Assembly (NCBI GenBank): GCA_025924315.1
Contig: JAICIO010000038.1
Location: forward strand, 1 to 50,154
Origin: Phycisphaerae bacterium
GTDB taxonomy: Bacteria > Planctomycetota > Phycisphaerae > Tepidisphaerales > Tepidisphaeraceae
Reading direction: 5' to 3'
DNA: 50,154 bases
Each line of letters opens with the position of its first letter. Position 1 is the stretch's first letter. Shown piece after piece: positions 1 to 50,154 of the stretch. Below the pieces are notes generated by a model, which saw nothing but the letters and a program-made list of their open reading frames with translations, was not told where the DNA came from and made no database searches. A program made the position numbers and the translations under genes.

Positions 1-130
1 GGGCGATTTCTTCGCCGGGGGGGCCGGATGCGGGGCCTGTGGCCGCCCCCATGCGGGGGCTCATACCGCCCTTGTTGGTGGGTAAAAAGCGGGCGCCGGG
101 TGGTGCTGCGCCCGCGGCTGCCTTGCTCAC
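1..130 (-). CDS. Partial 5' end of an unidentified gene running off the left edge
   Basis: An open minus-strand frame of 43 codons starts at a GTG (130-128) just after an in-frame TAG and runs off the window edge. The peptide begins MSKAAAGAAPPGARFLPTNK and continues rich in Gly, Pro, Met and Ala. I do not recognise the family. Such Gly/Pro/Met-rich leaders occur ahead of some ABC exporter subunits, but that is only a resemblance. No clear Shine-Dalgarno sequence precedes the GTG, and an internal ATG at 64-62 is an alternative start. Its orientation matches the next gene, sodC. The coding call rests on the open frame and a plausible N-terminal composition, so it is tentative. Confidence 0.4.
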   Translation of the reverse strand, partial: MSKAAAGAAPPGARFLPTNKGGMSPRMGAATGPASGPPGEEIA

Positions 131-298
131 GATGCGATCGTGGCTCTAACTCTCAAGGCAGGTCAAGGAGACCCGGCCGACGAAACATCGGCCTGCGCCC
201 TGCATTTGGGCGCCACCAAGGCAGTGCGATGATCATCGCAACGTGCGTTCGCGCGGTCAATGAAAATCCAAACAGCCCGGAGGCCTGGCGCCCCGCGC

Positions 299-381
299 AT
301 GTCATCCTGAGCGAAGCGAAGGATCTCGATGTCGAATGCGCCTTCCGAGCCCGAGATCCTTCGCTTCGCTCAGGACGACAT
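299..381. repeat. Inverted repeat, family B, copy 1
   Basis: The arms begin ATGTCATCCTGAGCGAAGCG and end with the near-perfect reverse complement. They flank a short variable centre, so the whole element folds into a long hairpin. A second copy is at 16068-16148. It lies just downstream of nothing coding on its left side and ends 14 bases before the sodC stop codon, where it could act as a transcription end for the minus-strand sodC. Bases 131-298 between it and the partial gene show nothing else I can support. Confidence 0.8.
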
Positions 382-394
382 TGTTTAGTACGCG

Positions 395-1033
395 CTATAG
401 GGCGAAGTGTGCGATATCGCCCGCCATCGGCTTTTCGATCACCCCGCCCGCGATGCGCGCGCCGCTGTTCCCCGCGGGGTTGCTGTGCAGGTCATCTTCA
501 CCGGCGTGAACGATCACCGATCGACCGATGAGCGAGTTGTCGCCCGAAACGGAGACACCTTGCAGGGTCAGCTCAAGATGCGCATTGCCGCTCTCATCCG
601 CTTTGAGATTTCCCGCGTCGCCGGCGTGATGTTTTTGCGAATCGGGCCCGCCGTGTTGTTTCGTCATCGCGGGGTCATAATGGGGGCCGGCGCTGGTCAG
701 ATCGGGGGCGGTGAGGTCGCCTTTTTCGTGAATGTGAATCCCATGCGTACTGTTCGGGGGAAGGCCTTTGAGATCGACGATCATGGTCACGCTCGAATCG
801 CCATTCTGTATGAACTTCGCGGTGCCGGTGACCTTCGGCATGGAAGGTTGCGTCGCGGCGGCGCCCGCGGGGCGGATCAGCGCGACCGCCATCGGCTTCT
901 GCTCGTTCTTCCTGTCCATCGACGCGCTGGACGAGGACTCGGTCGTCGCGCGATCGGTTTTGTGCGACTTGCAACCAACCACCATCGCGATCGCGACGAG
1001 CGTCGACGCTGTGACTTTCATGAATCGGGTCAT
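395..1033 (-). CDS. sodC: Cu/Zn superoxide dismutase, lipoprotein type
   Basis: A 212-residue protein that should dismutate superoxide outside the cytoplasmic membrane. Residues 1-21 are a signal peptide ending in a lipobox (VVGC, Cys21). A Ser/Thr-rich linker leads to the SodC fold at about residue 66. Metal ligands are visible: HxH at 100-102 (GIHIHEKG), the GPHYDP histidine at 118, His127, the HHAGD segment ending in Asp139, and the later VIVHAGEDD histidine. The start was set at 1033 because GGAG precedes it; upstream in-frame codons lack one. Both cysteines of the usual intrasubunit disulfide are replaced: the LTAPDLTSAGPH segment has none and RIAGGVI has Gly where the family has Cys. 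It is divergent from purE. Confidence 0.9.
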   Translation of the reverse strand: MTRFMKVTASTLVAIAMVVGCKSHKTDRATTESSSSASMDRKNEQKPMAVALIRPAGAAATQPSMPKVTGTAKFIQNGDSSVTMIVDLKGLPPNSTHGIHIHEKGDLTAPDLTSAGPHYDPAMTKQHGGPDSQKHHAGDAGNLKADESGNAHLELTLQGVSVSGDNSLIGRSVIVHAGEDDLHSNPAGNSGARIAGGVIEKPMAGDIAHFAL

Positions 1034-1097
1034 TGGATTCTCCTTGGTTTGGCCAGACTGTAAGAAATCCCACCGAAAAACGGAACGGTGAAGCCGA

Positions 1098-1127
1098 TTA
1101 CCGACAAGCCCCGTTTCCCGATACAAT
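1098..1127 (+). promoter_or_regulatory. Candidate sigma-70-type promoter for purE
   Basis: TTACCG (1098-1103) and TACAAT (1122-1127) are separated by 18 bases in the 124-base divergent gap between sodC and purE. They sit about 30 bases before the purE GTG, leaving room for the GAGG ribosome-binding site at about 1147. The -10 box is good and the -35 box is weak. Confidence 0.35.
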
Positions 1128-1157
1128 CACTGCAGAGACGAGAATCGAGGTGCATCG

Positions 1158-1646
1158 GTGAGCGAATCGACGGTCAAAGTCGGCATCATCATGGGGAGCA
1201 AATCGGACTGGGAGACGATGCGTCACGCCGCCGAGATGCTCGACCAGCTGCAGGTCCCGCACGAGAAAAAAATCGTCTCCGCCCATCGGACACCCGACCT
1301 TTTGTTCGAGTACGCGGCCAGCGCCGAAAAACGCGGGCTGGCGGTGATCATCGCGGGCGCCGGTGGGGCGGCCCATTTGCCGGGGATGTGCGCTTCAAAG
1401 ACCACGCTGCCGGTGCTCGGCGTGCCGGTCGAATCGAAAATGCTGCGCGGCGTCGACTCGCTTTTGTCGATCGTGCAAATGCCTGCGGGCGTGCCGGTTG
1501 GAACGCTCGCGATCGGTGAAGCTGGTGCAAAAAATGCAGCGCTTTTGGCGGCGCAGATCCTGGCGATTTCCGATCCCGCGCTCCGCCAGCGGCTGCATGA
1601 TTTCCGGGCGAAACAGACCAAAACCGTGCTCGATTCGACGCTTTAA
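1158..1646 (+). CDS. purE: N5-carboxyaminoimidazole ribonucleotide mutase PurE
   Basis: A 162-residue class I PurE that converts N5-CAIR, the product of PurK, to CAIR in de novo purine synthesis. Length is normal for the family. The signature elements are present: the phosphate-binding [11 protein letters not shown] near residue 11, SAHRTP near 41-46 and the glycine-rich [11 protein letters not shown] near 67-77. The start is a GTG preceded by GAGG; no better start exists in frame. purK lies about 540 bases downstream on the same strand with one small ORF between, so the two steps are likely co-transcribed. Confidence 0.95.
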
Positions 1647-1741
1647 TCCGCCCGTCAGTTCGAACTTTTCCCGCGCAAAACTTGCCGACATTCCTGATTT
1701 AAAAACGCTCGAACCCGAGCGATGATTCGCTCGTTCACTTC

Positions 1742-1981
1742 TTGGGCAATCAAATGGGCAACCAGGAGCAAACCATCATCACGGCTGCGGATCGTTGGGG
1801 TCGTCGCATGGCGATCGTGCTGCTCGACACCGGGCAATACGCGATCTCATGCAACGGTCACACGCTGCCGGATTGCGTGTGGGCCGCGAGCGAGCGCGAG
1901 ATCGAAGAATGCGCGCGAACGCTCCTGCGTCTGACGGAATCCACAGCGCGGCGCATCGACGCGATCGGGCATCGGAATTAG
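1742..1981 (+). CDS. Small hypothetical protein between purE and purK
   Basis: A 79-residue frame with protein-like composition, including RWGRRMAIVLLDTGQYAI and an acidic helical tail with EREIEECARTLLRLTE. No signal peptide or membrane segment is evident and I do not recognise a family. The first ATG (1742) and a second in frame (1754, MGNQEQT) are both possible; an AGGAGCAAAC stretch after the second would not help either. It starts 95 bases after purE and has the same orientation as purE and purK, so it may be an operon passenger. Coding status is supported by composition only. Confidence 0.5.
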   Translation: MGNQMGNQEQTIITAADRWGRRMAIVLLDTGQYAISCNGHTLPDCVWAASEREIEECARTLLRLTESTARRIDAIGHRN

Positions 1982-2003
1982 TCGAACCGGTCCCACGCGC
2001 ATC

Positions 2004-2123
2004 GGTGGCACCGACATCCCTGTCGGTGATCGGACACGGTATTCCGTGACCGACTCAACGTATCGCACCCGATCGGATCGAGGAGTACCTCGCTCCGTCA
2101 CAGGCAGGAATGCCTGTGCCACC
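2004..2123. repeat. Nested inverted repeat between the small ORF and purK
   Basis: The outer arms begin GGTGGCACCGACATCCCTG and end with its imperfect complement ...GCCTGTGCCACC. Inside are smaller palindromes, including CACGGTATTCCGTG. The segment fills most of the 202-base gap before purK and contains no credible ORF. It is a single copy in this window. Confidence 0.65.
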
Positions 2124-2183
2124 TTTCCAATCACGGCCTGTCTTGCGACTTGCTCCCTCGCCCATCGCGCGTAACATCGCGCC

Positions 2184-3323
2184 ATGGCAGAGGTGATTCT
2201 TCCCGGGCGGACCATCGGCATTTTGGGTGGTGGCCAGCTGGGCCGCATGTTCGCGATAGCGGCGCGGCGCATGGGATATCGCGTGCACGCCTTCGATCCC
2301 ACGCAGGATTGCCCGACCGGACAAGTCGCCGATCACGAAACCAACGCACAATACGATGACCAGGCCGCCGCGATGGAATTCGCCAAGGCGGTCGATGTCG
2401 TCACGTTCGAGTTCGAGAACGTGCCGGCTGAGACGCTTTCGACGATCGAGCAGATCGTCCCCGTTCATCCCTCGCCGTTCGTCCTCGACACCTGCCGCCA
2501 TCGCGAGCGCGAGAAAAACTTCCTCAGCAAGCGCGGGTTTCCCGTCGCGCCCTATCGCGTCGTGAAAAGCGTCGATGACCTGCGTGCGGGGGTGAAAGCG
2601 CTCGGCACGCCGTGCATTCTCAAGACCGCCGACTACGGCTACGACGGAAAGGGCCAGGTCGATATCAAGGACGGCACCGATCTCGACGAAGCATTTCGCG
2701 CCATGGGCCGTCCGGTCGGCGTGCTCGAAGGCTTCGTGCGCTTCGACAAGGAAATCTCCGTCATCGTCGCGCGCAGCGAAGCGAGCGGCACCGTCACATT
2801 TCCCGTCGCCGAGAACGAGCACGCGAACCACATCCTCGACGTGACGATTGCCCCCGCGAACGTTTCGGAAAAGGTCGCGCACGATGCCGCGATTCTCGCA
2901 ATCGAGGTCGCCGAATCTCTGAAACTCATCGGCGTGCTCGCGGTCGAGATGTTCCTCGTCGGCGAAAAAATCATCATCAACGAGCTCGCGCCGCGACCGC
3001 ACAATTCCGGCCATTTCAGCTTCGACGCCTGCGTGACGAGCCAGTTCGAGCAACAGCTCCGCGCCGTGTGCGGTTTACCGTTGGGCGACCCCATGCTGTT
3101 AAGACCGGCCGCGATGGCCAACCTCCTCGGCGATCTCTGGCAAGGCGGTGAACCCAATTGGCAGGCCGCGCTCCACAGCGACGAGCGCATCAAGCTTCAC
3201 CTCTACGGCAAACAGGGCGCCAAGCCGGGAAGAAAGATGGGCCACCTCACCGCAATGGCCGAGACGACCGAAGAGGCAAAGCAACTCGTCCTCGCGGCGC
3301 GCGAAGCGCTGAAGCGCCAGTAG
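2184..3323 (+). CDS. purK: 5-(carboxyamino)imidazole ribonucleotide synthase PurK
   Basis: A 379-residue ATP-grasp enzyme that carboxylates aminoimidazole ribonucleotide with ATP and bicarbonate to N5-CAIR, the substrate of PurE. The N-terminal nucleotide-binding loop GILGGGQLGRM starts near residue 11. FEFENVP near residue 73, the DYGYDGKGQ ATP-grasp loop near 149 and NELAPRPHNSGHFS near residue 268 are family signatures. Length is typical. The ATG follows a weak ribosome-binding region in GC-rich DNA. It is the last plus-strand gene before a REPIN-like repeat in a convergent gap. Confidence 0.95.
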   Translation: MAEVILPGRTIGILGGGQLGRMFAIAARRMGYRVHAFDPTQDCPTGQVADHETNAQYDDQAAAMEFAKAVDVVTFEFENVPAETLSTIEQIVPVHPSPFVLDTCRHREREKNFLSKRGFPVAPYRVVKSVDDLRAGVKALGTPCILKTADYGYDGKGQVDIKDGTDLDEAFRAMGRPVGVLEGFVRFDKEISVIVARSEASGTVTFPVAENEHANHILDVTIAPANVSEKVAHDAAILAIEVAESLKLIGVLAVEMFLVGEKIIINELAPRPHNSGHFSFDACVTSQFEQQLRAVCGLPLGDPMLLRPAAMANLLGDLWQGGEPNWQAALHSDERIKLHLYGKQGAKPGRKMGHLTAMAETTEEAKQLVLAAREALKRQ

Positions 3324-3338
3324 ACCCCATGCGCCTTC

Positions 3339-3415
3339 GTAGGGTCCGCTTCAGCGGACCGGTTATTTTTTCCGTTCGAAAAGGCGAATAACCGGTCCGC
3401 TGAAGCGGACCCTAC
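3339..3415. repeat. REPIN-like inverted repeat, family A, copy 1
   Basis: The arms GTAGGGTCCGCTTCAGCGGA... and their reverse complement flank a variable centre. Each arm also contains its own small palindrome (GGTCCGCTTCAGCGGACC), so the element is a doublet of hairpins that can pair as one large hairpin. It lies in the convergent gap after purK. The right arm supplies the TAG stop of the next minus-strand gene (3412-3414). Confidence 0.9.
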
Positions 3416-3756
3416 GAGGGCAGGTCGTCGTGAGATTGAATCACCTCAAAACCGCGCGATTCCGGTTCGCGTCTGCCCACGGGAAGTACAACGAACAAGC
3501 CGATCAGAAATCCAAAGGGCATGAGCAGGAAGAACGAGCAGATGGTGTTGATCGACCCGCTGCCGTGGACCACCGGGAAGAAGAGTGGCAGGGTGATGAC
3601 GTAGTTAAGGAGCACAAGCGACAGCCGCTTGGGCGTTCGCGTCTGATAGCTGCCGGCGTAGATGCAAAACCCGAGCCCCGGCGCGATCATCCCGCCGTAA
3701 AGGAGCAAATACCACATCCACTGCGGAAGCAGATCTGCGAGTTGCGCCAAGATCAT
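3412..3756 (-). CDS. Small three-helix membrane protein, function unknown
   Basis: A 114-residue hydrophobic protein with three likely membrane helices, at about residues 13-36, 45-63 and 71-92, and a charged tail (GRREPESRGFEV). I do not recognise a family. The ATG at 3756 has no clear Shine-Dalgarno sequence. A 16-base palindrome starts four bases upstream of it. The stop codon is formed by the end of a REPIN-like repeat, so the last codons may have been altered when the repeat arrived. The neighbours (purK and an ECF sigma factor) give no functional clue. Confidence 0.65.
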   Translation of the reverse strand: MILAQLADLLPQWMWYLLLYGGMIAPGLGFCIYAGSYQTRTPKRLSLVLLNYVITLPLFFPVVHGSGSINTICSFFLLMPFGFLIGLFVVLPVGRREPESRGFEVIQSHDDLPS

Positions 3757-4119
3757 GTGTGTTAGTGTAAGCTAACGTATGTCGGAACGCGAGGATTTTC
3801 TTCCGATTCCGCTCACGCGCCGGACCCGTGCAACATGTGGCGCGCCTCGCGATGCGCAAGTCCTTGTCGCGGCTCAACCCGCTTCGCGAGAAAACTTTTT
3901 GTTTGTTGCACCACGTTGCATCTCGTTGCGTCCCTCCCGTTCGCTGCGCAAAGGCCCCCCTTATACTCCGTCGATGTTGCATGTTTCTGAGCTCTCGCGC
4001 GCAACACCAGAAGCCTAAGTGCAGTCCGCATCAGGAGAGAAAAATTCGAATGACGCGGTTTTTCGATTTCACGGCGTTGCGCGGATTCGATCAAAGCGCG
4101 CAACATCTGTACGGCGATC
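3757..4119. other. 363-base intergenic region with phased short repeats
   Basis: No credible gene lies here; the open frames are Arg/Ser-rich shadows. It holds the palindrome at 3761-3776 and three GTTGCR units exactly ten bases apart (3905, 3915, 3925). Further copies or inverted copies of GTTGC occur near 3829, 3976, 4075 and 4101. It is the upstream region of the small membrane protein gene and the downstream region of the sigma factor gene. Confidence 0.5.
3761..3776. promoter_or_regulatory. Palindrome immediately upstream of the small membrane protein
   Basis: GTTAGTGTAAGCTAAC is an inverted repeat with five-base arms and a six-base spacer. It sits where the ribosome-binding site would be expected for the gene starting at 3756. 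It could be an operator or an mRNA hairpin; the sequence alone does not decide. Confidence 0.35.
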
Positions 4120-6285
4120 TCATTTTGCAAACGTCGGTTCCTTCGCGACGTTTTCGAACCTGGTCCACTGGCGCTGGCGGGTTCGCAGGACGATGTGATC
4201 GAGTTCGCTCATCCCGATCGGAATTTGTGTCGCCATGATTCCGTTTCCACTCGGGCGCCCGATTGATTGGGCGTATCCGTTGTCGGCGGGCTCTTCGTTT
4301 CCTTTCTTGTCGACTCCGGCGACGCCGAATTGCAGATCCGGCAAATCGGTGAAATCGCCGATCACGACGGTCCTTCCGGGAAAACTTCCCGATCGTTCCG
4401 TGAAGCGCTTCACTTCCCTCAGCTTGAAAGTCCCGCCGGCGATTGCCTTCGTCTCGCCTTGTTTGATCGTGCCGACATCCTTCCACTCTCCACCGGCGAT
4501 GCCGAATTCGACCGTGAGCGGTCCGCTCGATTTGGTGATCTCACTCGACATCGTGTTGCGCATTCCTTCGAACTGCTTTTCCTTCGTGGAGCCGGATTTC
4601 GGCAATGTAAACTCGACGACAGCGAGCATCTCCGGCGGACGCTGTTCTGGCGGCAGCGCGCGAACCCATCCTTCCTGCGTCTTGAGCGGAGTCCCTTCGG
4701 GATCCCAGAACCGATACGTCATCTCGCCGAATTTTCCGATCGCGACGAGTCGAGCTTTGGCGCCGTTGGGCAATTCATGCGTCCAACGCTCGATCACTTC
4801 CGGCGACGATGTGCCGGCGCCGCGGTTCCAATCCGCGACGTCTTTCGCGACGCGTAGTGCGCCTTCGAGGCCGATGTCCACCCACTGCGGCACATCGACG
4901 ATCTTTCTCACCCACGCCGCGTCGTCGTTCGCTACCTGCACAGCTTGAAAGATGAGTAAATGTCGGACCTCGCCTTTGCTCGGCGTTCCGCCGACGTTCG
5001 CGATCAGCAGTACGCAATCGCCGTGATGTAGGTCTGTTCCGAAACTGAAATTCGCGTTGACGGATTGACTCAAGTACACGGTGAGGCTGCCGTCGAATTG
5101 GAGGTGCGCCATCTCTTTGTTCTGCAGCAGTGAATAGAACCCGCCGCAGGAGCCGGAGAACTCCATCGGTGCGCGCCGCCCATCCGGCGACGCACCTTCA
5201 AGTGTGATGATGCCGCTGGTCGAGACGCTGTGCGTCTTTCCATCCTCCAGCCAGTTCAATGACTTGATCAGGCCGGGAAATGTGTGTTCCTTGCGCGCCG
5301 CGACGATCAGGTTCATCACTTTTTCCGACGGACACAGCAGCAGAGGGATTTCGGATTTCGCCCCCGGGATCGCTTTGCCGCTCGCGACGATTGCATCGGC
5401 GGTGTCCTTCTGCACGAGCGCTTCCCACATGCAGACGAGCACCGGCCCATCCGGCGCCGCCGCGGCGTCGGGCCATTGCGCGGATTGAGTCGTGCTCGCT
5501 TGGTTGGGTTTCGAGACTGCACCGTGTACGAGCATCACGAGCGCTGGCGTGAACACGATTGCAAGCATGACAAGCGCGACGAGTTTGAGTTTGGCGTAGA
5601 TCATCATATTCATGGCTCCGGAAGCGATTTGGGTTGCCGCCGCGGACGCGGTGCCCGCGGCGCTGGAGACCGATTGGACCAGTTGCGCCGGCGCCTTCTC
5701 GGCGATCGCGGCGCTCAGGCCGCTCGCGATCGCCAGCGCGCCGATTTCTTTCACGCCGCGCCGCGCGAGCGCCTTGCGAAGTTTCTCGACCGCGCGGGCG
5801 ACGCGTTTCTTCGCGGCTTCTTCGGAGACGCCCGTCGCGGCCGCGATCTCGCTCATGCTCTGATCGCGATAGAAGCGGAGCACGATCGCCTCGCGATCGC
5901 GCTTGCTGAGGCGCGCGACCGCTTCATCAAGCTGTGGCGTGACTTCGCGCCACTCCATCGACTCGAGCTCGATCGATTCCGTCCGCTCCATCGCCGCGTG
6001 TCGTTCGTGATACCGCCGTCGCGCGTCCATCTTCTTTGCGTCCATCGCGCAGTACCGTGTCGTGCGAAAGAGCCAGCCGGAAAGCGAGGTGCTTTGCGAA
6101 ATGCTCGCGGCTTTCCGCGCGAGCACCACGAACACCGCCTGCGTCACATTGCTTGCCAGATGCGCATCGTGCACCTGCCTTTTTGCGGCGGCGTAGATCC
6201 AATCCACGTGCCGCTGCGCAAGCGACTTAAACGCGTCGTGCGAGCCTTCGCGGACGTACTGCTGAAGAAGCTGCCAATCGGTCAT
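4120..6285 (-). CDS. ECF-type sigma factor fused to a membrane segment and large C-terminal domain
   Basis: A 721-residue protein. The first 165 residues or so are an ECF sigma-70 factor: region 2 around DAFKSLAQRHVDWIYAAAKR and NVTQAVFVVLARKA, and region 4 with LSKRDREAIVLRFYRD followed by the helix-turn-helix MSEIAAATGVSEEAAKKRV. An Ala-rich linker leads to one strong membrane helix near residues 232-255 (LKLVALVMLAIVFTPALVML). About 460 residues then follow with beta-rich composition and no family I recognise. This places the sigma domain in the cytoplasm and the tail on the outer side. ECF factors with C-terminal extensions are known in planctomycetes and related phyla. No anti-sigma gene is adjacent, so the tail may be the sensor. 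Confidence 0.85.
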   Translation of the reverse strand: MTDWQLLQQYVREGSHDAFKSLAQRHVDWIYAAAKRQVHDAHLASNVTQAVFVVLARKAASISQSTSLSGWLFRTTRYCAMDAKKMDARRRYHERHAAMERTESIELESMEWREVTPQLDEAVARLSKRDREAIVLRFYRDQSMSEIAAATGVSEEAAKKRVARAVEKLRKALARRGVKEIGALAIASGLSAAIAEKAPAQLVQSVSSAAGTASAAATQIASGAMNMMIYAKLKLVALVMLAIVFTPALVMLVHGAVSKPNQASTTQSAQWPDAAAAPDGPVLVCMWEALVQKDTADAIVASGKAIPGAKSEIPLLLCPSEKVMNLIVAARKEHTFPGLIKSLNWLEDGKTHSVSTSGIITLEGASPDGRRAPMEFSGSCGGFYSLLQNKEMAHLQFDGSLTVYLSQSVNANFSFGTDLHHGDCVLLIANVGGTPSKGEVRHLLIFQAVQVANDDAAWVRKIVDVPQWVDIGLEGALRVAKDVADWNRGAGTSSPEVIERWTHELPNGAKARLVAIGKFGEMTYRFWDPEGTPLKTQEGWVRALPPEQRPPEMLAVVEFTLPKSGSTKEKQFEGMRNTMSSEITKSSGPLTVEFGIAGGEWKDVGTIKQGETKAIAGGTFKLREVKRFTERSGSFPGRTVVIGDFTDLPDLQFGVAGVDKKGNEEPADNGYAQSIGRPSGNGIMATQIPIGMSELDHIVLRTRQRQWTRFENVAKEPTFAK

Positions 6286-6348
6286 ACCGTTCGCCGGATC
6301 AATGGACGTGGGGCGTTTGAGGGGACAGAAATTCTCTCGCGATCAAAC

Positions 6349-6363
6349 TGTCGAATTTCGACA
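6349..6363. promoter_or_regulatory. Perfect palindrome in the sigma factor / DUF1579 divergent gap
   Basis: TGTCGAATTTCGACA is a perfect inverted repeat with seven-base arms. It overlaps the -35 area of the candidate promoter whose TATAAT box is at 6383-6388 and lies 64 bases upstream of the sigma factor ATG. That placement suits an operator acting on one or both genes. Confidence 0.45.
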
Positions 6364-6388
6364 ACTCCCGGAAGGCATTCAGTATAAT
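6360..6388 (+). promoter_or_regulatory. Candidate promoter for the DUF1579 gene
   Basis: A consensus TATAAT (6383-6388) lies 17 bases after GACAAC (6360-6365). The start codon is at 6425, with an AAAGGAG ribosome-binding site near 6411. The -10 box is perfect and the -35 box is partial. Confidence 0.5.
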
Positions 6389-6424
6389 CGCCCGCTCCCC
6401 GCAAACTTTTGAAAGGAGATCGTC

Positions 6425-7057
6425 ATGGTTCGAAACATGTGGATCGCCGTCTCCGGTGCACTCGTGGTAGCGCTGATCATCAGCGTATCGGTCGTGCGCT
6501 CGGAAGAGAACAAGCCCGCCGCTGCGCCGGGCGCGCCGGACAAGGACGAGATGATGAAGATGATGATGGAGGCCGGCAAGCCGGGGCCGGAACACGAGCG
6601 GCTGAAGGCTTACGTCGGCGACTGGGACGCCGAGTGCACCGTGAACTGTCCGCTGGACAATTCGGTCCAGAAGACCAAGGGCGTGATGCATATCAAGTCG
6701 CTCCTCGGCGACCGCTACATTCAGCTCGATTACGAAGGCGACATGGCCATGCCCGATGGAAAGACAAGGCCGTTCAAAGGCATGGGCATCGGCGGATACG
6801 ACAAGGGCAAGAAGAAATACACGAATCTCTGGATGGACGATATGTCCACGAGCATGATGCAAACCGAAGGCACCGCGAACGGAAACGTGCTCACCCTGGA
6901 CGGCGGATATATGGATCCGATCGCCGGGAAGATGATGAAGTGTCAGGAAGTGATCACCGAAACCGACAGCACGCATCATAAGTACGAGCTGAACATGGAA
7001 GGGCCGGATGGGAAGATGATGAAGGCGATCGAGATTCAGTACACGAAGAAGTCATAG
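6425..7057 (+). CDS. DUF1579 family exported protein
   Basis: A 210-residue protein. Residues 1-26 form a signal peptide or anchor (WIAVSGALVVALIISVSVV). A Pro/Ala and Met-rich segment (DEMMKMMMEAGKPGPEH) precedes a beta-barrel-like domain with HERLKAYVGDWDAE near residue 58 and repeated GGYD-, W-MD- type strands, as in DUF1579. The biochemical role of that family is not established. The start is supported by GAAAGGAGATCGTC directly upstream. It is divergent from the tethered sigma factor, with a shared palindrome between them, so it may belong to that regulon. Confidence 0.85.
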   Translation: MVRNMWIAVSGALVVALIISVSVVRSEENKPAAAPGAPDKDEMMKMMMEAGKPGPEHERLKAYVGDWDAECTVNCPLDNSVQKTKGVMHIKSLLGDRYIQLDYEGDMAMPDGKTRPFKGMGIGGYDKGKKKYTNLWMDDMSTSMMQTEGTANGNVLTLDGGYMDPIAGKMMKCQEVITETDSTHHKYELNMEGPDGKMMKAIEIQYTKKS

Positions 7058-7093
7058 TTGCCTGACGGTTTTCGACTCGGCGCGAAGCTTCTC

Positions 7094-7165
7094 CGTAGGG
7101 TGCGCTTCAGCGCACCGGTTATTTATCTCGAACGGAATAACCGGTGCGCTGAAGCGCACCTTACG
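7094..7165. repeat. REPIN-like inverted repeat, family A, variant copy 2
   Basis: It has the same architecture as the copies at 3339, 16820, 18282, 23062 and 30031. The arm core reads GGTGCGCTTCAGCGCACC instead of GGTCCGCTTCAGCGGACC. Both strands of each stem have changed together, so pairing is kept. It lies in a convergent gap between the DUF1579 gene and the first RTX gene. Confidence 0.9.
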
Positions 7166-7186
7166 GTGTTATTTTAGTGCCCACCA

Positions 7187-8647
7187 CTATGCAATCGTCG
7201 CTTCGATGCTGATTCGCGTCGTATCGAGCAGATCGAACTGAGCGCTGTCGAATCCGCTGTCGCCTTTGAGGATATCCGCGACGTTATCTCGCGCGAGCAG
7301 CACGTCATTTCCCGCTCCGCCACGGAAGCTGTCGTTGCCATCGCCGCCGTCGAGACGATCGTTCCCGCCGCCGCCGTACATCGTGTCGTTGCCATCTTGC
7401 CCGAAGAGACGGTCGACATTGGCGCCGCCGTCGAGAATGTCGTTTTGGTTTCCGCCGTTCAGGGTGTCGTTGCCGTTTTCACCGAATAAGTAATCGTTGC
7501 TCGATCCGCCGGAGATGTTGTCGTTTCCATCCCCGCCATAAATGTGGTCGACATTATTTCCGCCGTCGATCACATCGTCGCCGGCATTGCCGTAAAGTCG
7601 ATCGGAGCCATTTCCGCCGGAGATGATGTCGGCGCTGCTCGATCCGTTGATGCGATCGTTGCCGTCGTTGCCGGAAAGCACGTTCCGTCCGCCGCCGCCG
7701 GTGATCGTGTCGTCGCCCGATCCCGTCGAGATCGTGTCGTTTCCCGATTCGCCGAGCACATACATCGGCGTCGCAAGCGAAGCGGTGACCGAATCGTTTC
7801 CGTCGCCGCAGGACAATTGGATGGACGAAACCGAGCCAGACGGAAAGCCGATGGTCGACCCGTTTCGCGTCACGAAGATCTGGTGGTTCTTCAGGATGAA
7901 CGAGAAGACGTCGTTGTCCGGGCTGCCTGAAACGACAAGCGTATTCCCACTCAGGCCCGCGAACGCGGGCGGTGACGTCATGCCGAGCGTGCCGAAGCTC
8001 GTCGAGAGGTTCGCCACAAACGCCCCCGCCCCGGTGCTCTTGTTAATCGTGAGAAACTTCGATGCGCCGCTGATGAGATCTGTCGCGCCAAAAAGTTGAT
8101 CGTTCGTATCGAACGCCAAACCGAAAACGGAGCTGAACCCAATACTGCCGACGAGCGTTGTCGCGGCCGTGCTCGGATTCACCGTCACGAGCTCGTCGCT
8201 CTGCGTCGTCATGTAGAGCGTGCCGTCCGAATCAAAGGCCAGATCGCCGGCGGATGTAAATGCGCCGAGGGATCCAACCGACGTAGCGGCTCCCGTCGCG
8301 GGGTTGATGGTGTAAAGCGTGGATGTGCCCGCGCCGTACAACGTGCCGTCCGCCGAGAAAACCAGCGCGTTGATGAACGCTCCATTGATTCCAACCGAGG
8401 TGCTGGCGCCGGTCGCTTTGTCGATGCGATACAGCGCCGAGCCATCGTCGCCATAAATCTGCCCGCCCGGCGAGATCGCGATATCGAGCATTTGGGCTGA
8501 GGACTGACCCACGACATGCGTCGCGCCGCTCGTCGAATCAATCGTAATCAGATCGCCGTTGCCGTCCGATCCGTAGAAAGTGGAGAGGAGCGTGCGGCGT
8601 TCCAGCGCTTCAGCACAATGGCAAAACTTCGAGAGGATCCGAAGCAT
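7187..8647 (-). CDS. Exported RTX (calcium-binding nonapeptide) repeat protein, paralogue 1
   Basis: A 486-residue protein. The N-terminus carries ALERRTLLS (residues 13-21), the LEPR-xLL type motif found near the start of many planctomycete exported proteins. Residues of about 25-265 hold repeated strands of the TIDSTSGATHVVG / RIDKATGASTSVG kind, probably a beta-propeller. From about residue 290 to 465 there are RTX nonapeptides (GGxGxDxux; for example GGDGNDNISGG and GNDTMYGGG) that should bind calcium and form a parallel beta-roll. GGAGG precedes the ATG. It is a close paralogue of the gene at 8893-10299, with 18 extra residues (two nonapeptides) in the RTX region. An extracellular structural or adhesive role is likely, but no catalytic domain is seen. 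Confidence 0.88.
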   Translation of the reverse strand: MLRILSKFCHCAEALERRTLLSTFYGSDGNGDLITIDSTSGATHVVGQSSAQMLDIAISPGGQIYGDDGSALYRIDKATGASTSVGINGAFINALVFSADGTLYGAGTSTLYTINPATGAATSVGSLGAFTSAGDLAFDSDGTLYMTTQSDELVTVNPSTAATTLVGSIGFSSVFGLAFDTNDQLFGATDLISGASKFLTINKSTGAGAFVANLSTSFGTLGMTSPPAFAGLSGNTLVVSGSPDNDVFSFILKNHQIFVTRNGSTIGFPSGSVSSIQLSCGDGNDSVTASLATPMYVLGESGNDTISTGSGDDTITGGGGRNVLSGNDGNDRINGSSSADIISGGNGSDRLYGNAGDDVIDGGNNVDHIYGGDGNDNISGGSSNDYLFGENGNDTLNGGNQNDILDGGANVDRLFGQDGNDTMYGGGGNDRLDGGDGNDSFRGGAGNDVLLARDNVADILKGDSGFDSAQFDLLDTTRISIEATIA

Positions 8648-8850
8648 AAAGACCTCCGACCCAGAAGCGGATCAAAATGAATTGTGACGAAACGGCGCCC
8701 GAACCAGCGCGCACGACGTGTTGAACCCGCGTGAAAGAATACGCGGTTATGGCCCGCGCATGCAAAACTTTTTGCGATAACGGCGCTCGTTCAGGTGGGA
8801 TCTTCCCCGTGGATGCTGGTCAGTGCTTCATCCAAGAACGTGCGACGCGG

Positions 8851-8881
8851 CTGCCTCAGCTTTGCTGGAGGCAGGTTTTTC
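8851..8881 (+). terminator. Candidate hairpin-plus-T-tract between the RTX genes
   Basis: CTGCCTCAGC and GCTGGAGGCAG form a stem with a TTT loop and one bulged base, followed by GTTTTT on the plus strand. Both neighbouring genes are on the minus strand, so as a terminator it would stop opposing transcription. The shape is convincing but its purpose here is unclear. Confidence 0.35.
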
Positions 8882-8892
8882 TGTGCACGTCG

Positions 8893-10299
8893 TCATGCAA
8901 TGGTTGCCTCGACACTGATCCGCGTCGTATCGAGCACGTCGAACTGCGCGCTATCCGAACCACCGTCGCCTTTCAGGATGTCCGCAAGATTGTCGCGCGC
9001 GAAGAACGTATCGTTCCCCGCGCCGCCGCGGAAGCTGTCGTTGCCGTCTCCGCCTTCGAGACGATCGTTCCCGCCGCCGCCATACATCGTGTCGTTGCCG
9101 GCGTTTCCGTAGAGCTTGTCGGCGTTCGCGCCGCCGTCGAGAATGTCGTTCTGATTGCCTCCGAACAATGTGTCGTTTCCATCGCCGCCGTAGATGTAGT
9201 CGGCACCGTCTCCACCGTTGATCGCATCGTCGCCGCCAAACCCATAAAGTTGATCGGATCCGTTTCCGCCGGATATCACGTCCGCGCTGCTGGAGCCGTT
9301 AATGCGATCGTTGCCATCGTTGCCCGAAAGCACATTCGGTCCGCCGCCGCCCGTGATCGTGTCATCGCCGGCGCCGGTGGAGATCGTGTCGTTCCCCGAC
9401 CCGCCCAGCACATACATAGGCGTCACAATCGAAGCCGTGACCACATCGTTGCCGTCGCCGCACAAAATCTGAATAGACCTGATTGACGACGAACCGAAGA
9501 TCGCAGTCGAACCGTTTCGAGTGACGTGGAGCTGATGGTTCTTGAGGGAAAGCGAGAAGTTGTCGCCGCCGCTCGTGCCGTCGACAACAAGGGTGCCGGC
9601 AGTCACATGCGTGAACGGCGCCGCGGACGCCAGGCCGTCAATGGAAAAGTTCGTATCGAGCTTGGCAATGAAATGTCCGACGCCCCCCGTGCGGTCGACG
9701 CGAATCAATTCTGGAGGACCGCCGACTGCTTGCGATACACCGTAGAGCGTGTCTGCATCGCGATCATATGCCAGCCCGGAGACAGACGGGTAGCCGATAT
9801 AACCACGGTTTGTCAGGACACCGCTCGTGCGATCCACCGCGTCGATATAATCGTTTATCCTTGAGAAGAAGAGCGTGCCGTTGTCGTCAAATGCGATATC
9901 ACCCATCCAGCCGAACTGTCCAGGATTGAAAATGCTTGTCGCGCCGGTCGATGGATTCACCGTCCACAGCGCATCTCCACCGGCGTAAAGCGTCCCGTCG
10001 TCGGCAAAACCAAGTGCGGTCGCGGAAACGCCGAGCGCGCCGACTGGGGAAGAGGCCGCGGTTTGCTTATCAATCCGGTATAGCGTCGTGCCATCGATCC
10101 CAAATAGCTGACCATCGGGACTGAGTGCGATGTCCAGCATTTCGGCGGACATGTGGCCGACGGTCGTGAGCTTTCCAGTTGAAGCATCGATGGTCAGCAG
10201 ATTGCCGCCGCTGTCTGACGCGTAGATCATACTGGAGAGCAGCACGCGGCTTTCGAGAAATTCCGCAAGACCTGAACCGGTTCGTTGGATGGCACCCAT
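8893..10299 (-). CDS. Exported RTX (calcium-binding nonapeptide) repeat protein, paralogue 2
   Basis: A 468-residue protein with the same layout as its neighbour: FLESRVLLS at residues 14-22, a beta-propeller-like half with repeated TxDxxTGxxxxVG segments, then RTX nonapeptides from about 290 to 450 ending in a shared tail ([12 protein letters not shown]). I chose the ATG at 10299 because a GGAG lies nine bases upstream. From this start both paralogues have the LExR motif at about the same position. A longer frame begins at a TTG (10362) without a ribosome-binding site. With this start the length difference to paralogue 1 is exactly the two nonapeptides it lacks. The pair looks like a tandem duplication. 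Likely exported, calcium-stabilised, function unknown. Confidence 0.88.
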
Positions 10300-10379
10300 G
10301 GAAGCGGTCTCCGTGCGCGCACAGAGTTCAACAACCACAAGCGTATTTTGCAAATGTTTCAATCGTTTGAGCAGCAGGC

Positions 10380-11876
10380 TTAGGTCAGATCGTCGGCGTC
10401 GATGGGTCTGGTCTGCTGCTCCGGCTCACTTCGCGGTTGAAGAATGGGCAAGGTCGCGTGCGTGGAAAGCGGCATCTCTGCGGGCGTCGTTAGCGTATCG
10501 CTCGGTACAACGGGCTTCGCCTTCTTTCGTCGCGGCGGACGTCGGCCTTGCTTGATCTGTTCGTCGATCTGGCTTTTGCGCCGCAAAATGTGGTGATAGT
10601 GCTGCGCGAAGCGGTGGGCTTCGTCTCTGATGTATTGCAATAATCGCAAACCCGCGTGATTGCGCGAAAGTTTGATCGGTTGCGCTTTCGCCTGCACATA
10701 GACGAGCTCTTCCTTCTTCGCCAGCGAAATCACCATCGGCGGTTTGACGTCCATGCTTTTGAAGACTTCCATCGCGGCGTGAAGCTGGCCGAGTCCGCCG
10801 TCGATCAGGATCACGTGCGGGTAGAGCTCGTTGTTGCTTCCGGCTTCGCGATATCTCCGTGAGACGACTTCCTGAATCGAGAGATAGTCGTTGTTCCCCT
10901 GGCCGTGCTTGATTTTGTACCGGCGATAGCCGTCCTTGAACGGCACGCCGTCGATGAAGCAGACCTTGCTACCGACCATCTCGCCGCCTTGCAGGTGCGC
11001 GATGTCGATCCCTTCGATGATCTGCGGCGGCTCGACGAGTCCGAGCGCCTCCTGCAACTTGCTCACCCCTTCCTGGGGATTGGTCACGAACGCTTCCGGT
11101 TGCCAGAATTCCTGTTCGCCCTTGGCGGCGCGGTTGCCGAGCGATTGCAGCGCCTTGATCTCATCGCGCAGTCGCGCCGCCCGCTCGTACTGCATGTTCT
11201 CCGACGCGTTCTTCATCTCCTTCTCGAGCTCTTTGATCGTGCTCTTCGGATCGCCTTCGATGAATCGGATCAGCCGCTTGATGTCGTCGGCATAGGTGTC
11301 GCGCGGAATCTTCGCGGCGCAGGGGGCGGTGCACTGGTTGATCGCGTAAAGCAGGCACGGTCGAAAAAATCGGCGGCTGTCGTCCTGCTCCGAAATTTCG
11401 AGATGACAGGTGCGGAACTTGAAGGCGCGCTGCAAATGCGACACCGCCTCCTTCAGCGACCACACGCTCGTGAACGGGCCGTACAGTTTCACGCCTTCGG
11501 TCCGCGGCTCGCGCGTGACGTACACGCCGGGGAATTCATCGCCCGTCGTCACCATCAGATACGGGAAGGTCTTGTCATCGAGCAGCCGCGCATTGAACTT
11601 CGGCTGGATGTCCTTGATCAGCCGATTTTCCGCGAGCAGCGCTTCGACTTCGCTGTGCGTCTGGATCACTTCAAAGTCGCACACCACATCGCGCAGCGGC
11701 GCTTTCTTGTATTCGAGCTTCGTCGCGGGTTGAAAATAACTGCCGACGCGATCGCGCAGCGACGCCGACTTGCCCACGTAAATTACGCGGCCCTTGTCAT
11801 CTTTCATCAGGTAGACGCCAGGGGCTTTGGGCAAGCCTTTCGCTTTTTCGGAGAGTCGTTGGAGACGATCATCCAT
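10380..11876 (-). CDS. uvrC: Excinuclease UvrC, form lacking the C-terminal HhH module
   Basis: A 498-residue UvrC, the dual-incision nuclease of nucleotide excision repair. Residues 15-98 are the GIY-YIG nuclease domain ([15 protein letters not shown], and the catalytic Glu84 in [10 protein letters not shown]). Cys157, Cys174, Cys182 and Cys186 match the four-cysteine [4Fe-4S] site. The UVR motif ([17 protein letters not shown]) is near residue 227. The RNase H-like domain keeps its acidic set: Asp291 (GIDIAHLQG), Asp330, Asp359 (LIDGGLGQL) and His421 (RDEAHRFA). After residue 435 the protein ends in a Lys/Arg/Pro-rich tail with no helix-hairpin-helix repeats, so it is about 100 residues short of typical UvrC. 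The start at 11876 gives the normal N-terminus; the upstream frame is non-homologous. Confidence 0.92.
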
Positions 11877-11927
11877 GATTCGGCAATATTGTATGCCCGA
11901 GACGCGTTTGGCGTAGCAGGAGGACAT

Positions 11928-13409
11928 GTGAAAACGACTTTTACGCTGGTTGTTGCTTGTGTGTTGGGGCTCGCAGTTCAGGCGGCCGAGCGAACGCAGA
12001 ATTTCGACACCGATCCAAAGTGGGAGGGATCGAACAATCACCTTGAAGGCAAGAAGGCTGCACAGGTGACGCAGGATTTCGGCTACAGCTCAACGCATCT
12101 TGCTGGAAAAGATGCCGGTGAAATGGGCGGCACGGTCACGCGCGCATCCGATCCGTCGTTCTACGCGGATAAAATTGAGACGAAGACGCTCGACGACAAA
12201 TTGAGCGCGTCAGGCACATTCGCGATCACGAAAACCACGGGCGGCGGGGGGCTGTTCTTCGGATTCTTCAAAGGCGATCAACCTGGCGCGAGCGGGCGGG
12301 CGATCAGTTCGCTCGGAATGGATCTGGACGGCGAAAATCCCGGCGCGCGCCTCGCGATCCGATTGATCACTGCGAAAAATCAAAGCTGCGGAACGTTCGT
12401 CACGTCATACCTCCCCGGCAAATATCGTCCAACGCCGCTGCGCAATGACGGCACGCGCTACACCTGGAAGCTCGACTACGACCCCGCGGGCGCAAACGGC
12501 CGCGGGCAGTTTACGTTCACGATTCACGGCGACGCGCCCAAGCCCGAAGAGTTTGAGAAAGCGAATCTCCCCGAGAACTTTATGGCCGAGGCGCGCAAAC
12601 GTTTTCCGATCACCACGACATTCACGGTCGATCTCCCCGAAGGCTTCAAACAGCAAGGCACGACGTTCGATCATTTCGGCCTGCTCAACGGCATGAAGCC
12701 CGGCGGGCACATTACGATTCACTTCGACGATCTGCAGTACGTCGGCAAGTCGCAGGATTTTTCGAATGACCCGAAATGGGACGCGCAGAAAAACCGCGTG
12801 ACGTATCAACCGACGGACGCCGTCGGCGCGCAGAATTTCGGCTTCAGCGACACGAATCACGCCGGCGGCGCGAAAGCCGGCGAGGTCGGTGGAACTTTCT
12901 GGCGAACTGAGCAGCCAATTGCGTGGTACGCCGACAAAATCGGCCCGCTGTCGCTCGACCAGAAGCTGATCGCGCATGGAAAGATCGCGTTCCTTTCCGG
13001 CTCGCCGGATTCCGGCATGGTGTTCGGCTGGTTCAACAGCAAGACGACGGGCGAGAAGAGCGGATTGAAAGATTTCGTCGGCGTGCGCGTCGAAGGCCCC
13101 ACGCGCGTCGGCCATTACTTCGGACCGTTCGTCGCGACGAGCGAGGGCATCATCGGCAAGCTCGACAAAGCGCCGCTTCTTCCACCCGACAGCAAACCGC
13201 GCGAATGGTCGATCGAGTACGACCCGAAAGCCAACAACGGCGACGGCGCCGTCACGGTGAAACTCGACAACGAATCCGCCACGCTAAACCTCAAGCCGCG
13301 AAAGGGCGCTGATGCGCAGCTCGATCATTTCGGAGTGATCGCCCCCCATCCCGGCGGATCGCAGGTGAAGGTCTATCTCGACGATCTCACCTACACTGCA
13401 ACGAAGTAA
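11928..13409 (+). CDS. Secreted protein of two homologous halves, function unknown
   Basis: A 493-residue protein starting at a GTG preceded by AGGAGG. Residues 1-20 are a signal peptide (TFTLVVACVLGLAVQAA). Two related halves follow, roughly 22-270 and 275-493. Each opens with a DPKW motif (NFDTDPKWEG; DFSNDPKWDA), then DFGYSSTHLAGKDAGEMGG versus NFGFSDTNHAGGAKAGEVGG, FYADKI versus WYADKI, a GFF/GWF strand, and a closing strand (HFDDLQYVG; YLDDLTYTAT). This suggests tandem beta-sandwich domains, possibly carbohydrate-binding, but no catalytic residues are identifiable. It is divergent from uvrC with only 51 bases between the two starts. Confidence 0.85.
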   Translation: MKTTFTLVVACVLGLAVQAAERTQNFDTDPKWEGSNNHLEGKKAAQVTQDFGYSSTHLAGKDAGEMGGTVTRASDPSFYADKIETKTLDDKLSASGTFAITKTTGGGGLFFGFFKGDQPGASGRAISSLGMDLDGENPGARLAIRLITAKNQSCGTFVTSYLPGKYRPTPLRNDGTRYTWKLDYDPAGANGRGQFTFTIHGDAPKPEEFEKANLPENFMAEARKRFPITTTFTVDLPEGFKQQGTTFDHFGLLNGMKPGGHITIHFDDLQYVGKSQDFSNDPKWDAQKNRVTYQPTDAVGAQNFGFSDTNHAGGAKAGEVGGTFWRTEQPIAWYADKIGPLSLDQKLIAHGKIAFLSGSPDSGMVFGWFNSKTTGEKSGLKDFVGVRVEGPTRVGHYFGPFVATSEGIIGKLDKAPLLPPDSKPREWSIEYDPKANNGDGAVTVKLDNESATLNLKPRKGADAQLDHFGVIAPHPGGSQVKVYLDDLTYTATK

Positions 13410-13455
13410 AACACCGGATTACTCGTCCGGATCCATCACAATTGAGCCGTGTCTT

Positions 13456-13534
13456 ATTTAGCCGCGGGGCTTGCCCCGCGCGGGCGTCGCGGAGCGAATT
13501 GGCTCTCGCGCGGGGCAAGCCCTCGCGGCTAAAT
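13456..13534. repeat. Inverted repeat, family C, copy 1
   Basis: The arms ATTTAGCCGCGGGGCTTGCC and their near-complement flank a short centre. A second copy is at 45698-45777. The right end (CTAAAT) is followed directly by G, which creates the ATG start codon of the next gene at 13533. Confidence 0.88.
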
Positions 13535-14426
13535 GAGTACGATCATGGCGCACGCAATTTCGATCGATCCCCCTAGTCCGGAGAATCCGGTTCCCGACGA
13601 ATTCGATGTCCTCTGCGAAGACTGCTCGTACAGCCTCATCGGCTTGAGTTGCGACCGCTGTCCAGAGTGTGGTCATCCCTTCGATCACACCGCATTGCCG
13701 CTCGCGCGCATCCCGTGGCTTTATCGGCGGCGCATCGGCACCCGCCGCGCGTATTCACAGACGTGGCGAATGATCCTCCGAGCGCCAAAACAGTTCGCCG
13801 CGGAATTGTGCCGGCCGGTTCGCATCAGCCAGGAAGATGCAAAACTCTTTCGCCGCCGCACGATCCGCCGCACGCTCATCGCCGCGAGCCTCGTCGCAGC
13901 GTACGGCATTGCGTGGATCCTCTGGCAGGAAGCGCGCGGCGGAGCGCTGCCTTCGCCGCTTGTCGAACCCAAGCCCTACGCGTTCATGCTCTGTGGCTAT
14001 CTCGGCGGGGTCTTCGCGCTCTGGACGTTCCTCACCCTCGCGACGGATCTGCCGACCTTCATCTGGCAGGGTCTCGATCGCAGTCCGCGCGATCTCGCTC
14101 CCCTGCACCATTACGCCAGCGCGCCGCTCGCGATCTCGCCATACGCGATGCTCCTCGTCTGCATTGTCGCGCTCTACGCCGGCGACGCCGATCACGGCCC
14201 GCGGTTCTATGCGGTCGTCTTCACCGCCGTCGTCTGCATGAGCACCTTGATCATTTCGATGTGGCGCACGCCGCAGCTTCTCATGCTCGCCGGCACCGGA
14301 TGCTCGCCACAACGCGCCCGCTCGCTTGGGCTTTACCTGCCGATTCACTGGCTCATCATGATGACCCTCTCGGGCCTGATCTTCTGCCTCTTCATCATTC
14401 CGCCGATGTGGTACTTCAGCGATTGA
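13533..14426 (+). CDS. Zinc-ribbon multi-pass membrane protein
   Basis: A 297-residue protein. Near residues 28-48 is a zinc-ribbon of the form LCEDCSYSLIGL...CDRCPECGHPF with two Cys pairs. A basic region follows, then about five membrane helices: roughly 112-132, 150-172, 207-226, 230-248 and 270-290. Proteins of this build, with an N-terminal CxxC...CPECG ribbon and several helices, recur in Phycisphaerae, but their role is not known to me. The first ATG (13533) is partly made by the preceding repeat. A second ATG at 13545 (MAHAISI) is equally plausible, and neither has a clear ribosome-binding site. The next gene follows after 53 bases. Confidence 0.8.
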   Translation: MSTIMAHAISIDPPSPENPVPDEFDVLCEDCSYSLIGLSCDRCPECGHPFDHTALPLARIPWLYRRRIGTRRAYSQTWRMILRAPKQFAAELCRPVRISQEDAKLFRRRTIRRTLIAASLVAAYGIAWILWQEARGGALPSPLVEPKPYAFMLCGYLGGVFALWTFLTLATDLPTFIWQGLDRSPRDLAPLHHYASAPLAISPYAMLLVCIVALYAGDADHGPRFYAVVFTAVVCMSTLIISMWRTPQLLMLAGTGCSPQRARSLGLYLPIHWLIMMTLSGLIFCLFIIPPMWYFSD

Positions 14427-14479
14427 GCCGCGCAACTTTTTCCTTGCACGCGATCGCCTTCGATTCGAACATCCGCACC

Positions 14480-16033
14480 ATGAAACGACTTCACCTCTTG
14501 GCGATGGTCGCTCTACTTGCACTTTCTACTTGCGCCGAGGAGCGTCGCATCTCCCTCGACGATCTCCGCGAGCACATCAAAGGCGCCTGGGCGGGGAAGA
14601 TGGCGGGGGTCTCGTGGGGCGCGAAAACGGAATTTCGCTATCTGCAAAAGATGATTCCCGAAAACGAAGTGCCGAAGTGGTCGCCGGAGATGATCAGCGA
14701 AAGCCTGCGGCAGGACGATCTGTACGTGCAGATGAGCTACGCGGTCGTATTCGATCGCGACGGCATCGATGCGACGCAGAATCAGATCGGCGAATCATTG
14801 AAGAATTCGAAGTTCATGGTGTGGCACGCGAACCAGGCGGCGCGCCGGGCGCTGCGCCGCGGGGCGAAGGCGAGCGAGACCGGCACGCCGAAGTACAGCA
14901 CGCATCTGGAGGATCTCGGCACGCAGATTACGACAGATTTCATCGGCCTGATGTGCCCGGGCTTGCCGAGAGAATCGAGCGAACTAGAAGCGCGCGTCGG
15001 ACAGATCACGTCCGCCGGCAGTGGTTGCTACAGCGGCATGTACGTCTGCGGAATGTACACCGCTGCGCCGTTCGAGCGCGACTCGCGCAGAGTTGTCGAA
15101 GCCGGCCTGCGTTGCCTACCTCCTGATAGCGAATATGCCCAAACCATTCGCGACGTGCTCGAGTGGTCGAAGAGCGAGCCGGATTGGACGAAGACCTGGC
15201 AGAAGATTCAAGCGAAATACGATGCGATCGACAACTGCCCATACGGTGCGCTTCGGCCGCTCGACATCGACGCTCGGCTCAACGGCGCGTATCTCACGCT
15301 CGGCCTGCTCTACGGCCAAAATGATTTCGCGAAGACCGTCGAGCTCGCCATGCGCTGTGGGCAGGATTCCGATTGCAACCCGTGCACCGTCGGCGGGGTG
15401 TGGGGCATGATGCACGGCTTCAATGCGATCCCGAAACAGTTCACGGACGGCATCCCCGCGATCGAGCATCAGAAGTTTTCGTACACCGATTACGACTTCG
15501 ATTCTATCGTCGAAACGTCGATGCAGCGCGCGGAGGCGGTCGTGAAAAAGGCCGGCGGACGCATCGAAAACGGCGAGATGATTATTCCGGTGCAGCAGAA
15601 GTTCGAGCCAGTCCGCGTGCGCGAATTCCCAGAAGTGGGAAGGGCGGCCGAGCGCATCATCTCCGACGACTCACGCTGGAAATTCACCGGCGACTGGAAA
15701 CGCGACGTCAATAAGCACGAAGGCATCGAGCGCGTCGGCGAGAAGAAAGGCATGTCCGCCGAGATCGAGTTCGATGGCGCCGGGGCCGTGATCGTCGGCT
15801 CGTACGTCGGCAACGGCGGACAGGCGGACGTCTACCTCGACGGCCAGTTCGACCGCACCGTCGATGTCTGGCCGGACGACGACAAGCGAAAATTCAACGA
15901 CGCCGTATGGTGGAAATTCGGCCTGACAAACGCCCACCACACCCTCAAACTCGTCGTAAAAGGCGAACCGTACGGAGAATCCAAAGGCACCGAAATCCGC
16001 GTGCAGGATTTGATTGTCTACCGGCCGAGATGA
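14480..16033 (+). CDS. Exported ADP-ribosylglycohydrolase-family protein
   Basis: A 517-residue protein. Residues 1-18 form a signal peptide (LHLLAMVALLALSTC) with Cys at a lipobox-like position, although Thr at -1 is unusual. The ADP-ribosylglycohydrolase-like domain spans about 30-345. It has HIKGAWAGKMAGVSWG near its start, the acidic RQDDLYVQ segment near 75, and CGQDSDCNPCTVGGVWG near 293, matching the metal-binding aspartates of the family. Residues of about 385-517 form a separate beta-sandwich-like tail (FTGDWKR, VDVWPDDDKRKFND, VQDLIVYRPR), possibly carbohydrate-binding. The family removes ADP-ribose from proteins or small molecules, usually in the cytoplasm. With an export signal the substrate here is probably different. 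Confidence 0.85.
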   Translation: MKRLHLLAMVALLALSTCAEERRISLDDLREHIKGAWAGKMAGVSWGAKTEFRYLQKMIPENEVPKWSPEMISESLRQDDLYVQMSYAVVFDRDGIDATQNQIGESLKNSKFMVWHANQAARRALRRGAKASETGTPKYSTHLEDLGTQITTDFIGLMCPGLPRESSELEARVGQITSAGSGCYSGMYVCGMYTAAPFERDSRRVVEAGLRCLPPDSEYAQTIRDVLEWSKSEPDWTKTWQKIQAKYDAIDNCPYGALRPLDIDARLNGAYLTLGLLYGQNDFAKTVELAMRCGQDSDCNPCTVGGVWGMMHGFNAIPKQFTDGIPAIEHQKFSYTDYDFDSIVETSMQRAEAVVKKAGGRIENGEMIIPVQQKFEPVRVREFPEVGRAAERIISDDSRWKFTGDWKRDVNKHEGIERVGEKKGMSAEIEFDGAGAVIVGSYVGNGGQADVYLDGQFDRTVDVWPDDDKRKFNDAVWWKFGLTNAHHTLKLVVKGEPYGESKGTEIRVQDLIVYRPR

Positions 16034-16067
16034 CGGCCCAATATCTAAATCACTATCGAGTCCGAAT

Positions 16068-16148
16068 ATGTCATCCTGAGCGAAGCGAAGGATCTCGATA
16101 TCGAACACGCCTTCGCATCCCGAGATCCTTCGCTTCCCTCAGGATGAC
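16068..16148. repeat. Inverted repeat, family B, copy 2
   Basis: The arms ATGTCATCCTGAGCGAAGCG match those at 299-381; the right arm carries a few differences. It fills the convergent gap between the ADP-ribosylglycohydrolase-like gene and the histidine phosphatase gene, where it could end transcription from both sides. Confidence 0.85.
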
Positions 16149-16172
16149 CGTTTCTACGCGTTGCGAACAAGA

Positions 16173-16811
16173 TCACCACTCATCCTTCGCCGTGCTCATG
16201 TCGAGGTGCCGCGCCTCGTTCACGCACATCACCCGCCAGCCTTCGTCATCCTGCGTCAGATGCATGATCGAGCAGTTGATGATCGATGGCACATCGAGAT
16301 CGACTTGATCGACCGTGCGAGGCAAAACGCCCGCGTTAAGCAATCGCGGGACGAGGCGACACGGTCCGCCGTGCGTGACGATGCAAATCGTGCTTGCCTG
16401 TGGGAACTGATCTCCCAGCGACGTGATTGCGGCGACAATCCTCGCCTGAAAATCGATGGCCTTCTCCCCGCCGGGCGCTTCGACCTCCCCGCCGGCATTG
16501 CGCCAGATCTCTTTTTCACCAACCGCGCGCCCCTCGAGTTCACCAAAGCTCAATTCGCGCCAGCGCGGATCGAAATGAATCGGAAGCTGCAGCGTGCTGG
16601 AAATGAACTCCGCCGTCTGCGCCGCGCGCTTCAGATCGGAACTCACCAGCACATCGATCTTCGAATCCCACGTCTTTAATCGCCGAGCGACCTGCTTCGC
16701 CTGCATGCGGCCAAGCTCATTCAGCGGGGTCGGACTGTGCCCCTGCAGGACGCCGTTGAGATTGGAATCGGTTTGCCCGTGACGGACGAGAAGAATGTGG
16801 AGCGGTCGCAT
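16173..16811 (-). CDS. Histidine phosphatase family protein (phosphoglycerate mutase-like)
   Basis: A 212-residue protein of the branch that includes cobalamin-type and broad-specificity phosphatases and cofactor-dependent phosphoglycerate mutases. The catalytic RHG motif is in LLVRHGQTDSNLNG (residues 8-21). The second arginine is in SSDLKRAAQTAEF, the acidic proton donor in WRELSFGELEG and the second histidine in IVTHGGPCRLV. At this size it is more likely a phosphatase than a glycolytic mutase; the substrate cannot be read from sequence. The start was set at the ATG (16811) because residues upstream are translated repeat. It lies downstream of aroA with a REPIN-like element between. Confidence 0.88.
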   Translation of the reverse strand: MRPLHILLVRHGQTDSNLNGVLQGHSPTPLNELGRMQAKQVARRLKTWDSKIDVLVSSDLKRAAQTAEFISSTLQLPIHFDPRWRELSFGELEGRAVGEKEIWRNAGGEVEAPGGEKAIDFQARIVAAITSLGDQFPQASTICIVTHGGPCRLVPRLLNAGVLPRTVDQVDLDVPSIINCSIMHLTQDDEGWRVMCVNEARHLDMSTAKDEW

Positions 16812-16819
16812 GTTAAATT

Positions 16820-16895
16820 GTAGGGTCCGCTTCAGCGGACCGGTTATTTGCTTTTTCGAACGGACCAATAACCGGTCCGCTGAAGCGGACCCTAC
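16820..16895. repeat. REPIN-like inverted repeat, family A, copy 3
   Basis: Arms GTAGGGTCCGCTTCAGCGGA... and reverse complement, with a 17-base variable centre. It occupies almost the whole 88-base gap between the aroA stop and the phosphatase start, both on the minus strand. Confidence 0.9.
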
Positions 16896-16899
16896 AAGA

Positions 16900-18210
16900 T
16901 TACGGAGCTCTCAGTCTTTCGAGATCCAGAAAGAAATTCGGATAGGTCTTGTTGGTGCACTCGATGTCGTTGATCGTCACGCCCGCGGCGCGAGTCCCCG
17001 CGATGGCGAAGCTCATCGCCATGCGGTGATCGTCATACGTCGCGATCGATGCCGGCGTGATCTTCGCCGGCGGATGAATCACGAGATCGTCGCCGTGGAT
17101 TTCGACCTGCGCGCCGAGCTTTTTCAGCTCGTTCGATAGTGCAGCCACGCGATCGGTTTCCTTCACCCGCAAACTATGTAGACCACGGATGGCCGTCTCG
17201 CCTTTTGCGAAGAGGGCGACAACCGCGAGCGTCTGGGCGGTGTCGGGCATCGCGAGCAGATCGATGTCGATGCCGTTCAGCTCATCCGTGCCCGTGACCG
17301 TGATGAAGTCCTTGCCGAAGACGATGTCCGCCCCCATCTGATGCAGCACATCCGCGAAACCAACGTCGCCTTGCAGGCTGCGCTTGCCAAGGCCTTCGAT
17401 CATGACCTTCGCGCCGGGCCGAATCGCCGCCGCGGCTAAGAAGTAGCTCGCGTTGCTCGCGTCGGGTTCGACCGCATAGCTCGTCGCGTGATAGTTGTGC
17501 TGCGGGATGATGATCTGTTTCGGCTCGTGCGTTTCCGGATCGCGAATGAGTTCTGGTGTGACGCCGAAATGATCCATCAGCTGCATCGTCATCGCGACGT
17601 ACGGCCAGCTGGTTTGCTGACCGATGAGATCGACCCGCACCTCGTGCCGCGCGTGCGGCGCGACTTGCAGGATAGCGGAGAGATACTGACTTGAGACTTC
17701 GCTGCCGTAGCTCATCACTCCGCCGGGCAGACGATCCGCGTGAATCGCGACGGGCGGATAGCCCTCACTCCCGCGATAGGTTGCGCGAGCGCCGAGCTGG
17801 CGGAGCATTTTGATGAGCGACTCGATCGGCCGCTGGCGCATGCGCTCGTTGCCGTCGAGCGTGTAATCCCCTTGGCCGAGGGCGCAGAGTGCGGTGAGAA
17901 ATCGAATCGTCGTGCCGGAATTCTTGCAATACAGGTCCGCGGAGGCGTTAGGAATTTCTCCGCCGCGACCACGCACCCGAACTGTCGCCTTTGACTCATC
18001 AATTTCGAGTTGGAATCCAAGCTTCGAAAGGCCGTCGAGCATCGCGCGCGTGTCGTCAGCGAAGAGAACGTTCGTCAGCTCGCAGACCCCATCCGCCAGC
18101 GCCGCCAGGACGAGCGCGCGATTGGTCAAGCTCTTCGACCCCGGCGGGGCGAGCGTGGCCGAAAAAGGTTTCGCAAATGGCTCGATCGTCAGATCACTCA
18201 TGTCGAACAT
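16900..18210 (-). CDS. aroA: 3-phosphoshikimate 1-carboxyvinyltransferase (EPSP synthase)
   Basis: A 436-residue enzyme of the shikimate pathway that joins phosphoenolpyruvate to shikimate-3-phosphate. Family motifs are all visible: PPGSKSLTNRALVLAALADG near residue 22, the NSGTTIRFLTAL loop near 96, ERMRQRPI near 121, MPDTAQTLAVVALFA near 318, RVKETDRVAALSNEL near 346 and TYDDHRMAMSFAIAG near 388. Length is normal. Starts at 18210 (MFDM) and 18201 (MSDL) are both possible, and neither has a strong ribosome-binding site. It is divergent from the gbsR-like gene, with a REPIN-like repeat between. Confidence 0.95.
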   Translation of the reverse strand: MFDMSDLTIEPFAKPFSATLAPPGSKSLTNRALVLAALADGVCELTNVLFADDTRAMLDGLSKLGFQLEIDESKATVRVRGRGGEIPNASADLYCKNSGTTIRFLTALCALGQGDYTLDGNERMRQRPIESLIKMLRQLGARATYRGSEGYPPVAIHADRLPGGVMSYGSEVSSQYLSAILQVAPHARHEVRVDLIGQQTSWPYVAMTMQLMDHFGVTPELIRDPETHEPKQIIIPQHNYHATSYAVEPDASNASYFLAAAAIRPGAKVMIEGLGKRSLQGDVGFADVLHQMGADIVFGKDFITVTGTDELNGIDIDLLAMPDTAQTLAVVALFAKGETAIRGLHSLRVKETDRVAALSNELKKLGAQVEIHGDDLVIHPPAKITPASIATYDDHRMAMSFAIAGTRAAGVTINDIECTNKTYPNFFLDLERLRAP

Positions 18211-18281
18211 GAGAGTACGGGTGACGCGAAAGAACGCAACTCGTGCATGTCGCGGTCCTAAATCGGTCGTCTTACCGTCAA

Positions 18282-18358
18282 GTAGGGTCCGCTTCAGCGG
18301 ACCGGTTGTTCGTTTTTTGGAGAGGCAGAAATAACCGGTCCGCTAAAGCGGACCCTAC
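18282..18358. repeat. REPIN-like inverted repeat, family A, copy 4
   Basis: Same arms as the other copies, with small changes (GGTTGTT on the left arm, CCGCTAAAGCGG on the right) that weaken pairing. It lies in the divergent gap between aroA and the promoter of the gbsR-like gene. Confidence 0.9.
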
Positions 18359-18401
18359 AAGATCGCGGAATGCCTGACTTACGATTCATGAGAATTTTCA
18401 C

Positions 18402-18430
18402 TTGACTGGCCTCCGCCGATACAGTATGTT
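18402..18430 (+). promoter_or_regulatory. Sigma-70-type promoter of the gbsR-like operon
   Basis: TTGACT (18402-18407) and TATGTT (18425-18430) are separated by 17 bases, close to consensus. The palindromic operator begins on the last two bases of the -10 box, so a bound repressor would block RNA polymerase. The start codon is 30 bases downstream. Confidence 0.65.
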
Positions 18431-18451
18431 CTGTTAAGACAGAAATAACGG
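18429..18451. promoter_or_regulatory. Operator palindrome O1 (putative GbsR-type binding site)
   Basis: TTCTGTTAAGACAGAA (18429-18444) is an inverted repeat with six-base arms and a four-base centre. It is followed by ATAACGG, which mirrors the internal CTGTTA. Almost the same sequence recurs at 19012-19034, at the start of the next gene. Position over the -10 box and start site suggests autorepression. Confidence 0.65.
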
Positions 18452-18459
18452 AATCAACT

Positions 18460-18987
18460 ATGGATCTCTCACCGGTCACTCAGAAGTTCATCCTCCACTG
18501 GGGCGAGATGGGAACGCGCTGGGGGATCAACCGCACCGTCGCGCAGATCCACGCGCTGCTCTATCTTTCCCCGCGGCCGCTGCATGCGGAGGAGATCGCC
18601 GAAACGCTCGGCGTGGCGCGCTCGAATGTCAGCAACAGCCTCAAGGAATTGCAGCAGTGGCAGATCGTTCGCATGGCGCACGTGATGGGCGATCGTCGCG
18701 ATCATTTCGAGTCGATGAAGGATGTGTGGGAGATGTTCCGCATCGTGCTCGATGAGCGCAAGCGCCGCGAAACGGATCCGACGCTCAATCTGCTGCGAGA
18801 ATGCGTCGCGGAGATGGACAAGAGCGGCGACAAGGACGCCTACGTCAAAGCGAGGTTGAACGATATGCTGAGTTTTTTCGAGCTGATGACCCAGTGGTAC
18901 GAAAAGACTCGGCGGATCCCGACGCCCGCAGTCGTGCGGCTGGTGAAGATGGGCGACAAGGTGCTGAAAATGCTCGGCCTGATCTGA
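18460..18987 (+). CDS. GbsR/MarR-type winged-helix transcriptional regulator
   Basis: A 175-residue regulator. The N-terminal half is a winged helix with the GbsR-type signature: WGEMGTRWGINRTVAQIHAL (residues 11-30), then EEIAETLGVARSNVSNSLKEL as the helix-turn-helix (46-66), and MGDRRDHFES in the wing (79-88). The C-terminal half is helical and charged, suited to dimer formation. The ATG is the first start after the promoter and operator. It is the first gene of a seven-gene operon, and the two operator-like palindromes flank it, so it probably represses its own operon. The ligand cannot be read from sequence; GbsR relatives respond to choline or similar amphipathic solutes in other bacteria. 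Confidence 0.9.
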   Translation: MDLSPVTQKFILHWGEMGTRWGINRTVAQIHALLYLSPRPLHAEEIAETLGVARSNVSNSLKELQQWQIVRMAHVMGDRRDHFESMKDVWEMFRIVLDERKRRETDPTLNLLRECVAEMDKSGDKDAYVKARLNDMLSFFELMTQWYEKTRRIPTPAVVRLVKMGDKVLKMLGLI

Positions 18988-19011
18988 TTCGATTTTTATT
19001 TCGAAACGGAT

Positions 19012-19034
19012 TTCTGTTATGACAGAAATAACAG
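19012..19034. promoter_or_regulatory. Operator palindrome O2 overlapping the DCC-MBOAT start codon
   Basis: TTCTGTTATGACAGAA (19012-19027) differs from O1 by one base in the four-base centre. It is followed by ATAACAG, giving an additional CTGTTAT...ATAACAG pair. The ATG of the next gene (19019-19021) lies inside it. Binding here would block either an internal promoter or elongation. Confidence 0.6.
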
Positions 19035-20254
19035 ATAAAACGATCAGCGAAGCGCAAGGCGTGATCTTCTTCGACGCCACCTGCGGGCCTTGCACGACCG
19101 GAGCGCATCGGCTCGATCGCTTCCTCGGCCAGCGCGGATACGTGTTCCTGCCGCTCCAGGATCCGTGCGCCACGAGGCTCACGCATCTCTCGCCCGATGA
19201 ACTTCGCCGTGAAATGAAGCTGCGACTCGCCGACGGTCGCATCCTTGGCGGGGTCGATGCATTTCTCCATCTCGGTCGAAGCCTGTGCTGGATTCGTCCA
19301 TTCGCGTGGATCGCCGCTGCGCCGGGTGTCCGATTGATTCTTGATCACGCGTACGCGCGCTTCGCTCGCAATCGCTCACGTCTGCCCGCCTCCTGCAGTG
19401 TGAATCGCCGCGATCGATTCGCATCGCTCCGCTGGCTGATCCCATTGGCACTACTCGTCACCATCTGCGCGATTCGGCCGCTTGTCGCGCCGTGGGTCGC
19501 CATGTGGATGATCGCCGGCGCAATCTTCGCCTCGCTGAAACTGTGGACGTGGTGGCCGCTGCGAGCGCAGGCGACGACAGGGGGGTCTTTCGCTTACTTC
19601 TTGGCTTGCGCCACGCTGGATGCGAAACGGTTCCTCTTCGGTTCGCCAACAGAGAAATCATCAGCCATCCGGGCGATCGGACATGTCTTGATCGGCGCGA
19701 TCTCGCTGTTCGCAAGCACGCGCCTTGTTCCGACCAGTCATCCACTGCTCGTCGGTTGGGTCGGCATGATCGGCGTCGTCCTCATGCTCCATTTCGGGCT
19801 GTTGGAGTTGCTCGCGATCGCCTGGCGGCGCGCAGGCGTCGATGCGCCGCTCGTGATGAACAAGCCGCTCTCATTCGTCTCTCTTTCCGATTTCTGGAGC
19901 CGATGGAATCGGCCGTTCACCACCTTCGCGTTCGATACCATCTTCCGCCCGCTGCGCCGGTTCAGCGTGACGCTCGCCACGCTCGCGACGTTTCTCTTCT
20001 CTGGCCTGATCCACGACCTCGCGATCTCCGTCCCGACTGGCGCCGGCTTCGGCCGACCGACGCTCTATTTCCTCATCCAAGGCATCGCGATCCTCGTCGA
20101 ACGAAAAATGCGCTTCTCACGGAATCGCCGGCGCCTCTTCGCGGTGGTCGTGCTGGTCGCGCCGGTGTCGCTGCTCTTCCATCCGCCGTTCATTCACAAC
20201 GTGATTCTTCCCATGTTGAGCGCGATCCACGCGCTCGGAAAGGAGCTGCCATGA
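19019..20254 (+). CDS. DCC-type thioredoxin-fold / MBOAT (wax-synthase-like) fusion protein
   Basis: A 411-residue protein. Residues 14-120 match the DCC (DUF393) family: IFFDATCGPC with Cys22 and Cys25 as a CxxC pair, and ADGRILGGVDAFLHL. From about 138 there are seven or eight membrane helices. The core SLSDFWSRWNRPF...FRPL near residues 285-310, followed by FLFSGLIHDLAIS with His332, matches the membrane-bound O-acyltransferase / plant-type wax-synthase group, where that histidine is catalytic. It may transfer an acyl chain to a lipid hydroxyl. There is a 31-base gap from the regulator and an ATGA overlap with the next gene. The two domains are usually separate proteins. The ATG lies in operator O2. 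Confidence 0.85.
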   Translation: MTEITDKTISEAQGVIFFDATCGPCTTGAHRLDRFLGQRGYVFLPLQDPCATRLTHLSPDELRREMKLRLADGRILGGVDAFLHLGRSLCWIRPFAWIAAAPGVRLILDHAYARFARNRSRLPASCSVNRRDRFASLRWLIPLALLVTICAIRPLVAPWVAMWMIAGAIFASLKLWTWWPLRAQATTGGSFAYFLACATLDAKRFLFGSPTEKSSAIRAIGHVLIGAISLFASTRLVPTSHPLLVGWVGMIGVVLMLHFGLLELLAIAWRRAGVDAPLVMNKPLSFVSLSDFWSRWNRPFTTFAFDTIFRPLRRFSVTLATLATFLFSGLIHDLAISVPTGAGFGRPTLYFLIQGIAILVERKMRFSRNRRRLFAVVVLVAPVSLLFHPPFIHNVILPMLSAIHALGKELP

Positions 20255-20667
20255 ACCCCCTCGCACGCATGATCCAACTCGCCGGCATCCTCCAATTCGG
20301 CATCCTCATCGCCAGTTCTCTTGTCCCCTGCGTCCTGAACTGGCGCGACGAGCTGCGCAAGCTCTCCCCGATGACGCGTCACTTGGTGTGGGTGCACGGC
20401 GTTTTCATCGTGATCACCATCGTTGCCCTTGCGGCGCTGTCGGTGATCAATGCAAACGCTCTCGCGACGGGTGCGCTGCTCGCGCGATCGCTGTGCGCGT
20501 TCATCGCCATCTTCTGGGGCGCGCGGCTGGTGCTGCAGTTTGCGCTCTTCGATCCGAAGCCGTATCTCACGAACCTCGTGCTGAAGCTCGGCTATCACGC
20601 GCTGACCGTGATCTTCGCCTTCCTCGCGTTGACCTTCGGATACGCCGCCATTCATGCGGCGATGTGA
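20251..20667 (+). CDS. Four-helix membrane protein, paralogue a
   Basis: A 138-residue protein with four membrane helices at about 8-27, 45-68, 73-97 and 108-132. I do not recognise a named family. It is clearly related to the last gene of the operon (22609-23031): both have WRDEL/WAEEL..LS near residue 32, a VHGVFIV/VHAAFIV second helix, ARSL/SRAL, FWGARL/FWIVRL and a Q...D after the third helix. The ATG overlaps the preceding stop (ATGA), and AAAGGAGCTGCC precedes it as a ribosome-binding site. Location in the operon suggests a membrane partner of the acyltransferase. Confidence 0.8.
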   Translation: MNPLARMIQLAGILQFGILIASSLVPCVLNWRDELRKLSPMTRHLVWVHGVFIVITIVALAALSVINANALATGALLARSLCAFIAIFWGARLVLQFALFDPKPYLTNLVLKLGYHALTVIFAFLALTFGYAAIHAAM

Positions 20668-20673
20668 GCAGTC

Positions 20674-21093
20674 ATGACTATCGCGCTCGATACTCAGGTT
20701 CGTTCGCATGATCGACTCGGGCAAATACTCCGCGCGATCGTCGCGGCGGTGTGGCTCTATCACGGGCTCGTCAACAAGCTGCTGCACGCAAGCCCGCGGC
20801 ATCTGGAAATTGTGCGGTCTGTTCCGATCTTCGACGACACCACCGCGCCGATCGCGCTCGCCATCATCGGCGGCGGCGAAGTGATGATCGCGCTTTGGAT
20901 CGTCAGCGGCCGAGCTCCTCGTGCATGCGCCGCAATTCAGACCGCGGCGCTTATCCCGATGAACATCGTCGAGCTCATCTGGGCGCGCTCGCACCTTCTG
21001 TCGCCGGTTGCACTGATCCCCGTGAACATCGCGTTTCTTTCTCTGGCATGGATCGCCGCGATCACGAGAGGTGACACATGCTCTACACGCTGA
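20674..21093 (+). CDS. DoxX-like membrane protein
   Basis: A 139-residue protein with four membrane helices at about 18-34, 58-82, 87-104 and 110-131. VWLYHGLVNKLLH near residue 26 and the GGGEVMIALWIVSGR helix match the DoxX-like group, whose members often accompany redox or lipid enzymes without a defined reaction. It begins six bases after the previous stop and overlaps the next gene by 16 bases, so it is translated with the operon. Confidence 0.8.
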   Translation: MTIALDTQVRSHDRLGQILRAIVAAVWLYHGLVNKLLHASPRHLEIVRSVPIFDDTTAPIALAIIGGGEVMIALWIVSGRAPRACAAIQTAALIPMNIVELIWARSHLLSPVALIPVNIAFLSLAWIAAITRGDTCSTR

Positions 21094-21839
21094 AACGACA
21101 TCCCGTGCCGATGGAAGCAACGCTTCGCGATTGCCTCGTGCTGACGTACGCGCTGCCGCGAGAAACGCTCGAGCCGCTGCTCCCGCCGGGGTTATCGCTC
21201 GATTGCTTCGGCGATTTCGGTTTTCTCGCCATCGCCGTCGTGCAGGCGGATCATCTCAGGCCGGCGTTTCTTCCGCCCGCCTGCGGGCGATCGTTCGTAC
21301 TCGCCGGCTATCGCATCTTCACGAAGTTCCGCACGCCGCAAGGCCGAACGCTCCGCGGATTGTTCATCCTGCGCAGCGACACCGACGACCGCCGAATGGT
21401 GACGTTCGGCAACCTGCTCACGCATTACCACTATCACCTGTGCGCTGCGTCCTTCGCGAGGAGCGCGAAGGATCTGCAAATCAACATCACCACGCCCGAC
21501 GGCTTTGGTGATTTGTTCGTTCGCGCGAATCTGCGAACCGAAGGCTTTCTGCCGGTCCATTCGCCGTTCAAAACCGCCCGCGACGCGAGGCGCTTCGCGG
21601 GGCCGCTTCCATACACGTTCGACTACGAGCCGCAGACGAACTCGATCGTCGTGATCAAGGGCGTTCGGCCAAACTGGAATCCAACCCTTGTCGCCCCGGA
21701 GGTCTCGCGCTGCACGTTTTTCGACCGCGAACCCTTCCGCGGCGCCCGTCCCATGCTCGCCAGCGCGTTTTATGTGCACGACATTCCGTATCGCTGGGAG
21801 CGCGGCCGACGGTTTTCATTGAAGGAGGTTTCACCATGA
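21078..21839 (+). CDS. DUF2071 (YqjF-like) family protein
   Basis: A 253-residue soluble protein. The DUF2071 fold is suggested by LTYALPRETLEPLLPPGLSL near residue 22, the LAGYRIFTKFRTPQGRTLRGLFIL strand region near 75-99, and the GPLPYTFDYEPQTNSIVVIKG block near 173. The family resembles acetoacetate decarboxylase-like beta-barrels, but its activity is not known. The ATG follows GAGGTGACAC and lies inside the end of the DoxX-like gene; its own stop overlaps the next ATG (ATGA). It is the only member of the operon after the regulator without a membrane segment. Confidence 0.85.
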   Translation: MLYTLKRHPVPMEATLRDCLVLTYALPRETLEPLLPPGLSLDCFGDFGFLAIAVVQADHLRPAFLPPACGRSFVLAGYRIFTKFRTPQGRTLRGLFILRSDTDDRRMVTFGNLLTHYHYHLCAASFARSAKDLQINITTPDGFGDLFVRANLRTEGFLPVHSPFKTARDARRFAGPLPYTFDYEPQTNSIVVIKGVRPNWNPTLVAPEVSRCTFFDREPFRGARPMLASAFYVHDIPYRWERGRRFSLKEVSP

Positions 21840-22612
21840 CTACGAGCACACTTCATCTTTCGACGGGTCGATATTCCGGCGTTGTCCGCATCATTCGCGT
21901 GAATTGGCCGCGTTACGCGCTCGCGGGAGCGATCGTCTTCATGACGGCGTGCGCGACGGATCTCGCGCTTCCGCGCGCGGTCAAGATCATGCTTTGGAGC
22001 GGCGCATCGCTGGGGCTCTTCTGGGTGATCGCGTCGATCATCGCATCCCACTGGGTGTACGACCGCTCGAATCTCTTCGAGTGGACTTGGTTGCGCGAGG
22101 CGATTGGCGAGCCCGTGACGCGGTGGATCAACATTCACGCGGGGCTGGATTCGGTCGGCCGCAAGACGCTTCGCAGGCTCTTTCCGGGCGCAAAAGGGAC
22201 AACGCTGGACATCTTCGATCCGATCGAAATGACCGAGCCGTCGATCGCCCGCGCCCGCGATGAAGAGGAGATCGATCCACGGACGGTGCATGCGCGATTT
22301 GATGACCTGCCGATTCCAAGTAGTGAAGCGGACGTCGCATTGCTGTTGCTCGCGGCGCATGAGCTTCGCCGGCCGGCGGCGCGCGACGCATTCTTCCGCG
22401 AGCTGCGCCGCGTGGTTTGTCCGGGGGGACGCGTCATTCTCGTCGAGCACGTGCGCGATCTGGCGAATTTCATCGCGTTTGGTCCTGGTGCGTTTCACTT
22501 CTTCCCTCGCCGCGCGTGGATGCGCAATGCAGCTGCCGGCGGATTCGAACTCGTGCGCGAAATGCGTTTCACGCCGCTGGTTCGGGCCTTCATTCTGCGG
22601 AGGGAATCATGA
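21836..22612 (+). CDS. Membrane-anchored methyltransferase-like protein
   Basis: A 258-residue protein. Two membrane helices (about 27-46 and 50-72) precede YDRSNLFEWTWL, then a Rossmann-like region of class I SAM-dependent methyltransferases. The segment TTLDIFD near residue 122, the DLPIPSSEADVALLLLAAHEL block near 155, and the ELRRVVCPGGRVILVEHVRD block near 185 correspond to later methyltransferase motifs. The glycine-rich motif I (GxGxG) is missing before the first strand, so SAM binding may be altered. AAGGAGG precedes the ATG and the stop overlaps the next ATG. A lipid or quinone-like substrate is plausible from the membrane anchor and operon. Confidence 0.75.
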   Translation: MTTSTLHLSTGRYSGVVRIIRVNWPRYALAGAIVFMTACATDLALPRAVKIMLWSGASLGLFWVIASIIASHWVYDRSNLFEWTWLREAIGEPVTRWINIHAGLDSVGRKTLRRLFPGAKGTTLDIFDPIEMTEPSIARARDEEEIDPRTVHARFDDLPIPSSEADVALLLLAAHELRRPAARDAFFRELRRVVCPGGRVILVEHVRDLANFIAFGPGAFHFFPRRAWMRNAAAGGFELVREMRFTPLVRAFILRRES

Positions 22613-23031
22613 TCGCGATCACACTGCTTCGTGTCGCGGGCGTTTTGCTGCTTCTGCTCGCGGCGGTGAATTTGTACGTGCCGAAGCGTTTCGCGTGGGC
22701 GGAGGAGCTGCCGCGATTGTCGCTGCTCAATCGGCAGATCTTCGTCGTGCATGCGGCATTTATCGTGCTGATGATTCTGCTGATGGCCGCCCTCACGCTT
22801 GCGCTGCCGGGCGATCTGATGGCGCCATCACGCTTGTCGCGCGCCTTGCTCGCAGGCATGGGCCTCTTCTGGATCGTGCGGCTGCTGGTTCAGTGGTTCG
22901 TGTACGACTCCCGCATCTGGCGCGGACACCGATTTTACACGGTGATGCATTACGTCTTCACCGCACTGTGGATCTACTTCAGTGCGACATTCGCGTTTGC
23001 CCTTTGGCAGAACGTGCGGATCGGATCGTGA
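22609..23031 (+). CDS. Four-helix membrane protein, paralogue b
   Basis: A 140-residue protein with four membrane helices (about 4-25, 46-66, 80-101 and 113-133). It is a paralogue of the product of 20251-20667, sharing WAEELPRLSLLNRQ, VHAAFIVL, LSRALLA, FWIVRLLVQW and a YD after the third helix. The ATG overlaps the previous stop, with GGAGGGAATC as ribosome-binding site. It closes the operon; a REPIN-like repeat follows in a convergent gap. Confidence 0.8.
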   Translation: MIAITLLRVAGVLLLLLAAVNLYVPKRFAWAEELPRLSLLNRQIFVVHAAFIVLMILLMAALTLALPGDLMAPSRLSRALLAGMGLFWIVRLLVQWFVYDSRIWRGHRFYTVMHYVFTALWIYFSATFAFALWQNVRIGS

Positions 23032-23061
23032 TGTGGATTCCGCCGAATTGCGCGAGCATGT

Positions 23062-23137
23062 GTAGGGTCCGCTTCAGCGGACCGGTTACTCGTTGTGCTC
23101 GGCGGAGGAATAACCGGTCCGCTGAAGCGGACCCTAC
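23062..23137. repeat. REPIN-like inverted repeat, family A, copy 5
   Basis: Arms identical in plan to the other family A copies. It lies in the convergent gap between the gbsR-type operon and the LuxR-type gene, so it could act as a bidirectional stop. Confidence 0.9.
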
Positions 23138-23169
23138 GAGATCGCATTCTCGGCATGCGAATCGGGCCG

Positions 23170-23535
23170 TCACGGTCTTGGAATGAATCGCGCGAGCAGT
23201 TCGCCACGACTGGAAACGCCGAAGCCTTTGTAGAGCGCTTTGACGTAGACGTGCACGGTGTTCTGGCTGATCGAGAGTTTGCGGGCGATTTGTTTTTCGC
23301 TTTCGCCCGCGAGCAGCGCGTCGAGCGTTTGCGACAGGCGCGGCGAAAGTGATTCAGTGGCGGTGGAGGAAGCTGGAGTTGCCGTCGGTTGTACCTGCTG
23401 CTGTCCAAGCATTCGGCACAGGTCAGCGACGAGTTGCCGTTTTTGATCGAGGGTGGATTGCAAACTGGGTTGCGCAGTTTGCGCCGCGCGCAGCAGGGCG
23501 CCGAAATTGTTCACGCAGTTTGAGCCGCCGTTCAT
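23170..23535 (-). CDS. Small LuxR-type helix-turn-helix regulator
   Basis: A 121-residue protein. The C-terminal 65 residues are a GerE/LuxR DNA-binding domain: LSPRLSQTLDALLAGESEKQ, then the helix-turn-helix around QIARKLSISQNTVHVYVKAL and a closing KGFGVSSRGELLAR. The N-terminal part is short, with no receiver or ligand-binding domain, so it may act as a DNA-binding unit alone. The ATG at 23535 was preferred; a longer GTG start at 23583 lacks a ribosome-binding site. It lies next to the PEP-CTERM gene on the same strand and could regulate it. Confidence 0.8.
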   Translation of the reverse strand: MNGGSNCVNNFGALLRAAQTAQPSLQSTLDQKRQLVADLCRMLGQQQVQPTATPASSTATESLSPRLSQTLDALLAGESEKQIARKLSISQNTVHVYVKALYKGFGVSSRGELLARFIPRP

Positions 23536-23719
23536 GATTACCCCGCACGAACGATTGGTGCTCGTCGCCGCGCAACGACTCACTTAGAGCAATTGCAGCG
23601 GATGCGATGAGGCGAGTATATCGCTCGCTCGCCGCCTATGCCATTCAGTGTGAATTTGTGATGCGAACGCTTGTGAGCGCGCGAGTAGCTCCCCGGGCGC
23701 ATGAATTGCGCGATCACCT

Positions 23720-24073
23720 TTACGAAAGAAACCGACGGAGCTTGTGTCGTCCGCGGATGAGGCCAAGGCTGATGAGGCCCGCCATGCCGGTCCACGCCGC
23801 GGGGGGAAGCGGAATGATCGTTGGCGGTTGTTTATCGTTGGCGTTGCTGGAGAGCGCCGTCGTGGAGGTGGGAGTCGCGCCGCGGGAGAGGACGGGGTCG
23901 AATACCATCGGCCGAACGTCGATGCTCGCGCTCGACGAGATCGTCTGCACGGCGGGATCGTTCGTGCTCACATCACTTTTCGTGTTCGCGGCGGAGCTGC
24001 TGATTGTCCAACACATCAAAAACACGAGTAACAAAACAACGCTCAGGCGTCGATGAATCGAGCGACAGAACAT
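23720..24073 (-). CDS. Small exported PEP-CTERM-like protein
   Basis: A 117-residue protein. A signal peptide (residues 6-28: HRRLSVVLLLVFLMC...SSSAA) leads to a Ser/Thr-rich spacer of about 55 residues. The C-terminal signal is PLPPAAWTGMAGLISLGLIR followed by basic GRHKLRRFL: a short proline motif, a membrane helix and a basic tail, as in planctomycete PEP-CTERM sorting signals. The exosortase in this window (33311-34285) is the likely sorting enzyme. AAGGAGG lies five bases before the ATG at 24073; an ATG at 24076 is also possible. It follows the TPR protein gene after about 310 bases carrying a sigma-54-type promoter. Confidence 0.75.
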   Translation of the reverse strand: MFCRSIHRRLSVVLLLVFLMCWTISSSAANTKSDVSTNDPAVQTISSSASIDVRPMVFDPVLSRGATPTSTTALSSNANDKQPPTIIPLPPAAWTGMAGLISLGLIRGRHKLRRFLS

Positions 24074-24076
24074 CAT

Positions 24077-24385
24077 CGCCTCCTTGATCCCAGGTGCTGC
24101 ACGCCAGTTGGCCTTCTTCAAAGCTGCGGACGTGGTCCTCTGATGCCCCCTCGAACTCTCACCACATGGGCGGCTGCGACATGCTCCATCACATCAGCCG
24201 CGACGAAACGAGGTCACCCAAACGATTGGAAGCGAGCAACCGAGGTGCCAACGGCTTCTAGGATTTAAAAACCAGCAATTCTGAAAAGCCTGAGCGACAG
24301 GTTGGATCTAGTAAATATATGCTATATCGTAAGTAGCGCAGATTACGTTCGTTAGCAGACTCGCACCCCGACTGTGGGAGGCCCA
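24077..24385. other. 309-base intergenic region upstream of the PEP-CTERM gene
   Basis: No credible gene is present. It contains the sigma-54-type site (24235-24251) and, further upstream, a stretch at about 24300-24340 that is much richer in A and T than the rest of the window. That could hold an activator site or aid promoter opening. Confidence 0.5.
24235..24251 (-). promoter_or_regulatory. Candidate sigma-54 (-24/-12) promoter of the PEP-CTERM gene
   Basis: On the minus strand TTGGCACCTCGGTTGCT matches the sigma-54 consensus TGGCAC-N5-TTGC with GG and GC ten bases apart. The predicted start is about 150 bases upstream of the PEP-CTERM ATG. RpoN-dependent control of PEP-CTERM genes, with the PrsK/PrsR pair, is known in other bacteria, which makes the site more credible. 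Confidence 0.6.
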
Positions 24386-27300
24386 TCAGTCGTTTCGGCT
24401 GAGGCTTTCGCGAAGTGATTGGAGCTCGCTCCGCACGGTTTTTGGCAAAATCGCGGATTGGCTGGTAAGTGAGTCAATCCGGGCAAGCAGGCGAGTTGCT
24501 TCGTCCTTTTTGCCGTTCGCTTGGAGGGTCGACGCTTTGCCGATTAATGCCTCGATGCTGTTTGGATCGAGCTCCAGCGCCTGGTCGAACGTGCTCAGCG
24601 CGCTCTTCACGTCGCCTTGCTTGGCCTGGATCCGGGCCAGCGTGTCGTAGTACGACGGGTTCTTTGGCTCCGTTGCGAGCGCTTTCTTCACCAACGACTC
24701 CGCTTCCTGCAGGTTTTTGTTGTGAACGAGCAGGAAATACGCGAGATCATTTTGCGCGGATGAATGGTTCGGATGCTCCGCGAGGACCTGGCGATAGCCA
24801 GCTTCGGCGGCGGCGCTTTCGCCCATCTGCTCGTTGATCGACGCAAGCATGAACGCCAGGTCGCCGGTCGGATCCGGGCGATCCGACATCTTTTTCAGCA
24901 GCGTCTGGGCCGACTCATAAGCGGACTTGGAGCCGGTCCGCTGGCCGATCGTCGTCCACGCCATGACGAGCGCGGTTTGTTCCTGCATCGCATCGGATGG
25001 CACGAGCGGCTCGACCTTGTTGAGCCATCTCGCGGCGACGTTTTCATCCGGGATCGCGCTGCCGGCGAGTTTGATCCAGACGGTTCGCGCGCCGGCGGAT
25101 TTGGCGAGCAGCGGATCGAGCAGCGCCTGCGCGTCGTCGGTCTTGTTTTGCAGGATGAGCGCACGGGCCGCGACGGAAAGGACGCTGGCGAAATGATTCG
25201 GGCTGGCGACGGCGCCGGCCAGATACGGCTTGACCTGATCGTACGCGTCGGCCGGCTGCTTCAGCGAGATGAGCGCTTCGGCGATGGCGACGTCCGCGGG
25301 CAGCGGATGATCGAGCGAGCGCTGCTTCCAGATGTCGGCAGTGCGTTTCACGTCGATCGCGCTGCCGGCCAGCTGCTGCGCCGAGACCGCGAGATGCGCT
25401 GCCTCGGGATCGGTCGGCATCTGGGCCATCGCGCGCTCGGCGACTTTGGTCGCGTCAGCGGTTTTGCCCGCGGCGAAATATTTCTCAACGAGCAGGGCAT
25501 AAAGCGGAAGGCTGCGCGGGTAATCCTGCGTCGCCTTTTCAAGGCGCGCAATGAGCGCTTCGGTTTTTGCGTCCGGCGCGCGACCGTCGCGGAGGATTTC
25601 GTACAGCGTTCGTTCCGCGCCGCGCTGTGGATCGCGCGAAAGGAAATCGATCAGCGGTTGATAATCCGGCGGTTGCTGCGCGGCTTTCATTCGCGCGGCG
25701 GCTTCGGTGCGAAGGCCGATGATCGAGCTGTTGCCCGGCATTTTATCTGCGGCGGCGTCACCGTCAGCGGCGGCGGATTTGAAGTCGTCCTGCCGCATGT
25801 CGTAGGCGATGAGCGTGCGCCAGGCCTCCGGATCGGCTGGCAGCGTCTGCGTCAGCGCGACGAGACGCTGACGCGCGACCTGCGGGCCCGCGTAGCGCTC
25901 TTCATACGCCGCCAGTGCCAACTCTCGCTGAAGTGTTGTGAACCGCTTGTCCTGCAATTTCGCCAGCGTCGCGTTCGCCTGGTCGAGATGCTGCTGCGAG
26001 GCGTAGAAATCCGCGGCCGCGGTGATCGCATCGAGCGACGGCGCATCGGCGGACATCAGCTTGTTGTACATCGCTTCGGCCTGAGCATTGTCGCCACGAC
26101 GACGCGAAAGCTCCGCGAGCATTAATGTCGCATTGGGATCGTTCGCCAGATCCGCGCCCTTGAGCATGTCCGCGGCCGAAGCCGTGTCGCCTTGGCGAAC
26201 CATCTGCGACGCCAGCTGCCGATGCTGATCCGCGGTGAGCCCGTTCATCTTCGAAAGCTGTTCGATGTACGGCTTGGCTTCGCTCAATCGATTGCGCATC
26301 TGCAGCAATCGCACCAGCTCGAGGATCGGACCGGGCGTGTTCGGATCGGTCGTGACCGCCTGCTTGAGATGCTCGATCGCGCTGTCCGGCTGATTGATGT
26401 TCTCCAGACCTTGCACGAGCAACAGACGCCACTCCATGCGGCTCGGGTACGCACGCACGAGATCGGTGAGGATCGCGACGGCCTCGGCCGAATCACGATC
26501 TTTGTTCGGGCTCGCGAGCAGCCAGCGTGCGCGCTCCTGCCGCCAGAGGTGACCTTCTTCGCCGGTCAGTGCTTTGACGCGCTCGATGGTGCGCGCCGTG
26601 AAATCGCGATCGCTGCGCGAGCTCAGTCCGACATTGAGGATCGCGTTCTGCACCGCGACGTTGTTGGGATATTCGTCGCCGAGCTCGATCCAGGTCGCCT
26701 TGGCCTGCGGATCCTTCGTCGATTCGCGATACTGCGCGATCGCGAGCTTCCACTGAACGGCTTCATCCCCGGTTGTGACAGCCGATTTTTCAAGAAACGC
26801 CAGGCCATCTTCCGGCTTGCCGGACTTGGCCATCGCGGCGGCCTGCATGAGCGCGCTACGGGGAGTGCGCGGTTCGATCATCTTTGCGCGGTCGAGGATT
26901 TCCTGTTCCAGGCCGAGATGTTCGGTCTGCGAGACCGACGCGAGGCGCATCAATGCATCGACCGACGGCTTGTTTTCGGGAAGCAAGACTTTTCGCACCA
27001 GCGCGATCGCCTGATTCTTCTGCCCGCTGCGCGCGAGCAGCGTAATGTAGATCGGAAGTGTTTCCACCTCGCCCGGCCGGCGGTTCTGACTCGCCGTCAC
27101 CAGTTCCATCAATTTTTGCGTGTCGGCGGCGTTGGGTGACTCTTCGAGGAACTTGAACCACGCCATCGCGAGCGCGACGTCGGCGGGGAGAAAGTTCGGG
27201 CTGCGCTTGAACGCGACGGCCGCGACGTCGAGCGCGTCTTTGGTCCGATCGGTCGCCAGCAGCGAGCGCGACCACAGCACGCGCGGCGTGGCCCAGCTCG

Positions 27301-28555
27301 GCGCCAGATCTGCGGCCGCACGCCACTCCTGGATCGCCAGCTCGGTTTCACCGAGCGCCGAATACGCGTCGCCCACCCACGCGCGAATGACTGCGTTGTC
27401 GCGATCGCGATTGAGGGCGCTTTGATACTTGCTGATCAGCGTGCGCTTGTCGGTGTCGGGCGGCGAGTCAAAATGCGTCGCCAGGCCGCTTCCCCACGCG
27501 AGCGCGCTGTTGTCGCCCACGCGCTGCTTGAGCGCCGCCACAATCTGGCTCGCTTCTTCGCGCGAATCGGTGGCATAGAGACAGAGCGCGCGGAAGGCGA
27601 GCAGATCGCTGTCGGATGTTTTCAGATCGAGATGATCGAGCCACTGCAGCGCGCCCTTGAAGTTGTTGTTTTGCCAGAGGCGCTGGACGAGGACGCGGCG
27701 AATTTGCGGGTCGGGGCTTTGCTTGGCGGCCTTTTCGAGCAGCGCCTCGGATTCGTCGAATCGGCCGAGCGCTTCGAAGTAACGCGCCAAGGCGCGGACA
27801 AAATCGGCATCGGGCGGCGTGCGCGTCGCAGCCGTGCGAAACCACTTCATCGCGTTGTCGCGATCGGAAGCGTATTCGTACGCGACGCCGAGCAGCAGCT
27901 CGAACCGCGGATCGTTCGGGTGCGCGACCTGCATTTCCTGCTGCCGCTTGAGCACATCGGCGGCCGGGGTCTTGCGCAGCGTGAGCAGTTCGAGCGTGAG
28001 GAGCTGGCCGTCGAGATTCAGCGGCGCGACGTCGTTGAGCGTCTGCGCGACTTTCATGGCGGCGTCGTAGTCTCCGCCGCGCATGAGGGCGCGGGCCTTG
28101 GCCGTCAGCGCTTTCTGATCTTTCGGGTCCTGCGCCAGGATCTCATCAGCGAGGCGCGTCGCTTCGATGCGGCGATCGGCCTGGGCGTAGAGATCGAGCA
28201 GCTCGTGATTGGCCTCGGGGTTGTTGGGCTTCAGCGCGCGATACTGGTCGAGCAGCATGATCGCTTCGCTGATGTGGCGCCCGCTGATTTGTTCGACGTG
28301 AGCGCGTGAAATTGCATACGCGTAAAGGGCATCGGCGTCGTCCTTGTGCTTCGCAACGTAAACGCCGAGCTTGTTGAGGGCGGTGGCGTAATCGCCTTCT
28401 TTGAAGGCCTTCATGCCCTCAGCGCCCGCGGTGGTGATCGCCTGCTCTTTGACCCGATTGTTGTGGTTGACGATGACGGCGCCGCCGGCAACCAGCGCAA
28501 CGCAGACCAGAAAAATAATGAGGAGCCTGCGGATGGTCTTCGGCCGAATGTTCAT
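24386..28555 (-). CDS. Very large TPR-repeat protein of the exosortase locus
   Basis: A 1389-residue protein. Residues 9-29 are a membrane anchor (RRLLIIFLVCVALVAGGAVI). The rest is helical TPR-like repeats, for example ALNKLGVYVAKHKDDADALYAYAI near residue 60, AIEHLKQAVTTDPNTPGPILELVRL near 730 and ALSTFDQALELDPNSIEALIGKA near the end. It resembles the PEP-CTERM system TPR protein (PrsT-like), which is usually near 900 residues, but is much longer. It probably scaffolds polysaccharide assembly in the envelope. The ATG overlaps the stop of the sugar transferase gene, so the two are coupled. Confidence 0.88.
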   Translation of the reverse strand: MNIRPKTIRRLLIIFLVCVALVAGGAVIVNHNNRVKEQAITTAGAEGMKAFKEGDYATALNKLGVYVAKHKDDADALYAYAISRAHVEQISGRHISEAIMLLDQYRALKPNNPEANHELLDLYAQADRRIEATRLADEILAQDPKDQKALTAKARALMRGGDYDAAMKVAQTLNDVAPLNLDGQLLTLELLTLRKTPAADVLKRQQEMQVAHPNDPRFELLLGVAYEYASDRDNAMKWFRTAATRTPPDADFVRALARYFEALGRFDESEALLEKAAKQSPDPQIRRVLVQRLWQNNNFKGALQWLDHLDLKTSDSDLLAFRALCLYATDSREEASQIVAALKQRVGDNSALAWGSGLATHFDSPPDTDKRTLISKYQSALNRDRDNAVIRAWVGDAYSALGETELAIQEWRAAADLAPSWATPRVLWSRSLLATDRTKDALDVAAVAFKRSPNFLPADVALAMAWFKFLEESPNAADTQKLMELVTASQNRRPGEVETLPIYITLLARSGQKNQAIALVRKVLLPENKPSVDALMRLASVSQTEHLGLEQEILDRAKMIEPRTPRSALMQAAAMAKSGKPEDGLAFLEKSAVTTGDEAVQWKLAIAQYRESTKDPQAKATWIELGDEYPNNVAVQNAILNVGLSSRSDRDFTARTIERVKALTGEEGHLWRQERARWLLASPNKDRDSAEAVAILTDLVRAYPSRMEWRLLLVQGLENINQPDSAIEHLKQAVTTDPNTPGPILELVRLLQMRNRLSEAKPYIEQLSKMNGLTADQHRQLASQMVRQGDTASAADMLKGADLANDPNATLMLAELSRRRGDNAQAEAMYNKLMSADAPSLDAITAAADFYASQQHLDQANATLAKLQDKRFTTLQRELALAAYEERYAGPQVARQRLVALTQTLPADPEAWRTLIAYDMRQDDFKSAAADGDAAADKMPGNSSIIGLRTEAAARMKAAQQPPDYQPLIDFLSRDPQRGAERTLYEILRDGRAPDAKTEALIARLEKATQDYPRSLPLYALLVEKYFAAGKTADATKVAERAMAQMPTDPEAAHLAVSAQQLAGSAIDVKRTADIWKQRSLDHPLPADVAIAEALISLKQPADAYDQVKPYLAGAVASPNHFASVLSVAARALILQNKTDDAQALLDPLLAKSAGARTVWIKLAGSAIPDENVAARWLNKVEPLVPSDAMQEQTALVMAWTTIGQRTGSKSAYESAQTLLKKMSDRPDPTGDLAFMLASINEQMGESAAAEAGYRQVLAEHPNHSSAQNDLAYFLLVHNKNLQEAESLVKKALATEPKNPSYYDTLARIQAKQGDVKSALSTFDQALELDPNSIEALIGKASTLQANGKKDEATRLLARIDSLTSQSAILPKTVRSELQSLRESLSRND

Positions 28556-29967
28556 GTGCGCGTACCTTTGTGGATCATCGTGGTGATGGTTCGCCAGATG
28601 ATCTTGATGTCGAGGAGCCAGCTGGCGTTCTCGACATACTCGAGGTCATATCGAATCCATTCCTGAAAGTCGTTGCCCGCGCGGCGCGTGCGGCGCACCT
28701 GCCATAAGCCGGTGATGCCGGGGCGCACGCTGAGGCGCGCTTCGCGCCAGCCGGGGCAAAATTGATTTTCGCGATAGGGGCTGGGCCGTGGGCCGACGAT
28801 CGACATGTGCCCCGCGAGCACATTGAAGAACTGCGGGAATTCGTCGAGGTTGTAGCGGCGGAGGAAACGCCCGACGCGCGTGAGCCGCGGATCGTTTTCC
28901 ATCCAGAACTGCGGGCCGTCCGCCTGGTTGAGCTGACGGAGCTGCTCTTTGATCTTCTCCGCGTCTTTGCGCATGGAGCGGAACTTCCAGCATTTGAATT
29001 CGCGTCCGCCGACGGTTTCGCGCTCGTGGCCGAAGAAGAACGGCCGGCCGTCTTCCAGCCAGATCGCGAGCATGATGAACGGATAGAACGGCAGCGTGCA
29101 GAGGATTGCGACGAGCGCGAAGACCATGTCGAAGAGGCGTTTGGTGGCGCGGCCGACGGGCGTGATTTCGCGCGGCGTCGGATCGTCCGGCGGAGCGGTC
29201 GGCTCGATGCCGAGCCACTCGATCTCTTCCGTCTGCGGGCGCTTCTCCGGATCGTCCCACACGACGGCGGGGCCGATCACGGTGGTGCCGGGATTCAGGC
29301 TGCGCCCGGCGCCGACCCAGACCGGGCCAATCAGTTTCGCTTCCGGATCGATGCGCGCGGCGGGGTCTTTCCACACCTGCGCGAAGGATCGGCGAGCGCG
29401 ATCGATCGTCGCGTCCGGCCGATGCCAGTCGCGGATCAGATCGTGCAGGAATTCGGCAATATCGCGATCGAGTGTGCGGTCGTAGACCTGTCCGTCCACG
29501 GCCGGGCGAATCGTGTAGCGATCGCGCCGCGGGGTGAAACGCCGCAGGCGCTGCCAGGCGTTTTGGGGATCGCGCGAGCTTTGCCAGAGCTGCGCCACTT
29601 CGCGCTCGGGCGTGAGCGCGACGCGCGCGAGGCGTCCGGGCGTTTCGTAGTGCCGCTCGAATTTCACGAAGCGATCGGTGTGATCGGTGATGACCTTTTC
29701 ACGGTAGCCGCGCTCGCGCGTGTCGTGTAGGCGGATGAACAGCACCTGCGGCTCGATCCAGTTGAGCACTTCCATGATCGGCGCGAGCTTGAAGACCGGA
29801 AGCGATCGCGGATCGGTGAGCAGGAACAGTTCGGCGTGTTTGACGATCTGCGAAGGCTCGCCCTGGCGGACAACCTGCACACCGTGCGCGGCCCAGTAGC
29901 GGTTGTGCAGCTGCAGCGGGTCCAACCCCCAAATCGTTCGCGGCGAAGATGGTGCGGCGCTGACCAT
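28552..29967 (-). CDS. Initiating sugar-phosphate transferase with atypical N-terminal domain
   Basis: A 471-residue protein that should load the first sugar phosphate on undecaprenyl phosphate. The C-terminal 200 residues are the bacterial sugar transferase domain: a membrane hairpin (FDMVFALVAILCTLPFYPFIM), KCWKFRSMRKDAEK near 325, the LRRYNLDEFPQFFNVLAGHM block near 368, SIVGPRPSPYREN near 391 and RPGITGLWQVR near 417. The N-terminal 270 residues lack the usual helices and instead resemble a degenerate nucleotidyltransferase followed by a short hexapeptide-like stretch (AKLIGPVWVGAGRSLNPGTT). The start is the ATG at 29967 with no clear ribosome-binding site. It is upstream of, and coupled to, the TPR gene. 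Confidence 0.9.
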   Translation of the reverse strand: MVSAAPSSPRTIWGLDPLQLHNRYWAAHGVQVVRQGEPSQIVKHAELFLLTDPRSLPVFKLAPIMEVLNWIEPQVLFIRLHDTRERGYREKVITDHTDRFVKFERHYETPGRLARVALTPEREVAQLWQSSRDPQNAWQRLRRFTPRRDRYTIRPAVDGQVYDRTLDRDIAEFLHDLIRDWHRPDATIDRARRSFAQVWKDPAARIDPEAKLIGPVWVGAGRSLNPGTTVIGPAVVWDDPEKRPQTEEIEWLGIEPTAPPDDPTPREITPVGRATKRLFDMVFALVAILCTLPFYPFIMLAIWLEDGRPFFFGHERETVGGREFKCWKFRSMRKDAEKIKEQLRQLNQADGPQFWMENDPRLTRVGRFLRRYNLDEFPQFFNVLAGHMSIVGPRPSPYRENQFCPGWREARLSVRPGITGLWQVRRTRRAGNDFQEWIRYDLEYVENASWLLDIKIIWRTITTMIHKGTRT

Positions 29968-30030
29968 AGAGCGATTGTCAGAGATTCAATCTTCCATGCA
30001 AGCGATGGCGAAGAGTTTCGCGCGATCTTG

Positions 30031-30101
30031 GTAGGGTCCGCTTCAGCGGACCGGTTACTTATTTTACGGTCGAATAACCGGTCCGCTGAAGCGGACCCTA
30101 C
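30031..30101. repeat. REPIN-like inverted repeat, family A, copy 6
   Basis: Arms GTAGGGTCCGCTTCAGCGGA... and reverse complement. It lies in the 233-base gap between the chain-length gene and the sugar transferase gene, both on the minus strand. It splits the exopolysaccharide locus into two blocks. Confidence 0.9.
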
Positions 30102-30200
30102 AGGGACGCCTTCGCCGCGCCTGCATTTTCACAACACACGCGGCCGGTGGCTTTCGCAACCGGCCGCGGGAGCAATTCGAATTACAAACTTCGCGTTTGC

Positions 30201-32474
30201 TTAATTCTTGTCCGCGCCGTCGGTGGGCTTCACCGAAGAAGCGACCGCCCGGGCGATTGGCCCGAACTGCCCGCCTTCGCGGTTGTGGCCGTGACCGTTG
30301 CTGGCGCTTCGGCTCGCCGATCGCATTGAGATTCCGCTGATCGACTGCTCGAAGTCCTTCGCCTGCGCCCGGTTGAACACCACGCCCGCGACCGGAGCGC
30401 CGATGCCCTTGAGGTGCTCCAGCGCCTTCTCGACGAGCGGACGCTGTTGCCCGCGCGCCACGGTGAGAATCACACCGTCGGCCGACGCGCACACCGGCGT
30501 CGCTTCAATGCTGCCCAGGATCGGTCCGGTGTCGATCAGCACGACCTCGTAATGTTTCTTCGCTTCATTGACCAGCCGGCGCACGGCGGCGGGGGAGAAG
30601 ATGCCCGCGTGATGCAGCTGCGCGAGTCCCACCGGCAGGATCGACAGATCCGAGATGTCGGTGCTGCGAACGTACGGCAGCAGATCGCGATTGGTCATGG
30701 CTTCGAGGATGCCCTCGGGGCCGTTCATGTTCAGTCGGGCGGTCAGACCCGCGCCGACGAGATCGGCATCGATCAGCAGCGTGCGCGAACCGCTCGCCGC
30801 GAACGACAGGCCGAGCGCGAGCGTGAGCGACGTCTTGCCATCGCCGGAGGCGGCGCTGGTGACGCAGAACGCACGACGGTCGTCCTGGCCGTTGATCTGC
30901 AGCATCGTGCGGATCTGGTGCACGCAGTGCGCGGCGATCGAAGCTTGGGTCGGATCGCTCAAGCGATCCGGAAGGTTCGGCAGAATGCCGAGCAGCGTGA
31001 GGCCGCTCATGCTGTTGCCGCCGCCGGCGTCGTCGCTGTAGCGATAACGGCTGTCGAGCAGGCCGATCAGGAGCATCAGAGCGATCGGGATAAACCCGCC
31101 GCCGGCAAATCCAACCGCGGCGAACTGCTTCCGCTTGTCGATCGTGGGCGCCATCGGCTCATTGCCAAACTGCGGCTTGATGTTGCCGTTGGTCGCGCGC
31201 TGCCATTCGAGGCTCTTGATCTTGCTGTCCAGGGAGTCCATGTCCTCCTTGAGCTTCGCAATTTGGTCGCGGTACTTGTTGATCTCTTGCTGCGTCTGGC
31301 CCATCTCCATGGCGTTCTTATGAACGATGTCGTACTGGCTCTGGAAATACGCTTCGCGCTGCTTGAAGCTTTCCAGCGTCTTCGCGGTCGCGACCATGTC
31401 TCCCTCGCCGCTCAGATTGACAACGACGGCCTTGTACTTCTGACGGGCTGCCTCCGCCGCGAGCTCGAGCGACTTCGTGGTCAGATCGAGTTCCGCCCGC
31501 TGCTGCACCACTTGCTTTGCGCTGGGTCCATAGCCGTAGACCGTCATGAGCTCATTGAGCTTGGCGTTCTCCTGCAATTGGAGCTTCATCAAGTCCGCGA
31601 CTTGCGGGTCGAACTTCGCGAGGTCTTCGAGCGAGATGGTCGGCTGCGTCGTGCTGGCGCCGTTTGCACCGCTGATCGCGGCCTCGACCGCTTGGCGCTG
31701 GTACTTCAGCTTCGCCAGTTCGCCCTCGAGGCGAATCGCTTCCAGTTGCTGGCTGTTATGAATGTTGGTGAGGTCGTCGGTGCCGTATTTCGCCGCGAGT
31801 TCCCGAATATTGTCCGTGCATGCGCGCTGCTGGTTCTGGCAATCCTGATATTGCTTATTGAGGCTGTCGAGGCGGGTTTTCTTGTCCGCGTCGTTCATGT
31901 CCTTCTGCAGATCGATGTAAGCGCTGATTGCGGAATTCACACCCGCCGCCGCGAGCTTTGGATCGGGGCTCTGGAACGAAACCGTCACGAGCGAGCTGTC
32001 TTTGAGATACGTTGCCGAAAGCGAGCTGAGGAACGCCGCGACGGCATCGGGGCCGCCGCCTTTTCCGCCGGCGTCTTTCCATTCCTTACGCTTGATCGCT
32101 TCGGAAGCCACGCGCGGCGTTTGAATCATCGCCGCCTGGCTCTTGATGAACTGCTGGTAGAAGGGGATGGCTTTGTCGGCCATCATCGTGTTGGCGATCG
32201 TCGGCTCGATGTAGAGCACGCCGTCCGCTTCATACACCGGGACCTGGCTCGTGAAGCCAAAGAACCCGCCCGCAAGCGCGCCAATCAAACCGAGGACGAT
32301 TGCGATCCAGTACCGACCGCGCAGCAGTCGATGCAGCCGGCGCAACGGTTGTTGCTGCGGCTGCGCCGTTTGCATCCCGGGCATTGCCAGCGTCGTCGTT
32401 GCGCCGCCGGCCCACATGTCGTCCGGTGCAACCGGAAGTCCTGCTCGTGTCGAAAGCGTCATATCGCGGCTCAT
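30201..32474 (-). CDS. Wzz/Wzc-like polysaccharide chain-length protein with ATPase domain
   Basis: A 757-residue protein. A Wzz domain lies between two membrane helices (near 56-75 and 445-470) with a long coiled-coil region in between (for example QQRAELDLTTKSLELAAEAARQKY). The C-terminal ATPase has a Walker A (SAASGDGKTSL, about 540-550), Walker A' (LLIDADLVGAG, about 566) and Walker B (VVLIDTGPI, about 645), as in BY-kinases. The expected C-terminal tyrosine cluster is absent: the last 90 residues contain no tyrosine. The ATG at 32474 was chosen because GGAGGG lies just upstream; the longer frame begins at a TTG. It probably controls polymer length and export. Confidence 0.9.
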   Translation of the reverse strand: MSRDMTLSTRAGLPVAPDDMWAGGATTTLAMPGMQTAQPQQQPLRRLHRLLRGRYWIAIVLGLIGALAGGFFGFTSQVPVYEADGVLYIEPTIANTMMADKAIPFYQQFIKSQAAMIQTPRVASEAIKRKEWKDAGGKGGGPDAVAAFLSSLSATYLKDSSLVTVSFQSPDPKLAAAGVNSAISAYIDLQKDMNDADKKTRLDSLNKQYQDCQNQQRACTDNIRELAAKYGTDDLTNIHNSQQLEAIRLEGELAKLKYQRQAVEAAISGANGASTTQPTISLEDLAKFDPQVADLMKLQLQENAKLNELMTVYGYGPSAKQVVQQRAELDLTTKSLELAAEAARQKYKAVVVNLSGEGDMVATAKTLESFKQREAYFQSQYDIVHKNAMEMGQTQQEINKYRDQIAKLKEDMDSLDSKIKSLEWQRATNGNIKPQFGNEPMAPTIDKRKQFAAVGFAGGGFIPIALMLLIGLLDSRYRYSDDAGGGNSMSGLTLLGILPNLPDRLSDPTQASIAAHCVHQIRTMLQINGQDDRRAFCVTSAASGDGKTSLTLALGLSFAASGSRTLLIDADLVGAGLTARLNMNGPEGILEAMTNRDLLPYVRSTDISDLSILPVGLAQLHHAGIFSPAAVRRLVNEAKKHYEVVLIDTGPILGSIEATPVCASADGVILTVARGQQRPLVEKALEHLKGIGAPVAGVVFNRAQAKDFEQSISGISMRSASRSASNGHGHNREGGQFGPIARAVASSVKPTDGADKN

Positions 32475-32492
32475 AAGAGCCCTCCACAATTC

Positions 32493-33251
32493 TTAAGAGC
32501 GCGAAGCAAGTTGCTTCCGCCCCAACGTCCTGCTCACCGGGCTTGTATCTAAGACGGCTTTGATCGCGGGCAGGGCTTTGCTGATGAGCGTCTGGAAGAT
32601 CTCATCGCGGTCTTTGGTCGACAGCCCGTCGCCGTCGATCGAGTTAAAGACCACCTGCACCTGCGCCGCGCCGTAATATCGTTGTTGATAATCTTCGGCA
32701 GAAGCCTTCACGCCCTCCATGTCGCGTTTGATGCCTTTGCCGGGAACCAACAGGAAATTGTACACGGTCTTATAAAGTTTTTGTCCCTCAACCCGCCGTT
32801 CAAACCGGTATTCCATACCGGTGATCTTCATATCATCGACCATCCAGTCGCGTTCTATTGCTGCGACCATTTCATTGCCGTGTGTCCGATAACAATTCGG
32901 CGGGTAGTGGCCGACCATGTCGGCCGACTGCTTACATTGCACGAACAACAGGCTCGCGGTGCGATTCGGCTCCTGCATCCCGCGCGGCGAGGTATCGACA
33001 TACCGCCGCGAGATGATCACCGGTTGCTTGAGCAGCGCCATAGCCGCTTCCGGCACCGGCTCGTCCTTGCCGATCCACGAACCGATTCCATACGGAATCG
33101 ACTCGATCGCCTCTTTGACGACCTGGTGATACGGCTCGAACTGCTCGGCCTTCAGATACGTCCGATTTTCCGCGACGATACCCGCGAGCATCGCCAGCGA
33201 CATGAGCGGTGCGGCAAGGGCAAGACCGATATTGCGGGTTCGACTGTTCAT
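32493..33251 (-). CDS. EpsI family exosortase-associated protein
   Basis: A 252-residue protein. An N-terminal membrane helix (about 7-27) is followed by a soluble domain of the EpsI type: IGSWIGKDEPVPEAAMALL near 54, RRYVDTSPRGMQEPNRTASLL near 80, and DMVGHYPPNCYRTHGNEMV near 108. In Methylobacillus and other bacteria EpsI proteins are encoded with exosortase and needed for exopolysaccharide export. The ATG at 33251 is used; a TTG nine bases upstream is possible. It lies 59 bases downstream of the exosortase gene and 18 bases upstream of the chain-length gene start. Confidence 0.88.
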   Translation of the reverse strand: MNSRTRNIGLALAAPLMSLAMLAGIVAENRTYLKAEQFEPYHQVVKEAIESIPYGIGSWIGKDEPVPEAAMALLKQPVIISRRYVDTSPRGMQEPNRTASLLFVQCKQSADMVGHYPPNCYRTHGNEMVAAIERDWMVDDMKITGMEYRFERRVEGQKLYKTVYNFLLVPGKGIKRDMEGVKASAEDYQQRYYGAAQVQVVFNSIDGDGLSTKDRDEIFQTLISKALPAIKAVLDTSPVSRTLGRKQLASRS

Positions 33252-33310
33252 CTTCGTCAAAAAACGAAAAAACGTCCACGAATGCGAATCGATCCGTGGT
33301 CCGCATTACA

Positions 33311-34285
33311 TCACTGAGATGCGAGCGTGTACCGCTTTACCGGCAGCATCGCCCACGTCAGCAATTTGATCACACCGAGCAGCAGCAGAAATGCGATCGG
33401 CAACATGATCCACCCGCTGTAGGTGTGGAACGTGTTCGCGATCGCTCTTGGCTTATTACCATACAACCAGATCGTGGGCAGCGTTCGAATTACGTTGCAC
33501 GCGATTGCCGCAAGCGGGCTCAAAATCAGCACCAGGATGCGGGCCGAGTTCTTCAGCGGCAGACCGAAACAGAACGCATACGAGATCAAAATCAGCGGAA
33601 ACACCATCCGCATGCCGTTGCAGGCTTCCGCGATCGTGACCGGCACTCCGTTGATACTCAGCACGTTTCCCGAAACCTGCGTCTGCACGCCCATCATGTC
33701 GAGCAGGTTTTGAGCGATCTGCGCCGTCCACGATTGCAACGGCACCGCGATGTCCTGCCGGAATTGTCCCGGCACCGGCACAAGGAAAACGAGCACCGCG
33801 ATCGCGGGGAAGAATCGGAACAGCACATTCTTTCCCAACACGGCGAGCATGCATCCGAGCACGATCATCACCGACCCGCCCAGCCAGAACGTCTGCACAC
33901 CGTGGTTGAAACCATAGCTGCTGATGAGCCATCCGGCCGCGATGATCAGCGGGCCGATGATCGTTCCGCTCGGCCGGCAGTGCCGGAACCGCATCCGCCG
34001 GACCCAGATCATCCAAAGCGAAACTGGCAGGACGATGAAGATGTGGCTGTATTCTTCATCGTGTTTCGCCCAGGCATAGATTTCCATCCATGCCGCTCGT
34101 GTGACGAAGACGCCGAAAGCGCCGAGCAGCAGGGCGGCAAACACGTGCCATCCGGTCAGCCGATCGGATTGCAGAATCTTCTTCCACCTGCTTCGACCCC
34201 TCGCGTGCAGCTCGGGCGCAGTAGCCGCCTGAGGCAGTTGCTGCCTCTCCGGCGCTTCAGAAGCTGGAAGGGTTTCCGTCGTCAT
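33311..34285 (-). CDS. Exosortase (EpsH family) transpeptidase
   Basis: A 324-residue integral membrane protein with about eight helices. The exosortase catalytic residues are visible: Cys222 in TIAEACNGMR, Arg267 in ACNVIRTLP and His287 in FHTYSGW. It should cleave PEP-CTERM signals and move the proteins to the envelope, probably in connection with exopolysaccharide. The start at 34285 was chosen because it follows the stop of the preceding gene by one base (TGAGATG) and the preceding coding frame overlaps any earlier start. EpsI follows. The PEP-CTERM candidate at 23720-24073 is a probable substrate. Confidence 0.92.
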   Translation of the reverse strand: MTTETLPASEAPERQQLPQAATAPELHARGRSRWKKILQSDRLTGWHVFAALLLGAFGVFVTRAAWMEIYAWAKHDEEYSHIFIVLPVSLWMIWVRRMRFRHCRPSGTIIGPLIIAAGWLISSYGFNHGVQTFWLGGSVMIVLGCMLAVLGKNVLFRFFPAIAVLVFLVPVPGQFRQDIAVPLQSWTAQIAQNLLDMMGVQTQVSGNVLSINGVPVTIAEACNGMRMVFPLILISYAFCFGLPLKNSARILVLILSPLAAIACNVIRTLPTIWLYGNKPRAIANTFHTYSGWIMLPIAFLLLLGVIKLLTWAMLPVKRYTLASQ

Positions 34286-34286
34286 C

Positions 34287-36245
34287 TCAAACGCGCTTGC
34301 AGACAAAGTCATCCACAACGGTGGACTTTTGTTTCGCGATTCCAGCGGGGCAAACGACTGAGCGAACCAGCGCCGCGCCGCTTTCGACCACCCCGCCCTT
34401 GAGCACGACCGAGTCGTGCACGTGCGCCTTCGGATCGACCAGCGCGCCGTCTTCGACGATCGCAAACGCGGGTTGCCAATCTTCCGCCAGCGGATCGTTG
34501 CTCGTCAGCTTGCCGACCTTTCGGCGATGATAATGCCGCAGTGCGGTGATGTACGCGCCCAATGACCGAATCGGCAGTCCACTCGGGCGGCGGCAATGCA
34601 TCACCTTCACGTCGTATTTCGATGCGATCAGCGGCAGCGCCTGTTCCTTCATGTCGCAGAATCCGTCCCGCGGAAGCATGCGAAGCGTCCTGCAATGCAC
34701 GAGCATGACGCCGCTGGGCGTGCCGTCCTGGTGCGAGATCAAGCTGATGTCGCCGCGCTTGTGATCGAGCGCCGCTGCGATCACCGAGAGCGGATCGAGC
34801 AGCACCTGCGCCGCGTTGGCGACGAGGATCAGATCGTCGTCATCAAAATCCGCCGCGAGATCGTGCAGCACGCCGCCGGTGCCGCGATATTCCGACAGAT
34901 CGCGCTCGACGCTCACCATGCCCGCATATCGCGCCGCGGCGCTCGCGGGATCCGGCGAATTCCGATTCACCAGCACGCGCACCGGCAACTGCGCAAGACC
35001 CGCGTAACGCGACAGCTCATCCGCGTGCGCGAGCCAGTGATTCAATACCGATCCGCCTTCATCCAGCGGGAGATCGAGCAGCGAGCGACCGATCGATTGC
35101 GTGAGCGGCGTTTGCCGGACCGATCCGCCGAGCAAGACCACCGAGCGCAGCCGATGCAGCGTCTTCGCGGTCGAAGTCACATCCACGCGCGTGACGATCG
35201 GAGTAGTCGTTTCCGGCGGACGTTCGATCGTTCCCTTCGCTTCGCCGGTCACCGGATCGAGCGTCGAAACCTTCGGCGGTTCGCTCACGGCGTGCGAATC
35301 ACCGTTACGAGAAACAATCTGTGCGTGTCGCGCGCGCCATCCAATTCGATCCTGTCGAGTTCGCAATCCCAACCGCGTCGTGATCGCTCGCGAAAAAAGT
35401 GAGGCGGCGAAGGGCAGGCCGAGAACCAGGTAGCGTTTGAACAAACGCCGCGGCTCCTGCACCATCCGATGCACCCATTCCAGCCCGATGCGCTGCAGCC
35501 AGCGCGGCGCGCGGCGAACTTCTCCGCACACGAAGCTGAAGCTGATGCCGATGCTCAGCCACCACGAACGCGGCAACTCTCTGCGGATGCGATCGATCAG
35601 CAGCTCGGCTTTCGGCGAACCGAGCGCGACGTAAATGATGTCCGGCTGGTGGCGGCGCAGATCTTCGACGATCTTCGCGATCTCCGCATTGTTCTTTTCG
35701 AATCCCATCGGCGGGCAATAGGTCGCGCAGACTTTCAGTTGCGGGTATTTCTCTTTCAAAACCGCCGCCGCGGCATCCGCGGTGCCGGGCGCGCCGCCGA
35801 GCAGGTAAATCGAACGCTCGCGTTTGGCGGCGCCTTCGCTCAGCGACCAGATCAGATCCGATCCGGCAATTCGCTGCGGCAGGGGTGTTCCCTGCACGCG
35901 ACTCGCCCACACCACCGGCATCCCGTCCGCGACGACTAGATCCGACTCCGCGACGAGTGCGCCGAACGACACGTCGCTCACGCATCGGCGCAAATAGTCG
36001 AGGTTCACGGTGACGACGAATCCGCCGCGGCCGGCATCGAGATGGTCGAGGATGTAATCAATGCACGTCTGCTCGGTGATCGCATGCAGATCGACCCCGT
36101 GCAGCGTGACAATCGGCAGCGACGAGCGGTTGGTCTTCGGTTCGCGAACGAACACAGGCGCCAGCGCAGCGGCCAGTGGGGGCGCGGCCGCCACTGTCGG
36201 CTTCTCGCCCACTTCCCATGAAACATCACCGTAGCGCAAATACAT
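34287..36245 (-). CDS. WecG/TagA-type glycosyltransferase fused to a nucleotidyltransferase- and hexapeptide-like region
   Basis: A 652-residue protein. Residues of about 45-275 are a GT26 (WecG/TagA/CpsF) domain: VTVNLDYLRRCV near 79, ADGMPVVWASRVQG near 107, RIAGSDLIWSL near 125, ALGSPKAELLIDRIR near 208 and the LEWVHRMVQEPRRLFKRYL block near 252. It would add N-acetylmannosaminuronic acid or a related sugar to a lipid-linked intermediate. Residues of about 365-500 resemble a sugar nucleotidyltransferase (VVLLGGSVRQTPLTQSIG), but the GTRL signature is missing. A hexapeptide-type stretch (VDPKAHVHDSVVLKGGVVES) closes the protein. The exosortase gene begins one base after its stop. Confidence 0.88.
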   Translation of the reverse strand: MYLRYGDVSWEVGEKPTVAAAPPLAAALAPVFVREPKTNRSSLPIVTLHGVDLHAITEQTCIDYILDHLDAGRGGFVVTVNLDYLRRCVSDVSFGALVAESDLVVADGMPVVWASRVQGTPLPQRIAGSDLIWSLSEGAAKRERSIYLLGGAPGTADAAAAVLKEKYPQLKVCATYCPPMGFEKNNAEIAKIVEDLRRHQPDIIYVALGSPKAELLIDRIRRELPRSWWLSIGISFSFVCGEVRRAPRWLQRIGLEWVHRMVQEPRRLFKRYLVLGLPFAASLFSRAITTRLGLRTRQDRIGWRARHAQIVSRNGDSHAVSEPPKVSTLDPVTGEAKGTIERPPETTTPIVTRVDVTSTAKTLHRLRSVVLLGGSVRQTPLTQSIGRSLLDLPLDEGGSVLNHWLAHADELSRYAGLAQLPVRVLVNRNSPDPASAAARYAGMVSVERDLSEYRGTGGVLHDLAADFDDDDLILVANAAQVLLDPLSVIAAALDHKRGDISLISHQDGTPSGVMLVHCRTLRMLPRDGFCDMKEQALPLIASKYDVKVMHCRRPSGLPIRSLGAYITALRHYHRRKVGKLTSNDPLAEDWQPAFAIVEDGALVDPKAHVHDSVVLKGGVVESGAALVRSVVCPAGIAKQKSTVVDDFVCKRV

Positions 36246-36559
36246 ACGCGATCAATCCGACGCTGAATCCGATTCAGACGTTGTGCACAAGCGGACGAAG
36301 AGGCAGCTGAGGCTTGACCATCCAGTCCGATTGCAAACGCCCCATAATATGTCGGCTTTTGAGTGCCGAGGGGCACAGCCTACGTCCAAGAGTTTCGCAA
36401 TCGGCGCGATACCCACCGCGTGACTGCCTCACAATATCCCTGTCATTTTACCGGAATGCAACTCCAAAAAGTTTGTCGGCGCCAATCCTTATCGGAGCGG
36501 CAAATCTTGCTCTGAACAAGATTAACGTTCCGGCCGGCGGTCTTTGGTCCGCCTGGATG
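36246..36559. other. 314-base intergenic region within the minus-strand locus
   Basis: No gene is apparent; the short frames are shadows. It separates the glycosyltransferase block (36560 onwards) from the WecG/exosortase block and may hold the promoter for the latter. I could not assign convincing -35 and -10 boxes or a sigma-54 match. Confidence 0.4.
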
Positions 36560-37561
36560 TTAAGCGGTAGGTGTTACACAGGCGGATGGAACTTCGCCGG
36601 CCGAATTTGCGCTCCAGCGGCTCGCCTGCTGCTCGTTCAACTCTCGTGTGGCACGCGTTTTACCTTTGAGCAGACAACTCCACTGGTATCGGCGAAGGAA
36701 ACGCCGAAATTCCTGGTCGTCGTATCGTTGCTTGCCGGTAATCGCGCTGCGGAAGTACCCCCAGAGCATCGCGAGGCTACCCACGACAAACGGCGGATGA
36801 GCCACCCGGAACAGTGAGCTGGCTAACATATAGTGCGGCGCCGTTCCCATGAAGTGCTGACCGGCGCCGTGCCGCGCCCGCCCGGTCCACCAGTTCTTGT
36901 GGCTCGTCCCCATCGGTCGCAGGTGAATGAAGCGAATCTCCGGCTCATCCCAACTCGCCGGAATCCAGCCTTTCATCCGGCAGCGGTGGCAATCAATCCC
37001 ATCCCACATCACCTCGCGGACAAACCCGCCGATCTCCTGGAAGCAGCGCGTCCGATAAAATTTGATCATCCCGACCGACGTTTCGTCGCCACACTTCTCG
37101 CTGATCAACTGACCATTGGGGCCGGGGAAGTACGGCTTTCCGCTGCACGTGCCCAGGCGCGGATCCGCCTCCATCCGCTGCATCATGATCTCGAAGTACT
37201 TGGGTGGAACATCGAGATCGAGATCGATCTTGCAGACGTAATCAAACTCATTTGGATCGATCGAATCGTAACCCGCGTAAAACGCCTCGATGACCCCGCC
37301 GCCCACTTTGCGCGTCCCACGATCGGCGCGGCGAATCACTTTGATGAACGGATATTTCGCCGCATATTCCTCGAGGATCTGCGGCGTCTCATCGCGCGAG
37401 CCGTCGTCGACGATTACCCACAGCGCCGGCTGCACGGTTTGCTTCACGATGCTGTCGAGCGTGCGGCGCGCGTACTTCGCCTCATCACGACACGGCGTGA
37501 TCAAACAATACCGCCGCGAGCGCGACGCCACTCGATTTATCGGACCATCACCTGCAAGCAT
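36560..37561 (-). CDS. Family 2 glycosyltransferase
   Basis: A 333-residue GT-A enzyme. CLITPCRDEAKYARRTLDSI near residue 19, the VIVDDGSRDETPQIL nucleotide-binding block near 49, the acidic KIDLDLDVP (DxD-like) near 111 and a DGIDCHRCRMKGW block near 188 are typical of the family. The C-terminal part is basic with one membrane-associated segment (VGSLAMLWGYFRSA). The ATG directly abuts the stop of the preceding gene (TGAATG), so translation is coupled. Substrate unknown; presumably it adds a sugar to the repeat unit. Confidence 0.88.
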   Translation of the reverse strand: MLAGDGPINRVASRSRRYCLITPCRDEAKYARRTLDSIVKQTVQPALWVIVDDGSRDETPQILEEYAAKYPFIKVIRRADRGTRKVGGGVIEAFYAGYDSIDPNEFDYVCKIDLDLDVPPKYFEIMMQRMEADPRLGTCSGKPYFPGPNGQLISEKCGDETSVGMIKFYRTRCFQEIGGFVREVMWDGIDCHRCRMKGWIPASWDEPEIRFIHLRPMGTSHKNWWTGRARHGAGQHFMGTAPHYMLASSLFRVAHPPFVVGSLAMLWGYFRSAITGKQRYDDQEFRRFLRRYQWSCLLKGKTRATRELNEQQASRWSANSAGEVPSACVTPTA

Positions 37562-38824
37562 TCACGTCATCCTCGGCTGAGCGATTCCGCCCAGCGCCTT
37601 CTCACCCTGCGATTCACCAGCCAGTAACTTTTCTAACCGATCAACATTCTTGGCCAGCGAAAACTCACTCTCCACTCGAATCCGACCGGCCTGACCTAAA
37701 GTTCTTCGGCGATTTTCATCGCTCGCTAAGGTTTCCAGCGCCGCCGTACATGCATTGGCATCGCGACCGTCGACCAATAAACCATTTACGTTATGTTCGA
37801 CCAGTTCGCGAATGGCCGGCAAATCGCCACTGATCACCGGCACGCCACACGCCATCGCTTCCATCAGCACGACCGGAATGCCATCCGCATCACCATTTGC
37901 ATCCCGGCGGCAGGGCAGGGCAAACACGTCGCACGCGGCGAGCAATTCATTCACGCGCGCGTTGTCGACGGCGCCAAGAAACTGGACAGACGCACTGCAT
38001 GCAAGGTCGTTAGCGAGCTGAATTAATTTTTCCTTCTCCGGCCCATCGCCCGCGACAACAAGTTGCCACGGTTTGCTGGTTTGTTTCCCAAAATCTACAA
38101 GCGCGCGAATGAGTGTGTCGGTTCCTTTTTTTTCGACAAGACGACTCACTGTGAGCACACGCAGTTGATCATCATTACGGTTGTGCCACTTCAGTGGCGC
38201 CGTTTCCACTCCGCATCGCACGACGTCGTAACCCGTCTCACGGGCCACGATCGAGTGATAAAGCTCACGATGCCAGTGGCTGATACAGGAGACGAAATCG
38301 GCGCGATGGAGTTTGCGCGCCAGCAGGGCGCGACGTTGAAACAGATCGTTGGCGTGACCGGTGAAGCTGAACGGAATCTTCATCGCGCGCGCCGCGTACA
38401 TGCCGACGGTCGTCGGCGCATGGGCGAAATGACAATGAATCCGCTGGATCCCTTTTTCCCGCAATCGCTTCGCCAGTCCCAGCGACGCGAAGGCTTGCGC
38501 GGGCAGTTTGATTCGATCGCGAAACGACATGGCCTCGCCGGGCGCGAGCAGGTCACCGATCGCTGTGAAAATGGTCGCGAGTGACGAGAGGGGATGTGCA
38601 AAGAATTCACTGAACGATCGGCCGATCCAGCTACGGTCATAGACGACGAACGCGCCGTCGCTGAGGTCTTTGAAACTCGGGTCATTCACGTCCGGCGAAG
38701 GATGCAGCCCGCCGGCGACGACCGTCCACCCACGGCGGCGCAGCTCGCGCACTTCGCGATACACGAACGTTTCGCTCCGAAGCGGAAATTTCCCGGCGAG
38801 ATACGCGATGGTTCGGTCGGACAC
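37562..38824 (-). CDS. Family 4 glycosyltransferase
   Basis: A 420-residue GT-B enzyme. The N-terminal AYLAGKFPLRSETFVYREV is a common start for exopolysaccharide GT4 proteins. The donor half has VLTVSRLVEKKGTDTLIRAL near 221, VVAGDGPEKEKLIQLA near 247, and the EX7E-type ACDVFALPCRR...GIPVVLMEAMACGVPVI region near 290-320. The start is a GTG at 38824, seven bases after the preceding stop. It is translated ahead of the family 2 enzyme downstream. Confidence 0.9.
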   Translation of the reverse strand: MSDRTIAYLAGKFPLRSETFVYREVRELRRRGWTVVAGGLHPSPDVNDPSFKDLSDGAFVVYDRSWIGRSFSEFFAHPLSSLATIFTAIGDLLAPGEAMSFRDRIKLPAQAFASLGLAKRLREKGIQRIHCHFAHAPTTVGMYAARAMKIPFSFTGHANDLFQRRALLARKLHRADFVSCISHWHRELYHSIVARETGYDVVRCGVETAPLKWHNRNDDQLRVLTVSRLVEKKGTDTLIRALVDFGKQTSKPWQLVVAGDGPEKEKLIQLANDLACSASVQFLGAVDNARVNELLAACDVFALPCRRDANGDADGIPVVLMEAMACGVPVISGDLPAIRELVEHNVNGLLVDGRDANACTAALETLASDENRRRTLGQAGRIRVESEFSLAKNVDRLEKLLAGESQGEKALGGIAQPRMT

Positions 38825-38831
38825 GGTTCGC

Positions 38832-39851
38832 TCACTTCGCGAGGGTCACCGGCTGCTTATACTCGATCACGCTGCTCTTCTTCCCGCTCCACCGCCCCGA
38901 CCAGTACTTCAGCACGCCCAGCATCTGCGGAAACTTCCCGATGACGACGGAACTCGCATAAAGCGACGCATCGCGCAAGCCGAGGTCACGCGTCCGGCGC
39001 ATCGTGATCCGCGCATAAAGCAGCGGATACCCAAGCAGCGGCAACACGCCGACCCACGTCAACCGCGGATGAGTCATCGAGAGGATCAACTGCGCGACGA
39101 TCACGATCAGCGGAATTCCGAGCCCCCAGAACAAAATGCTCCGATGCTCCTTCGCCCGATGCCGCTCCGGCGGAGCGCCGTGCATCGCGAATCCCTCCGC
39201 GTACGCATGGCCCGCGCGTAGCGAGCGCTTCCACCACTGCGCAAAGTGAAACATCGCCGCGTCGTGCAGCGTCATCTCCGCATCAATCCGCTCGATCGTC
39301 CAGCCGGCCGCGCGAAGCCGCACGCACATCTCCGGCTCTTCCCCCGCGATCACAGACGCGTCATATCCACCCACATCGCGAAATGCCGACACGCGAATCA
39401 TCGCATCGCCGCCGCACGCCTTCACCGTCCCCACCGGCGTGTTCCACTCGATATCGCAAAGCCGGTTGTACCGCGAAGTGCCTGGAAATCTTTCGCGCCT
39501 GCGTCCGCATACGACGGCCGCTTGCGGCTTAGCGATTAGCTCAGCGGCCGCTCGCTCAATCCATCCCTGCACAATCTCGCAATCCCCATCCACAAACTGG
39601 ACGAATTCAATCGACGAATCGAGCGACAAGAGTCGTTCAAATCCAGCATTCCGCGCGCGAGCCGCAGTGAACGGAATCGACATGTCGAGCTCGACCACAT
39701 TCGCCCCAAGCTCGCGCGCCACCTTCACGCTGGCATCGGTCGATCCCGAATCGACATACACGACGGTCCTCGCCCCCGCGCGCGCCGACGCGAGGCAGCT
39801 GATCAGCCGCTCGCCCTCATTCCGCCCGATCGCAACGACGCCAATACGCAC
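38832..39851 (-). CDS. Family 2 glycosyltransferase with C-terminal membrane segments
   Basis: A 339-residue enzyme starting at a GTG preceded by GGGAGAG. VVAIGRNEGERLISCLAS near residue 4, VYVDSGSTDASVKVA near 30 and FVDGDCEIVQGW near 83 (DGDC as the DxD motif) are typical, as is GEEPEMCVRLRAAGW near 173. Two or three membrane helices follow from about 240 (FWGLGIPLIVIVAQLIL). It lies 25 bases after the acyltransferase stop. The upstream in-frame extension has no homology or ribosome-binding site. Confidence 0.88.
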   Translation of the reverse strand: MRIGVVAIGRNEGERLISCLASARAGARTVVYVDSGSTDASVKVARELGANVVELDMSIPFTAARARNAGFERLLSLDSSIEFVQFVDGDCEIVQGWIERAAAELIAKPQAAVVCGRRRERFPGTSRYNRLCDIEWNTPVGTVKACGGDAMIRVSAFRDVGGYDASVIAGEEPEMCVRLRAAGWTIERIDAEMTLHDAAMFHFAQWWKRSLRAGHAYAEGFAMHGAPPERHRAKEHRSILFWGLGIPLIVIVAQLILSMTHPRLTWVGVLPLLGYPLLYARITMRRTRDLGLRDASLYASSVVIGKFPQMLGVLKYWSGRWSGKKSSVIEYKQPVTLAK

Positions 39852-39876
39852 GCAACTCTCCCACTGGCAGCGGCAC

Positions 39877-40443
39877 TTAAGTGCCACTGCCGGTCCGCAC
39901 AACCTTTGCCGGAATCCCAACCGCAAGCGCTCCAGCAGGCACATTTTGCAAAACCACCGCATTCGCGCCGATGACCGCATCATCACCAATCGTCACCGCG
40001 CCAAGAATCTTCGCCCCCGCGCCGACATTCACGCGCTGGCCGAGCTTCGGCGCATCGTGCGGACGATCGAGCCGCCGATTTCCGAGCGTCACGCCCTGGC
40101 GGATGATCGAATCGTCGCCGATCACGCTGTCGCCATGGATCACGACCGCGCCCTGATGTTCGAAGATCACACGCCGGCCGAGCTTCACGGAGTAGGGCAG
40201 CTCGATGCCATAACCATTGCGACATTTGCGAAACATCCAGCGGTAGATCACGCTGAATGGCGCGCGTAAGACTTTCGAACGAATCCCCATCCGCCAATTG
40301 CCAAACCGATGCGCCGCGACCGCGCGAAAGCCCGGCTTGGTCCAATCGCGGCCGTGCGCGATCCAGTCCTCTTTGATCTGCGCAAAGAGTCCGAGGCGCG
40401 TTTCGGTCTCAAGGGACGAAGCTGGAAGGGCGGCTTCGGTCAT
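39877..40443 (-). CDS. Serine acetyltransferase-like left-handed beta-helix acyltransferase
   Basis: A 188-residue protein of the LbH (hexapeptide) acyltransferase type, close in layout to serine O-acetyltransferase and to colanic-acid-type acetyltransferases. The N-terminal third has IKEDWIAHGRDW and AAHRFGNWRMG. From about residue 90 come hexapeptide repeats: VIFEHQGAVVIHGDSVIGDD, VTLGNRRLDRP, PKLGQRVNVGAGAKILGAVTIGDDAV and ALAVGIPAKVVR at the end. In this locus it most likely acetylates the polysaccharide or its precursor. The ATG overlaps the stop of the preceding gene (ATGA). Confidence 0.88.
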   Translation of the reverse strand: MTEAALPASSLETETRLGLFAQIKEDWIAHGRDWTKPGFRAVAAHRFGNWRMGIRSKVLRAPFSVIYRWMFRKCRNGYGIELPYSVKLGRRVIFEHQGAVVIHGDSVIGDDSIIRQGVTLGNRRLDRPHDAPKLGQRVNVGAGAKILGAVTIGDDAVIGANAVVLQNVPAGALAVGIPAKVVRTGSGT

Positions 40444-41399
40444 GCCGACGCACCTCCGCGCAGAAAAACGCTGTTGCGAATCGAATCGCCAAGCAATTTC
40501 GGCGGATCGCTGTCCGGCTTCCGCTGCACAAATCGCCGCAATCGCCACAGCGCGAAGCCGACGACAAACGCGAGATCCGCCAAGGCCGCATAGATCAACC
40601 CATGATTTTTCACGAAGTACCGCCGACGCGAATCGAACCAGTATTTCGGACGACGCTTGCGATGCTTGCGCGCGTCGCTCAATTCAGATGCGGAACCAAC
40701 GAAATGCACGACGCGGCTCGAAGGCACATACCAGCACGGCCACCCCGCGCGCTTCGCATGCAGGCAGAAATCGACCTCTTCAAAGTACATGAAGTACTTT
40801 TCGTCCATCAGCCCGATCGCGTCGAACACCGCTGGCCGAATGATCATGCTCGCCCCTGCAACCCAGTCGGTCGGCGAATTCTCTTCCGGCGCCAGCGGAG
40901 CAACGACGCGCGATGCAAGCAGCTTCGATATGAATCCCAATCGAATGCCACGCTCAAATTCGCTCGAGATGGTCGGGAACCGAAACGCGGATCGTTGCAC
41001 CGTGCCATCCGGATCTTCCAGCCGGCTCCCCGCGATGCCCACGCCGTCGTGCGTGTTCATGAAATCGACGAGCGCGTGAATCGCGCCCGGGCGCACGACC
41101 GTATCCGGATTCAGCAGCAGCACGTAATCAGGCTTCTGCGCGAGATACGGTTGCAGCCCGCGATTGTTGCCGAACGCAAATCCGCCATTGTGATCGAGCG
41201 GCAGTATTTCGATCTTCGCGGCGGTCGTTTGCTGCGAGATGAAGCGGTTCAGATGCGCGACCGAATCGTCATCCGACCGATTGTCGGTGATCACCACGCG
41301 CACGCCGGGGTCAGCGCCGATCTCCGGCAGCAGCGAGCGAAGACAGTCGATCGTCAGATCGGCGGTCTTGTAGTTGACGATGACGATGAGCAGGTTCAT
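40440..41399 (-). CDS. Family 2 glycosyltransferase, rhamnosyltransferase-like
   Basis: A 319-residue enzyme. LIVIVNYKTADLTIDCLRSL at residues 3-22, VVITDNRSDDDSV near 35, PLDHNGGFAFGNNRGL near 67, LLLNPDTVVRPGA near 93 and the FMYFEEVDFCLHAKRAGW block near 209 match the family that transfers rhamnose or similar sugars. One membrane-associated segment (LIYAALADLAFVVGFALW) is near residue 275. It begins 13 bases after the GT4 stop and overlaps the acyltransferase start. Confidence 0.88.
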   Translation of the reverse strand: MNLLIVIVNYKTADLTIDCLRSLLPEIGADPGVRVVITDNRSDDDSVAHLNRFISQQTTAAKIEILPLDHNGGFAFGNNRGLQPYLAQKPDYVLLLNPDTVVRPGAIHALVDFMNTHDGVGIAGSRLEDPDGTVQRSAFRFPTISSEFERGIRLGFISKLLASRVVAPLAPEENSPTDWVAGASMIIRPAVFDAIGLMDEKYFMYFEEVDFCLHAKRAGWPCWYVPSSRVVHFVGSASELSDARKHRKRRPKYWFDSRRRYFVKNHGLIYAALADLAFVVGFALWRLRRFVQRKPDSDPPKLLGDSIRNSVFLRGGASA

Positions 41400-41412
41400 C
41401 GATTATGCCGGG

Positions 41413-42738
41413 CTAGACGATTCCATTACGAGCCGCGACCGTAAGGGAGCGGGAACCGTTGAAGCAATCCGCTCCCTCACGGTCGCGGCTCGTTTCCGAC
41501 ACGCATTGCGCTGCTAATTCCGCTCGGCGCTGATGACAACGATCCAGCGTGCGCGCGCGGGCTAGTTCGACGCCTTTCGTGACCAGCTCAACAAGTCGTT
41601 CGCGGTTCGTGCTCGCTTCGATCATCGCACCCGACAGTTGATCGACGTCGTTCATCGGCACGACATAGCCCGCCTTGTTCGGCTCGACGAGCGCATCGCC
41701 GGGGTTCGTATAGGTGATGAGCGGCAAACCTCTCGCCATCCCGAGCACGATGTTTCGGCTGAACTCGCTCGTCAAATTCGTGATCACCATCACGTGCTGC
41801 GTCGCCCAGTTCTCGAACAGCTTCGGGCCGTACGGAATCGTGCCCGAGAAGTTCACTACCGGATCGAGGCCAAGCTCGCTGGCGAGCGCTGTGTATCGCG
41901 GAAGGTCTTCGCCGTCGCCGAGGACTTCAAGTTGCAGCTTCGCGCCGCGATCGATTGCGCGCTTCATCGCGCGCAGGACGTGATCGGTTCCTTTGATCGC
42001 GATCTGACGACCGGCGGCGACCATTCGCAGCGGCTGGGTTATGTCGCGCAGCATTTTCTGTCGCGCCACGATTTCATCGGGCGTCAGCAGCAGATCGTCC
42101 GTGACGAAGCTGCGGTCGAATTGATGACAATGCGATCCCCAAACGTCTTTGAATCGTGTGACGACAGAGTTGTTGTGCGCGAAGACGAGATCCGCTTCGG
42201 GGATTGCGCTTTTCAGGAACGATTCGAACCGGCGAATGACCCACAGCTTTGCCTGCCGCTTGACGATGTTCTTGTCCTGATTCGCCGCGAAGCGCCACTG
42301 CGGAAATGGATCGCCGCCGTCGAAAATCCAGATGCGCTTCTTTCCGGCCTTCCCCGCGATCGGCCAGGTGAATTGGCCGAGCGAGAAGGGGTATCCGCCA
42401 TAGTCGCACTGGACGATCGTGCTGCTGGCGATCGCGCGGGCGAGGTCGTCGTGCAGTTGTTTCTTTACCGCGCGGTAGGTCTTGAGCGAGTTGTACGCGG
42501 GGAGCGGAAGGTAATCGAAGCCGTGATCCTGCGGGCGGATTTCCTGCGAGCCGAATCCTTTTCCGCTCTTCGCGTCGAGCGAATCGAGGCAGGGCGTCGC
42601 GACGGTGAGCGTCCCGCCGACGCTGCGAATCGCGCGCGCCTGGGCGGCGAGATCCTGCAGCCACAGGTCGCCGACGCGATAAGTGCCCGGCGCGTTTCCG
42701 CGGCCGAGAGGAACATGGTTCACCAGCAGGTAGTTCAT
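41413..42738 (-). CDS. Family 4-like glycosyltransferase with repeat-encoded C-terminus
   Basis: A 441-residue GT-B protein. It begins LLVNHVPLGRGNAPGTYRVG. The donor half has PLRMVAAGRQIAIKGTDHVLRAM near residue 235, LEVLGDGEDLPRYTALA near 270 and MVITNLTSEFSRNIVLGMAR near 318. The last 25 residues or so (SRDREGADCFNGSRSLTVAA and a few more) are encoded by an inverted repeat (41428-41493), so the original stop was probably upstream. The ATG overlaps the stop of the preceding GT39-like gene (ATGA). Confidence 0.85.
   Translation of the reverse strand: MNYLLVNHVPLGRGNAPGTYRVGDLWLQDLAAQARAIRSVGGTLTVATPCLDSLDAKSGKGFGSQEIRPQDHGFDYLPLPAYNSLKTYRAVKKQLHDDLARAIASSTIVQCDYGGYPFSLGQFTWPIAGKAGKKRIWIFDGGDPFPQWRFAANQDKNIVKRQAKLWVIRRFESFLKSAIPEADLVFAHNNSVVTRFKDVWGSHCHQFDRSFVTDDLLLTPDEIVARQKMLRDITQPLRMVAAGRQIAIKGTDHVLRAMKRAIDRGAKLQLEVLGDGEDLPRYTALASELGLDPVVNFSGTIPYGPKLFENWATQHVMVITNLTSEFSRNIVLGMARGLPLITYTNPGDALVEPNKAGYVVPMNDVDQLSGAMIEASTNRERLVELVTKGVELARARTLDRCHQRRAELAAQCVSETSRDREGADCFNGSRSLTVAARNGIV
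41428..41493. repeat. Inverted repeat inside the 3' end of a glycosyltransferase gene
   Basis: ACGAGCCGCGACC (41428-41440) and GGTCGCGGCTCGT (41481-41493) are perfect complements, and the inner GAGCGG/CCGCTC pairing extends the hairpin. It is translated in frame as the C-terminus of the glycosyltransferase gene. One copy in this window. Confidence 0.8.
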
Positions 42739-44096
42739 GCGTGAAACGGTTCGGCGTCCGCGTCAAGCTCGATGGCGTGCGTTCCGACCGATGCCGGACG
42801 CGCCGCGCCCGCGCGGCGGCTAAACGTGACGAACGCGATGGCATATGCGCCCGCGGCGAGCTGCAGCGGTTCGTACGGCAAAGCATACCGCGCGCCAGTT
42901 AATGTCAGCGTGAAATATGCGACCGGCACGACGAACAGGATCGTCGGAAATACGCGAAGCGTCCGCGAACGAATCGCGATTGCAGCGCCCGCGAAGCTCA
43001 GGATGAGCAGAATGGCGCGAGAGATCGAGTACACGTCCTGCGCCTTGGGATTGTCCATGTCCGCCCACAGCGTTTTGCCAAGGCGGATCACGCACAGCTT
43101 CGCGTAATCGAGCGGATGCCCCGTCACCCATTCCAGCGACCACTGGCGGAAGATGTGGGCGCGGACGATTTCAGGTTGATGGTTCAGCCGCTCGCGCTGC
43201 TGCGGCGAAAGCGTGTTGAACTGCCGCGAAGAATCGAAGCGCGAATCGCGCCGCTGCGCTTCGGTGATGCCGGATTCAAGCAATGCGATTTGCTGATCGG
43301 TGATCGGCAATCGATCGGTGCCCGTCGCGTGCGGGTTGTTTCCGGTCCAGAAGTTTGGCCAGAAGTTCGTCGTTACCGCCACGAATTCCTGATGCACAAC
43401 CGTGTTGCGCATCGACCAGGGCCCGATGATCAGCACCGCCGCCGCAAGCAGAATCGCGGCGAATTGCACGCGCGTCTGCATCGGAATCGCGCGGATGAAG
43501 AAGAGGAGGACGAATGTCGCGAGCATCGGCCAGAGCAGCACCGGCTCGAGCAGAATCGCGAGCATCGAAAGGATCGAGAAAACCGTCCACGCGAGCGTGC
43601 TTTGATCGCGCGTCGCGCGATAGAAGAGCGTGACCAGCGCGATGACGGCCGCGCCGACCAGAACGACCGGCTGTGCGTACGTCGCCGCGTAGATCTGCGT
43701 CGGCCAGATTGCGATTAACGCGCCGGCGATCACGCCCGTCCGCGGTGACGCGCCGAGCTTGCGGGTCATCTGATAGAGCAGCGGAACGCACGCAGCGCCA
43801 ACGATCGCGTTGATCGTCATCGCCATCGCGTACGCGCCGTCCGTCTCAGGCCCAAGCCATTTGAAGAGGCCCGCAAGGATCACCGGATAAATCGGCCCCT
43901 GCACGCTGCTCGGTCCAAAGAAATACCAGTCGCGAAGGGAGAATCCGAAGCCGGCGATCAGATTCGCCGCCAGTTGCCGATGCTCGAGCGCGCCCGGCAT
44001 CTTCCACGCATGAAGATAAATGATGGCCGCGAAGCGCAGGCCAAATGCCAGCACGGTGAGCGCAGTCAGCAACCACACAATTCGCCTGCGGGACAT
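42735..44096 (-). CDS. GT39-like integral membrane glycosyltransferase
   Basis: A 453-residue membrane protein of the dolichyl-phosphate-mannose mannosyltransferase (ArnT/PMT) type. The first loop carries a GALEHRQLAANLIAGFGFSL acidic/aromatic motif near residue 37 that sits after the first helix. About ten helices follow, with a soluble stretch between (QQIALLESGITEAQRRDS). It would move a sugar from a polyprenyl-phosphate carrier on the outer face. The ATG at 44096 follows the stop of the polymerase-like gene by one base, with GGGAGGG as ribosome-binding site. The upstream in-frame extension is a shadow of the polymerase gene. Confidence 0.85.
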   Translation of the reverse strand: MSRRRIVWLLTALTVLAFGLRFAAIIYLHAWKMPGALEHRQLAANLIAGFGFSLRDWYFFGPSSVQGPIYPVILAGLFKWLGPETDGAYAMAMTINAIVGAACVPLLYQMTRKLGASPRTGVIAGALIAIWPTQIYAATYAQPVVLVGAAVIALVTLFYRATRDQSTLAWTVFSILSMLAILLEPVLLWPMLATFVLLFFIRAIPMQTRVQFAAILLAAAVLIIGPWSMRNTVVHQEFVAVTTNFWPNFWTGNNPHATGTDRLPITDQQIALLESGITEAQRRDSRFDSSRQFNTLSPQQRERLNHQPEIVRAHIFRQWSLEWVTGHPLDYAKLCVIRLGKTLWADMDNPKAQDVYSISRAILLILSFAGAAIAIRSRTLRVFPTILFVVPVAYFTLTLTGARYALPYEPLQLAAGAYAIAFVTFSRRAGAARPASVGTHAIELDADAEPFHA

Positions 44097-44097
44097 G

Positions 44098-45471
44098 TCA
44101 CATCCCTCCCGCGGGCACCATGCTCGGTTGCATGTATCGAACCGCCATCTGCTGACGCGTCGCATACGCGGGCGCCGGTTGAACCGCGAGCAGCTTTTCG
44201 CTGATCGACCCGACCAGGCCCATCGTGATGACCCACAGCACGGAATAGACAAAGCCAAACCAGACCGTGAACATCGCCACCATGATCGCGAGAATCGTTG
44301 TCACACCGGCGATCAGCGGGAGTCGTTGCGCCGGCGACCAGGTTTTCGCGTAGGCCTTGCCGGCGTACCAGCAGAAGCCGAGCGGAATCGCCATGAACGC
44401 GGCGAAGAACAACCATCCGCGGCGCATGATGAACAGCAGGTAGCTGTTGTCGACGCTGTCGAGGTCGAGCTGTTCCTTCTTGATGTGCTTGCCCCAGCCG
44501 AGCGCGCCGGCGTCGGCACAGAACGGCCAGCAGTTCTGCACGATTGTCGCGCGCATCCACAAGCTGCTGCTGAGCGATGAGTCCTCGGGTGTTTCCTCCG
44601 CGAGCTTCATCTTGTTCATATAGACGGTCGCAGCGAGCCCGCAAACGACCAGGCCGATATACACCAGTGGCAAGATGCGCATCGTCCACTTGAAGTACCA
44701 GAACATCACGAACAATCCGATCGCGCTGAACAGCCCCATGAACGCGGTAAAGCTCAGCGAGCAGAACGCGCTCCCGAGCGCCGCGCAAAGCCCCAGCCGC
44801 ACCCAGTTGTTCTTCAGCCCGACGTGCGTGGTGGTCGCGAAGATGGCGATCAATCCGGTGAGCAGCAGGCATCCGTTGCCCATGTCGATCGGGTGATTGA
44901 ATGTCGTGAGGGCGCGCATCAGGCCGAAGCGGTGCAGCACCATGGTATTCGTCGCGGTGAACAGGCCCATGGGCTTGAGCATGCGCGAGTAGAAGTACGG
45001 CCGAAGACGAACCTCGATCAGCGCAAAGAACGCGATGTAAAACGCAGCGAAGATGCAGCTGCGCAGCGCGATGCGCCGTGCCTCGGCCGATTGAAACGCC
45101 ATCCGCGCCAGGAAGTAGGGGGCGAGAATTCCGAAGAACTGTTCGCCGGCGGTGTTCACGCCGGTCCACATCTTGTCGTTCTGGATCGCGCCGATCACCA
45201 TCACGCCGACCATCAGGCACATCAGCGTGTCGACGATGTTCCACTTGATGGGCATCGGCTCGCCGCCCTTAAGCACGAGCGCGGTGAGAATGCCGTAGAT
45301 GATCGCGTAGGTGGAGCTCATGTCCGGCAGGCCGGGCAGGCCGATGCGGCGGACCGAGTTGAACAGCAGTAGGACCGGAAGATAGAGCAGCGCGAACGTG
45401 ATCGCCGCTCCACGATTGAGCGTGATGAACACGGCCGCGAGGAAGACAAAGGCAATGAAGAGAAACGACAT
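44098..45471 (-). CDS. O-antigen polymerase/ligase-like membrane protein
   Basis: A 457-residue protein with about eleven membrane helices. The large outer loop near residues 270-330 (EETPEDSSLSSSLWMRATIV...ALGWGKHIKK...DSVDNSYLLFIMRRG) has the arrangement of Wzy/WaaL-type O-antigen ligase domains, including the GxGK-like and DNSY elements. It probably polymerises or attaches the polysaccharide repeat unit. GGAAG precedes the ATG. It begins a run of overlapping minus-strand genes down to the family 2 enzyme at 36560. Confidence 0.85.
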   Translation of the reverse strand: MSFLFIAFVFLAAVFITLNRGAAITFALLYLPVLLLFNSVRRIGLPGLPDMSSTYAIIYGILTALVLKGGEPMPIKWNIVDTLMCLMVGVMVIGAIQNDKMWTGVNTAGEQFFGILAPYFLARMAFQSAEARRIALRSCIFAAFYIAFFALIEVRLRPYFYSRMLKPMGLFTATNTMVLHRFGLMRALTTFNHPIDMGNGCLLLTGLIAIFATTTHVGLKNNWVRLGLCAALGSAFCSLSFTAFMGLFSAIGLFVMFWYFKWTMRILPLVYIGLVVCGLAATVYMNKMKLAEETPEDSSLSSSLWMRATIVQNCWPFCADAGALGWGKHIKKEQLDLDSVDNSYLLFIMRRGWLFFAAFMAIPLGFCWYAGKAYAKTWSPAQRLPLIAGVTTILAIMVAMFTVWFGFVYSVLWVITMGLVGSISEKLLAVQPAPAYATRQQMAVRYMQPSMVPAGGM

Positions 45472-45771
45472 CGAAGCTTCCGCTCTTGCGTAATGGGCCT
45501 GGCACCGGAGGGCGATCGGATTATCGGACCAGGGATCCGCAAGCTGATCGCTCAGAAGTCTTTATCGGCAGTTTTTCCCAGACCGCGAAGAGGTAAAACG
45601 CCAATCACGCGGTGGTGTTCAAGCATCTTACGATGAACGCCGCGAATGGGGTATGGTTGCAGATGAATTGTGAGGCACCTTACGATCGAATCGCATTATT
45701 TAGCCGCGGGGCTCGCCCCGCGCGGACGCCGCGGTGCCAAATGACGTCTCGCGCGGGGCAAGCCCGCGCGG
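45472..45771. other. 300-base intergenic region upstream of the polymerase gene
   Basis: It holds no credible gene. Its right end is the family C inverted repeat (45698-45777). The remainder is likely to contain the promoter of the polymerase operon, but no clear box pair was recognised. Confidence 0.4.
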
Positions 45772-45777
45772 CTAAAT
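45698..45777. repeat. Inverted repeat, family C, copy 2
   Basis: Arms ATTTAGCCGCGGGGCTCGCC and near-complement, matching the copy at 13456-13534. The right arm (GCTAAAT) supplies the TAG stop codon (45772-45774 on the minus strand) of the family 4 glycosyltransferase gene. Confidence 0.88.
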
Positions 45778-46872
45778 TGCAGCGCGAGTGCGAGCGGTCA
45801 TCGGCGTGTTATGCGCGGTAACCAACGCTGACTCAAACAGATCCGTCGCCTGATCCCACGTAAACCGACTCGCGGTCCGATAAGCGGCTGCGGATAACTC
45901 GAGCCACTGCGGATCTTTCAGGCGCGCGATGCGTTCGATCGCGCGGGCCATATCTTCAGGATCTTCCGGCTTCACGAGCGCGCCACCACCACCGGCGAGC
46001 AGCTCGGGCGCCGCCCCCGCGGGTGTCGCGATCACAGGCGTGCGGCAGGCCATCGCCTCGAGGATCGGCAGGCCAAAGCCTTCCGCGCGGCTCGACCAGA
46101 GCCACATGTCGCACGAGGCGTAAAGCCCGGGAATGTCCTTTTGCGCCGGCTTGCGCGTGTAGCTCGTGCCCGGCGGGAAAACGCTCGCATCCGGTTCCGA
46201 TTCGCCGAACGCCATCAGCTTCAACCCAGGAATGTTCGGCGACGCGAGGCGGAATGCTTCGATCGCGATGTCGCAGCCTTTGAGATGCGCCGGGGTGTAG
46301 ATCATCCCGACCGTCGGCTTTCGCTGCTTGTGCCGCTCGGCGGCGGTGAATTGCGTGAGATCGACACTGTTTGGCACGAGCGTGACGCGCGCGTCCGGCG
46401 CTTTGAGCTTGAGCAAATCGACGAGCCACTGGGCGATCGTGATCTTGTCGATCGGCAGGGCGAGGGCGGCATCGACGCGCTGCGTCGGCTGTGAGCCGAA
46501 CGCTTCGTAGCCCTGGACGAAGTGAACTTTCGTTCCTTTTCGCGGCGAGAGGTTCCAGACCCACTCCGCCGTTTCCCACCACGTCGCGACGACGACGTCG
46601 CCATCGGGCACATCGGCATCCACCATCGGCCGCCAACCGTCGATCACATGATGCTCGATCGCGGAATCGAAATGTGAACCATGGCCGTGCGACGGATTCC
46701 AACCTGCCCAGGAAATAAACGCGCGCGCCTTATCGCGCAAGCCTTTCGGCTTTCGCGGGGTCGAAACGACGCGCACGTCGTGCCCGCGTTCCTTCAACCG
46801 CCGCGCATACGTCGCCAGGACGCGCACGCCGCCCGAAAGACCCGCGTAAGGAAGGATAAACGTGATCCGCAT
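45772..46872 (-). CDS. Family 4 glycosyltransferase
   Basis: A 366-residue GT-B enzyme. MRITFILPYAGLSGGVRVLA at the start is a typical opening. The donor domain has VGMIYTPAHLKGCDIAIEA near residue 190, LMAFGESEPDASV near 216, and the acidic E-x7-E region SRAEGFGLPILEAMACRTPV near 263. The ATG at 46872 begins the family-like sequence; the longer in-frame extension upstream crosses a 160-base repeat and is discarded. The stop codon comes from a repeat arm. Confidence 0.9.
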   Translation of the reverse strand: MRITFILPYAGLSGGVRVLATYARRLKERGHDVRVVSTPRKPKGLRDKARAFISWAGWNPSHGHGSHFDSAIEHHVIDGWRPMVDADVPDGDVVVATWWETAEWVWNLSPRKGTKVHFVQGYEAFGSQPTQRVDAALALPIDKITIAQWLVDLLKLKAPDARVTLVPNSVDLTQFTAAERHKQRKPTVGMIYTPAHLKGCDIAIEAFRLASPNIPGLKLMAFGESEPDASVFPPGTSYTRKPAQKDIPGLYASCDMWLWSSRAEGFGLPILEAMACRTPVIATPAGAAPELLAGGGGALVKPEDPEDMARAIERIARLKDPQWLELSAAAYRTASRFTWDQATDLFESALVTAHNTPMTARTRAAI

Positions 46873-46888
46873 ATTCCGGTCTTCTCTT

Positions 46889-47048
46889 CCCTTCTCTCCC
46901 TTGAGGGAGAGGGTTAGGGTGAGGGTGAAGCGTGGCAGTCGCGCTGCGCTACTTCGCGAGAAACCGCTCGAAGAAGTTCGCGAAACGGCGCAACTCGACT
47001 CTCGCGCCCGACCCTCACCCTTGCCCTCTCCCTTCCAGGGAGAGGGGA
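46889..47048. repeat. 160-base MITE-like inverted repeat, copy 1
   Basis: The ends CCTCACCCTTGCCCTCTCCC on the right and GGGAGAGGGTTAGGGTGAGG on the left are complementary, and the whole element folds as a long imperfect hairpin. The reverse complement of its centre (GCGAGAGTCGAGTTGCGCCG...) matches the centre of the copy at 49033-49192, so the two are in opposite orientation. It fills the gap between two glycosyltransferase genes and has no ORF. Confidence 0.85.
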
Positions 47049-47054
47049 TGAATT

Positions 47055-48002
47055 TCATCCGCTCGCTCGGCCGGCGCGTTTGATCGCGAGGGCGCCGAGG
47101 CTCTTCCACGCCGCGAAATTGCCGGGGCCGCTGAGGCAGGCGCGGATTCCGGTGGCGAGGGCTTTCAGTTTCTTTCCGACGCGATGTTCCTGCCACGCCG
47201 TGCCGAGCAGCACCTGCTGAATCTGATGATTCGGATCCATCGCGGATTTGATCAGGTTCTTGGGCACCGGCGGAGGATTGCCGCGCTGAAGATCGTCCAT
47301 TCCCGTTTCGCGGCGCTGTTTCTGGAATTCGCGCATCACGCGGCCGAAAAACTCGCGCTCGGCCGTCGGTTGCGTGTGAGTAATACTTTCGCCATGCAAA
47401 CGATAAACGTAGCTGAGCTTCGGCTCGTACCAGATCTTTGTGACCTCGCCGATGCGCAGCTGGAAATCCGCGTCTTCCGTGCCGACAAAATAGGGGCGAA
47501 AGCCTTCGAGTTTCCGCATCACGTCCATGCGAACCAGAAACGCACACAGGTGCGTGACACCCGCGCCGTTCTGCAGATCCTGCGTGATATCCTTCGCGGT
47601 GGGGCTGAGCTGCTGATCCGCGACGGGCTCGAGCTGCGAATTCACGAGCGTAAAGTAGCCGGCGACCGCGCCGTAATCGGGATGCGATTCGAGATACCGC
47701 TGCTGCCAGGCGAGCCGATCGGGAGAATAAATGTCATCCGCGTCGCACCGCGCGAAATAATCCCCGCTCGCGACCGCAAGTCCCGCGTTCAGCGCCGACG
47801 CGATCCCCTTGCACGGCCCCGCGATCATCTTTACCCGCGGATCTTTGTACGCGAGCACGCGCTCGGCGGATGCGTCGGTCGAGCCGTCGTTCACGACGAC
47901 GATTTCGATCTCCACCCCGCGCTGCGCGAGAATGGAATCGATGGCGGCATTGATATACCGCTCCGCGTTCCGCATCGGGATGACGACGCTGATCAGACTC
48001 AT
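47055..48002 (-). CDS. Family 2 glycosyltransferase
   Basis: A 315-residue GT-A enzyme. ISVVIPMRNAERYINAAIDS at residues 4-23, VVVNDGSTDASAERV near 36, the ARCDADDIYSPDRL DxD block near 88 and GTEDADFQLRIG near 173 are family signatures. The C-terminal part (SLGALAIKRAGRASG) is basic. Length and domain order match two further family 2 enzymes at 48091 and 49203. It is flanked by two repeats and is probably part of the same locus. The sugar substrate cannot be assigned. Confidence 0.9.
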   Translation of the reverse strand: MSLISVVIPMRNAERYINAAIDSILAQRGVEIEIVVVNDGSTDASAERVLAYKDPRVKMIAGPCKGIASALNAGLAVASGDYFARCDADDIYSPDRLAWQQRYLESHPDYGAVAGYFTLVNSQLEPVADQQLSPTAKDITQDLQNGAGVTHLCAFLVRMDVMRKLEGFRPYFVGTEDADFQLRIGEVTKIWYEPKLSYVYRLHGESITHTQPTAEREFFGRVMREFQKQRRETGMDDLQRGNPPPVPKNLIKSAMDPNHQIQQVLLGTAWQEHRVGKKLKALATGIRACLSGPGNFAAWKSLGALAIKRAGRASG

Positions 48003-48011
48003 AACTTCAAA

Positions 48012-48083
48012 CGTGGCGAGGGCGTCTCGCCCTCGTGATCGCGGCTATAGCCGCCAGTGCGAGGGCAGGATGCCCTCGCCACG
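48012..48083. repeat. Short inverted repeat between family 2 glycosyltransferase genes
   Basis: CGTGGCGAGGGC and GCCCTCGCCACG form the outer stem. Inner palindromes (GGGCGTCTCGCCC and GCGGCTATAGCCGC) give a three-hairpin layout. It lies in the 88-base gap between two minus-strand genes. Confidence 0.8.
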
Positions 48084-48090
48084 ATAGCTT

Positions 48091-49017
48091 TTACAATGTT
48101 CTCGCGGCCGGCATGGGTTTGACGAGTGCACACGCCAGCAACTTCCATCCGTCCTTGTTTATCGGCATCGCGGCGATGGCTTTGAAGCCGTAAATCATCG
48201 CGGTTCTGCGCTGGGCACTGTTAAACGCCCACCAACCATACTGCAATAAGTATTTTTGACGCGACTGCCGATCGCTCGTCGCCCGCCAACCTTCGTCGGC
48301 GATAAATTTCCGTTCAATTCCCCGCCGTTTGCAAGCCGCCTCACACGCGCGTTTCGTATTGGCCGTCTGCTTCTTCTGCTTTTTCTCGCTCGCACTTTTC
48401 GGATGCTGGCGATATTTCAGCAGGACCTGCGGCAGGCAGGCCATCTGGCCGATCTCGCCCATGCGCAGCCACAAATCGATATCCTGCGAGACTTCGTAGC
48501 TTTCATCGTATCCGCCGACGCGCTTGAGCGCATCGAGCCGCATCATCACCAGCGGATGACAGATCGGCGTTCCGCCGACGAGACACAATTCCTGCAACCG
48601 TTCGTTGTCCGTCGGCTGATCCCACCGCCGCAGGAACCGGCCGGCATCGTCGATGAGGTCGTAACACCCGCCGAGCAAGACCACCTGCGGATGCGCGCGG
48701 AGAAAATCGACCTGCAGCTGAAACCGATCCGGCGAAGCAATATCGTCCGCGTCCATCCGCGCGACAAACTCGCCTTGTGCGAGCGCGATTCCTTCGTTGA
48801 GCGATTTCGTGAGTCCTTTATTCGGCCGTGAGACGAGTCGGATCCGTGAATCTGTTTCCGCAAACCGTTTCAAAATCGCGAGCGAATCGTCCATCGATCC
48901 GTCATCGATGACGATGAATTCAAAATCCCGAAACGTCTGCGCAAGGATGCTCTCCACCGCGAGCGAGAGATACTCGCGCGAGTTGTGAACAGCCATGATG
49001 ACGGAAACGGTCGGCAT
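48091..49017 (-). CDS. Family 2 glycosyltransferase
   Basis: A 308-residue GT-A enzyme. VSVIMAVHNSREYLSLAVES near residue 4, FIVIDDGSMDDSLAIL near 34, the FVARMDADDIASPDRF DxD block near 84 and a SQDIDLWLRMGEIG segment near 177 are typical. A lysine-rich stretch (SEKKQKKQTANTKRA) follows near 209. It resembles the enzymes at 47055 and 49203 in length and motifs and may have arisen from the same ancestor. Substrate unknown. Confidence 0.9.
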   Translation of the reverse strand: MPTVSVIMAVHNSREYLSLAVESILAQTFRDFEFIVIDDGSMDDSLAILKRFAETDSRIRLVSRPNKGLTKSLNEGIALAQGEFVARMDADDIASPDRFQLQVDFLRAHPQVVLLGGCYDLIDDAGRFLRRWDQPTDNERLQELCLVGGTPICHPLVMMRLDALKRVGGYDESYEVSQDIDLWLRMGEIGQMACLPQVLLKYRQHPKSASEKKQKKQTANTKRACEAACKRRGIERKFIADEGWRATSDRQSRQKYLLQYGWWAFNSAQRRTAMIYGFKAIAAMPINKDGWKLLACALVKPMPAARTL

Positions 49018-49032
49018 TGTTTTTTATATCTC

Positions 49033-49192
49033 ATCCCCTCTCCCTGGAAGGGAGAGGGTAAGGGTGAGGGTCGAGCGTGAGAGTCGAGTTGCGTCATTTC
49101 GCGAATGCGCCCCAAGCGACGCGTGCGAAATAACGCGAGACAACTCTCACGTTTCACCCTCACCCTAACCCTCTTCCTTTCAGGGAGAGGGG
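49033..49192. repeat. 160-base MITE-like inverted repeat, copy 2
   Basis: Opposite orientation to the copy at 46889-47048. CCTCTCCCTGGAAGGGAGAG at the left and the CCCTCACCCTAACCC...CAGGGAGAGG right end form the outer stem. An inner pair, GTGAGAGTCGAGTTGCG and a matching complement near 49126-49150, makes a second stem. It fills the gap between two family 2 glycosyltransferase genes and has no ORF. Confidence 0.85.
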
Positions 49193-49202
49193 ACCAGAAA
49201 CA

Positions 49203-50114
49203 TCAGTGTCCACGCAGCGCACAATACAGCAACCGCCACGACTCCCTGTGCATCGGACTCTTCTTCACCGCCTCGACCGCGTGCTTGCGCGCGATCGCGA
49301 CGTTGTTGTTCTTCAGCGCTCGCCAGCCCCAGTCGCGCAGCTGCTCATCCGGCGGTGGAGGCGTCCAATGGTCGAGTTTTAATTCTGCCGGGAGTTGCAA
49401 ACCACGTCGCGTGTAGGTTTCACGCACGATCGCGTTTTTATTGTTCCACTGCTTCTCGTGTCGTGTGTAGTTGCAGCTGGCGAGGTGGCGGCGCCATTTC
49501 ACGAGAACGTCCGGGAGATTCGCGAGCTTGCCGCGCTCCGCGAGGCGCAGGGCGAGATCGAGATCTTCGGAAGCTTCGTATTCTTTGCGATATCCGCCGA
49601 GCTCGACGACCAGCGCGCGGCGCATCATGACCGCCGGTTGAGATAAAGCCCATCCGCTGCCGTTGATCAGCAGCTCGTGTTCGATCTCTTCGTGCGTGAG
49701 CTTGTGGTTGGTCGTCACGATCGGCGAGCCGTACGGGTCGATCAGCATGAGGCGGCAACCGACCGCAACCACATCGGGATGTGCCTGCAGAAACGCCGCC
49801 TGTTTCGCGAAGCGCTCGGGCATCGCGACGTCGTCCGAATCGATGCGCGCGAGAAACTCGCCACGCGCGTGCTTCAGGCCTTCGTTGGCGGCGCCGACGA
49901 TCCCGCGATTGGGGCCAGTGATCACGCGGATGCGTTTGTCCTGCTGCTCGTATGTTCGAAGGATCGCAAGCGAATCGTCTTTCGATCCGTCGTCGACGAG
50001 GATGTATTCGAAATCGCCGAGCGTTTGCGCGAGGATGCTCTCGATCGTCTCCGCAACGTAGCGTTGCGTGTTGTAGACCGTGGTGACGCAGGAAATGAGC
50101 GGGATTTTATCCAT
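49203..50114 (-). CDS. Family 2 glycosyltransferase
   Basis: A 303-residue GT-A enzyme. LISCVTTVYNTQRYVAETIES near residue 6 (a typical opening), ILVDDGSKDDSLAIL near 38, the FLARIDSDDVAMPERF DxD block near 88 and SEDLDLALRLAERG near 181 are typical. The ATG at 50114 begins family-like sequence; the extension beyond it is a G-run that reads as proline and is not credible. It is the most upstream gene visible of the minus-strand locus, and the operon probably continues past the window. Confidence 0.9.
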   Translation of the reverse strand: MDKIPLISCVTTVYNTQRYVAETIESILAQTLGDFEYILVDDGSKDDSLAILRTYEQQDKRIRVITGPNRGIVGAANEGLKHARGEFLARIDSDDVAMPERFAKQAAFLQAHPDVVAVGCRLMLIDPYGSPIVTTNHKLTHEEIEHELLINGSGWALSQPAVMMRRALVVELGGYRKEYEASEDLDLALRLAERGKLANLPDVLVKWRRHLASCNYTRHEKQWNNKNAIVRETYTRRGLQLPAELKLDHWTPPPPDEQLRDWGWRALKNNNVAIARKHAVEAVKKSPMHRESWRLLYCALRGH

Positions 50115-50154
50115 TCGTGGGGGGGGGCGGGGGGGCCCCAGAAGGGGCGACAAC

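Follow-up and report, generated by a model that had tools for sequence, protein, structure and literature searches.

A putative self-repressed lipid O-acylation operon in a planctomycete, built from a GbsR-regulated acyltransferase core and a tailoring cassette

The binding site of GbsR in Bacillus subtilis is an inverted repeat, gapped by 4 bp, that lies downstream of the point where transcription begins, and a roadblock to transcription has been proposed (PMC7396694). The locus described here resembles the B. subtilis GbsR and OpuAR circuits (PMC7396694, PMC6207618) in its GbsR-family regulator, in an inverted repeat whose half-sites are separated by 4 bp and in an operator downstream of the promoter, an arrangement consistent with a roadblock. 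Its central enzyme resembles the MBOAT proteins of the DGAT1, ACAT and wax-synthase type, with which it shares the fold (Z up to 18.8), the catalytic histidine and the FW.RWN motif. Both are found in one operon of the window, by which we mean the whole stretch of 50,154 nucleotides that was analysed (Phycisphaerae bacterium, contig JAICIO010000038.1). The features are as follows.

18402..18430, plus strand: gbsR promoter (TTGACT, 17 nt, TATGTT), from a pattern search in which about one such match is expected by chance in the region
18429..18444, no strand: op1, palindrome TTCTGTTAAGACAGAA over the -10, candidate repressor operator; at most two mismatches in 23/23 loci
18460..18987, plus strand: GbsR-type MarR regulator, 175 aa (Pfam MarR_2, E 4e-9)
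18993..18997, plus strand: T-run after gbsR (TTTTT), candidate pause or U-tract; 6-8 T in most relatives
19012..19027, no strand: op2, palindrome TTCTGTTATGACAGAA enclosing the DCC-MBOAT start codon, candidate roadblock operator
19019..20254, plus strand: DCC-MBOAT fusion, 411 aa, with CGPC as its CxxC and invariant W293, W296, N297 and H332 (Pfam DCC1-like, PF04134, E 3e-16; MBOAT, PF03062, E 1e-8)
20251..20667, plus strand: 4TM-a, four-helix membrane family without a name, likely MBOAT partner (no Pfam match)
20674..21093, plus strand: DoxX_3 protein, cassette B (Pfam, E 4e-14)
21078..21839, plus strand: DUF2071 protein, ADC-like fold family, cassette B (Pfam, E 3e-11)
21836..22612, plus strand: methyltransferase-like (MT) protein with a hydrophobic N-terminus and an atypical motif I, cassette B (Pfam Methyltransf_11, E 4e-8)
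22609..23031, plus strand: 4TM-b, paralogue of 4TM-a, cassette B (no Pfam match)

All seven plus-strand genes of the original prediction are present and tightly packed; in gene order the junctions are 31 nt, an ATGA overlap, a 6-nt gap, a 16-nt overlap and two further ATGA overlaps. The six families assigned to them are borne out by Pfam matches, apart from the two small four-helix proteins, which are paralogues as anticipated (26% identity between 4TM-a and 4TM-b). The tight packing agrees with a single translation-coupled unit, but this view has to be amended at the first gene: gbsR is probably punctuated from the downstream genes rather than simply coupled to them, because a T-run and an operator behind it are conserved in relatives. 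The operon is two modules joined, core A (GbsR, DCC-MBOAT, 4TM) and cassette B, each of which recurs elsewhere. The expected co-occurrence across Planctomycetota is found for the core, whereas the six families are not one travelling unit: one module comprises GbsR, MBOAT and 4TM, often with DCC, and the other, made of DoxX_3, DUF2071, MT and 4TM-b, is also found without MBOAT or GbsR. Among the loci examined, the full seven-gene set occurs in the window only. No described system with this gene set was found in the literature searched, as had been stated, nor anything relevant on combinations of DUF2071/DoxX/DCC/MBOAT or YndJ/MBOAT. The operon is flanked by REP-like hairpins at window positions 16818-16900, 18281-18362 and 23061-23142, in each of which some 20 nt separate TAGGGTCCGCTTCAGCGGACCGGTTATT from its complement; the genome has about 670 half-sites. 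Directly behind it, on the opposite strand, a short LuxR-type (GerE) helix-turn-helix protein is encoded at 23170-23583 (minus strand).

The best solved relative of the regulator is Mj223 (1KU9; E 7e-17 over positions 9-138, winged helix and dimerization region), whose structure has served as the template for GbsR models (PMC6207618). The regulator matches NCBIfam CudC with E 1e-12, yet far below the family cut-off. In the GbsR loci, gbsR is flanked by paired, near-identical palindromes of the form TTCTGT-N4-ACAGAA, with half-sites 4 bp apart. The first of these, op1, overlaps the -10 of the gbsR promoter, and in 15 of the 23 loci op1 is preceded, at a spacer of 16-18, by a -35 that departs from TTGACA at no more than one position; op2 is within two mismatches of the palindrome in 19 of the 23, weaker in L040, L041 and L046, and reads N in L042. 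The two are the sole exact operator sites in the 6.6 Mb genome to which the window belongs. A wider regulon was rejected, there being no further exact sites and no more one-mismatch sites than background (6, against 5 for the control), and so was a second promoter at op2, where there is no consistent -35 or -10. In clade L063-L069 both sites have become GTCAGT-N4-ACTGAC and the recognition helix has changed from VARSNVS to ISHGN(A/T/V)S; this switch is a single evolutionary event, though one that changed the two operators and the regulator alike. The conserved predicted operators lend weight to the idea that a GbsR-type repressor controls the operon. Glycine betaine or Opu transport genes are absent among the listed neighbours of the loci. 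We propose that the candidate operators at gbsR, which are new here, serve GbsR-family regulators of a branch outside osmostress, for which operators and a testable circuit can now be put forward. Both operators are also retained in L081 (oriented positions 5531 and 6136), a GbsR-DCC-4TM-YndJ locus without an MBOAT match, and a perfect TTCTGTATATACAGAA site lies just upstream of the 4TM-b gene in L083 (position 6930), a locus in which no GbsR was detected.

At least five T precede op2 in 20 of the 23 loci. The space between the end of the run and op2 is 10-12 nt in 17 loci, and exactly 10 nt in 12 of them; this spacing is constrained even though op2 lies anywhere from 17 to 111 nt behind the gbsR stop codon. 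Of the 23 loci, 16 have a run of six or more T near op2, against 6 of 380 other gene ends (p ~1e-18); the window's own run is short, with 5 T at 14 nt from op2. RNA polymerase reaches roughly 15-20 bp past the 3' end of its RNA at the front edge, so that with op2 occupied it would come to a halt near the T-run. Strong hairpins (z about -2 or lower) stand ahead of the T-run in only some 5 of 19 loci, so we offer termination as a hypothesis only; a plain roadblock is enough. Taken together, the two palindromes, the T-run and the helix covariation are consistent with autorepression plus a roadblock.

What would such a circuit control? The predicted model of the DCC-MBOAT protein (pLDDT 91) matches human DGAT1 best (rmsd 3.9 over 262 residues at the top Z score), followed by plant DGAT1, ACAT and DltB. 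The four invariant residues are the same in all of 43 sequences; they include the catalytic Asn and His (N297, H332), and H332 aligns with the histidine replaced in a plant DGAT1 entry titled H447A mutant. The DGAT1 fold and the kept catalytic residues argue for the predicted MBOAT O-acyltransferase, which would sit in the membrane and probably links fatty acids to a lipid. Its gene is single copy in its own genome, and a search for the MBOAT in plasmids gave no match. In one relative (G015; L027, L028) the MBOAT lacks the DCC part, and a DCC protein is encoded by itself on another contig.

The protein encoded next to it belongs to a family, 4TM, with no Pfam or NCBIfam match; none of 48 members was convincing against Pfam. 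4TM-a is confidently predicted (pLDDT 95) to fold into a bundle of four helices with no Foldseek match in the PDB, and the fold matches of 4TM are all below Z 9, which means little for helical bundles. A relationship to DoxX was rejected (hhalign probability 1.6%). We searched whole genomes with profiles, a single-protein scan of contigs having yielded three loci only, and called genes in relatives with a simple script. In 392 Planctomycetota genomes, an even draw that consists partly of fragmented metagenome assemblies, MBOAT is found in 52 (E <= 1e-10) and 4TM in 44, and both occur in 36 versus 5.8 expected (p ~1e-30). A 4TM gene lies on the same contig in 37 of 41 strong MBOAT matches, at gaps of 3-321 nt (mostly below 200 nt, and one of 786 nt), and at least one of the matches without it sits at a contig end. 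In most families MBOAT comes before 4TM, in others after it; DCC, MBOAT and 4TM are fused in one frame in L023, and DUF2071 replaces DCC in the fusion with MBOAT in L026. A search of 100 relatives added five loci with the GbsR-MBOAT-4TM core, and many MBOAT-4TM loci lack GbsR and DCC. On these patterns of gene adjacency we propose that 4TM, a membrane protein family without a name, is likely to partner a DGAT1-like acyltransferase of bacteria.

The neighbours around the core vary among loci: a TIGR01777 oxidoreductase stands beside it in L022, L024 and L025, YndJ and CPBP-type (Rce1-like) proteins follow 4TM-MBOAT in clade L063-L070, and L081 also carries a TIGR01777-type protein. A well conserved protein of about 120 aa without a name (3TM) is encoded directly behind 4TM in L025, L033, L035, L037, L040 and L042, with no Pfam or NCBIfam match in the members tested, and five loci of L063-L070 have a protein of about 200 aa with an EDSGEW motif in front.

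Cassette B recurs in the order DoxX_3, DUF2071, MT-like, 4TM-b in the planctomycete loci L074, L075 and L076 and in Streptomyces (L071). On the Streptomyces plasmid NZ_CP098484.1 it reads DoxX_3, BtaA-like, DUF2071, MT, 4TM, with DUF2071 54% and MT 39% identical to their counterparts in the window; two further Streptomyces plasmids carry ArsR, DUF2071, MT and 4TM. A DUF3419/BtaA search of the window's own genome gave no match. Since the cassette occurs without MBOAT or GbsR in L071-L077, it may serve an unrelated role. In the MT-like protein the glycine-rich SAM motif I is replaced by xxGxDE in nine members, with the acidic D125 kept, and eight cassette-B DUF2071 proteins have no invariant lysine that could be the Schiff-base lysine of ADC; the family is also reported to lack that lysine (PMC4520260). 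With SAM motif I and the invariant lysine absent, methylation and ADC-type chemistry are not to be assumed.

How might these parts work together? We lean towards an operon for lipid O-acylation that represses itself and to which a tailoring cassette has been added. A GbsR-type dimer on op1, over its own -10, would limit its own transcription, to judge from the sites, their spacing and the helix covariation; on op2 it would stop the polymerase ahead of the enzyme genes, and a small ligand would release it. The MBOAT would use His332 and Asn297 to transfer an acyl group, within the membrane, to a hydroxyl on a small lipid or on an alcohol that resembles one. Adjacency and the one fusion suggest that 4TM may act as its subunit, and the DCC CxxC domain may render the enzyme redox-responsive. 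DoxX_3, DUF2071, the MT-like protein and 4TM-b may act on that lipid or on a related one in the membrane, as suggested by operon membership and by the BtaA-like gene in Streptomyces, which belongs to a family with a betaine-lipid annotation. It is plausible that the product is an acylated lipid; the acylated, possibly methylated, lipid originally predicted is an inference. A fuller version, which we consider rather unlikely, has the same GbsR dimer shutting its own promoter and, when bound to op2 10-12 bp past the T-run behind its own gene, keeping the polymerase on the U-tract, where transcripts would end; once released by its ligand, it would permit readthrough into a redox-gated MBOAT-4TM complex making an undescribed lipid.

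Part of the evidence can be read differently. The CxxC kept in the DCC members shown in the alignment, the resemblance of DoxX_3 to MauE and DoxX in Pfam, the weak best NCBIfam matches of MT to UbiE/MenG and the sulfate response of the GbsR-family member CydE (PMC6207618) would suit a thiol/quinone redox-stress operon, in which DCC, DoxX_3 and a UbiE-like protein do membrane disulfide or quinone chemistry and the MBOAT merely modifies a quinone or isoprenoid alcohol. We regard this as rather unlikely, as many MBOAT-4TM loci lack DCC and DoxX and the invariant pair is acyltransferase plus 4TM. Rather unlikely, too, is a plain neutral-lipid synthase that makes storage wax esters or triacylglycerol as DGAT1 does: DGAT1 is the closest solved relative in fold and also in sequence (E 3e-7, over only about 91 residues), but identity over the aligned fold is only about 13%, and tight repression and thiol-redox and methyltransferase-like neighbours are atypical of storage.

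The same fold is shared at Z 13-15 by DltB, PORCN and HHAT, so that acylation of a protein or polysaccharide, as by PORCN, DltB and AlgI, has to be considered; DGAT1 and ACAT score higher, however, and carrier, export or polysaccharide genes are not recurrent nearby, which leaves this reading very improbable. That each module is also found alone might mean that the window holds two unrelated modules under a common promoter, without a joint pathway. We deem such juxtaposition distinctly unlikely: a 4TM paralogue is present in both modules, and DUF2071 of several types adjoins or is fused to MBOAT in L023, L026, L033, L035, L046 and L047. In L023, from the window's own family, an orthologous DUF2071 (50% identical) directly follows the core before the contig ends, so the joining of core and cassette is probably not unique to the window.

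The preferred reading, a self-repressed lipid O-acylation operon, combines known parts, and it flags specific genes for lipidomics of planctomycetes and Streptomyces. Compared with the B. subtilis GbsR and OpuAR circuits, there are no osmolyte genes nearby, the operator sequence is another one and the target is a lipid-enzyme operon; two operators surround the regulator's own gene, with a T-run ahead of the second. Unlike DGAT1, ACAT and wax synthases, the MBOAT type of the window is a bacterial protein of shorter length that in many cases is fused with DCC or DUF2071 and that is paired with 4TM. The planctomycete ornithine-lipid operon OlsH-OlsG-OlsI (PMC12493201) is likewise a small operon in which an O-acyltransferase and a methyltransferase act on a lipid, but its OlsI belongs to the alpha/beta hydrolases and its OlsH to GH3, and no gene families in common were seen. 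The Streptomyces plasmid cluster differs in its BtaA-like gene and in lacking GbsR, DCC and MBOAT, yet it shares four families with the window, in the same order.
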